Program-made: the position numbers and the translations under genes
IMG/VR virus record: IMGVR_UViG_3300027733_000147
Coordinates: 1 to 31,382 of that record
Strand: one strand, 5' to 3'
Source: a virus
Length of the DNA: 31,382 nt
Part shown: in pieces, positions 1-31,382 of the stretch
How the letters are laid out: each line of letters starts with the position of its first letter
How positions within the stretch are numbered: position 1 is the first letter of the stretch
Notes under the pieces: generated by a model
What the model saw: the letters and a program-made list of their open reading frames with translations, nothing else
Database searches by the model: none
Told to the model about the DNA's origin: nothing

Positions 1-183
1 ACCACGAGCTTCGGCTGTTTCATAATCCAATGCACTACAGCCCGACACAGGATCTCGTGGAATGTCTGTGACATAGATGCCGGAGTTGTGTTTGCGTCCG
101 TTGCTTTGCCGTGCCGCTGTGTGCTGTATCAGAGCCAGCACAGCATCTCTGTTGGGCACATCAATGTCAATGTCTGCGCTCAT
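1..183 (-). CDS. DnaE-like DIDID-motif phage protein (3' end cut by window edge)
   Basis: The gene starts at 183 with ATG, overlapping the upstream stop as ATGA, and runs off the left edge after 61 codons. The N-terminus reads MSADIDIDVPNRD, followed by KHNSGIYVTDIP near residues 31-41 and LDYETAEARG near 52-61. The order of DIDID, a following R, an H-x-(A/S)-G-(V/I) element and then an A-E-x-x-G element resembles the catalytic neighbourhood of bacterial C-family DNA polymerase III alpha (PDIDIDF...R, HxAGV, LGLLK). Similar short proteins occur in environmental T4-like phages, from memory. Whether it has any polymerase activity is unknown, because a 60-150 residue protein could hold only a fragment of the palm. 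It is the last visible gene of a tightly overlapping minus-strand series. Confidence 0.7.
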   Translation of the reverse strand, partial: MSADIDIDVPNRDAVLALIQHTAARQSNGRKHNSGIYVTDIPRDPVSGCSALDYETAEARG

Positions 184-536
184 GTCTGGACCAAGAGTGT
201 GATCATACGCAGTTTTTCTTCGGCTTCACGCACTGCTGCCAACTGATCAGCCACAGCAGGATACTTCTCAGCCAATACTTGAATATCATGTTCTTCTTTG
301 CGCTTGTGATTTACCCAATCAATGGCTTCCACAGCATCTTGTGTTAGACTCACACTGACATCGCTCATTTTGAAAGGTTGCCACATTTGACCATCCCACA
401 CTTCCATGCATTGAAGCACTGTGTTGAATCGTAGATCGCCCAGCCCTTGTGCGCCGCTGAAATTGTTCACATAGTTGGTGGCATTGTTGTTGTAAGCCGT
501 CAAATATCGTCCACTACCATACACATTCTTTATCAT
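180..536 (-). CDS. conserved phage hypothetical protein, 118 aa
   Basis: The start is ATG at 536, one nucleotide after the stop of the zinc-finger gene, so the two are probably translationally coupled. The N-terminal half has short beta-like stretches rich in N, G and Y (residues 1-30), then a segment with FNTVLQCMEVWDGQMW (about 37-52). Such N..M..V.DG..W segments are common in environmental phage proteins, sometimes fibre-associated. The C-terminal third (about 68-115) is charged and predicted helical, probably a coiled coil. No catalytic motif is visible. The function is unknown; a minor virion component is possible but unproven. Confidence 0.75.
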   Translation of the reverse strand: MIKNVYGSGRYLTAYNNNATNYVNNFSGAQGLGDLRFNTVLQCMEVWDGQMWQPFKMSDVSVSLTQDAVEAIDWVNHKRKEEHDIQVLAEKYPAVADQLAAVREAEEKLRMITLLVQT

Positions 537-537
537 G

Positions 538-1224
538 TCACCATCCTGCTTGCGTTAAAATCTCTTTTGCGTATTCCTGATCCCCAGGATAATCCGCAAA
601 CTTCTTCTGCCATATATCCGAATCGATATATGGCCATATCATGGCCACTTGCTCTGCGTTGAGTTCTGTCAAGAACTTCTGCCCGGATTCACTGTTGTAG
701 ATCACCCAAGCACTTACTCTACCTGTGGTCACAGCATAGCATGTGGCATTCACGCTGCCATATCTCAAACAATCATGTGACGGAGATCCAGTCTTTTCAC
801 TCCAGTCCAACCCATATTCTATAGCCCGGGCTAAAGCATCATTCACAGTTTCTTTCTGCACATGTGTGACGAGATATTCTGTGTATAACTTATCGCTGCA
901 CCAGTTGTCAATCTTTTTGTTATTTTTCAGCAACCATTCGAGAAAGCGTTCTGGCTGTATCACACGCACATCCACGCAATACCTACCCCATTTTACGAAT
1001 GCTCGGTAATAAGGTGATGTGGCAAAGTCAGTCCAGGATTTGAGTTTGGCCGACCCTTGTGTGTATTCGTAGAACTTCAAGTAGCCTTGCAGCCCTAACT
1101 GCACACCGCGCTCACTTTGCTCTTGCCAGCGTTTTTTTTGTTCGCAAACATGCACACTCAGCGTGGTTTCTTTGCTGAATGATCGTTCGCAATACTTACA
1201 TGTGAAGTTACTTGTCGTTGCCAT
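538..1224 (-). CDS. C2H2-like zinc-finger phage protein, 228 aa
   Basis: The N-terminus carries a compact zinc-finger pattern: C9-x2-C12, F16, L22, H25-x-C27. This is the classical C2H2 spacing, but the last ligand is a Cys two residues after the His (CCHC). The rest (about 30-228) is a mixed, aromatic-rich domain with no recognised fold, ending in FADYPGDQEYAKEILTQAGW. The family is widespread in environmental T4-like phages as a hypothetical protein, from memory. A role in nucleic-acid binding or transcription control fits the finger but is inference. Its 5' end overlaps the upstream 147-aa gene by 17 nt, so the two are co-translated. Confidence 0.8.
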   Translation of the reverse strand: MATTSNFTCKYCERSFSKETTLSVHVCEQKKRWQEQSERGVQLGLQGYLKFYEYTQGSAKLKSWTDFATSPYYRAFVKWGRYCVDVRVIQPERFLEWLLKNNKKIDNWCSDKLYTEYLVTHVQKETVNDALARAIEYGLDWSEKTGSPSHDCLRYGSVNATCYAVTTGRVSAWVIYNSESGQKFLTELNAEQVAMIWPYIDSDIWQKKFADYPGDQEYAKEILTQAGW

Positions 1225-1651
1225 GAGCCCGTTGCAGTTGAGCTATTTCTTTTTTGTCAGTGAGTTCAGCCATCAAATCAATCTCATCATCTTTGAAATG
1301 TGGATATAATTCTCGTAACTGTTTCTTTATTGCACCGGCACCTGCTTCTTTCTTCTTGGGTGCGATCCAGTTGTGCCGCATCACACCCATACCTGGGCTT
1401 GCCGCTGTGGCCATGAGCCATTGCAGTTTGGGATGACGATGCATGGTAAAGAAGTGTTTGTTCAAGTAATGATTCACACTCTGCACATAGTATTCCTGGA
1501 TCTCTCTGTTGCCGTCCACTGCTGAACCCCAACGCACCATTAAGAATGTTGAGAACTTCCGGCGTTCTTCCGGCGTGAGTTCATCATAGAAGTCACGGTT
1601 CTTTGCGTCCAATTGACGCATCTCATTGCCAATGTTTAGTTTGTCGCTCAT
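1208..1651 (-). CDS. conserved phage protein, possibly gp62-like clamp-loader subunit
   Basis: The 147-aa reading frame starts at ATG 1651, overlapping the upstream gene as ATGA. The layout resembles the small clamp-loader subunit of T4-like phages: a FLMVRWG element (about 36-42), a HPKLQWLMAT element (about 73-82), a basic RHNWIAPKKK segment, and a C-terminal helical region with LRELYPHFKDDEI and a final HGNDK. T4 gp62 has a comparable order (FMVENALS, YLMAAVPRGKRYGKWAK, helical tail), but identity by eye is low. It is certainly a conserved phage protein; the clamp-loader assignment is a tentative inference. No gp44 or gp45 gene is in the window to support it. Confidence 0.7.
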   Translation of the reverse strand: MSDKLNIGNEMRQLDAKNRDFYDELTPEERRKFSTFLMVRWGSAVDGNREIQEYYVQSVNHYLNKHFFTMHRHPKLQWLMATAASPGMGVMRHNWIAPKKKEAGAGAIKKQLRELYPHFKDDEIDLMAELTDKKEIAQLQRAHGNDK

Positions 1652-1932
1652 TTGATCTTGGTCAGCTTATACATCATTTTAACTTGATCCAGTAGGTCTT
1701 GTAAAGCCACATTGGTTTCAGCGGCACGGGCTATGTCTTGCCATTCTTTGAGGAATCTTTTTTCCGAGGCACTGACATATTCATCTTCATCATTGTCGAT
1801 TTCTTCCATTTCCCACAATTTTTCCCATTTGCTGCGTTCCCAGGCATCCGGTTCATACTCCTTGGCCAGCCACAGGTCTTTCCACTGGTCTAGATACGGG
1901 TCGGCAGGTGTGAGCTTGATGGACTTTTTCAT
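1648..1932 (-). CDS. small acidic hypothetical protein with shared C-terminal helix
   Basis: 94 aa, ATG at 1932, ATGA overlaps on both sides. The body is rich in W, E and K (residues 15-55), including an acidic patch EEIDNDEDEY. The last 25 or so residues (ARAAETNVALQDLLDQVKMMYKLTK region) are clearly related to the C-terminus of the adjacent upstream gene (RRAARTNPALQDILDHAIMVYHLTR region). This suggests a tandem duplication of at least the C-terminal domain. No enzymatic motif is visible and the function is unknown. Confidence 0.75.
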   Translation of the reverse strand: MKKSIKLTPADPYLDQWKDLWLAKEYEPDAWERSKWEKLWEMEEIDNDEDEYVSASEKRFLKEWQDIARAAETNVALQDLLDQVKMMYKLTKIK

Positions 1933-2228
1933 CGTGATTTGTCAGTTCGAGTTAAATGATACACCATTATAGCATGATCCAGAATATCTTGTAAAGCAGG
2001 ATTGGTGCGGGCTGCTCTGCGAATGGAATCCCACAGTTTGTTTTCCATAATCTCATCGCGCCGTTTTTTCATTCCTGCCCGGATGTCTGAATCTCTGCGC
2101 TCTTCGTGTGTTTCGTAATCGTATCCTACTTCTGTTCGGGTAGCAGGACCTGCACCTGCTTCACGCTGATATACAGTATCGCCGTCACGCTCGTAAACTA
2201 GATTGGCACCGGGCTTTAACTGTCCCAT
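1929..2228 (-). CDS. conserved phage hypothetical protein (MGQLKPGA family), 99 aa
   Basis: The frame is open further upstream, but the start is placed at ATG 2228. That codon overlaps the stop of the upstream gene as TAATG, and the protein then begins MGQLKPGANLVYERDGDTVY, an N-terminus seen in many environmental T4-like phages (from memory). The middle is charged (YETHEERRDSDIR). The C-terminal helix matches that of the next gene downstream, so the two are probably partial paralogues. No known domain is recognised. It is very likely translationally coupled to both neighbours. Confidence 0.78.
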   Translation of the reverse strand: MGQLKPGANLVYERDGDTVYQREAGAGPATRTEVGYDYETHEERRDSDIRAGMKKRRDEIMENKLWDSIRRAARTNPALQDILDHAIMVYHLTRTDKSR

Positions 2229-2728
2229 TACCAGGCTCGATTGTAATCCACTATCTCGCAGTTGCGGCTGATGTCTTTGACGAAATACACACAATCAGGT
2301 TGCTCTGCATCATTTATAGGCACACATAACATCTGCCCATTCTTCAACTTGGGCGCATACCATGCTACCTCTTGATATACATCTACGATCTCTATGGCAG
2401 GAAAACTGGGTCTGAAACTGCTTAAAGGATTGAATTGGAACACTTTAAATCCACGATCATTTATGCTGGTCAGTGGTAACATCTCTAGATCGCCTACATC
2501 AGGTTCTCCAATAAGGATCTGCCAATCCACGGGCATCTTGATCTTGAAATCACCTATCTGTAATACTAATGCAGGTGCATTAAAACTCTCTAAAAAGATT
2601 AAGGGAATATAATGATAGTCTGGATTGGCTGGGTCCGAATTATCTAGTATGGCAAATCTCATGTCATCTACCTCTTCGGGCAAATGGTCAAGATCGTAGG
2701 GTTTGTTGTCTAATGTAAGGATACGCAT
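2228..2728 (-). CDS. conserved phage hypothetical protein, 166 aa
   Basis: ATG 2728 is chosen over a TTG at 2755, because the ATG gives the natural N-terminus MRILTLDNKPYDL and the TTG would sit inside a candidate promoter. The sequence has alternating beta-like segments: MRFAILDN, YIPLIFLESF, ALVLQIGDFKIKMPVDWQIL, then LPLTSINDRGF and FNPLSSFRP. It ends with a region of the type GQMLCVPI...CVYFVKDIS. This whole pattern recurs in a conserved family of aquatic T4-like phages (from memory) with no assigned function. It lies just downstream of uvsW and is probably in the same transcript, with a possible weak promoter of its own. Confidence 0.78.
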   Translation of the reverse strand: MRILTLDNKPYDLDHLPEEVDDMRFAILDNSDPANPDYHYIPLIFLESFNAPALVLQIGDFKIKMPVDWQILIGEPDVGDLEMLPLTSINDRGFKVFQFNPLSSFRPSFPAIEIVDVYQEVAWYAPKLKNGQMLCVPINDAEQPDCVYFVKDISRNCEIVDYNRAW

Positions 2729-2734
2729 GAGTTT

Positions 2735-2763
2735 ATTGTATACTATTGTTGGCAAGAATGCAA
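2735..2763 (-). promoter_or_regulatory. weak sigma70-like promoter, TTGCAT-17-TACAAT
   Basis: On the minus strand, TTGCAT (2763-2758) and TACAAT (2740-2735) are 17 nt apart, and the ATG 2728 follows the -10 after 6 nt, the same distance as in the promoter at 5092. The -35 is poor, so this is a tentative call. Confidence 0.3.
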
Positions 2764-2764
2764 C

Positions 2765-4225
2765 CTATTGCCATGATAATTTCTCCTGAGTGTAAGGATA
2801 GTTGGCTTCATTGTAAAAGGTCTTGCGTTTGGCTAGATGGCGTTTGCTGAATCGGCAAGTTGATGTGATATCCCATATCTGTACATGATCTTTGTCTTCT
2901 GCCTTGCGGATTCCACGTCCGATACTTTGGATCACTCGGGTAAAACTCTTGCCTGGTTCGATCATCACTAGATTAAAGATGCGCGGAATGTTAATACCCA
3001 CTGCTGCCACACCATATGTGGCCACAATGATCTTGTCTGTGCTGATGGCTACTTCATCATATTCATCCTGCCGGGCCTTGGCCTTTGTAGCACCAGACAC
3101 AAACACAGCACGGTCGCCCAATCTTGACACCAGTTCTTGCCCTGCTGCCACACGATCTACTAGTACAAGAGTGTTGCCTGTTTCATTTACTTGTAGAACC
3201 AACTGCGCGATAGCATCTAATCTGCCGGATTCTTCTAGTAGATATTTGAGTTCTGCTTGATAAGTCTTGTGCTCTTGAATGTCTACCAACTGTACTACAT
3301 TAACATGGCACTGCGCCAATACACCGCGATCCTGTAATTCACTGGCAGCAAGTTTTGAGATCACGGGCCCTAGGCTGACCAACAGGCTCTGGCTTTCGAA
3401 TAGTTCTTTTGGAATGGTTCCCGTCAATCCCCAACGAATTGGCACTTGTGCCATCACACCTGTTAATAGTGTTTTTAGCGCATCTGCTTTGGCCATGTGT
3501 ACTTCGTCTACTATAACGCATACAACATCTTCTAAGAATTCCTGTATGGTGCAATCACCTATGCCATTCTTTGTGTTCTTTAATAGATTATTTAAACTCT
3601 GCCAAGTGCAAATGGTATGTTGACGTCCATATTCTTTTCTGTCACCGAAATAAACACCCACATCCAATTCCATATTGATGTAGTCTTTTTCAGTTTGAGT
3701 CACAAGACTTTTATTGGGTACGATAACGATACTGCGGCCGTATGCACTGACTGCATCGCTTAATGCTGCTGTCATGATGGTTTTGCCCGCACCTGTGGCC
3801 ACTTCCTGCAAGCATTGTGGATTGGCCAGGAAGTTGTTGATGATCTCCACTTGATAGTCACGCAACAAGATAGCATCTCCCGCAGCGGGATGACCTCGAG
3901 GCCACTTACGGTCCTGATATGTGGTCTCTGTCACTTGGGTGAAATCAAATGTAGTAGTGTATGTGCGTTGATCGTCTAATTCGATATCGTAGTTTTGTTT
4001 TTCCAATATGGGGATGATATCGGGCAGAAGATTCACATAAGTGCTGCCGCCCAATTGGAAATAGGCTACCTTGCCATCCCAGCGACCTAGTCGCACAGCA
4101 GGAAGATAACGGGCATAAGGCACATCGTATTTGAATTTCTTTACTAGATCTCTGCGTGTGTCGAGATCCAAGCCTTCAATCTTTATGTTGACTTCGTCGC
4201 GTATGGTTATTGTTGCTCTTTTCAT
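2765..4225 (-). CDS. uvsW: UvsW-type superfamily 2 helicase
   Basis: 486 aa, similar to T4 UvsW in length and layout. UvsW is an ATP-dependent 3'-5' helicase that unwinds branched DNA, removes origin R-loops and drives the switch to recombination-dependent replication. Visible motifs: motif I ATGAGKT (143-149), motif II DEVH (240-243), motif III GLTGT (266-270), a helicase C domain with ATYGVAAVGINIPR (motif V) and QSIGRGIRK (motif VI, about 433-441). The first 110 or so residues form the small N-terminal DNA-binding region (YARYLPAVRLGRWDGKV). Start ATG 4225 overlaps the preceding gene as ATGA. UvsX, UvsY and gp32, its usual functional partners, are encoded 14 kb away in the same window. Confidence 0.96.
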   Translation of the reverse strand: MKRATITIRDEVNIKIEGLDLDTRRDLVKKFKYDVPYARYLPAVRLGRWDGKVAYFQLGGSTYVNLLPDIIPILEKQNYDIELDDQRTYTTTFDFTQVTETTYQDRKWPRGHPAAGDAILLRDYQVEIINNFLANPQCLQEVATGAGKTIMTAALSDAVSAYGRSIVIVPNKSLVTQTEKDYINMELDVGVYFGDRKEYGRQHTICTWQSLNNLLKNTKNGIGDCTIQEFLEDVVCVIVDEVHMAKADALKTLLTGVMAQVPIRWGLTGTIPKELFESQSLLVSLGPVISKLAASELQDRGVLAQCHVNVVQLVDIQEHKTYQAELKYLLEESGRLDAIAQLVLQVNETGNTLVLVDRVAAGQELVSRLGDRAVFVSGATKAKARQDEYDEVAISTDKIIVATYGVAAVGINIPRIFNLVMIEPGKSFTRVIQSIGRGIRKAEDKDHVQIWDITSTCRFSKRHLAKRKTFYNEANYPYTQEKLSWQ

Positions 4226-5085
4226 TGTATAGAAACTCTGGTGATATGTTGTCGTTGTGCAATCTGTTCGATCAATTCTGTTGGTGATCTCGAATCTTCA
4301 AGATCCGCTACAGGATATCTTAACGGCAATGCTTGTGTATTATACACGTTTTCAATGCCTTGAGCAACAAAGAAATCCTGATGTTGTTGCAGATATTTGT
4401 TCATAGCAGGCAGATTCACACGGGTATCTATGTCAAAGAATGGAACAAAGAAATCCGCAGAATATCGTTGCCAAGGTTGGAAAGCATCGGCGCCGATGTA
4501 TTGGTCTTGGTCATGTGCGAGATCTTCAAGAGTCTTTCCAATCTCTACATAATTCAAACAAACAGTTCCCGATGGCACTGTCATAGATCCATAATGCACA
4601 GACTGGGCAGGATCTAATTTATATATCTTAGGCATTCCGAACCAGGTGCAAACAAATCTAGGCTGTTGAGATTCCAGGCTTTCGCATCTGTGAACTGCTA
4701 TGTTGAGTTCTGCCAATGCTGAACGCACAGTTTCAGGCGCTTGGATCCAAAATTCATGTGTTTGTTGATCTAACAATCCATGGTAAGTTTCAAATACATG
4801 ATGCAGATAGTTGAGATAATCCTGATCCTGTGTGCTTGTAAATGGTCTGTCGATGATTGGGTTGTAATCATTTATGGTCTTTATGCATTTCAGTATGAGG
4901 TTTTCTGCCCGTTGTTGTTCTTTTTCTTCGGAATCAAATCCATAGAATCTGGTAGGATCATCCAGAGGCCAAGCATCACGCTGACTCATTCGCTCTAGCC
5001 AAGCGTCAGCAATGGGATTATTTCTAACAGCGAAGCGCAGTTGTATGGGATCTTGTGTGCCTAGATCAATTACGAGATATCTCAT
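4222..5085 (-). CDS. conserved phage hypothetical protein, 287 aa
   Basis: The open frame reaches a GTG at 5103, but ATG 5085 (MRYLVIDLGTQDP) is preferred because the GTG lies upstream of and outside a strong promoter whose -10 ends at 5092. Transcription should begin almost at the ATG, so translation may be leaderless; no Shine-Dalgarno sequence is seen. The protein has an N-terminal beta-strand with an acidic residue (VIDLGTQ), a helical middle (about 65-140), and conserved-looking segments such as TWFGMPKIYKLDP and PSGTVCLNYVEIGKTLEDLAHD. No known catalytic motif is recognised. It is the first gene of the unit that includes uvsW, overlapping it by ATGA. Confidence 0.82.
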   Translation of the reverse strand: MRYLVIDLGTQDPIQLRFAVRNNPIADAWLERMSQRDAWPLDDPTRFYGFDSEEKEQQRAENLILKCIKTINDYNPIIDRPFTSTQDQDYLNYLHHVFETYHGLLDQQTHEFWIQAPETVRSALAELNIAVHRCESLESQQPRFVCTWFGMPKIYKLDPAQSVHYGSMTVPSGTVCLNYVEIGKTLEDLAHDQDQYIGADAFQPWQRYSADFFVPFFDIDTRVNLPAMNKYLQQHQDFFVAQGIENVYNTQALPLRYPVADLEDSRSPTELIEQIAQRQHITRVSIQ

Positions 5086-5091
5086 TGTGCT

Positions 5092-5120
5092 AGTATATAG
5101 CACTGAGCATAAAAAGTCAA
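5092..5120 (-). promoter_or_regulatory. sigma70-like promoter, TTGACT-17-TATACT
   Basis: On the minus strand the -35 TTGACT occupies 5120-5115 and the -10 TATACT occupies 5097-5092, separated by exactly 17 nt. The ATG of the 287-aa gene begins 6 nt after the -10, so the mRNA would be leaderless or nearly so. The -35 overlaps the T-run of the upstream terminator. It probably fires early using host RNA polymerase. Confidence 0.78.
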
Positions 5121-5147
5121 AAAGACAGGTGCCATTTAGACACCTGC
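5111..5147 (-). terminator. Rho-independent terminator (proximal of a tandem pair)
   Basis: On the minus strand, CAGGTG (5146-5141) pairs with CACCTG (5131-5126) around a 9-nt loop, extended by a G-U pair. It is followed by CTTTTTGACTTTTT. The T-run is shared with the -35 element of the next promoter. It ends the transcript of the AAA+ ATPase and the two microproteins. Confidence 0.7.
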
Positions 5148-5150
5148 CAT

Positions 5151-5185
5151 AAAAGAGTCGCCGGACTAGAAATTCACTGCGACTC
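5151..5185 (-). terminator. Rho-independent terminator (distal of a tandem pair)
   Basis: On the minus strand, GAGTCGC (5185-5179) pairs with GCGACTC (5161-5155) around a 17-nt loop and is followed by TTTT (5154-5151). It lies 25 nt after the stop of the 34-aa gene. The loop is long and the T-run short, so it may be weak; the second hairpin just downstream backs it up. Confidence 0.55.
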
Positions 5186-5209
5186 TGTTTTCGCGCACCC
5201 GCCGAAAAT

Positions 5210-5314
5210 CTACCTGATCTTTACCACGCGGAATCCCGTTTGTTCAGCCTCATCAGCCTCATATGTAGAATCCACAGTGTACAAAAACAAATCACCATCC
5301 CAGATTTCAAACAT
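5210..5314 (-). CDS. 34-aa phage microprotein
   Basis: ATG at 5314 is preceded by AAGGAAACTGT, a good ribosome binding site. The product begins MFEIWDGDLFLYTVDST and ends GFRVVKIR. A very similar short protein pattern (M-x-E-I-W-x-D-D-L-F-L-(Y/F)-T-V, then an E-A-rich stretch, then GF-x-V) occurs in aquatic T4-like phages, from memory. It follows the 46-aa membrane microprotein by 9 nt and ends just before the tandem terminators. The function is unknown. Confidence 0.62.
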   Translation of the reverse strand: MFEIWDGDLFLYTVDSTYEADEAEQTGFRVVKIR

Positions 5315-5323
5315 ACAGTTTCC

Positions 5324-5464
5324 TTAAAAAATTGATTCCAACACTCGAGCCAGATAATAGGCACTGATAAACAAACAGATCCATCCCGATGCAGTAGAGC
5401 CATCCTCAAAACAATGCTTGGCGAACCACCCATTCAACACCATCCAAACAATCGACGCTTCCAT
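5324..5464 (-). CDS. 46-aa membrane microprotein
   Basis: The ATG at 5464 comes one nucleotide after the stop of the AAA+ ATPase gene, with AAGGTAGAG upstream as ribosome binding site. The product is MEASIVWMVLNGWFAKHC..., with a hydrophobic helix at about 27-46 (GWICLFISAYYLARVLESIF) that ends at the C-terminus. A second moderately hydrophobic stretch lies at 5-14. It is probably an inner-membrane protein. Similar tiny membrane proteins (GW-x-x-L-F-x-S-A) are found in aquatic phages, from memory. A lysis or exclusion role cannot be claimed. Confidence 0.62.
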   Translation of the reverse strand: MEASIVWMVLNGWFAKHCFEDGSTASGWICLFISAYYLARVLESIF

Positions 5465-5465
5465 T

Positions 5466-6491
5466 TTACTCTACCTTCATGCAAGTAGTCTCTGCCAGTC
5501 GACGCCAGTTGTCTGGACTCAACTTACGCAAGTCTGCAATCTTCAGCGCCATACGCAGGCTCATCTCACGCAAGCGGGCTTGATTGGTTTCCATAAACTC
5601 AAAGATGCTGTCTTGAGTTTCGGGCTCAAAGTCGTAGTCTGCGAACAGCACACCGTCTTTGGCAATCTGCTTGATACGCAAGATCTTGTCACGCATGGTG
5701 TCCAAGGTCAAGTCCAAGTAATGGCAACGACTTTGCAAGGCGTCCAAGTGATCGCGCAGTTTCTGCGACTTCATCTTGTCGAACTTCAAGTTGGTGATAA
5801 AGATCACCGAGCCTTTGAAGTCGAAACTGTCTGGGATGCCTTCGCGGCGCAGGGCACCTGATTCACTCAACCACGAAATCTTACGCTTCTTGCCAGAGTC
5901 CAACGCACCTTTCAGCAAGTTCAAACACACGTCGTCAAGCAAGATGCTGTCACAGTCATCAAACACCAACACACAGTTGGGATCTGAATATTTGTACAGA
6001 GCTTGATACAGGCCAATGGGAGTTGCTGAGCCTTTCACAACTTCTGCGCGAAGCTTCTTGCCTGCGATCTTGTCAAACAGCGTGGCTTTCTCGATCTCTT
6101 GTTCCACACCGTAACTCTTGCCCACGCCTGGAGGGCCGCTTACAATCATTGCGCGGATGTCGCCACCGATGCAGGCTTTTGACATTTCAGTAAGGATTTC
6201 AAAACGCTCGCGGATACGAGTCATTGCTTCGTCTTCAGTCTCTACCGTAAAAGCAGAGACTTTGGCAGTGGGCGTGTTCATTTCTACAGTGTCTCCATTT
6301 ATCATCTCGTAGTCAGAGATAGCATCCACGCGGATACGCACAGTGGCAGGGCAGTTGGGGAATGTGCCGTTGTTTTGCACAGTCACATAGCCGCCCTTGG
6401 CGCCTGTTTGGAAGCCGCTAACTAGAGCGAAGCTTTGGTTTTTTACAGTTTTGCCGCGGTACTCGCCGCGCAGTATACGAATTGCTGACAT
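5466..6491 (-). CDS. AAA+ ATPase, phage-type
   Basis: 341 aa. Residues 1-80 form a beta-rich domain (RGEYRGKTVKN, GGYVTVQNN, ATVRIRVD). This is followed by an AAA+ module: Walker A GPPGVGKS (119-126), Walker B VLVFDDCD (174-181), sensor-1 FITN (231-234) and an SRC arginine-finger-like site (254-256). The C-terminal lid is helical (RLREMSLRMALKIADL). It is not gp44: it lacks the clamp-loader SRC motif context and has an unrelated N-domain. The family is common in aquatic T4-like phages without assigned function, from memory; a remodelling or chaperone ATPase is the safe reading. Two consensus promoters precede it, implying strong early expression. Its ribosome binding site is AAAGGG. Confidence 0.88.
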   Translation of the reverse strand: MSAIRILRGEYRGKTVKNQSFALVSGFQTGAKGGYVTVQNNGTFPNCPATVRIRVDAISDYEMINGDTVEMNTPTAKVSAFTVETEDEAMTRIRERFEILTEMSKACIGGDIRAMIVSGPPGVGKSYGVEQEIEKATLFDKIAGKKLRAEVVKGSATPIGLYQALYKYSDPNCVLVFDDCDSILLDDVCLNLLKGALDSGKKRKISWLSESGALRREGIPDSFDFKGSVIFITNLKFDKMKSQKLRDHLDALQSRCHYLDLTLDTMRDKILRIKQIAKDGVLFADYDFEPETQDSIFEFMETNQARLREMSLRMALKIADLRKLSPDNWRRLAETTCMKVE

Positions 6492-6510
6492 GGTTTCTAG
6501 CCCTTTATGT

Positions 6511-6639
6511 TTAACATGCCACTATTATAGCAGTGGGTGTAATAACAGTCAACCAAAAACTCCAACTCAAATTGCGATTTTGGCTGGATTTTTCCAACTC
6601 TTGTTGCAATGTTGCTGAACTTGTTTTTTGCGTTGACAT
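6511..6639 (-). CDS. possible 42-aa leaderless membrane-tail ORF
   Basis: A 42-codon frame starts at ATG 6639, exactly 6 nt after the -10 TATAAT of the upstream promoter, with no ribosome binding site. The product begins MSTQKTSSATLQQELEKSSQ and ends with a hydrophobic stretch (WSFWLTVITPTAIIVAC). The second promoter lies inside it, so the open frame could be chance. It is reported because other minus-strand promoters in this window show the same -10 to ATG distance. Low confidence. Confidence 0.25.
   Translation of the reverse strand: MSTQKTSSATLQQELEKSSQNRNLSWSFWLTVITPTAIIVAC
6524..6552 (-). promoter_or_regulatory. sigma70-like promoter, TTGACT-17-TATAAT
   Basis: On the minus strand, TTGACT lies at 6552-6547 and TATAAT at 6529-6524 with a 17-nt spacer. 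It lies 32 nt upstream of the AAA+ ATPase ATG (6491) and would give a leader of about 25 nt containing AAAGGG. It is the second of two tandem consensus promoters. Confidence 0.85.
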
Positions 6640-6645
6640 GTGCTT

Positions 6646-6674
6646 ATTATAGTGCAGAACGCAATACCGGTCAA
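6646..6674 (-). promoter_or_regulatory. sigma70-like promoter, TTGACC-17-TATAAT
   Basis: On the minus strand, TTGACC lies at 6674-6669 and TATAAT at 6651-6646 with a 17-nt spacer. It sits directly after the bidirectional terminator and upstream of the second promoter. Its -10 is followed by AAGCAC and an ATG. Confidence 0.82.
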
Positions 6675-6680
6675 CCTCAA

Positions 6681-6710
6681 AAAAAAACCCTACATGCAGT
6701 AGGGTTTTTG
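6681..6710. terminator. bidirectional Rho-independent terminator
   Basis: A perfect hairpin ACCCTAC (6687-6693) / GTAGGGT (6699-6705) with loop ATGCA is flanked by an A-run on the left and a T-run on the right, so it should work in both directions. On the minus strand it ends the transcript of the structural gene whose stop is at 6726. Confidence 0.88.
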
Positions 6711-6725
6711 ATCAGCCAGCAGCGA

Positions 6726-7295
6726 TCAAGTCGGCACGACTAATATTACATTGTTAGGGTCTACGAAAAAGTCAAAAGTCACTGTTTCGCCATCAGCGAT
6801 AGGATACACCCAATCCCCAGTTTGGCCGCCGACGTTTTCTCGCCATGTCCAAGATTGACCATTTTTAGTGAGATTAGAAATGCCATCACTTTCTACAGTA
6901 TTGGTATTTGGATCACCATAATAAGAATCCGGATATACTGTCGTGACCCAGGTGAATGTACTCGGGTCGTCGGGGTTGATAGGAACATTTGGATCTGTGG
7001 CTTCTCTCTGCGCCGTAAATCCTGAATAATTCATCCAGAAATGACCGAAAAACAAAGTGCCTCCTGTTACCGAAATGGTCACAGGCATCTGACCAGTGGT
7101 TTCGGTCGTGGTTTCAAATACTACCAATTCATCTTTTGCCGGCCTAGGTAATTCGTCGGACTGGGGAATTACATCAACTACGGTGGTTGTAACAGGGCCA
7201 TTGACAATTTCGCTGCCATTATATGTTGCCCGGACCTGCACATCTCCACCTGTAGAGTATGCGCTACCTATCATTTTGACTATTCTTTGGACCAT
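6726..7295 (-). CDS. probable virion structural protein under late promoter
   Basis: The frame is open to 7364, but ATG 7295 is chosen because CAGGAGATAAAATC gives a strong ribosome binding site there and a TATAAATA late promoter lies 21 nt upstream. The 189-aa product starts MVQRIVKMIGSAYSTGG, a beginning seen in conserved proteins of aquatic T4-like phages (from memory). It is rich in T, V, G and D, with beta-type strands throughout: GPVTTTVVDVIP, PVTISVTGGTLFFGHFWMNY, and YPDSYYGDPNTNTVE. It ends FDFFVDPNNVILVVPT. Late expression and composition fit a capsid decoration or tail protein, but this is inference. A terminator follows the stop. Confidence 0.8.
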   Translation of the reverse strand: MVQRIVKMIGSAYSTGGDVQVRATYNGSEIVNGPVTTTVVDVIPQSDELPRPAKDELVVFETTTETTGQMPVTISVTGGTLFFGHFWMNYSGFTAQREATDPNVPINPDDPSTFTWVTTVYPDSYYGDPNTNTVESDGISNLTKNGQSWTWRENVGGQTGDWVYPIADGETVTFDFFVDPNNVILVVPT

Positions 7296-7315
7296 GATTT
7301 TATCTCCTGATACTG

Positions 7316-7323
7316 TATTTATA
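7316..7323 (-). promoter_or_regulatory. T4-type late promoter TATAAATA
   Basis: The minus strand reads TATAAATA at 7323-7316, an exact match to the T4 late promoter recognised by gp55 sigma with the gp45 sliding clamp. It starts immediately after the stop codon of the upstream glycosyltransferase gene and precedes the ribosome binding site and ATG (7295) of the structural gene. Confidence 0.8.
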
Positions 7324-8154
7324 TCAAACCCAATGGGTTTTGATCTCAGCATCTGCGACTTCATGTGGTTTTGGGTCGCCGTGGAATATCAGCACACTAT
7401 TGTCCGGGCTCAGTATAGTGCCGCGATTAGGACGATAATAGGTCCTATTTTTAAAATTCATCCCACCATCTAATGCTGTCCACCGCCAACTCACCACTCT
7501 GCGTTCATCCAAGAAGCGTCTTTTCTGTGCAGAGATCACTGTGTTTAAATAGTCCTGGTCGCCGCCGTGGTGATGACGGGTTCTTATGCGCTCTATTCCC
7601 TGTTGTTCAAATTGAGTCCATATTGATGCCCACTCGCGTGTGTTCCAATACATCACTGATGAATTCATATTGTAGCAATCCGGACGCCATAATGATCGGA
7701 AATCTCGCACGGTCCAAAAGAATACCGGACTGAGATTCACGATCCAATCTATGTTATTCACGATCACTGTGTCTAGATCAAAATACAATAATTGTCCTTG
7801 GAAATGGTCTGAGTTGAATAGTTGCATCTTGTACCACCAACTGCGTTTACGTCCTGATACCCCCGGCCATTCAGTTAAATCATGCCGGACCATGTGTGCA
7901 GGCACAGGGCGGCTGGGTTCTGTATATACATGTAATCTCGCACCACGTGACAAATGGCGGTTTAACATGTTGTAAAGGCGTTCTACATAAACAAAATCAT
8001 ATCCGTCGCCATGTATAACACAGGCACAATCCACTGGGTCTTGTGGTGTGACCACTGTGGGTGGTGTGACCGGTGCAGGTGCAGGTTCTAGTTTCCGGGC
8101 ACGATGTGCAGATCGTGCTGCACGATGCAGATCTTTTTCGGCTCGAGTGGCTAT
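7324..8154 (-). CDS. glycosyltransferase, DxD GT-A (GT8-like), probable AUA start
   Basis: The sugar-nucleotide and metal-binding motif YFDLD (DxD at residues 126-128) lies after a WWYKMQLF segment. Near the C-terminus are HHHGGDQDYLN and FHGDPKPHE, typical of small GT-A enzymes. The conventional start would be GTG 8055, which has no ribosome binding site. The frame stays open and protein-like for 33 more codons (ATRAEKDLHRAARSAHRARK, then a PAPAP linker). An ATA at 8154 sits 5 nt after AGGGGA, next to the upstream stop, which suggests an AUA start (276 aa). Alternatives are an ATG-to-ATA sequencing error, an ATT at 8160, or the GTG. It probably glycosylates a virion or host surface target. 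Confidence 0.8.
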   Translation of the reverse strand: MATRAEKDLHRAARSAHRARKLEPAPAPVTPPTVVTPQDPVDCACVIHGDGYDFVYVERLYNMLNRHLSRGARLHVYTEPSRPVPAHMVRHDLTEWPGVSGRKRSWWYKMQLFNSDHFQGQLLYFDLDTVIVNNIDWIVNLSPVFFWTVRDFRSLWRPDCYNMNSSVMYWNTREWASIWTQFEQQGIERIRTRHHHGGDQDYLNTVISAQKRRFLDERRVVSWRWTALDGGMNFKNRTYYRPNRGTILSPDNSVLIFHGDPKPHEVADAEIKTHWV

Positions 8155-8155
8155 T

Positions 8156-8944
8156 TTAATCCCCTGGTGGATTATGCCAATAACTGGGATATCTTGTCAG
8201 GATAGCCTGTACCGATTCGGGATATTGAGTATCCACTACATGTGTAGTGGCTTTGTGATTTATCGCACTGATAGTGTCTCTTCTTTTAAATGCCTGCAAC
8301 ATCTCTTCAGGATCTCTGTGCTGAGTTTCTATACAACTCACTACCTTGTTGCGTATGAGATCGTCAGACCCCATCCAGGTCCAGTGCCATCCCACTGGCG
8401 TATTGATTCCCACACAATGATCTCTGTTTTTGCGTTTGATGCTGGCACCTTTGTATAACTCGTGTGGTGTGTCAAACATACTGCGGCGTGCTACTACTGA
8501 CCCTTTCCACCCGCGCTCGGCCCGCTGGTCAAACTTGTACATGTACATCTCAAATCCGCAGCTGACAGGTCGATCATGTTGATCCATTGTGGCCACGATT
8601 TCTGCCCAGCATTCGGGATTGATAATTTCATCTAAATCGCCGTGGATGATGATATCATCGGCACTGTATGCTACTAATGCAGGTGCTATGGCTTGCCGCA
8701 TCATGGTTTCGCATACCAAATTGGTCTGCTCTGCTGTTAGTTCCAATGTGACAACTTGGATTCTATCGCCGTAGCGTTTTTGATAGCGGGCAAGGTTGTC
8801 TAGTAGATTGTAGGGTTTTGGAATGCCGCTAAAAGTTCTGCTGGCTTCTAGTATCACCCAGCGGTCCACATACTGGTCGGTGATGGCCAGATGTATGTCC
8901 AGCATGTCAAATTCGTTGTTGAATAATAAAGTATCAATGATCAT
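8156..8944 (-). CDS. glycosyltransferase family 17 (beta-1,4-GlcNAc transferase-like)
   Basis: 262 aa. The N-terminus (DTLLFNNEFDMLDIHL, then DRWVILEASRTFSG) and the metal site IIHGDLDEI (D103-x-D105-E106) followed by P110 are the hallmarks of family 17 glycosyltransferases. The animal members transfer bisecting GlcNAc, while bacterial and phage members have unknown acceptors. The GWHWTWMG segment near 183-190 is also typical. Its stop is followed directly by the ribosome binding site of the next glycosyltransferase. It belongs to a run of five minus-strand sugar and methyl-transfer genes. Confidence 0.88.
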   Translation of the reverse strand: MIIDTLLFNNEFDMLDIHLAITDQYVDRWVILEASRTFSGIPKPYNLLDNLARYQKRYGDRIQVVTLELTAEQTNLVCETMMRQAIAPALVAYSADDIIIHGDLDEIINPECWAEIVATMDQHDRPVSCGFEMYMYKFDQRAERGWKGSVVARRSMFDTPHELYKGASIKRKNRDHCVGINTPVGWHWTWMGSDDLIRNKVVSCIETQHRDPEEMLQAFKRRDTISAINHKATTHVVDTQYPESVQAILTRYPSYWHNPPGD

Positions 8945-8946
8945 GA

Positions 8947-9579
8947 TTAGAACTTATAGATGATTTGGTAAGCGTCATAGACTGGAAGAATCTTTTTTGT
9001 TTCCAGGTAATCTGCTATGTAATGGCCTTTGCCTGTGCGTTGATTGCTGTTTAAAAATCTGCTATTATCATCAATCACCACCATAGCACCCGGTCTTAAA
9101 TGTGGTTCGATTGCTTGAAATTCTCGTAGATGATGTTGGGCACTGAGATGATCGTTTTTCCATTTTACATCATAACTGTCAAGATAAAAAAGGTCCACAC
9201 GATTTAAATCCAATTGTGTAGACAAATATAACACACTATCCTCACACGTGGATTCAAATCTGTCTGACACGATGAAATTTCGCGCAGTATTCACTGCTAA
9301 CGGATCTATATCTACACTACGCACACTGCCGTTGTGATGTTGTACAAATTCGGTAAACAGTTGAGCACTCTGCCCATCTTTCCAATTGCCAGGATTTCTC
9401 AGTGTACCAGTTTCAACAATATGATATTCACTTTGCCCCAGGCTTTCGAGATAGGCAAACACAAGATTGAATCCGTCGGCTCGTTGATAAAGACCTTCGA
9501 TTAATCCCCTTTTGGCACCACTCACCCGAGGATTTAATAAGTCGTAGTAATTGTCACGATAAAAAGAAAGCCAGGACAT
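8947..9579 (-). CDS. class I SAM-dependent methyltransferase-like protein, 210 aa
   Basis: The Rossmann signature appears as HIVETGTLRNPGNW (motif I region, about 53-66), an acidic loop SVDIDPLAV (about 88-96), VDLFYLDSYD (about 128-137) and RPGAMVVIDDNS (about 162-173). This order matches the Methyltransf_24 group of small class I methyltransferases often found in sugar loci. The ETGT motif replaces the usual ExGxxxG, so catalytic competence is uncertain. It starts at ATG 9579, 7 nt after the preceding stop, and ends 2 nt before the GT17 gene. The substrate is unknown; a sugar hydroxyl on the same glycan is plausible from context. Confidence 0.75.
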   Translation of the reverse strand: MSWLSFYRDNYYDLLNPRVSGAKRGLIEGLYQRADGFNLVFAYLESLGQSEYHIVETGTLRNPGNWKDGQSAQLFTEFVQHHNGSVRSVDIDPLAVNTARNFIVSDRFESTCEDSVLYLSTQLDLNRVDLFYLDSYDVKWKNDHLSAQHHLREFQAIEPHLRPGAMVVIDDNSRFLNSNQRTGKGHYIADYLETKKILPVYDAYQIIYKF

Positions 9580-9586
9580 GAGTTAT

Positions 9587-10168
9587 TTAAATCAAACTAC
9601 TGTCGTCAAATGGTTTTGTAACCAGCCAACAGCGTCCTGCTCGTCGAACTCGGATATCCAGTGGTCTAAAGAAATCCCATACTGCCTGTTGCACACCCGG
9701 GTATCCCTTGGTATAATCGTCGCCACCGAACATGGATCCAGGACGTAATTTTGGCCACCACGCATTTAAATCATTTGTCACAGCCTCATAACTATGTCCC
9801 GCATCTACGTAACAGAAATCCACAGAATCATCTTCGAATTTCTTGGCAGCATTCCAACTGATCATGCTCAACATCTTGATCTGTTTCAATATGGGTTTTA
9901 CATTTTGTCTGAATATCTTGCGAAGATCCTGCACAATAGCAGTATCATATGCGATCGCTGCTTCACCTTTCCAGGTGTCCACACAGTAGAATTCACCTAG
10001 TTTGTCTCTGTTGATCAGTTCAACCACACAATATGCAGCACTACGTCCGGTCCAAGATCCCAATTCCACCCAGGTACCGCCAGCAGGAAATTGGTCTATT
10101 ACTAAATCTAACATCACAGTATTTTTGTGGCTCATAAAGCCCGAGATGTCTTGATAAAAATGTTCCAT
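9587..10168 (-). CDS. class I SAM-dependent methyltransferase, 193 aa
   Basis: Motif I is WVELGSWTGRSAAY (about 33-46), followed by FYCVDTWKGE (about 60-69), then DFCYVDAGHSYEAV (about 116-129) and PGSMFGGDDYT (about 142-152). This is the typical Methyltransf_24 pattern with a Y-V-D-A/G-x-H element. The start at ATG 10168 overlaps the upstream stop as TAATG. Sugar or cephalosporin-type hydroxyl O-methylation is known for relatives; here the acceptor is presumed to be a glycan because of the surrounding glycosyltransferases. Confidence 0.85.
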   Translation of the reverse strand: MEHFYQDISGFMSHKNTVMLDLVIDQFPAGGTWVELGSWTGRSAAYCVVELINRDKLGEFYCVDTWKGEAAIAYDTAIVQDLRKIFRQNVKPILKQIKMLSMISWNAAKKFEDDSVDFCYVDAGHSYEAVTNDLNAWWPKLRPGSMFGGDDYTKGYPGVQQAVWDFFRPLDIRVRRAGRCWLVTKPFDDSSLI

Positions 10169-10881
10169 TATTGATTTTCAAATAGCACTTGATGATCAAA
10201 TTCCATTAAATGATGGAATTCGTCGATTGAAAGATTGGCATGTTTAGGATACATTCTCCAGGTGTGTGTGGGCAAGTTATCTAGCACGTGAACATCTTTG
10301 ATTCTGTCAGGGTGATAAAAGAAACTGTTAACACCGGTAGTGTCCACGGTGAAGAATCGATATCCAAATCGTTCAATCAACAATTGATATGCACCCAGAC
10401 TGCATCCACAATAGGTCTTTTTATATTTGGCCAGGCCGGGTCGCGCACTCACGATTTGGTCTCGATAATAACTGAGATATTCCAAACACATCACAGCCGG
10501 ACGGAAATCATGATTATACAGCAGATCTTTTAAAACCCAGAAATCAAAACTGTCAATGTCCAGACTGAAAAAATCCGGGGTGCGGGTGGGCCAGGATTCT
10601 ATTAAAGATCCCATTGAATCAATGGCAACCACACAGTTTCTGTGCTCGTAGTCAGGATGCGCCCAGGCGCCTGGTCTTAGATCATGCCCGACACCGCGAT
10701 AGCCACGGTTCTCCACAAGATTTCGGATCATGTTTTGCTCGCCTGTTCCGGAACCAATTTCAATGGCCCAATGATCGGGATCTCGGATATGTGAACACAA
10801 TAGATCTATTATACCATCTTCTCTGTGCTGAGAACTGAACTGGTATTCGTAAGGTAAAAAGTATTCATTCAAGGTGGTCAT
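10168..10881 (-). CDS. methyltransferase-fold protein, 237 aa
   Basis: The frame extends to 10932, but ATG 10881 (MTTLNEYFLPYEYQ) is the likely start, since longer versions would overlap the divergent gene. The FSSQHREDGIIDLL segment followed by WAIEIGSGTGEQNMIRNL (about 38-55) and GVGHDLR (about 63-69), then FFSLDIDSFDFWVLKDLL (about 100-117), matches class I methyltransferase proteins found in polysaccharide loci (SQ-x-x-EDG type). It has similarities to FkbM enzymes. The promoter region is shared with the divergent cupin gene; a GGTAAATA sequence lies just 4 nt upstream of the ATG but departs from the late consensus by one base. Confidence 0.75.
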   Translation of the reverse strand: MTTLNEYFLPYEYQFSSQHREDGIIDLLCSHIRDPDHWAIEIGSGTGEQNMIRNLVENRGYRGVGHDLRPGAWAHPDYEHRNCVVAIDSMGSLIESWPTRTPDFFSLDIDSFDFWVLKDLLYNHDFRPAVMCLEYLSYYRDQIVSARPGLAKYKKTYCGCSLGAYQLLIERFGYRFFTVDTTGVNSFFYHPDRIKDVHVLDNLPTHTWRMYPKHANLSIDEFHHLMEFDHQVLFENQ

Positions 10882-10905
10882 AATGTATTTACCGTTATAT
10901 ACGCC

Positions 10906-10913
10906 GATAAATA
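10906..10913 (+). promoter_or_regulatory. possible late promoter GATAAATA
   Basis: The sequence matches NATAAATA, the form reported for late promoters of cyanophage T4 relatives. It ends 5 nt before the ATG of the cupin gene (10919), so the transcript would have almost no leader. The divergent intergenic gap is only 37 nt and shows no better promoter. Confidence 0.45.
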
Positions 10914-10918
10914 TTTCT

Positions 10919-11266
10919 ATGAACAACATCACAGAACGACCCTGGGGCTACTATCAAGTATTGCATCAAGTTGGCACCCATGTCAAACTCAAAGAACTCA
11001 CTGTCATGCCTGGACAACGGCTCAGCATGCAGCGTCATGAGCGCCGTGCAGAGTTTTGGTTTGTGGCCGAAGGGCAAGCCACTGTTTATACTGTAGATCC
11101 GCACAGCACAGAATACGAGTTGCTGGAAAAACCCCGGCAGCATGAGCATTGTTGGATCGAATTAGGAGAATGGCATCAACTGTGCAATGACACCGATCAA
11201 CCACTGAAGTTGATTGAAATCCAATACGGTGAAGACTGTGTTGAAGAAGATATCGAGCGCAGATGA
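10919..11266 (+). CDS. standalone ManC-type cupin (mannose-6-phosphate isomerase type II C-domain)
   Basis: 115 aa starting at ATG 10919 (MNNITERPWGYYQVL). The sequence RPWGYYQVL, VKELTVMPGQRLSMQRH, RAEFWFVAEGQATV, WHQLCN and IEIQYGEDCVEEDIER reproduces almost the whole C-terminal cupin of bifunctional GMP/PMI enzymes. Metal ligands are probably the His and Glu of QRHERRAEFW and the His of GEWHQL. In bacteria this domain isomerises fructose-6-P to mannose-6-P. Here the nucleotidyltransferase domain is missing, so GTP-mannose pyrophosphorylation must come from the host or elsewhere. With the GMD encoded 5 kb away it points to GDP-mannose-derived sugars. Its end overlaps the next gene by 4 nt. 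Confidence 0.9.
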   Translation: MNNITERPWGYYQVLHQVGTHVKLKELTVMPGQRLSMQRHERRAEFWFVAEGQATVYTVDPHSTEYELLEKPRQHEHCWIELGEWHQLCNDTDQPLKLIEIQYGEDCVEEDIERR

Positions 11267-11952
11267 AACCTATTCCTGTGTTTGTGGGCTATGATCCTAG
11301 AGAAGCCATTGCCTATCACACCTGTGTGAATTCAATCATACGCAACAGCAGCAGACCTGTGGCCATAGTGCCAGTGGCGTTGAACTTGTTCAAAGAGTAT
11401 TCGGAAACACACACAGATGGATCAAATCATTTCATTTACACACGCTTCTTAGTGCCGTATCTCATGGACTATCAAGGCTGGGCCATATTCATCGATGGTG
11501 ACATGATCCTACGCGGTGACATCGCTGAACTGTGGGAGTTGAAAGACTACACCAAAGATGTCATGGTTGTAAAACATGATTACGAGACTCGCATGACTGA
11601 AAAGTATCTAGGTAGCCCAAATGAAAACTATCCTAGAAAGAATTGGAGTTCAGTTATCTTATGGAACTGCAATGCTATACGCAACAAGACCTTGACTCCA
11701 GAATTCGTACAGCAAAGCACCGGTGCATTCTTGCATAGATTTTCCTGGCTCGACGACGAACGCATAGGCGAGTTACCCTCTGCATGGAACTGGTTAGATG
11801 TGGAGTACGAGTGGAATCCACTAGCAAAACTTGTGCATTACACACTGGGAACACCTTGCTTTCATGAGTTTGCTGATCGCGGAGACTTCTGTGATGACTG
11901 GCACAAAGAGCGTATCTTTACTGAATACTGTCAACAGAGGGTGAGTCAATGA
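11263..11952 (+). CDS. glycosyltransferase, GT8-like
   Basis: 229 aa. The N-terminus PVFVGYDPREAIAYHTCVNSI and the segment SNHFIYTRFLVP are typical of GT8-type retaining enzymes in phages and bacteria. The DxD metal site is FIDGDM (D78, D80), and the C-terminal half has NWLDVEYEWNP and LVHYTLGTPCFHEF. The enzyme would use a nucleotide sugar on the cytoplasmic side; donor and acceptor are not visible from sequence. It overlaps its neighbours by ATGA on both sides, so all four plus-strand genes of this block are probably one operon. Confidence 0.87.
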   Translation: MKPIPVFVGYDPREAIAYHTCVNSIIRNSSRPVAIVPVALNLFKEYSETHTDGSNHFIYTRFLVPYLMDYQGWAIFIDGDMILRGDIAELWELKDYTKDVMVVKHDYETRMTEKYLGSPNENYPRKNWSSVILWNCNAIRNKTLTPEFVQQSTGAFLHRFSWLDDERIGELPSAWNWLDVEYEWNPLAKLVHYTLGTPCFHEFADRGDFCDDWHKERIFTEYCQQRVSQ

Positions 11953-12761
11953 GCGGTTGGATCTTTCTCAGCAAAGGCGGCGAGGACGAGTACATAAACA
12001 TGTTGGCTGCTAGTGCCAAAATAAAGCCTACCGATTCAGACTACTTTGATTATCAATATGACATAGCAATAGATCGTAATCAGTTGGTACTACGCGGCAT
12101 TCTCAAGCACAAGATCATGAAACAGTGTTTAGCGGATGGCAACAACTTCTATTATATGGATTCAGGGTATGTGGGTAACAATGTAAGTACACGCAATAGC
12201 CAAGGCATCAAATACTATCACAGGATAGTACTGAATGATCTACAACACAGGATCATACGCCCAAGGCCCAGTGATCGCTGGGATCGTTTAGAGGTGACAC
12301 CGCATCCAAGACGAACAGGGCATAAGATTATCGTGGCTGCACCGGACGAGAAGCCCTGCAGATATTATGGTATTGATCAACAACAATGGATAAAGGAAAC
12401 TGTGGCCAAAATTAAAAAGCACACGGATCGTCCTGTGGTAGTGCGTGAACGAGCACCAAAAAGAGAAGATCGAGTATTAAACGAACCACTGAGCCAGGTA
12501 TTGGCACAAGATGTGCATGCCCTGGTCACTTTCAACAGCATAGCAGCGGTAGAGAGTATATTAGCAGGTGTGCCAGCATTTGTGTTAGCACCCAGTCATG
12601 TGGCAGAACCTGTGGCCAATAGAGATCTTGCACTGATAGAAAAAGTATTCTATCCTGATCGAGATTTGTTGATGGCCTGGTGTCACAGCATGGCCTACGG
12701 GCAATATCATGTTCGTGAGTTGAAAGATGGAACAGCATTTAGGATGATGCAAGAAATATGA
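11949..12761 (+). CDS. Kps-like polysaccharide glycosyltransferase-related protein, paralogue 1
   Basis: 270 aa. The C-terminal half has FNSIAAVESILAGVPAFVL (about 195-213) and PVANRDLALIEK, preceded by DRPVVVRERAPKRED. The position and shape of these elements match the HP and S-x-x-x-E-A motif region of capsule Kps-type (KpsC/KpsS) proteins. However, the RPHP signature of its two paralogues is replaced by RERAP here. The N-terminal half (WIFLSKGGEDEYI, NNFYYMDSGYVGN) is diverged. It may be a Kdo-transferase-like or related B-fold enzyme, or an inactive relative. It overlaps both neighbours by 4 nt. Confidence 0.72.
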   Translation: MSGWIFLSKGGEDEYINMLAASAKIKPTDSDYFDYQYDIAIDRNQLVLRGILKHKIMKQCLADGNNFYYMDSGYVGNNVSTRNSQGIKYYHRIVLNDLQHRIIRPRPSDRWDRLEVTPHPRRTGHKIIVAAPDEKPCRYYGIDQQQWIKETVAKIKKHTDRPVVVRERAPKREDRVLNEPLSQVLAQDVHALVTFNSIAAVESILAGVPAFVLAPSHVAEPVANRDLALIEKVFYPDRDLLMAWCHSMAYGQYHVRELKDGTAFRMMQEI

Positions 12762-13723
12762 AAGTCATAAGTTACACTGCCACGCTTCCCCAAAAAGAGA
12801 AGTACACCGAAGAGAGTCTTAAAAATGCCACCGACAAACTTAACACCTTACGATTTTTTGCACAAGGTGTTAACGCTATAGGTGATCAGGGCATAATCGA
12901 AGTTGATCAATGTTATCAACCTAGCGATGTAGCAGTTATTCTGGGCTGGGTTCATGAACATGGCAAAACTGCTGCACATCTACAGTTCAGACAAGAGATC
13001 CTAGACAAGCAGCAGGCATCAGGAGGCCGTACTGTGATAGCAGACAGCAACTTGTTTCTGTACAAGAACCGAGAGAATCCGGGCTATTGGCTGCGCTACA
13101 GTTATGACGGAATCTTTGCCAGTACTGGCGAATACTGCGATCATGAACCTGATCCGGCACGATGGGATCAAGTGCAGAACTCGTGTGGGGTGCAGTTGCA
13201 ACCCTGGCGACAGACTGGCAACCATGTGTTGCTATGCCTGCAACGAGATGGCGGATGGAGCATGGCCGGGTGGGATGTGATAGATTGGGCATTGAAGAAC
13301 ATAATCGAAATACGCAAGTATAGTGATCGACCCATACGCATACGCCCGCATCCTGGTGACAAGAAGGCCAAAAAATATTGTGATAGACTGTTGAAACTAT
13401 GCCAGGGTCGCAGGATCAACCATATTGCACTCAGTGCGGAAGGAACCAGTATGACAGAAGATTTCGTCAACTGCTGGGCGGTTGTGAATCACAACTCTAG
13501 TCCGGCTGTAGCAGCAGTGCTGGAAGGCATCCCGGTGATCCTTACAGATCCTGTGCGTAGTCAAGCAGGGGATGTGGCTACCCAGGGCATCAACCGTATA
13601 GAAAATCCGCTCATGCCCGACCGTGAAGCATGGGCACAACGAATTAGTCAGTTCCATTGGAGTCACGAAGAACTACGCACTGGAGCATGCTGGGCACACA
13701 TGAAAAAATGGGCAAAAAAATGA
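12758..13723 (+). CDS. Kps-like polysaccharide glycosyltransferase-related protein, paralogue 2
   Basis: 321 aa. Motifs: DRPIRIRPHPGDKKAKK (RPHP element), then VVNHNSSPAVAAVLEGIPVIL and PVRSQAGDVATQGINRIENP near the C-terminus. These correspond to the donor-binding elements of capsule Kps-type glycosyltransferases. The N-terminus (about 1-60) aligns with the third paralogue at 15931 around an AVILGW...HGKTAAH region. It uses ATG 12758 with 4-nt overlap. Function is inferred from motif order and from the neighbouring glycosyltransferases; the donor sugar is unknown. Confidence 0.75.
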   Translation: MKVISYTATLPQKEKYTEESLKNATDKLNTLRFFAQGVNAIGDQGIIEVDQCYQPSDVAVILGWVHEHGKTAAHLQFRQEILDKQQASGGRTVIADSNLFLYKNRENPGYWLRYSYDGIFASTGEYCDHEPDPARWDQVQNSCGVQLQPWRQTGNHVLLCLQRDGGWSMAGWDVIDWALKNIIEIRKYSDRPIRIRPHPGDKKAKKYCDRLLKLCQGRRINHIALSAEGTSMTEDFVNCWAVVNHNSSPAVAAVLEGIPVILTDPVRSQAGDVATQGINRIENPLMPDREAWAQRISQFHWSHEELRTGACWAHMKKWAKK

Positions 13724-14451
13724 TACAAGTAATCACCAGTTTCAATCAACTCTACTACGACCTTATTGGTAAAGATTGCGTAAGCAGTTTCCTAGAACAT
13801 TGGCCTAAGGAATTGTCACTTACTTGTTATGTAGAAGAATTCCGTCTACCAACACATGACCGTATACAGCAGATTACTTTTTCAAAATTACACGCGGATT
13901 ACAAAAAATATCAACTGGAACCCGGGTTAAATCAGAGCATGAAAAAGTTTGCCAAGAAAGCCTACAGCGTGATGCATGCCATGCACCATAGCACAGCAGA
14001 CTGGATCATATGGTTGGATGCGGATGTGATCACTACCCAATCTCTGCCTATTGAATTATTGCAGAGAGTACTCAGGCCTGGGCATCTTTCAGCATATATG
14101 GGTGTGAAATACACCTTGGACAAAGGCGGCAAACCTGGCAATTGGTTGGTACCCGAAACTGGTTTTTTTGCTGTGAACACTCAACATGCGGATTTTGCTG
14201 CATTCAGAACAGAATACTGCCGCAGATACCACGAACGAGATTATGCAGATCTACGTAGATTTTACGACAACGATGTGTTTGGTGCTGCATTGTTGGCAGT
14301 ACCTGACGCTCAAGTTTTTGATCTATGTGAGAGTTTTGGCAAGAAATACAAAACTCCACTGCGTCATACCATACTGGGTGATCATCTCATACATTACAAG
14401 GCCAAGCACTCAAAGGCCGAATACAATCAAGACGACGCAGACGACCAGTAA
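13720..14451 (+). CDS. DxD glycosyltransferase-like protein, 243 aa
   Basis: The frame extends to 13657, but ATG 13720 overlaps the previous stop as ATGA and gives the natural start MIQVITSFNQLYYD. The motif WIIWLDADVIT (DxD at D100 and D102) follows KKFAKKAYSVMHAMHHS. Later elements include GNWLVPETGFFAVN and RFYDNDVFGAAL. It is a paralogue of the gene that starts at 15254, which shares HKAYSVFHA and LFWMDADMV. Its last 25 nt overlap the 3' end of that gene tail to tail. It is likely a GT-A glycosyltransferase with unknown substrate. Confidence 0.82.
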   Translation: MIQVITSFNQLYYDLIGKDCVSSFLEHWPKELSLTCYVEEFRLPTHDRIQQITFSKLHADYKKYQLEPGLNQSMKKFAKKAYSVMHAMHHSTADWIIWLDADVITTQSLPIELLQRVLRPGHLSAYMGVKYTLDKGGKPGNWLVPETGFFAVNTQHADFAAFRTEYCRRYHERDYADLRRFYDNDVFGAALLAVPDAQVFDLCESFGKKYKTPLRHTILGDHLIHYKAKHSKAEYNQDDADDQ

Positions 14452-15254
14452 CGCTCGTTTCTAGGGCGTATGAGATCTTTGTGATTGCTACGCCCTGTGT
14501 TCTTTCTATTGCCTTTGAGGTGATCCAGATATGCGCCCCAAGGGGTGTTGATCAGCGGATGTCCTTCACCCTTGATCAATCCCGCACTCCAGTTTAACAC
14601 TTGCCATTCAGGATGTTGAGCCTGCACTTCTTTTCTAGTTTCGTCAAACACCCAACAATCATTCCATTCGGCCATGGTCATTAGGCGGCCCGAATCATAT
14701 GCCAATTGGAACTCTTTTAACCACAGTCGGGTAATAGAGTTATTTAGATTCATGCCATACAAACCACATTCGCTGAACTTCTTTTCTCTACCCAAGTAGG
14801 CCAGACCCACTGTGCTAGGCATCTGTAGCAGTAGAAATGCTGTGTGGAGAGGTGTATGGCACACCATGTCGGCATCCATCCAAAACAGCACATCTGACGA
14901 GCAGTTGGCAGCAGCATGAAACACACTGTATGCTTTGTGACTGAAGCGTATGGCATCCCAACGGAATCCCAGACCAGGTGCTTTGCCTTTGGCATCCATG
15001 GGTCCTGTGGCCACTTCGCCTCGGGCTCGGGGATCAGGACCCCATCGTTGTTTGAACGCAACTATTTCCGGGCTTGTTTCATGCAAGTTTCGCACATGTA
15101 GGTTTGGGGCTGTTTGTGTGATCGCACAATCTTCTGTATACACATATAGATCAACTTCTCTAGGCCAAGTCTTTAAGAATGTGTCGATCATCCGGCTGGC
15201 ATATCGATCGTAGCCCGATTGGTTAAATGTAGTCACTACTGCGTATTTGGTCAT
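14427..15254 (-). CDS. DxD glycosyltransferase-like protein, 275 aa
   Basis: The longer frame to 15314 is rejected because ATG 15254 overlaps the stop of the FkbM gene (ATGA) and gives MTKYAVVTTFNQSGYDRYA, parallel to the paralogue at 13720. The DxD site is LFWMDADMV (D127, D129), following RFSHKAYSVFHAAANCSS. An extra central segment with RWGPDPRARGEVATGPMD is missing from the paralogue. The tail is basic (RKNTGRSNHKDLIRPRNERYW). It is convergent with the plus-strand operon and overlaps it by 25 nt, with no terminator between them. Confidence 0.82.
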   Translation of the reverse strand: MTKYAVVTTFNQSGYDRYASRMIDTFLKTWPREVDLYVYTEDCAITQTAPNLHVRNLHETSPEIVAFKQRWGPDPRARGEVATGPMDAKGKAPGLGFRWDAIRFSHKAYSVFHAAANCSSDVLFWMDADMVCHTPLHTAFLLLQMPSTVGLAYLGREKKFSECGLYGMNLNNSITRLWLKEFQLAYDSGRLMTMAEWNDCWVFDETRKEVQAQHPEWQVLNWSAGLIKGEGHPLINTPWGAYLDHLKGNRKNTGRSNHKDLIRPRNERYWSSASS

Positions 15255-15898
15255 TGTGGAATCCATATAGTATTGGTTTTGCTCTTTACTGGAGAGGCGA
15301 TGTAAGGTCCGCATAGGTCATTGAGCCATTGACGATGCTGTTCTTGTTGCCCGTTGTCCTCTAACAACAACCAGGGTCGATTTCGTTGTATAGTGTCACG
15401 ACTGCCGTCTAACACTGCATTTTCAAAACCTTCAACATCGATCTTGATCCAGTCAACTGATTGAAAATCAAATCGATCCAGTGTAGTTAGTTCTCCGGTA
15501 TGTTTTTCAAACTCAGGATTGGGGATAAACTCTTCAACTTGTTTAGTGTGTCCACATTTAAGAGTTTGTAATTCAAATGTTACTGTTTGATCTTTATCGC
15601 CGAGTCCCAAGTTATGCAATTCTACATTGTCGTAATTTTCTAGATTTTTTTGCAAGACTTCGAAGTTTTTGAATACTGGTTCAAAGCAGATCACTCGTTC
15701 AAACAGTTCTGCCGAAGGACGAGCAAAGATGCCAATGTTGGCACCAATGTCGATCATGGTTCGTTTGCGTGGAATATTGTTAAAAATGTAATAGCGATAG
15801 CGTTGTTGGTAATGAATATCTATTTGTTCTTGCAGTCGTACACTAAACCAACCATCTGGTGGTTCAGGACTATACCAAAGTGAGTTTATTTTGTACAT
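15251..15898 (-). CDS. FkbM-family methyltransferase
   Basis: 215 aa, ATG 15898. Motif I is MIDIGANIGIFARPSA (48-63), then ICFEPVFKNFEVLQKNL (about 70-86), LHNLGLGDKDQ, and WIKIDVEGFENAVLDG near 155-170. These are the signatures of FkbM SAM-dependent O-methyltransferases, which methylate sugar or polyketide hydroxyls. With GDP-deoxymannose synthesis in the same cassette, O-methylation of a deoxysugar is a reasonable inference. It shares a 32-nt divergent intergenic space with the Kps-like gene at 15931. Confidence 0.93.
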   Translation of the reverse strand: MYKINSLWYSPEPPDGWFSVRLQEQIDIHYQQRYRYYIFNNIPRKRTMIDIGANIGIFARPSAELFERVICFEPVFKNFEVLQKNLENYDNVELHNLGLGDKDQTVTFELQTLKCGHTKQVEEFIPNPEFEKHTGELTTLDRFDFQSVDWIKIDVEGFENAVLDGSRDTIQRNRPWLLLEDNGQQEQHRQWLNDLCGPYIASPVKSKTNTIWIPQ

Positions 15899-15930
15899 TG
15901 ATGGTTTCCGATAACTATTTACTACATATT

Positions 15931-16764
15931 ATGAACATCAGTATTTTTAATAGATTTGGCGCATTGAATTCTGTGCCCGTGTTTGAAGCATTTGCTGCTG
16001 GTTGTAAAAAGAACGGCATACGAGTTACCGAACACAACTCCGCAGCAGATGTGGCTGTGATCTGGAGCCAGTTATGGACCGGGCGCATGGCTGCTAATCG
16101 TGCTGTATGGCAAGAGTTTACAGCAGCAGGACGCCCAGTTATAGTATTAGAAGTTGGGCAACTCATGCGCGGTGTGACCTGGAAGATGGGCATCAATGGT
16201 GTAAATGCTCGTGCCCAATGGGGTGAAGGAATAGAATCAGGGCGAGTCGATAAACTGTCAATGCGTCTGCGACCTTGGCACCAAGGCGATCATATCTTGA
16301 TAGCTATGCAACGAAGTGACAGTGAGCAATGGGCAGGGTTGCCGCCTGCTGAACAATGGCTCAAGAAAACAATAGACGGCATACGAGCACACACTGATCG
16401 TGAGATTATCGTGCGCCCACATCCTAGACAACGACTGAAGCCTATATCCGGTGTTCGGATACAACAGCCACAGGCTCTGCGTGGAACTTACGATGAGTTT
16501 GATTTCCGCAGCAGTTTAGGTCGTGCCTGGGCTGTGGTCAATGAAAACTCTGGACCGGGTAGTCAAGCCATCATAGATGGTGTACCGGCATTTGTGGGTG
16601 CAGACTCCATGGCAGTGCCTGTGGCCAACACAGACTTTGCCCTTATAGAAAAACCACGCATGCCCGAAAGAGCAGCGTGGTTAGAGCAATTGTGTCACAC
16701 AGAGTGGACACTGGGTGAAATTACATCTGGATTACCTATAGGTAGGTTGTTGAAGTCTCTTTAG
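15931..16764 (+). CDS. Kps-like polysaccharide glycosyltransferase-related protein, paralogue 3
   Basis: ATG 15931 (MNISIFNRFGALNS) is chosen over an upstream ATG because it clears the divergent FkbM start. 277 aa. Motifs: DREIIVRPHPRQRLKP (RPHP), then VVNENSGPGSQAIIDGVPAFV and AVPVANTDFALIEKPRMPERAAW. The last element is nearly the same as in paralogue 1 (PVANRDLALIEK), and the middle resembles paralogue 2. The 3' end overlaps the GMD gene by 33 nt in convergent orientation. It is likely a glycosyltransferase of the capsule Kps type; acceptor unknown. Confidence 0.78.
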   Translation: MNISIFNRFGALNSVPVFEAFAAGCKKNGIRVTEHNSAADVAVIWSQLWTGRMAANRAVWQEFTAAGRPVIVLEVGQLMRGVTWKMGINGVNARAQWGEGIESGRVDKLSMRLRPWHQGDHILIAMQRSDSEQWAGLPPAEQWLKKTIDGIRAHTDREIIVRPHPRQRLKPISGVRIQQPQALRGTYDEFDFRSSLGRAWAVVNENSGPGSQAIIDGVPAFVGADSMAVPVANTDFALIEKPRMPERAAWLEQLCHTEWTLGEITSGLPIGRLLKSL

Positions 16765-17718
16765 ATCGGCATCCACCATATCACGGATCATGGTAGCAAA
16801 GTTGGTCCGTGGTTGCCATCCTAGTATGTCTCTAGCAGCAGAACTATCACCATGCAGGCTGTAGAGTTCAGCAGGGCGTTTGAATCTTGGATCTGACTTG
16901 ACCAATGGTTGCCAATCTCCAATGCCTGCATGTCGAAATGCCACATCGCAAAGTTCACCAATGCTGTACTGCTCACCGGTAGCGATCACATAGTCACGGG
17001 CTGTTGATTGCTGTAGCATCATCCACATGGCTTCTACAAAGTCTCCAGCAAACCCCCAATCTCGTTTGGCATCTAGATTACCTAATGTGATAGAATCAGC
17101 AAGCCCTAATTTAATACGGGCAACACCATCTGTGACTTTGCGTGTGACAAACTCTCGACCGCGCAATGGACTTTCGTGATTGAACAAGATACCCGAACAT
17201 GCGTATAGGCTGTAACTTTCACGGAAGTTAATGGTCATCCAATGACTGTATAGTTTGCTCACACCATAAGGGCTTCTTGGTCGGAACGGCGTGGTTTCTC
17301 CTTGAGCGCCTGCTTCTGTAGCATTACCAAACATCTCTGATGTGCTGGCTTGATAGAAGCGTGTATTAGGGCTGTGACTGCGTATGGCGTTGAGTAAGTT
17401 CAGCACACCCACAGAGTTCACTTCTGTGGTGAGTTTGTTGAGATCCCAACTTGCGCCCACAAAACTCTGTGCTGCAAGATTGTATACTTCTGCAGGTTTG
17501 AGTGTTTGCATGAGATGATTCATGTTGTTTTCATCGGTGATATCACCGGTGATCAACTCGATATCGTTCTCAATACCTAACCAACGTAGATTGTCTAAGT
17601 TAGGGTTTGAATATCGTTTAACAAGGCCATAAACATGGTAGCCTTTTTCGATTAGCAATTTAGCTAGATAAGGACCGTCTTGGCCGGTCATGCCTGTTAC
17701 AAATGCGGTGCGTTTCAT
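16732..17718 (-). CDS. gmd: GDP-mannose 4,6-dehydratase
   Basis: The start is ATG 17718; a GTG at 17733 is the only longer option. 328 aa, within the normal size of the short form. NADP-binding motif GMTGQDGPYLA (G9, G12, G15), catalytic STSEM (125-129) and YGVSK (Y151, K155), and the diagnostic GILFNHESPLRGREFVTRK region near 180-198. It converts GDP-mannose to GDP-4-keto-6-deoxymannose, precursor of GDP-fucose, GDP-rhamnose, GDP-perosamine and others. No partner reductase or aminotransferase is encoded in the window. It lies 24 nt downstream of uvsY, at the right edge of the sugar cassette. Confidence 0.97.
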   Translation of the reverse strand: MKRTAFVTGMTGQDGPYLAKLLIEKGYHVYGLVKRYSNPNLDNLRWLGIENDIELITGDITDENNMNHLMQTLKPAEVYNLAAQSFVGASWDLNKLTTEVNSVGVLNLLNAIRSHSPNTRFYQASTSEMFGNATEAGAQGETTPFRPRSPYGVSKLYSHWMTINFRESYSLYACSGILFNHESPLRGREFVTRKVTDGVARIKLGLADSITLGNLDAKRDWGFAGDFVEAMWMMLQQSTARDYVIATGEQYSIGELCDVAFRHAGIGDWQPLVKSDPRFKRPAELYSLHGDSSAARDILGWQPRTNFATMIRDMVDADLKRLQQPTYR

Positions 17719-17742
17719 AACAGTATGTATCACGCAAACCGA

Positions 17743-18195
17743 TCATAGTGTAATATCTTCCATACCTGCTGTACGTAAACGAACCACGTGGCCCATCTGC
17801 CATTGTTTGGTATCCAGGCCTTTCATGATACCCAACCAGCGATTTCGCAGTAATGCTACTTCGTTGATGATGGTTTCAAAGTCCACAACTTCGTCTTCAC
17901 CCTCTGCGTACTTTTCGGCATCTCTTGATGTAAGAGCACGGGCATAGCCTTCCAGATACTTTTGGAAGTGTTTCCTGCGTATCTTGCGTAGTTGGATGTT
18001 GAGATAGTTTAGAACTGCTTCAATCTCTTGTAGTTGATTGAAGCGTTGTTCCGTGATACCGGGCAAAGCAGAGATGTTCTTTTCCAGCACACCCGAGATT
18101 TTGCAATCTCGTTTGGCCAGTTCAATCTCTGCTTCAAAATGGTCTATAAAATCAGGAATGGCCGCCAAGTTGGCCACTACCTTGCTATACCACAT
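17743..18195 (-). CDS. uvsY: UvsY-type recombination mediator
   Basis: 150 aa, close to T4 UvsY (137 aa). The helical, highly charged body and the C-terminal segment EVALLRNRWLGIMKGLDTKQ followed by HVVRLRTAGMEDITL match the UvsY family of aquatic T4-like phages (from memory). It loads UvsX onto gp32-coated single-stranded DNA. The identification is supported by its place directly downstream of uvsX and the small acidic gene. ATG 18195 overlaps the previous stop as TGATG. Confidence 0.85.
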   Translation of the reverse strand: MWYSKVVANLAAIPDFIDHFEAEIELAKRDCKISGVLEKNISALPGITEQRFNQLQEIEAVLNYLNIQLRKIRRKHFQKYLEGYARALTSRDAEKYAEGEDEVVDFETIINEVALLRNRWLGIMKGLDTKQWQMGHVVRLRTAGMEDITL

Positions 18196-18467
18196 CAGTT
18201 TTCCCAGTCGTCTTCGTGAAAGTCTTCTTCTTCCTCGACATCTTCCTCATCCTCATCCTCGTAGGATTTGTCATTGTCGAGATATGCGGTAAGAGCACGT
18301 TTGATATCTGAATCACCCTTGAATGTGTCCTTGATATCGTCTACATCACAGTCGTTGTCGATCAAGATAGCCACAACTGTTTCTGCTGCTTCGTCTCGAT
18401 CCACTGTGTTCACATAACGCTTGAGTTCTGACCACATTTCGCTGGCCACTGCTACTGCTTCATTCAT
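18195..18467 (-). CDS. small acidic hypothetical protein between uvsX and uvsY
   Basis: 90 aa. A helical N-terminal half (SEMWSELKRYVNTVDRDEAA, then VVAILIDNDCDVDDI) is followed by a very acidic C-terminus (about 68-90, mostly D and E). Proteins of this shape occur between uvsX and uvsY in aquatic T4-like phages, from memory. A role with the recombinase is suggested only by position and by overlaps on both sides (ATGA with uvsX, TGATG with uvsY). A DNA-mimic property is possible from the acidic tail but is speculation. Confidence 0.78.
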   Translation of the reverse strand: MNEAVAVASEMWSELKRYVNTVDRDEAAETVVAILIDNDCDVDDIKDTFKGDSDIKRALTAYLDNDKSYEDEDEEDVEEEEDFHEDDWEN

Positions 18468-19519
18468 TCTGCTGTCTCCTCAGCGGTACTTACCTCTTCT
18501 TTGTGATTTGCAAAGTCTGTCATGGCACGGTCCAAACAACCTTCTTCATTGGCTTCCCACTTCTTGCGGAACTTCTTGATGATCTCGCCGTCGGTAGTAA
18601 CAAACACTAGACTATTGCCTTCCTTCTTTAGCAGGTTGCGTTTCTCCATGAGATCCACCATACCCGAGTAAGGACTCATACCTGTTTCATAAGGAATCTT
18701 GACCTGCACGCCTTCAAATGGTTTTGCGTAGCGTGTTTTCATTACCTTACAAGCAGCACGGATACCCATGACATCTGAAATCTTGTTGCCATCCTCGTCC
18801 TCTTTGAGTTTGAGTTTCTTCATAGCCACAACGATACTACTAGCATAGATAAAGCCTTGACCGCCGGAGATCTTATCATCAGGATCAAACATATCTTGAC
18901 TTGCATATGTGTGATTGGTACACACCAATCCCACATTATATGAACCAAACATGTTCACACAGTTACGCACAAGACTGGTAAGTGCTTTGGGTTTACGACC
19001 AAGGTCACCTTTCATCTCGCCTGCATCAAACTGATTCACATCAGTGGGTGTGAGCAACATGCCTAGACTGTCAATCACAAACATGACTTTAGGACGTTCA
19101 CCGTCGGGCAATGCCTTGTAGTCGCTCATGAATGTTGAAATTGTTTTGGCCACATCGTCGATCATAGCCATGCTGAGTTTAAGCAGTTTGCTATCGCTAG
19201 TATCCACGCCCAGTGCTCTAAGCCAGTTTTCATCCAGGGCATTTTCACTGTCGATTAGCACAACATATATGCCCTGTGCTTGAGCGTTCTTGATAATGTT
19301 GCCGGAGCAGATATAACTTTTGCCTGCGCCCGAATCACCAGCAAACACAGTGACCTTGCCCAATGGAATACCTTTGTTAAAGTCTCCAGAGATCAAGTAG
19401 TTCAAGGCATAATTGCCTGTGGAGATCCAGTCTGTTGGATCGTTGAAACCAATGCTCAATCCTTCGATTGACTTGGTAATTTCCTTACGGAATTTTGAAA
19501 CATCAAAAGGTTTACCCAT
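18464..19519 (-). CDS. uvsX: UvsX RecA-like recombinase
   Basis: 351 aa. It is the phage homologue of RecA and forms filaments on ssDNA for strand exchange and recombination-dependent replication. Walker A is GDSGAGKS (61-68), Walker B VMFVID (145-150), with DSENALDENW (90-99), NHTYAS for the L2 region and GGQGFIYASS following. The start ATG 19519 has AGGTGA 5 nt upstream. It is encoded downstream of gp32 across a terminator and upstream of the small acidic gene and uvsY, the standard T4-like group. Confidence 0.97.
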   Translation of the reverse strand: MGKPFDVSKFRKEITKSIEGLSIGFNDPTDWISTGNYALNYLISGDFNKGIPLGKVTVFAGDSGAGKSYICSGNIIKNAQAQGIYVVLIDSENALDENWLRALGVDTSDSKLLKLSMAMIDDVAKTISTFMSDYKALPDGERPKVMFVIDSLGMLLTPTDVNQFDAGEMKGDLGRKPKALTSLVRNCVNMFGSYNVGLVCTNHTYASQDMFDPDDKISGGQGFIYASSIVVAMKKLKLKEDEDGNKISDVMGIRAACKVMKTRYAKPFEGVQVKIPYETGMSPYSGMVDLMEKRNLLKKEGNSLVFVTTDGEIIKKFRKKWEANEEGCLDRAMTDFANHKEEVSTAEETAE

Positions 19520-19538
19520 ATGTCACCTATTATTTTAT

Positions 19539-19569
19539 GAAAGAACACAGAGGGAGAACCCCTCTGTGT
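19539..19569 (-). terminator. Rho-independent terminator after gp32 gene
   Basis: A perfect 10-bp stem ACACAGAGGG / CCCTCTGTGT (19545-19554 with 19560-19569) and a 5-nt loop, followed on the minus strand by TCTTTC. It starts 12 nt after the gp32 stop. The tail is only moderately U-rich, so some readthrough into uvsX is expected; no separate promoter for uvsX was found. Confidence 0.75.
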
Positions 19570-19580
19570 GATACTGCTGC

Positions 19581-20561
19581 TTACTTGTTTTGACGGCTAC
19601 GGATCATGGCCAAGATGTCCTCGGCCTTTTTGTTGCCTTCTGCTGGCTTGGCCACTGGTGCCGTTGCCTCAGGAGTATCCTCGTCGTCGAATGCATCTAC
19701 AGGTGCCTTCACAGCAGGTGCTGCTTTGGGTGCTGGAGTATCTTCATCCGCATCCGGTGCTGCACCAGCAGGTGCTTGCATGCCAGCAGGACGGAAGTAT
19801 TGTCCCCAACGCTCCATGTCAAATGCTTTGCCATCCACACTTGCTTCAAACATTTCTTTCATGACCTTGAGTTCCACATCAGTGGGCTTCTTGGGCAAGA
19901 ATGTGCTCAAGTCAAACAAGCCGTGTGTCTCAATGGCTGCTTGTTCTTCTTCAGTGAGTGCTGATTCTTTGCGAGCCCACTTTGAAGTGTTGTAGTCAGC
20001 GTAGCCGCCCTTCTGTGTCTTAGTGATACGGAAGTCCAAGCCAGCCATGGTGTCGGTTGGCAGATTTTCCAATTCAGGATCCATCAATGCGCTCTTGATC
20101 AGGGTAAAGATCTGAGGTCCGATGATGAAACGACGGATTGGGTTAGGTGGTGTCTTGTCGTCAGCAAGAGGGTTTTCACGCACAAAGCCCTGGAACACAT
20201 AACTGCGTTTCTTCCAGTACTTACGACCCATGTCTTCCAGACTAGGATCCTTGAACCAAGGGCTGACCTCGGAAAGGATTGGACAAGTTTCGTTCCACAT
20301 GTGCATACATGGGACTTGCACCATTACCTGTTTACTATCCATCTCTCCTTTGACGCCGTTGAATGGCAGTCGGATCATGGCCCGTTCTACCCAGAAGAAT
20401 GTGTTTTTGGAGTTTGCGTCCGGTAAGAATCGGACTGTTGCGGATTGGCCTTCTTCCATGTTCCAGTGTGGGTAAATTGGATTTTCACCGCCACTGCCTC
20501 CGGATTTGCCTTTTGTCTCTGCTGCCTGTAGTCGTGCTCTGATTTCTGCTAAAGTTGCCAT
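19581..20561 (-). CDS. 32: single-stranded DNA-binding protein, gp32 family
   Basis: 326 aa. N-terminal LAEIRARLQAAE helix region with basic residues, an OB-fold core (QSATVRFLPD, FFWVERAMIRLPFNGV), and a zinc site region VPCMHMWNETCP (C85, H87, C93). A further SYVFQGFVREN element and a low-complexity A/P/D-rich acidic C-terminus (about 255-315) complete the gp32 architecture, ending AEDILAMIRSRQNK. It coats ssDNA and organises replication and recombination. Start ATG 20561 has AGGAGA upstream. It is expressed from an early promoter with a possible late promoter beside it, and has a structured leader. Confidence 0.94.
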   Translation of the reverse strand: MATLAEIRARLQAAETKGKSGGSGGENPIYPHWNMEEGQSATVRFLPDANSKNTFFWVERAMIRLPFNGVKGEMDSKQVMVQVPCMHMWNETCPILSEVSPWFKDPSLEDMGRKYWKKRSYVFQGFVRENPLADDKTPPNPIRRFIIGPQIFTLIKSALMDPELENLPTDTMAGLDFRITKTQKGGYADYNTSKWARKESALTEEEQAAIETHGLFDLSTFLPKKPTDVELKVMKEMFEASVDGKAFDMERWGQYFRPAGMQAPAGAAPDADEDTPAPKAAPAVKAPVDAFDDEDTPEATAPVAKPAEGNKKAEDILAMIRSRQNK

Positions 20562-20599
20562 AGTTTTTTCTCCTATAAAGTTGCCTATGTTAAATGCCT

Positions 20600-20615
20600 A
20601 TCTAATGATTTAGAT
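20600..20615 (-). promoter_or_regulatory. leader hairpin of gp32 mRNA, possible autoregulatory operator
   Basis: On the minus strand, ATCTAA (20615-20610) and TTAGAT (20605-20600) form a 6-bp stem with a 4-nt loop, 38 nt upstream of the ATG. AGGCA occurs three times around it (20625-20621, 20599-20595, 20586-20582). T4 gp32 binds a leader structure to repress its own translation; this is a candidate analogue, without proof. Confidence 0.4.
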
Positions 20616-20637
20616 TGTGTTGCCTGTGCCACAAATG

Positions 20638-20672
20638 AAAAAGCGCAAACACAGTAGTAGTATATGCGCTTT
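20638..20672 (-). terminator. terminator of the 400-aa gene, with a promoter in its loop
   Basis: On the minus strand, AAAGCGCA (20672-20665) pairs with TGCGCTTT (20647-20640) around a 17-nt loop, and the T-run TTTTT covers 20642-20638. It lies 26 nt after the stop at 20699. The loop contains the -10 TATACT of the gp32 promoter (20664-20659). Confidence 0.72.
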
Positions 20673-20687
20673 CTGTCTCTGTGTCAA
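20659..20687 (-). promoter_or_regulatory. sigma70-like promoter for gp32, TTGACA-17-TATACT
   Basis: On the minus strand, TTGACA lies at 20687-20682 and TATACT at 20664-20659, spacer 17 nt. The predicted start is near 20652, giving a leader of about 90 nt before the gp32 ATG. The new transcript lacks the first arm of the terminator hairpin, so it is not stopped by it. Confidence 0.82.
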
Positions 20688-20690
20688 TGT

Positions 20691-20698
20691 TATTTATG
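20691..20698 (-). promoter_or_regulatory. possible late promoter CATAAATA upstream of gp32
   Basis: The minus strand reads CATAAATA immediately after the stop codon (20701-20699) of the upstream gene, matching the NATAAATA late form. Initiation from it would begin before the terminator arm, so late transcripts would still have to pass the hairpin. This weakens the case. Confidence 0.4.
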
Positions 20699-21901
20699 TC
20701 ATTTGAGCGAACTCAGTGATTTTATTCTTGCCAGTTCAGCATCATACGAGGCTTCTTCAAAGGTAGCCATGTTGTCGCCTTCGGAGGTGAGACCTTTCCA
20801 GATGCCTTTGCCAAAGTCCACAACTCCTTTGGTTATGCTTTTAAGAGTTGAGCCAATGGTCATTCCTGTAGTCATGGGTGCGCCCATGTATTTTCTAGAG
20901 ATGTCTGGATACTTGGACATGGCTGCTGCTGTTTCTGGCCCTAGTTTTCCATCTGCTCCAAAACGTGGTAATGCGTTAGGGTCCTTGGCTAAGATTTCTT
21001 CTTGCATGTCTTTTACTTTTGGATCGATTGGAATGGTTTTTACTTTTTCCACTGGTGTTTTTGCGCCAGCATCTGCGGCATGAACACCACCTGCATCATC
21101 ACTACCGCCGGCAGCACTACCCGGTGTTTTCCTGGGTTGTCCAAGTACAATATCCTTGTCCTCTTCATCTTCTTCACCAACACCATTTTGTGGTGTACCC
21201 GGATTAAAAATGCTGTAGCCACCTACGCTTATAGTAGGGCTGAAACTTCCAGTCCAGCGGGCTTTGGCTATATCTGCTCGTTCTGCGGGACTAAACAGAT
21301 TCACAGGAACACGAACCTGTTTATCTCCATCTTGGCCCTTAAATCTCTCCCCCGGTGACACATGTAATGCATAGGGTATGTAGTTGGAGACCACATCAAA
21401 TCCCTGGATTGGGTTCCAGTTTTTTAAGCCCATCTGCTGTGCGAATTGCATGGCTCTTTTTGCCTGCATTGATGGACTATTAGAATACCCCAGTCCTTGA
21501 GTTTTTGAACGCATACCGGCAGTGTCTACTAGGTTAGGAGGCATGAGCAGTTTACCGGCATCGGAAGTCTCGTCGGCATCAATTAGATCCACGCTGGCCA
21601 GCCATCCGTTGTTTTTAATGTTAGGCAGATTCTGTTCTCCGCTTCCGCGGGCTGTGCCAGTCCACAGGCCTTGAAAGGTCTTTCCGCCGTCTTTACTGTA
21701 GAGATCGTATTGAGGCCACTTTTTGTGTTTCTGTAACCAGGTTCCGTATTTGGTCTCTTCTGGTGGAAAGTATCCATTATCGGGGCTGTCGTAAGGTAAA
21801 CGACCTCTGAAATCTCTGTCACCGTGAGTATCGTCGGCGGAAGAAAATTGGAATGCTTCGTTCAGTCCTGCCAGTTGGCGTATGCGATCAATGTTTTCCA
21901 T
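20699..21901 (-). CDS. probable virion protein with peptidoglycan-binding-like segment
   Basis: 400 aa. Residues 1-16 read MENIDRIRQLAGLNEA, ending in an LxE/A site like T4 prohead protease sites. The central part (about 60-235) has aromatic-rich segments without known fold. A low-complexity linker (about 240-290) is followed by VKDMQEEILAKDPNALPRFG and DGKLGPETAAAM (298-328), the shape of a PG_binding_1 repeat. The C-terminus DAELARIKSLSSLK resembles that of the adjacent 749-aa protein. Context among head and terminase genes suggests a structural or injected protein, and the PG-binding-like part hints at contact with the cell wall. Function unproven. Confidence 0.78.
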   Translation of the reverse strand: MENIDRIRQLAGLNEAFQFSSADDTHGDRDFRGRLPYDSPDNGYFPPEETKYGTWLQKHKKWPQYDLYSKDGGKTFQGLWTGTARGSGEQNLPNIKNNGWLASVDLIDADETSDAGKLLMPPNLVDTAGMRSKTQGLGYSNSPSMQAKRAMQFAQQMGLKNWNPIQGFDVVSNYIPYALHVSPGERFKGQDGDKQVRVPVNLFSPAERADIAKARWTGSFSPTISVGGYSIFNPGTPQNGVGEEDEEDKDIVLGQPRKTPGSAAGGSDDAGGVHAADAGAKTPVEKVKTIPIDPKVKDMQEEILAKDPNALPRFGADGKLGPETAAAMSKYPDISRKYMGAPMTTGMTIGSTLKSITKGVVDFGKGIWKGLTSEGDNMATFEEASYDAELARIKSLSSLK

Positions 21902-21912
21902 ATCAGGCCTCG

Positions 21913-24162
21913 TTATCTCATCAATTGTTTTATTCTTGCCAGTTCAGATTCAAACATGCTGGTGCCATAGCATTCTTCAAGACCATGCACCGGGCAGTAT
22001 TCGTTTTCCATAGTGTAATTGCATTCATTCACAGGTGTGGCCGGTGCATTGGGTTTGCCGGTCAATCGATTAACGCCTGCAGGAAGGTTAGTTGGCGCTC
22101 CACCAGCGGTAGGTCCTGTGTATGGTGCTGCTGGTGCTGCTGGTGCTGCTGCCGGAGGAGGTGCTGTCTTTGCCACAAACTGGCCGCCTGATGCATCTTT
22201 CACCGCCTGCTGTACAGCAGGGTCGGTACTTGCACCAACAACTGGGCCTGCTGGTGTTGCCGCTGGTGCATTAGGTTTTCCGGTTAAACGGTTGATACCT
22301 GCAGGAAGATTAGTCGGAGCTCCGCCGGCAGTAGGTCCCGTGTATGGTGCTGCTGCTGGTGGTGCTAAAGATTGGGCGGCTGCTTTATTAACAATATTTT
22401 GTTGATCTTGATTATTTTTCATAATAGCAGCTGCCTCTTCTGGAGTAGCATCAGCTGGTGGTAATGTCCAATTTTCATCCAACATGCCATGGTCGCTTAG
22501 ATCTCGATGCAAGCGATCACTGATCCATTCGTAAGGATCGCCACTGCGAGCCTTAGCCACACCATAGGGCATGTCTTCATGGTAGTAATCGTACAATGCA
22601 TCAAACAAGTGATCGCTGAGATCTCCGTGCTGGAGGAAATCATGGATGTCACGCTTGAATGTGTGCAGTATGTGCTTCAATGTGTGATGTGTGTTGTCTG
22701 TCAGTACATTTTCATTTATTTCCATACCGGCTAGCCTGCGAAGTTGATTGATACTTTCGGCCACCGGAGGCTGCTGTTCAGGAGCGGGTGGCGCTTCTGC
22801 TGTTGGTGCAGCAGGTGCAGCAGGTGCTTCTGCCGCGGGTGCTTCAGGAGCAGGTGGTGCGATTGGAGCAGCAGTTTGGAAACTCATGGCCAGTTCACTC
22901 AGTTCAGGACTCTGCCCCTTGTTGCGAGTGATCCAGGCTTGTAGGATGGGCACAGCATCTGCGTCTGGATCTTCTTGGGCCATGGCCGCAAGTTGATCAA
23001 ACAATGCATCATCACCAATCAAGTCATATAACACATCCGTGACATTCTCGGCGTCGGGACCTAGTGGGTGTGGTTGCCCTAACCAAGTCTTGAGTTTGGT
23101 CATCTTTTCTGGAGTATCAGGCAATGCCCAAGTTCCTTCTACCAATCTGGCAGCCCATGATTCAAATATATCTGCTTCTTTCATAGCTTTTACTTCCTGT
23201 TGTATCTTTGCCAACATGGGCAAAGCTGTTTCTATCCGTGGATCGATGCGTGTTTCCACAAACATGCCACGCAAGTCTTCTACCATGATATCACCTTGGG
23301 AGATATCTGCTGGCTTCCATGATTCAAAATAACGACTGTATCCACGGCTGGATGCCATGTGTTTCAAGTTGTGATTGAGTCTTTGATAGTATTGATCAGT
23401 CTCTGTGACCAACTCACCCGCAGCGCCTTCAAACATACGACCCTGGTGCGCTCTGCGAAACTGGCTCAATACATTGATCTGATTCACTGTTTCTGCGATG
23501 TGCTGACCACGCAGGTCGTAAGGATTACCACCTTGACGCACATGTTCTAACATAGCCCGACCACCGGCCAACTTGCGGAATGGCAAACGGAAACGCTCAC
23601 CTTCTACAGTTTCAATAAACAAACTCTCCACATAGCGATAACGCTTGTCACCTTCGGTGATAGGGCGTGTGTGTTTGATCATGAGTCTGGCTTCTGTGGG
23701 TTGACCACTATAACTGACCTTCCGTGTGCCGTAGAAACTTTCTGTGAGTGCTGCTTGCCCTGCGATGGCATATTTGAGTTTGCTCAAGTTTTCCAAGCCA
23801 AAGCCGCCGCGAATTTTGCTGGTGCGTATGGCAAAGTTTTTAAGTTGTTCTAAAAAGCCCGGGCTGTCTGTTTCTGAATCACCGTACCAGGCTTTTTTAT
23901 CTTCTGGCTCCATGGTACGACCCAAGTTGTCACCAAAATATACAGTCATACCGCCATTTTGATCCAACAATATAACCATGGTTCCGTAGTTCTTGCCTGT
24001 AGGGCCTACCCAGCCAAAACTAAACATGTCTGCTTCACTGGAATCCGGAACGCCGCGCTCATTGACAGCGGGTTTTCCAGTCTTGGTGCTGAGTGCATCC
24101 ACCTCAAAGTCGCGGGTGATCAGCAGATCGTTGAGTTCGCTTGCGATTGAATTCTGTGCCAT
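21913..24162 (-). CDS. large probable virion protein with repeats, 749 aa
   Basis: ATG 24162. Residues 1-330 form a conserved-looking globular region (MAQNSIASELNDLLITRDFE, FSFGWVGPTGKNYGTMVI, YGTRKVSYSGQPTEARLMIK) that recurs in aquatic T4-like phages (from memory). A long A/P-rich linker begins near 430. Then comes SINQLRRLAGMEINEN, a helical region with many His and Asp (about 490-560), and two copies of a 30-residue YTGPTAGGAPTNLPAG(I/V)NRLTGK repeat. Last is a Cys/His cluster (EYCPVHGLEEC) and the tail ELARIKQLMR. It is encoded right after the terminase. Probably a head-related or internal structural protein; no enzymatic function seen. Confidence 0.8.
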   Translation of the reverse strand: MAQNSIASELNDLLITRDFEVDALSTKTGKPAVNERGVPDSSEADMFSFGWVGPTGKNYGTMVILLDQNGGMTVYFGDNLGRTMEPEDKKAWYGDSETDSPGFLEQLKNFAIRTSKIRGGFGLENLSKLKYAIAGQAALTESFYGTRKVSYSGQPTEARLMIKHTRPITEGDKRYRYVESLFIETVEGERFRLPFRKLAGGRAMLEHVRQGGNPYDLRGQHIAETVNQINVLSQFRRAHQGRMFEGAAGELVTETDQYYQRLNHNLKHMASSRGYSRYFESWKPADISQGDIMVEDLRGMFVETRIDPRIETALPMLAKIQQEVKAMKEADIFESWAARLVEGTWALPDTPEKMTKLKTWLGQPHPLGPDAENVTDVLYDLIGDDALFDQLAAMAQEDPDADAVPILQAWITRNKGQSPELSELAMSFQTAAPIAPPAPEAPAAEAPAAPAAPTAEAPPAPEQQPPVAESINQLRRLAGMEINENVLTDNTHHTLKHILHTFKRDIHDFLQHGDLSDHLFDALYDYYHEDMPYGVAKARSGDPYEWISDRLHRDLSDHGMLDENWTLPPADATPEEAAAIMKNNQDQQNIVNKAAAQSLAPPAAAPYTGPTAGGAPTNLPAGINRLTGKPNAPAATPAGPVVGASTDPAVQQAVKDASGGQFVAKTAPPPAAAPAAPAAPYTGPTAGGAPTNLPAGVNRLTGKPNAPATPVNECNYTMENEYCPVHGLEECYGTSMFESELARIKQLMR
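22043..22131 (-). repeat. in-gene repeat copy B (C-terminal copy)
   Basis: It encodes YTGPTAGGAPTNLPAG followed by VNRLTGKPNAPA in the 749-aa protein. The matching copy begins 222 nt (74 codons) away. The copies differ mainly at third codon positions, so the duplication is old and kept by selection on the protein. Confidence 0.8.
22265..22353 (-). repeat. in-gene repeat copy A (N-terminal copy)
   Basis: It encodes YTGPTAGGAPTNLPAG followed by INRLTGKPNAPA in the 749-aa protein, in frame with the second copy 222 nt away on the window coordinates. The segment between is A/P/G-rich and less conserved. Confidence 0.8.
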
Positions 24163-24180
24163 GATGTATTTAGTTAACTT

Positions 24181-25749
24181 CTACATCATCACAGAGATGA
24201 ACGGATAGGGTTCAATCACTTCAGATTCGTGATCTTTCATCTGTGTGTCCAGTTCTGTATAGTAACTTTGCAGGGTAACAAGCATACGCACCGCTAGAAT
24301 TGTGGCCATGATCAAATCGTCAGTTTCGCCGGGTTTGGCAGCATAACTGGTGCCATGTGCTACAAAGTTCTTGAGTTCACTGATCAGACTTGCACTATTC
24401 ACACGCATACGCCCGCTCTCGATCAAGTTTTTTAGTTTAGAACAGGCAGCGATCTTGGCTCGATTTGTGGTGTTGTAGCCCTTGCGGAAGCGTCGTGTGG
24501 TAGGGCTAGAAGCATCGCTAAGGAAATAACCCTTGATGTTTTCTTCACCGTATTCCATGATGGATATCAAGGCTGCTTCACCAATGGTATTGTTTTCCAC
24601 ACTGTAGTAGATGCTCTTGTCATCGCCTACAGTATCATGCAAGTGTTTGATGATGTCGGCCATGATACGCACTTGTTCTGGAATAGGAGTTTTGTTGTGC
24701 CGCCATTCGCCCACTTGGCGTGTGGTGTTGGCTTCAAATATCTGGATGGCAGCAGGATCACCACCGGTGCCGAGACTAGGGTCTAGTGCCACCACATACA
24801 CTTGATCTTTGCGTATGGGTTCAAACCAACGCACTTGCCCTGTTCTGTGTATAGGGTCCTTGTGTTCCAGATCCAACAGTTTGGCAGGTGCAATCAAGGT
24901 CTCATCATTTATAATAAATTCACAATTCATCTCTCGACGGAAACGATCATCACCCAACTGGGCTCGCATGTTTTCACCCCAAGCAGCATCACGGTCCGGG
25001 TGTTCTTCCCAATAACTACGATATGCTTTGAATCCGTTCATGCCCAGGGGTGTGGGGTTGCCGTATTCATCTTCACACTTGTTGGCACCTTTCCACAAGA
25101 ACGCAAACTGATCCTCGTCCGAGTTGGGTGTGCTTGTGATGATGGCTTTACCACCTGTGGCCAGTGTGGGTGATATACTTGTCCAAAATTCTTTGGCTAT
25201 GGTGGGACGCACATAGGCAAACTCGTCAGCGTAGAGCAAGGTAATACTCATACCACGACCGGTTGTTTCTGTTGTGGTTGCACTCACTATGCGGCTGCCG
25301 TTTTCAAAGTCTATTGAGCCTTTGTTGTAGTTGGTGGCACCTGCTCGGATGTGATCTGGGCACAGTTCATAAGCAAAGCGGATGCGCTGCATGATCTCTT
25401 GAGCACCGGTGTATTTGTGTGCAGCGATCAGGATGGTAGAGTCTGGCACGAACATGGCATACCACAAGATGTATCCTGCTGCTGATGTTGATTTGCCGGT
25501 CTGTCGCGGCATCATGGAGATTGAATAGCGGTAGTTATGATATGTGTCAATCAGTTTCTTCTGATAATCAAAAGCATGATACAGCATCTTGCCCTGTGTG
25601 GGATGCTGGATGTAGAAGAAGTTGTCCATGAAGTAGGCTGGGCCTGTGTCAGGGTCAGCACATTTCAAGAACTCTTCCAGTTGTTGTTCTGTGAATTTCT
25701 GACGACGGTGTGGTGCTTTGATCAGCACCGTTTCATTAGCAGCGGCCAT
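24181..25749 (-). CDS. 17: terminase large subunit, gp17 family
   Basis: 522 aa. The packaging motor ATPase and headful nuclease of T4-like phages. Walker A-type PRQTGKST (81-88), Walker B LLYADE (171-176), coupling motif ITSTP (204-208). Nuclease domain acids are ALDPSLGTGGD (D323), YSVENN (E385) and GETDDLI (D477, D478). T4 gp17 is 610 aa, so this version is shorter, as in many aquatic relatives. It follows the secreted nuclease gene by 20 nt; no clear ribosome binding site is seen at ATG 25749. No small terminase gene is in the window. Confidence 0.97.
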   Translation of the reverse strand: MAAANETVLIKAPHRRQKFTEQQLEEFLKCADPDTGPAYFMDNFFYIQHPTQGKMLYHAFDYQKKLIDTYHNYRYSISMMPRQTGKSTSAAGYILWYAMFVPDSTILIAAHKYTGAQEIMQRIRFAYELCPDHIRAGATNYNKGSIDFENGSRIVSATTTETTGRGMSITLLYADEFAYVRPTIAKEFWTSISPTLATGGKAIITSTPNSDEDQFAFLWKGANKCEDEYGNPTPLGMNGFKAYRSYWEEHPDRDAAWGENMRAQLGDDRFRREMNCEFIINDETLIAPAKLLDLEHKDPIHRTGQVRWFEPIRKDQVYVVALDPSLGTGGDPAAIQIFEANTTRQVGEWRHNKTPIPEQVRIMADIIKHLHDTVGDDKSIYYSVENNTIGEAALISIMEYGEENIKGYFLSDASSPTTRRFRKGYNTTNRAKIAACSKLKNLIESGRMRVNSASLISELKNFVAHGTSYAAKPGETDDLIMATILAVRMLVTLQSYYTELDTQMKDHESEVIEPYPFISVMM

Positions 25750-25769
25750 AGTCAGTTAGTTATGCCGAA

Positions 25770-26579
25770 TTATTCGGATCGGCCACATTTGGCTCTTTTG
25801 GCCTTGGTCAGATTCCCAAAGTCCACTGCCCATTCCGATCCAGGATTGAGTTCTCGAGCATTTGGTGGAAATGCATAGTTCACTCTGCTATCGCGTTCGA
25901 TCAGGTCCACTGGCACACGGAACCGTGTTAGATCATTGCCCAGATTTGGGTAGGGTGGTACATGTGGAAACATCCAGCCTGCGATCTCGTTGGTCTGATT
26001 GTTTATAACGATCTTGTAGAACGCATGTGGCACAACTACGCCGTTGCCAATTCTCTTGTCTTGTGCATTGTAGATAGCACCCACATAGACGGTGAAACTG
26101 TTGTTGTGTTGCACAGCCCAACCACGGATTGATGTTTCCAGCAGTTTCCAGATACCACGATTCAAACTTCCGGCTTGTGGAGCCATGTTGGTCATCAGGA
26201 ATGATTCAAATTCTACTTGTTGGTCCCATGATAAATCACCATCTGGGCTCATGTGGCCTTTGTCGTAGCCAGTGCCGGCATAGTCATCGGGTGTGGCACC
26301 ATTGGGCACTGATTGATCTGTAGCAAACGCATTGGTTCGTGCCACACAGCCTAAAGCGTTTTTTGGTATGAGTTCGTAGGAAACAAATCTAGGTATCTTG
26401 GCTGTGATATCGTAGCCCACAAGATATGCTTGTCTACAGATAGGTTGTGTGCCTATAGCAGCAGGCATGCCATAAGGTGCATGCACAGCACAGGTTCGAA
26501 TGTCTTGCGGTGGTCGTTGTGTCCAAGCCTGTGCTGTGGCCGCGAGAAAAATTAAAGAGATCGCTAAAAGTTTTTTCAT
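25770..26579 (-). CDS. DNA/RNA non-specific endonuclease with signal peptide
   Basis: 269 aa. Residues 1-18 are a Sec signal peptide (MKKLLAISLIFLAATAQA, cleavage before W19). The mature part has C30 and C48 as a possible disulfide, then the catalytic element YDKGHMSPDGDLSW (H109), and SLNRGIWKLLETSIR (N140, E148), which are the His, Asn and metal-binding sites of the Serratia-type nuclease family. A SYELIP and a MFPH element also fit. It should be exported to the periplasm or outside. It is encoded just before the terminase with AAGGTAATCT as ribosome binding site. A role in degrading DNA at the cell envelope, nutrient recovery or exclusion is inference. Confidence 0.92.
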   Translation of the reverse strand: MKKLLAISLIFLAATAQAWTQRPPQDIRTCAVHAPYGMPAAIGTQPICRQAYLVGYDITAKIPRFVSYELIPKNALGCVARTNAFATDQSVPNGATPDDYAGTGYDKGHMSPDGDLSWDQQVEFESFLMTNMAPQAGSLNRGIWKLLETSIRGWAVQHNNSFTVYVGAIYNAQDKRIGNGVVVPHAFYKIVINNQTNEIAGWMFPHVPPYPNLGNDLTRFRVPVDLIERDSRVNYAFPPNARELNPGSEWAVDFGNLTKAKRAKCGRSE

Positions 26580-26582
26580 AGA

Positions 26583-26966
26583 TTACCTTGGGTAGCCTTT
26601 GAAGCCGCGCACAGGACTTTGATGATTTACCATTGAGGGCTCTAGGCTGTTTGGTGTACTTACTTGCACTTTTTTATCGGGTAGTCCTGCCATTTTTAGC
26701 GCCTGGTCAATCACTGGTTCAACTGTGGCATTGAATCCGGCCACAACTGCATGCTCGCCAAATGCTGCTTCTGCCGACCAAGCAGGCATATTGGGTATTT
26801 TGTCTGGGCCGGCATCGCTTCTGGCACGAGCCATGGCCACACCAAATCTATATATTTGGTATGGGTCTGACGAATTTACACCGGGCAACACAAACACATG
26901 ATTCATAGGATCTGCTTGCTCCGGCGGTAAAGTTTTTTCTTCAGTGATAAACTCTCGTGCTCTCAT
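26583..26966 (-). CDS. probable internal head protein with MRAREFITE tag
   Basis: 127 aa starting MRAREFITEEK, which matches the shape of the T4 internal-protein capsid-targeting sequence (MKTYQEFIAEA), with a possible protease site after ITE. The middle contains YQIYRFGVAMARARS, which recurs in aquatic T4-like phages (from memory). The C-terminus SPVRGFKGYPR is nearly the same as SPIKAFKGYAR in the next gene upstream, so the two are paralogues. A 4-nt overlap (26963-26966) joins them. Packaging in the head and delivery into the host is a hypothesis. Confidence 0.78.
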   Translation of the reverse strand: MRAREFITEEKTLPPEQADPMNHVFVLPGVNSSDPYQIYRFGVAMARARSDAGPDKIPNMPAWSAEAAFGEHAVVAGFNATVEPVIDQALKMAGLPDKKVQVSTPNSLEPSMVNHQSPVRGFKGYPR

Positions 26967-27337
26967 CTTGCATATCCTTTGAATGCTTTGATAGGACTTA
27001 CTGTGCTAGTGCTGGGGATTTCCTGACTGCGAAGATCACCCTTGTTGAGATCTTGAAATTCAGATCCTATGGCCTTGTAAGCCATTTTTAACATGTCGTG
27101 TTCTTCGGGTGTGTAAGGTGCTGCAATGTCATAACGACCGGCCCAGGATTCACCATCTATGTCAGGCACAAAAGTTCCATCGGTGCTGGCTGCTGCCATC
27201 ATGATACGATTTAGTTCATACACTCGATCGGCTCGATTAGGATCAACAAATTTGTGTAGACCCACTGTGGCAAAACTTTTTGTTTTGCTGAGTCGGCCTA
27301 CTGCTTGTCCTTCAGAGATGAACTCATTTGCTCGCAT
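26963..27337 (-). CDS. probable internal head protein with MRANEFISE tag
   Basis: 124 aa starting MRANEFISEGQ, again a T4 internal-protein-like tag with a possible cleavage after ISE. A VYELNRIMMAAAS segment parallels the RFGVAMARA segment of its paralogue, and the tail is SPIKAFKGYAR. It has no catalytic motif visible. The start ATG 27337 lies 1 nt from the preceding stop. It is probably co-expressed with the neighbouring virion genes. Confidence 0.78.
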   Translation of the reverse strand: MRANEFISEGQAVGRLSKTKSFATVGLHKFVDPNRADRVYELNRIMMAAASTDGTFVPDIDGESWAGRYDIAAPYTPEEHDMLKMAYKAIGSEFQDLNKGDLRSQEIPSTSTVSPIKAFKGYAR

Positions 27338-27338
27338 G

Positions 27339-27662
27339 TTAGATGCCGTTTGAGCCTGCTTTAGCGGATGATGCTGTGCCTAATGCGACGGCTGTAAAAT
27401 TTGTGCCTGTTAAGATCAAATAGTTGCCTGCGCCCACATAAATTTCTTGGATGGTTCCATTGGGCACAGATACTGCATTGGCATACAAGTTGCCAGTGGC
27501 AGTGCTCATGGTAGCATTGGCAGGAACACCGTTGGCCTGTATGTAAGTCAGTTGTTGCACATTGACTTGATAGGTCACATTATTGCTTTCAGAATTGATC
27601 TGGGCTTTGTCTGTGGTCCATAACACATTGCCGGCTGTGTCCTTGATTACTTGAATAGCCAT
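27339..27662 (-). CDS. small beta-rich probable virion protein, 107 aa
   Basis: Starts MAIQVIKDTAGNVLWTTDKA and has alternating hydrophobic and T/S/N-rich strands (YQVNVQQLTYIQANG, GTIQEIYVGAGNYLILTGTN), ending AKAGSNGI. The composition is that of capsid decoration or tail-type beta proteins. Upstream is AAGGATAAC as ribosome binding site and a TCTAAATA sequence that is one base away from the late form. Assignment as structural rests on composition and position only. Confidence 0.72.
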   Translation of the reverse strand: MAIQVIKDTAGNVLWTTDKAQINSESNNVTYQVNVQQLTYIQANGVPANATMSTATGNLYANAVSVPNGTIQEIYVGAGNYLILTGTNFTAVALGTASSAKAGSNGI

Positions 27663-27841
27663 TATTTGTTATCCTTATTTAGATCTGCCACTGCCACGGG
27701 ACGGAACAGATTTGTGGTCTGGCTCAGCACACCGGGGATCATCACAGGTTGATTCCGCACTTCCTGTGGCGTAGGTGCGGGCGGATGTCGTTCCGACAAC
27801 CGTGCCATGGTCTCTGCGTAGGTCTGAAATTGATTGGTCAT
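27662..27841 (-). CDS. small hypothetical protein, 59 aa
   Basis: ATG 27841 (MTNQFQTYAETMARLSERHP) is chosen over a TTG at 27862 because an AGGT element lies 7 nt upstream and the ATG follows the preceding stop by 4 nt. The middle is proline-rich (PPAPTPQEVRNQPVMIPG) and the end is polar. No domain is recognised. Its end overlaps the next start as TAATG. It could be a connector or accessory structural peptide, but nothing in the sequence proves it. Confidence 0.65.
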   Translation of the reverse strand: MTNQFQTYAETMARLSERHPPAPTPQEVRNQPVMIPGVLSQTTNLFRPVAVADLNKDNK

Positions 27842-27845
27842 ACGA

Positions 27846-30761
27846 TTACCTAAGTCCAGCAATTTCCATCATGCGACGCAGTTCGTGATCACCGTCTGAT
27901 CCCATGCGGTCATTTTGATGTGCGATGATTGGAGTAGTAGTTTGGCCAGTTGACTTTGGACCATTCAATCCACCGCTGTACATCATGGCATCGTCTGTAC
28001 CTTCTTCGTCTGTGGGCCAATCTGGTTCATTTTCAGACGCATCAGTGTCGCCGTAGGCTTCTTCTATTTCATTATATCCACCTTGGCCAGCAGATGCCGC
28101 ACCGGGTGTTCTAAAAGATGGAGCCTGGCCGGCTCGTCCCAGTCTTGCTGTTTCTGCATCGTGCTGATCAGGGTCAATGTCGGTTACATAAGGAGTTCCG
28201 TCTGGATTGGTTGCGATATTTTCCATCATGCCATCGCATTCGCATTCAGTAGATCCACATTCTTCGCATGGCTCATCACCGTGCATGTGATTGATATTGT
28301 GCAAAGCATCCATGTCAGAATCATCACCAGTCATGGCGTGGATATGTTCATCACCATGCCCTAGTCCAGCCATCTTCAGCAAGCCGGCCAACATCACAGC
28401 ATCTTCATCTGTGGCAGTAACTGTAAGGCTTTGGCGCGGACCGCCGTGATCGTCGTTGTTCATGCTCATGTTGATGTTCATTGACTCAGAGATCATGTTT
28501 TCCAACTGACGATTTAGACTGTCGTAGATACCTTTGCCGTAACTATGGCCGCCAGACTTGGGTGCAGCAGCACCAGTAGCAACTGATCCAGAAGTTGTAG
28601 TTTCATCCACTTCTTTTTTCTTCTTGTCTTTTTTCTTCTCGTCGTACTCAATGTCCTTGGTAACTTTCTTACCGGCTCGTTCAGCTTTGTCATCTTCGCT
28701 ACCACGGCGTTTACCGTGAATACCGTCTTTTCTCTTCTCATCGTATTCGATATCTTTGGCTACCTTGCGGCCGGCTCGTTCGGCACGGTTATCACGCTTG
28801 CTGGTTCGCTCTTCGTCCATTTCCATATCGTCGCCGCTGTCATCGTCATTCTGATTCTGCATGTAGTCATCCACAGCAGTCATCATGCCTTCGATCTTGG
28901 CCAGCTTGGATTGCACCCATTCTGGCAGATTATCCTCGTCACCTAGTATCTTTTCCAAGGCTTGTGCATGGCGCACCACAGTCTTGATATCGTCCTTGGC
29001 CATTTCGCCTTCGCGATCGTATTCACCTGAATCTTGTGGCTCAATCATGTCTTCGGGCATGTCGCCTTCTTTGGTCATGAGTTTTGATGTGCCTCGATTG
29101 ATTTTAGCGCCAATCTTCTTGCCCATGCCTGCTCCAACCTTACGGCGGCCTACAGCACCACTTGGCTCATCATCGGCACCGGCGTCGTGTCCTGCACCGC
29201 TGTAGTTGCCTTTCACTGCACGATGGCGTGTGACACCTGGTTCAGAGGTATCAATTCTACCACCGGTGCTTGACCTACGGCTAGTGGGTTCGTCGTCTAG
29301 GAAACTTTCGTCCATGTCAGCATGAGGTTTGCGACCTTTGCTTCTTGCCCATTCGTCTTCTGCGTCATGACGACGTTGATTACGGGCCCTTGCAAAATGA
29401 TCACTTGCAAACTCATCGTCTTGTTGTTGTCCGCGTTGATAACTGCTTTGTCCTCTGCTGCCAACTGCTTTCTTCATAGCATCGGCTGCTACATCGCCTA
29501 ACATTTCGTCCACTTCTTTCTTGGCACCAACAATCTTGTCAGCGAAAGTGATCTTGTCAAAAGGTTTTGCCAAAGCAGCAAATTTCTTTTGCTTGGGTGT
29601 CATTGGCACGCCACCTTCTTTTACCGGATCATCAATGGCCTGTGGAGGATACATGGCTGGCTTCTTTGGAGCAGGCTTAGGTGCCACAGGTGGGCGAGGT
29701 GCGCTGGCTTTGGGTGCAGGCTTAGGTGGTGGTGTCCAATCATCCACATGTTGTGGAGTGGCATCAACTTCGTCTAGCCCTAATGCTGATTTGATGCGTC
29801 CTCCCATGGTCTTACCATATGCAGATTTTTCTTTGTTATGCCGCATTACATCACCTAACCGATCGCCCACATCTTGAGCTCGACTAAACCCTTTAGTTGT
29901 TAACTCACTATTGCGTTTCTTGTCAGAAATACGAGGATTATATAATTGAAATTCATTGCTGTATTCTTCTGCGTCGGCTTCGTCGCCGCCTCTGTCACCT
30001 CTTATATCTAGATGGCGAACATGTGCTTCATCCGTTATGCTTTCATCATACTTGTCATACTGGTTGCGAATCTTTTTCATGGTGCTATCACTAGCATTGT
30101 TTCTTCCGGCCTTTTGTAATGCCTGCATACCTTGATCACCATATTTCTTTTTGCCAAACGCAGCTTGTAATGCACTTTCATCCATGTCTTTCTTGGCACT
30201 GCGAGCAGCAGATTTCATTGGCTCTTTGCGATTTCCGTCTTTGTCAAGATCCAAGAAGTCTGGCTTGCCGCCTTCCTTCATTGTGGACTTGTAAGGCTTG
30301 AGTTGAGATTGATTCACGCCTTCTTTGGTTGGGAGACCCGGTGGCGTTATCGGTACGGGTCTTGTTGCTTCGTGCTCGGCCCAGCGTTTTTGCATATACC
30401 GATCAAATTTAGCTGTTTCAACACTTGGAATTTGTCCTGGTGGACCATAATGTTTTGGAGGCTCGACACCTTCCTTTGTAGGGTGACGCAGTTTGTTCAA
30501 CACAGCACCTGCCACACGCTTGCCTGCTTCTGCACTGCCATACTTCTTGGCAGCACCAGCAGCGATCTTGCTGAAGTTCTTGCCCGGCTTGCCGATGTCT
30601 TTGCCGGCTGCGGCTTTCTTGGCTGAATAGTCAGCGGCTGCTTCCATCAACCGGTTGGGTGCAGGCTTGGCTGGAGCAGATTGGGCATCTTCAGCCAATT
30701 GCTGCTTTTTAGCCAAGTCGGCCATCTTCTTGTTCATGTCATAGAAAAAATAATCGCTCAT
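27846..30761 (-). CDS. large low-complexity probable virion protein, 971 aa
   Basis: ATG 30761 has AGAGGATAAACC upstream. The N-terminus MSDYFFYDMNKKMADLAKKQ runs into LAED, a possible LxE protease site. Most of the protein is charged and low in complexity, with segments typical of aquatic T4-like phages (from memory): GVPMTPKQKKFAALAKPFDK, then ITFADKIVGAKKEVDEMLGD. There is a tandem ERAGRKVAKDIEYDEK repeat and a SMNINMSMNND segment. A Cys/His cluster GDEPCEECGSTECECDG follows, with several His just before it. It ends ELRRMMEIAGLR. Probably a scaffold, core or internal protein; unproven. Confidence 0.82.
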   Translation of the reverse strand: MSDYFFYDMNKKMADLAKKQQLAEDAQSAPAKPAPNRLMEAAADYSAKKAAAGKDIGKPGKNFSKIAAGAAKKYGSAEAGKRVAGAVLNKLRHPTKEGVEPPKHYGPPGQIPSVETAKFDRYMQKRWAEHEATRPVPITPPGLPTKEGVNQSQLKPYKSTMKEGGKPDFLDLDKDGNRKEPMKSAARSAKKDMDESALQAAFGKKKYGDQGMQALQKAGRNNASDSTMKKIRNQYDKYDESITDEAHVRHLDIRGDRGGDEADAEEYSNEFQLYNPRISDKKRNSELTTKGFSRAQDVGDRLGDVMRHNKEKSAYGKTMGGRIKSALGLDEVDATPQHVDDWTPPPKPAPKASAPRPPVAPKPAPKKPAMYPPQAIDDPVKEGGVPMTPKQKKFAALAKPFDKITFADKIVGAKKEVDEMLGDVAADAMKKAVGSRGQSSYQRGQQQDDEFASDHFARARNQRRHDAEDEWARSKGRKPHADMDESFLDDEPTSRRSSTGGRIDTSEPGVTRHRAVKGNYSGAGHDAGADDEPSGAVGRRKVGAGMGKKIGAKINRGTSKLMTKEGDMPEDMIEPQDSGEYDREGEMAKDDIKTVVRHAQALEKILGDEDNLPEWVQSKLAKIEGMMTAVDDYMQNQNDDDSGDDMEMDEERTSKRDNRAERAGRKVAKDIEYDEKRKDGIHGKRRGSEDDKAERAGKKVTKDIEYDEKKKDKKKKEVDETTTSGSVATGAAAPKSGGHSYGKGIYDSLNRQLENMISESMNINMSMNNDDHGGPRQSLTVTATDEDAVMLAGLLKMAGLGHGDEHIHAMTGDDSDMDALHNINHMHGDEPCEECGSTECECDGMMENIATNPDGTPYVTDIDPDQHDAETARLGRAGQAPSFRTPGAASAGQGGYNEIEEAYGDTDASENEPDWPTDEEGTDDAMMYSGGLNGPKSTGQTTTPIIAHQNDRMGSDGDHELRRMMEIAGLR
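28632..28685 (-). repeat. in-gene tandem repeat, unit 2
   Basis: Encodes KAERAGKKVTKDIEYDEKKK in the 971-aa protein. The other unit lies 99 nt away in frame. The nucleotide copies differ mostly at third positions. Confidence 0.7.
28731..28784 (-). repeat. in-gene tandem repeat, unit 1
   Basis: Encodes RAERAGRKVAKDIEYDEKRK in the 971-aa protein, 33 codons before unit 2. Both are strongly charged and probably form helices. Confidence 0.7.
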
Positions 30762-30764
30762 GGT

Positions 30765-31373
30765 TTATCCTCTTGGTGTTGCGAAAGTAGCAGGCCGTGG
30801 CGTGCGTTTGACATCAGTCATTGGACTCTTTGTGTCCTGCTTGATATCATTGGTGGTTTTTGCTGGAGGTGTTTTGCCACCGGCTACTGTGAAATCTGAA
30901 CGATATGCATTTTGTAATACCGCATGTTTGTATGGATCACCGGAGTAATCTTTCTTCAAGGCCTGCTGTTCGGCATCAGGTGCAGGATAATCGGTATCAG
31001 CGATCAAGTCCTTGTTCTGTGCGTTGATGTCAGAAATTTCTTTGTCAATGCTGTCTACATATGGTTGTGTCAACAGTCGGATCCTGTTGGGATTGAACCC
31101 TAACAGTTGAGCCAGTTGTTGTATCTGTGGTTCGATAGCCGGATAACGGAAACTCACATCCACTGACGTAACCATGTCATTTTCTTCGTTGGGGAAGTCT
31201 TTTAATAGTCGCTGCACCGGTGTGGTCTTTTTGCCTGACATCTTGACAATGTCAAACTGTTCGAGTTTTTGTTCCAGATCCTTGATAAAGGTTGGGGGCA
31301 CATCGCCCAGGATCTTGATCCTGTAATCGTATGTGCGTTCGCTTTCTGCAAGATATTGGTGAAATTTTTTCAT
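30765..31373 (-). CDS. probable internal or structural head protein with MKKFHQYLAE tag
   Basis: 202 aa starting MKKFHQYLAESERTYDYRIK, which aligns with the T4 internal-protein tag MKTYQEFIAEA: K2, aromatic, Q, aromatic, I/L, A, E. Residues 14-110 look like a small alpha/beta domain (YRIKILGDVPP, KKTTPVQRLLKDFP, VTSVDVSFRYPAIEPQIQQL). A similar domain after a similar tag occurs in cyanophage proteins, from memory. The C-terminal half is polar and basic (TKSPMTDVKRTPRPATFATPRG). The start ATG 31373 is 9 nt from the window edge, so its upstream signals cannot be seen. Confidence 0.8.
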   Translation of the reverse strand: MKKFHQYLAESERTYDYRIKILGDVPPTFIKDLEQKLEQFDIVKMSGKKTTPVQRLLKDFPNEENDMVTSVDVSFRYPAIEPQIQQLAQLLGFNPNRIRLLTQPYVDSIDKEISDINAQNKDLIADTDYPAPDAEQQALKKDYSGDPYKHAVLQNAYRSDFTVAGGKTPPAKTTNDIKQDTKSPMTDVKRTPRPATFATPRG

Positions 31374-31382
31374 ATCAGAGTC

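Follow-up and report, generated by a model that had tools for sequence, protein, structure and literature searches.

The window analysed here is the entire 31,382-nucleotide stretch of the viral record IMGVR_UViG_3300027733_000147. This 31.4-kb record derives from a jumbo T4-like phage and carries gp32, a UvsX-like gene and the gene for the terminase large subunit; all features located below lie on its minus strand. The gp32 gene (19581–20561) encodes a single-strand DNA-binding protein of 326 aa (phrog_1192, E 8e-65). Upstream of it lies a 400-aa gene (20699–21901) that ends in a TGA stop codon at 20701–20699 and has no PHROG match; in PA5oct, CBB, Ettore and other phages, the neighbour at the corresponding position carries the annotation virion structural protein. 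Read along the minus strand, the stop codon of the 400-aa gene is followed by CATAAATA, TTGACA, a spacer of 17 nt, TATACT, a leader of about 90 nt and the gp32 start codon. The sequence at 20562–20629, including the ribosome site, is the leader portion common to both predicted gp32 transcripts. Three AGGCA motifs and a small AUCUAA/UUAGAU hairpin occur in this leader (20625–20582) and recur in many relatives; together they are possibly a translational operator. Between gp32 and uvsX there is also a strong 11-bp terminator-like hairpin, ACACAGAGGGGTTCTCCCTCTGTGT, at 19569–19545.

Two promoters can be predicted for gp32, both from consensus sequences. The early one is of the sigma70 type (TTGACA, 16–18 nt, TATAAT), with a −35 hexamer TTGACA at 20682–20687 and a −10 hexamer TATACT at 20659–20664. 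With 11 of 12 consensus positions matched, TTGACA-17-TATACT is the top promoter-like site across positions 18400–31382. The corresponding transcription start is predicted, approximately, at 20652, 7 nt downstream of the −10. A second and different overlap of terminator and promoter is present at 5148–5092, where a terminator-like hairpin (GGCAGGTGTC..GGCACCTGTC) has a T-tract, TTTTTGACTT, that extends into TTGACT, the −35 of a TTGACT-17-TATACT promoter.

The second predicted gp32 promoter is of the T4 late type. T4 late promoters consist of an 8-bp TATA box, TATAAATA or a near variant, spanning −13 to −6 and lacking a −35 element (PMC2988020). These boxes lie about one helical turn upstream of the start, their first base being position −13 (PMC2988020), which places +1 six bases past the box. 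In the window, the box CATAAATA (20691–20698) follows the TGA of the 400-aa gene directly and deviates from the consensus once, at −13; its sixth downstream nucleotide, a G at 20685, is the predicted late start.

The early promoter overlaps a strong RNA hairpin, and the late box precedes it. The minus-strand structure has an MFE of −22.2 kcal/mol (z −5.8), a stability reached by 0 of 200 shuffled sequences, and RNA beginning at the predicted late start folds at −23.3 (z −5.4); the plus strand has no significant fold (z −0.5). The 5′ arm (20660–20683) comprises an outer segment CACAGA (20683–20678), an inner segment AGAAAGCGCA (20674–20665) and an apical segment AUAC (20663–20660). Its partners in the 3′ arm (20630–20652), which covaries with it in relatives, are GUGU (20652–20649), UGCGCUUUUU (20647–20638) and outer UUUGUG (20635–20630). 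The outer stem extends the hairpin to about 55 nt, brings part of the −35 into the 5′ arm, and on the 3′ side runs past a terminator-like U-tract, UUUUU, at 20638–20642. The first-pass annotation had placed the −10 in the hairpin loop. In the MFE structure it is mostly paired: ATAC, four of its six bases, forms the apical stem with GUGU, its first U stands at a U–U mismatch, and only its last U lies in the loop. The spacer was said to contain one stem arm; the outer arm reaches into the −35 as well. The proposal that a transcript born at this promoter lacks the 5′ arm, and that longer transcripts carry the full hairpin, is supported.

Comparison of about 150 related gp32 loci, from a family of giant freshwater phages, shows that the arrangement of a promoter within a hairpin is conserved. 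When gp32 queries were run against viral contigs in four scans, they yielded 151 distinct upstream regions besides the window, and these loci, which are related to one another, supply comparative sequence as the sole type of evidence. Simple rules served to assign the groups, and initially put six loci from the window's clade into D; these initial labels underlie the counts of U-tracts, per-group wobble pairs, unpaired 5′ ends and terminators, and corrected labels were used in the chimera and ribosome-access tests. Group A, the window's type, has the late box, TTGACA or TTGACG, TATACT or TACACT, a long hairpin and, in most loci, the U-tract. In group B the late box lies within the sigma70 spacer and the hairpin is shorter. 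Group D keeps the element order of group A with very different hairpin sequences, and neither B nor D has a U-tract. TTGAC and TATACT/TACACT recur across all three groups. The gp32 of group D forms a separate clade, about 57% identical to the gp32 of the window; the gp32 tree separates D proper, a well-supported clade (100/99), from a clade of A, B and C (99/93), and the hairpin thus occurs on either side of this split. Among the phage records searched, no gp32 exceeds about 56% identity to that of the window. The first-pass annotation had looked to relatives for covariation in the stem and a conserved −10 in the loop: stem and promoter are indeed conserved with compensatory changes, with the −10 located outside the loop.

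The arrangement was also met from the other direction. A pattern scan of viral contigs for a late box plus promoter was made without reference to gp32, and among the matches listed, of which 80 loci were read, at least 51 lie just upstream of gp32. Within this same set, the mean MFE was −23.5 at the loci upstream of gp32 versus −10.0 for the rest. No such composite was seen by eye in PA5oct, Ettore, Phosso, Atu_ph07, CBB, XbC2, 121Q, SE_PL or Vibrio 2.275.O. Group C (L009, L013, L020, L055, L069) was left out of the claim because its stem score did not exceed that of shuffled sequences in the automated stem test. Upstream of gp32 these loci carry a CACAG..CTGTGTATAATAA promoter; short arms around the −10, such as ACAGTC/GACTGT and CCTAG/CTAGG, seem to pair, and several of the loci have a separate strong hairpin 3′ of the late box. 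Many group D loci have a separate terminator-like hairpin further upstream. In addition, group D leaders (L282–L361) contain a second hairpin, for example GUUACUUCAUAGGGAAGUAGC, which has an AUAGG-like loop and is located about 40–80 nt upstream of the gp32 ATG; it adjoins the 3′ side of the late hairpin, and its stem varies in sequence with pairing kept, as judged by eye.

The pairing itself appears to be under selection at the level of sense-strand RNA. A stem finder that treats G·T and A·C mismatches alike recorded 302 G·T and 93 A·C in 111 loci, a ratio of 3.25 compared with 1.10 in shuffles. The ratio was 3.0 (bootstrap 2.1–4.4) after clustering at 90% identity and 2.4 (1.5–4.3) after clustering at 75%; at 65%, with nine clusters left, it was 1.63 (0.67–3.85) and not significant. 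By group, the ratio was 3.50 in A and 3.07 in D, and the group B test gave 0.91 against 0.74. Such an excess of G·U over A·C indicates selection on the sense-strand RNA and not on a DNA palindrome. In group A, compensatory pairs occur in both the inner and the outer stems, and the outer stem beyond the U-tract is paired at 0.731, compared with a maximum of 0.694 in 1000 permutations. RNAalifold did not recover a consensus structure in group D, probably owing to variation in the stem register, and an alignment-free chimera test was therefore used. Native halves were more stable than chimeras with the 3′ half of another locus in 73% (A), 82% (B) and 91% (D) of comparisons, and by this test the two halves of the hairpin are co-adapted.

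By frequency alone the late box would carry little weight, since YATAAATA occurs in the window at about the chance level (2 versus 1.5); its significance derives from its fixed position in relatives. There, GATAAATACTATT and CATAAATA are found at fixed spacing: in group A 40 of 44 loci, and in group D 59 of 67, have the late box 5 nt ahead of the G of TTGAC. The late sigma factor was sought in five long relatives, the window record being a fragment, and all five have matches to T4 gp55 (E 6e-7 to 2e-5; 27–33% identity). The hairpin is absent at two other late-consensus sites in the relatives' genomes and at one in the window, a small sample from which it seems not to be a generic late feature.

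In groups A, B and D the 5′ end of the hairpin coincides with the start that the late box predicts. The predicted late RNA has no unpaired 5′ nucleotide at 106 of 129 loci (31/44 in A, 16/18 in B and 59/67 in D), compared with shuffled medians of 3–4, and 0–3 unpaired nucleotides at every A and B locus and at 91% of those in D. As in stabilising 5′-terminal stem-loops, few or no unpaired nucleotides would thus stand ahead of the stem. Across the late box the mean pairing probability is low, and it rises steeply within 3 nt of +1 in all three groups, from 0.05 at −2 to 0.85 at +1 in group A and with a step at −3 in group D. In group B the late box is shifted by about 18 nt (lower) relative to the sigma70 promoter, and the start of the hairpin shifts along with it. 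The late-type sequence had been noted in the first pass as something that might add late expression; it is present, though not as an optional extra, as the hairpin begins at the start it predicts.

An earlier interpretation of the locus regarded the hairpin as the intrinsic terminator of the 400-aa gene and placed the gp32 promoter inside it: read-through would stop there, and RNA born at the promoter would escape. Group A lends this some substance: a T-run of 5–6 is found in 35 of 44 loci next to a GC-rich stem, the promoter-born RNA does lack the 5′ arm, and no separate terminator scoring above 0 lies between the upstream gene and the late box. By a d-type terminator score (a simplified formula; threshold 0), 31 of the 44 loci in group A lie above the threshold, compared with 0 of 18 in B and 2 of 67 in D. 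The hairpin of the window scored −9 by the same formula, just below the threshold and hence a borderline terminator, and a generic terminator scan of the window does not list it. A GC-rich stem with a U-tract therefore describes group A and not the conserved element as a whole; a universal terminator was rejected, as B and D keep the hairpin without the U-tract. Moreover, the group A pairing that lies past the U-tract covaries, which suggests that RNA not stopping there is under selection, and it is the predicted late start, not a distance set by the sigma70 promoter, that marks where the hairpin begins. As a terminator the hairpin thus finds support in the window's own subgroup, and as an account of the whole element this interpretation is unlikely.

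A related possibility is attenuation, in which the group A late promoter would mainly yield a terminated RNA of about 50 nt and late gp32 transcription would be shut down or metered. The late-box transcript does include the entire hairpin and the U-tract, and the terminator score is positive in the same majority of group A loci. Attenuation nevertheless appears quite improbable, given that groups B and D combine late box and hairpin with no U-tract to act on, and that covariation in the outer stem requires RNA reaching past the U-tract.

Control of gp32 translation as in T4 gene e, with the ribosome site hidden or freed within one transcript, would likewise rely on nesting a promoter in a hairpin. 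Predicted access to the ribosome site is, however, the same in late and early RNA (0.53/0.53 in A, 0.55/0.56 in B and 0.62/0.63 in D), which sets the element apart from the T4 lysozyme switch, and in the window the hairpin ends about 70 nt before the gp32 start codon; this makes translation control very improbable indeed. Finally, a dimeric regulator might bind the promoter DNA at an operator or cruciform. This could account for the near-palindromic sequence that groups A and B show around the −10, but hardly any credence can be given to it, as a roughly threefold preference for sense-strand G·U over A·C is unexpected for a strand-symmetric DNA site and the sequence varies widely with pairing kept.

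The comparisons across the three groups point to another explanation: late gp32 mRNA probably begins with the hairpin as its 5′-terminal structure, and the 5′ arm of this hairpin would incorporate the early promoter. According to this model, late RNA polymerase with a gp55-type sigma factor would start at G20685, six bases past the late box, and the new RNA would fold at once, its 5′ arm being encoded by the early sigma70-type promoter itself. The early start, at about 20652, would fall inside the 3′ arm, so that early mRNA could not form the hairpin. Both transcripts would then have the downstream leader and ribosome site in common. In group A, the U-tract probably has the further effect of terminating some of the transcripts that arrive from upstream. 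A point against the model is that a group A late transcript would run into the U-tract about 45 nt from its start, which is hard to reconcile with productive late transcription unless the polymerase often reads through.

The function of such a hairpin is most likely 5′-end protection or leader insulation: it would shield the late gp32 mRNA from 5′-end-dependent decay, or close off the extra promoter-derived sequence. In E. coli, RppH is impeded by hairpins at the 5′ end, which can also make an mRNA more stable (PMC3997798). No other T4 mRNAs are as stable as the transcripts of gene 32, whose leader contains a pseudoknot and an RNase E site (PMC3014915); these precedents favour the two proposed functions. 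Folding did not predict a more open 5′ end for early than for late mRNA, which weakens the stability reading. A more far-reaching interpretation, offered tentatively, is that of a sigma-factor-dependent RNA switch. The same stretch of about 55 bp would serve as early promoter DNA and as a late 5′-capping hairpin, the choice of sigma factor would decide whether the mRNA receives a protective (in some phages terminating) 5′ structure, and the device would have been kept across two well-separated clades despite sequence turnover.

Several known systems resemble parts of this arrangement. In T4 gene e, I-TevI and Aeh1 mobE, a hairpin hides the ribosome site in early RNA and a nested promoter acts late (PMC3014915); the late box of T4 e, read directly from its sequence, lies in the hairpin loop. 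The gp32 element shares with them a promoter in hairpin DNA, with RNA started inside lacking the 5′ strand that longer RNA carries. It differs in that the nested promoter is of the sigma70 type, the hairpin is on the predicted late RNA, and predicted access to the ribosome site is unaffected. As in the ompA, papA and 5′-hairpin bla mRNAs of E. coli, the hairpin is predicted to stand at the very 5′ end of the transcript. To our knowledge, the ompA, papA and bla stem-loops have no second promoter built into the 5′ arm. T4 gene 32 offers a parallel in the same gene, being subject to unusual post-transcriptional control (PMC3014915), as is predicted for the gp32 of the window, and it also has TATAAATA about 160 nt upstream; no comparably strong hairpin is predicted in the last 90 nt of its leader. 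Group A further resembles intrinsic terminators that overlap promoters, in that its stem and U-tract overlap the promoter, and departs from them in that pairing extends beyond the U-tract and that relatives lacking one retain the hairpin. A literature search, with most subscription papers outside its reach, found no direct precedent.

This element shows how two promoters used at different times can share about 60 nt with an RNA structure, the promoter doubling as one strand of the hairpin, an arrangement that inverts the classical layout of T4 lysozyme. It also cautions that a hairpin followed by a U-tract in a single genome need not be primarily a terminator. For these phages, it offers a testable explanation for a possible difference in the behaviour of gp32 mRNA between early and late infection.
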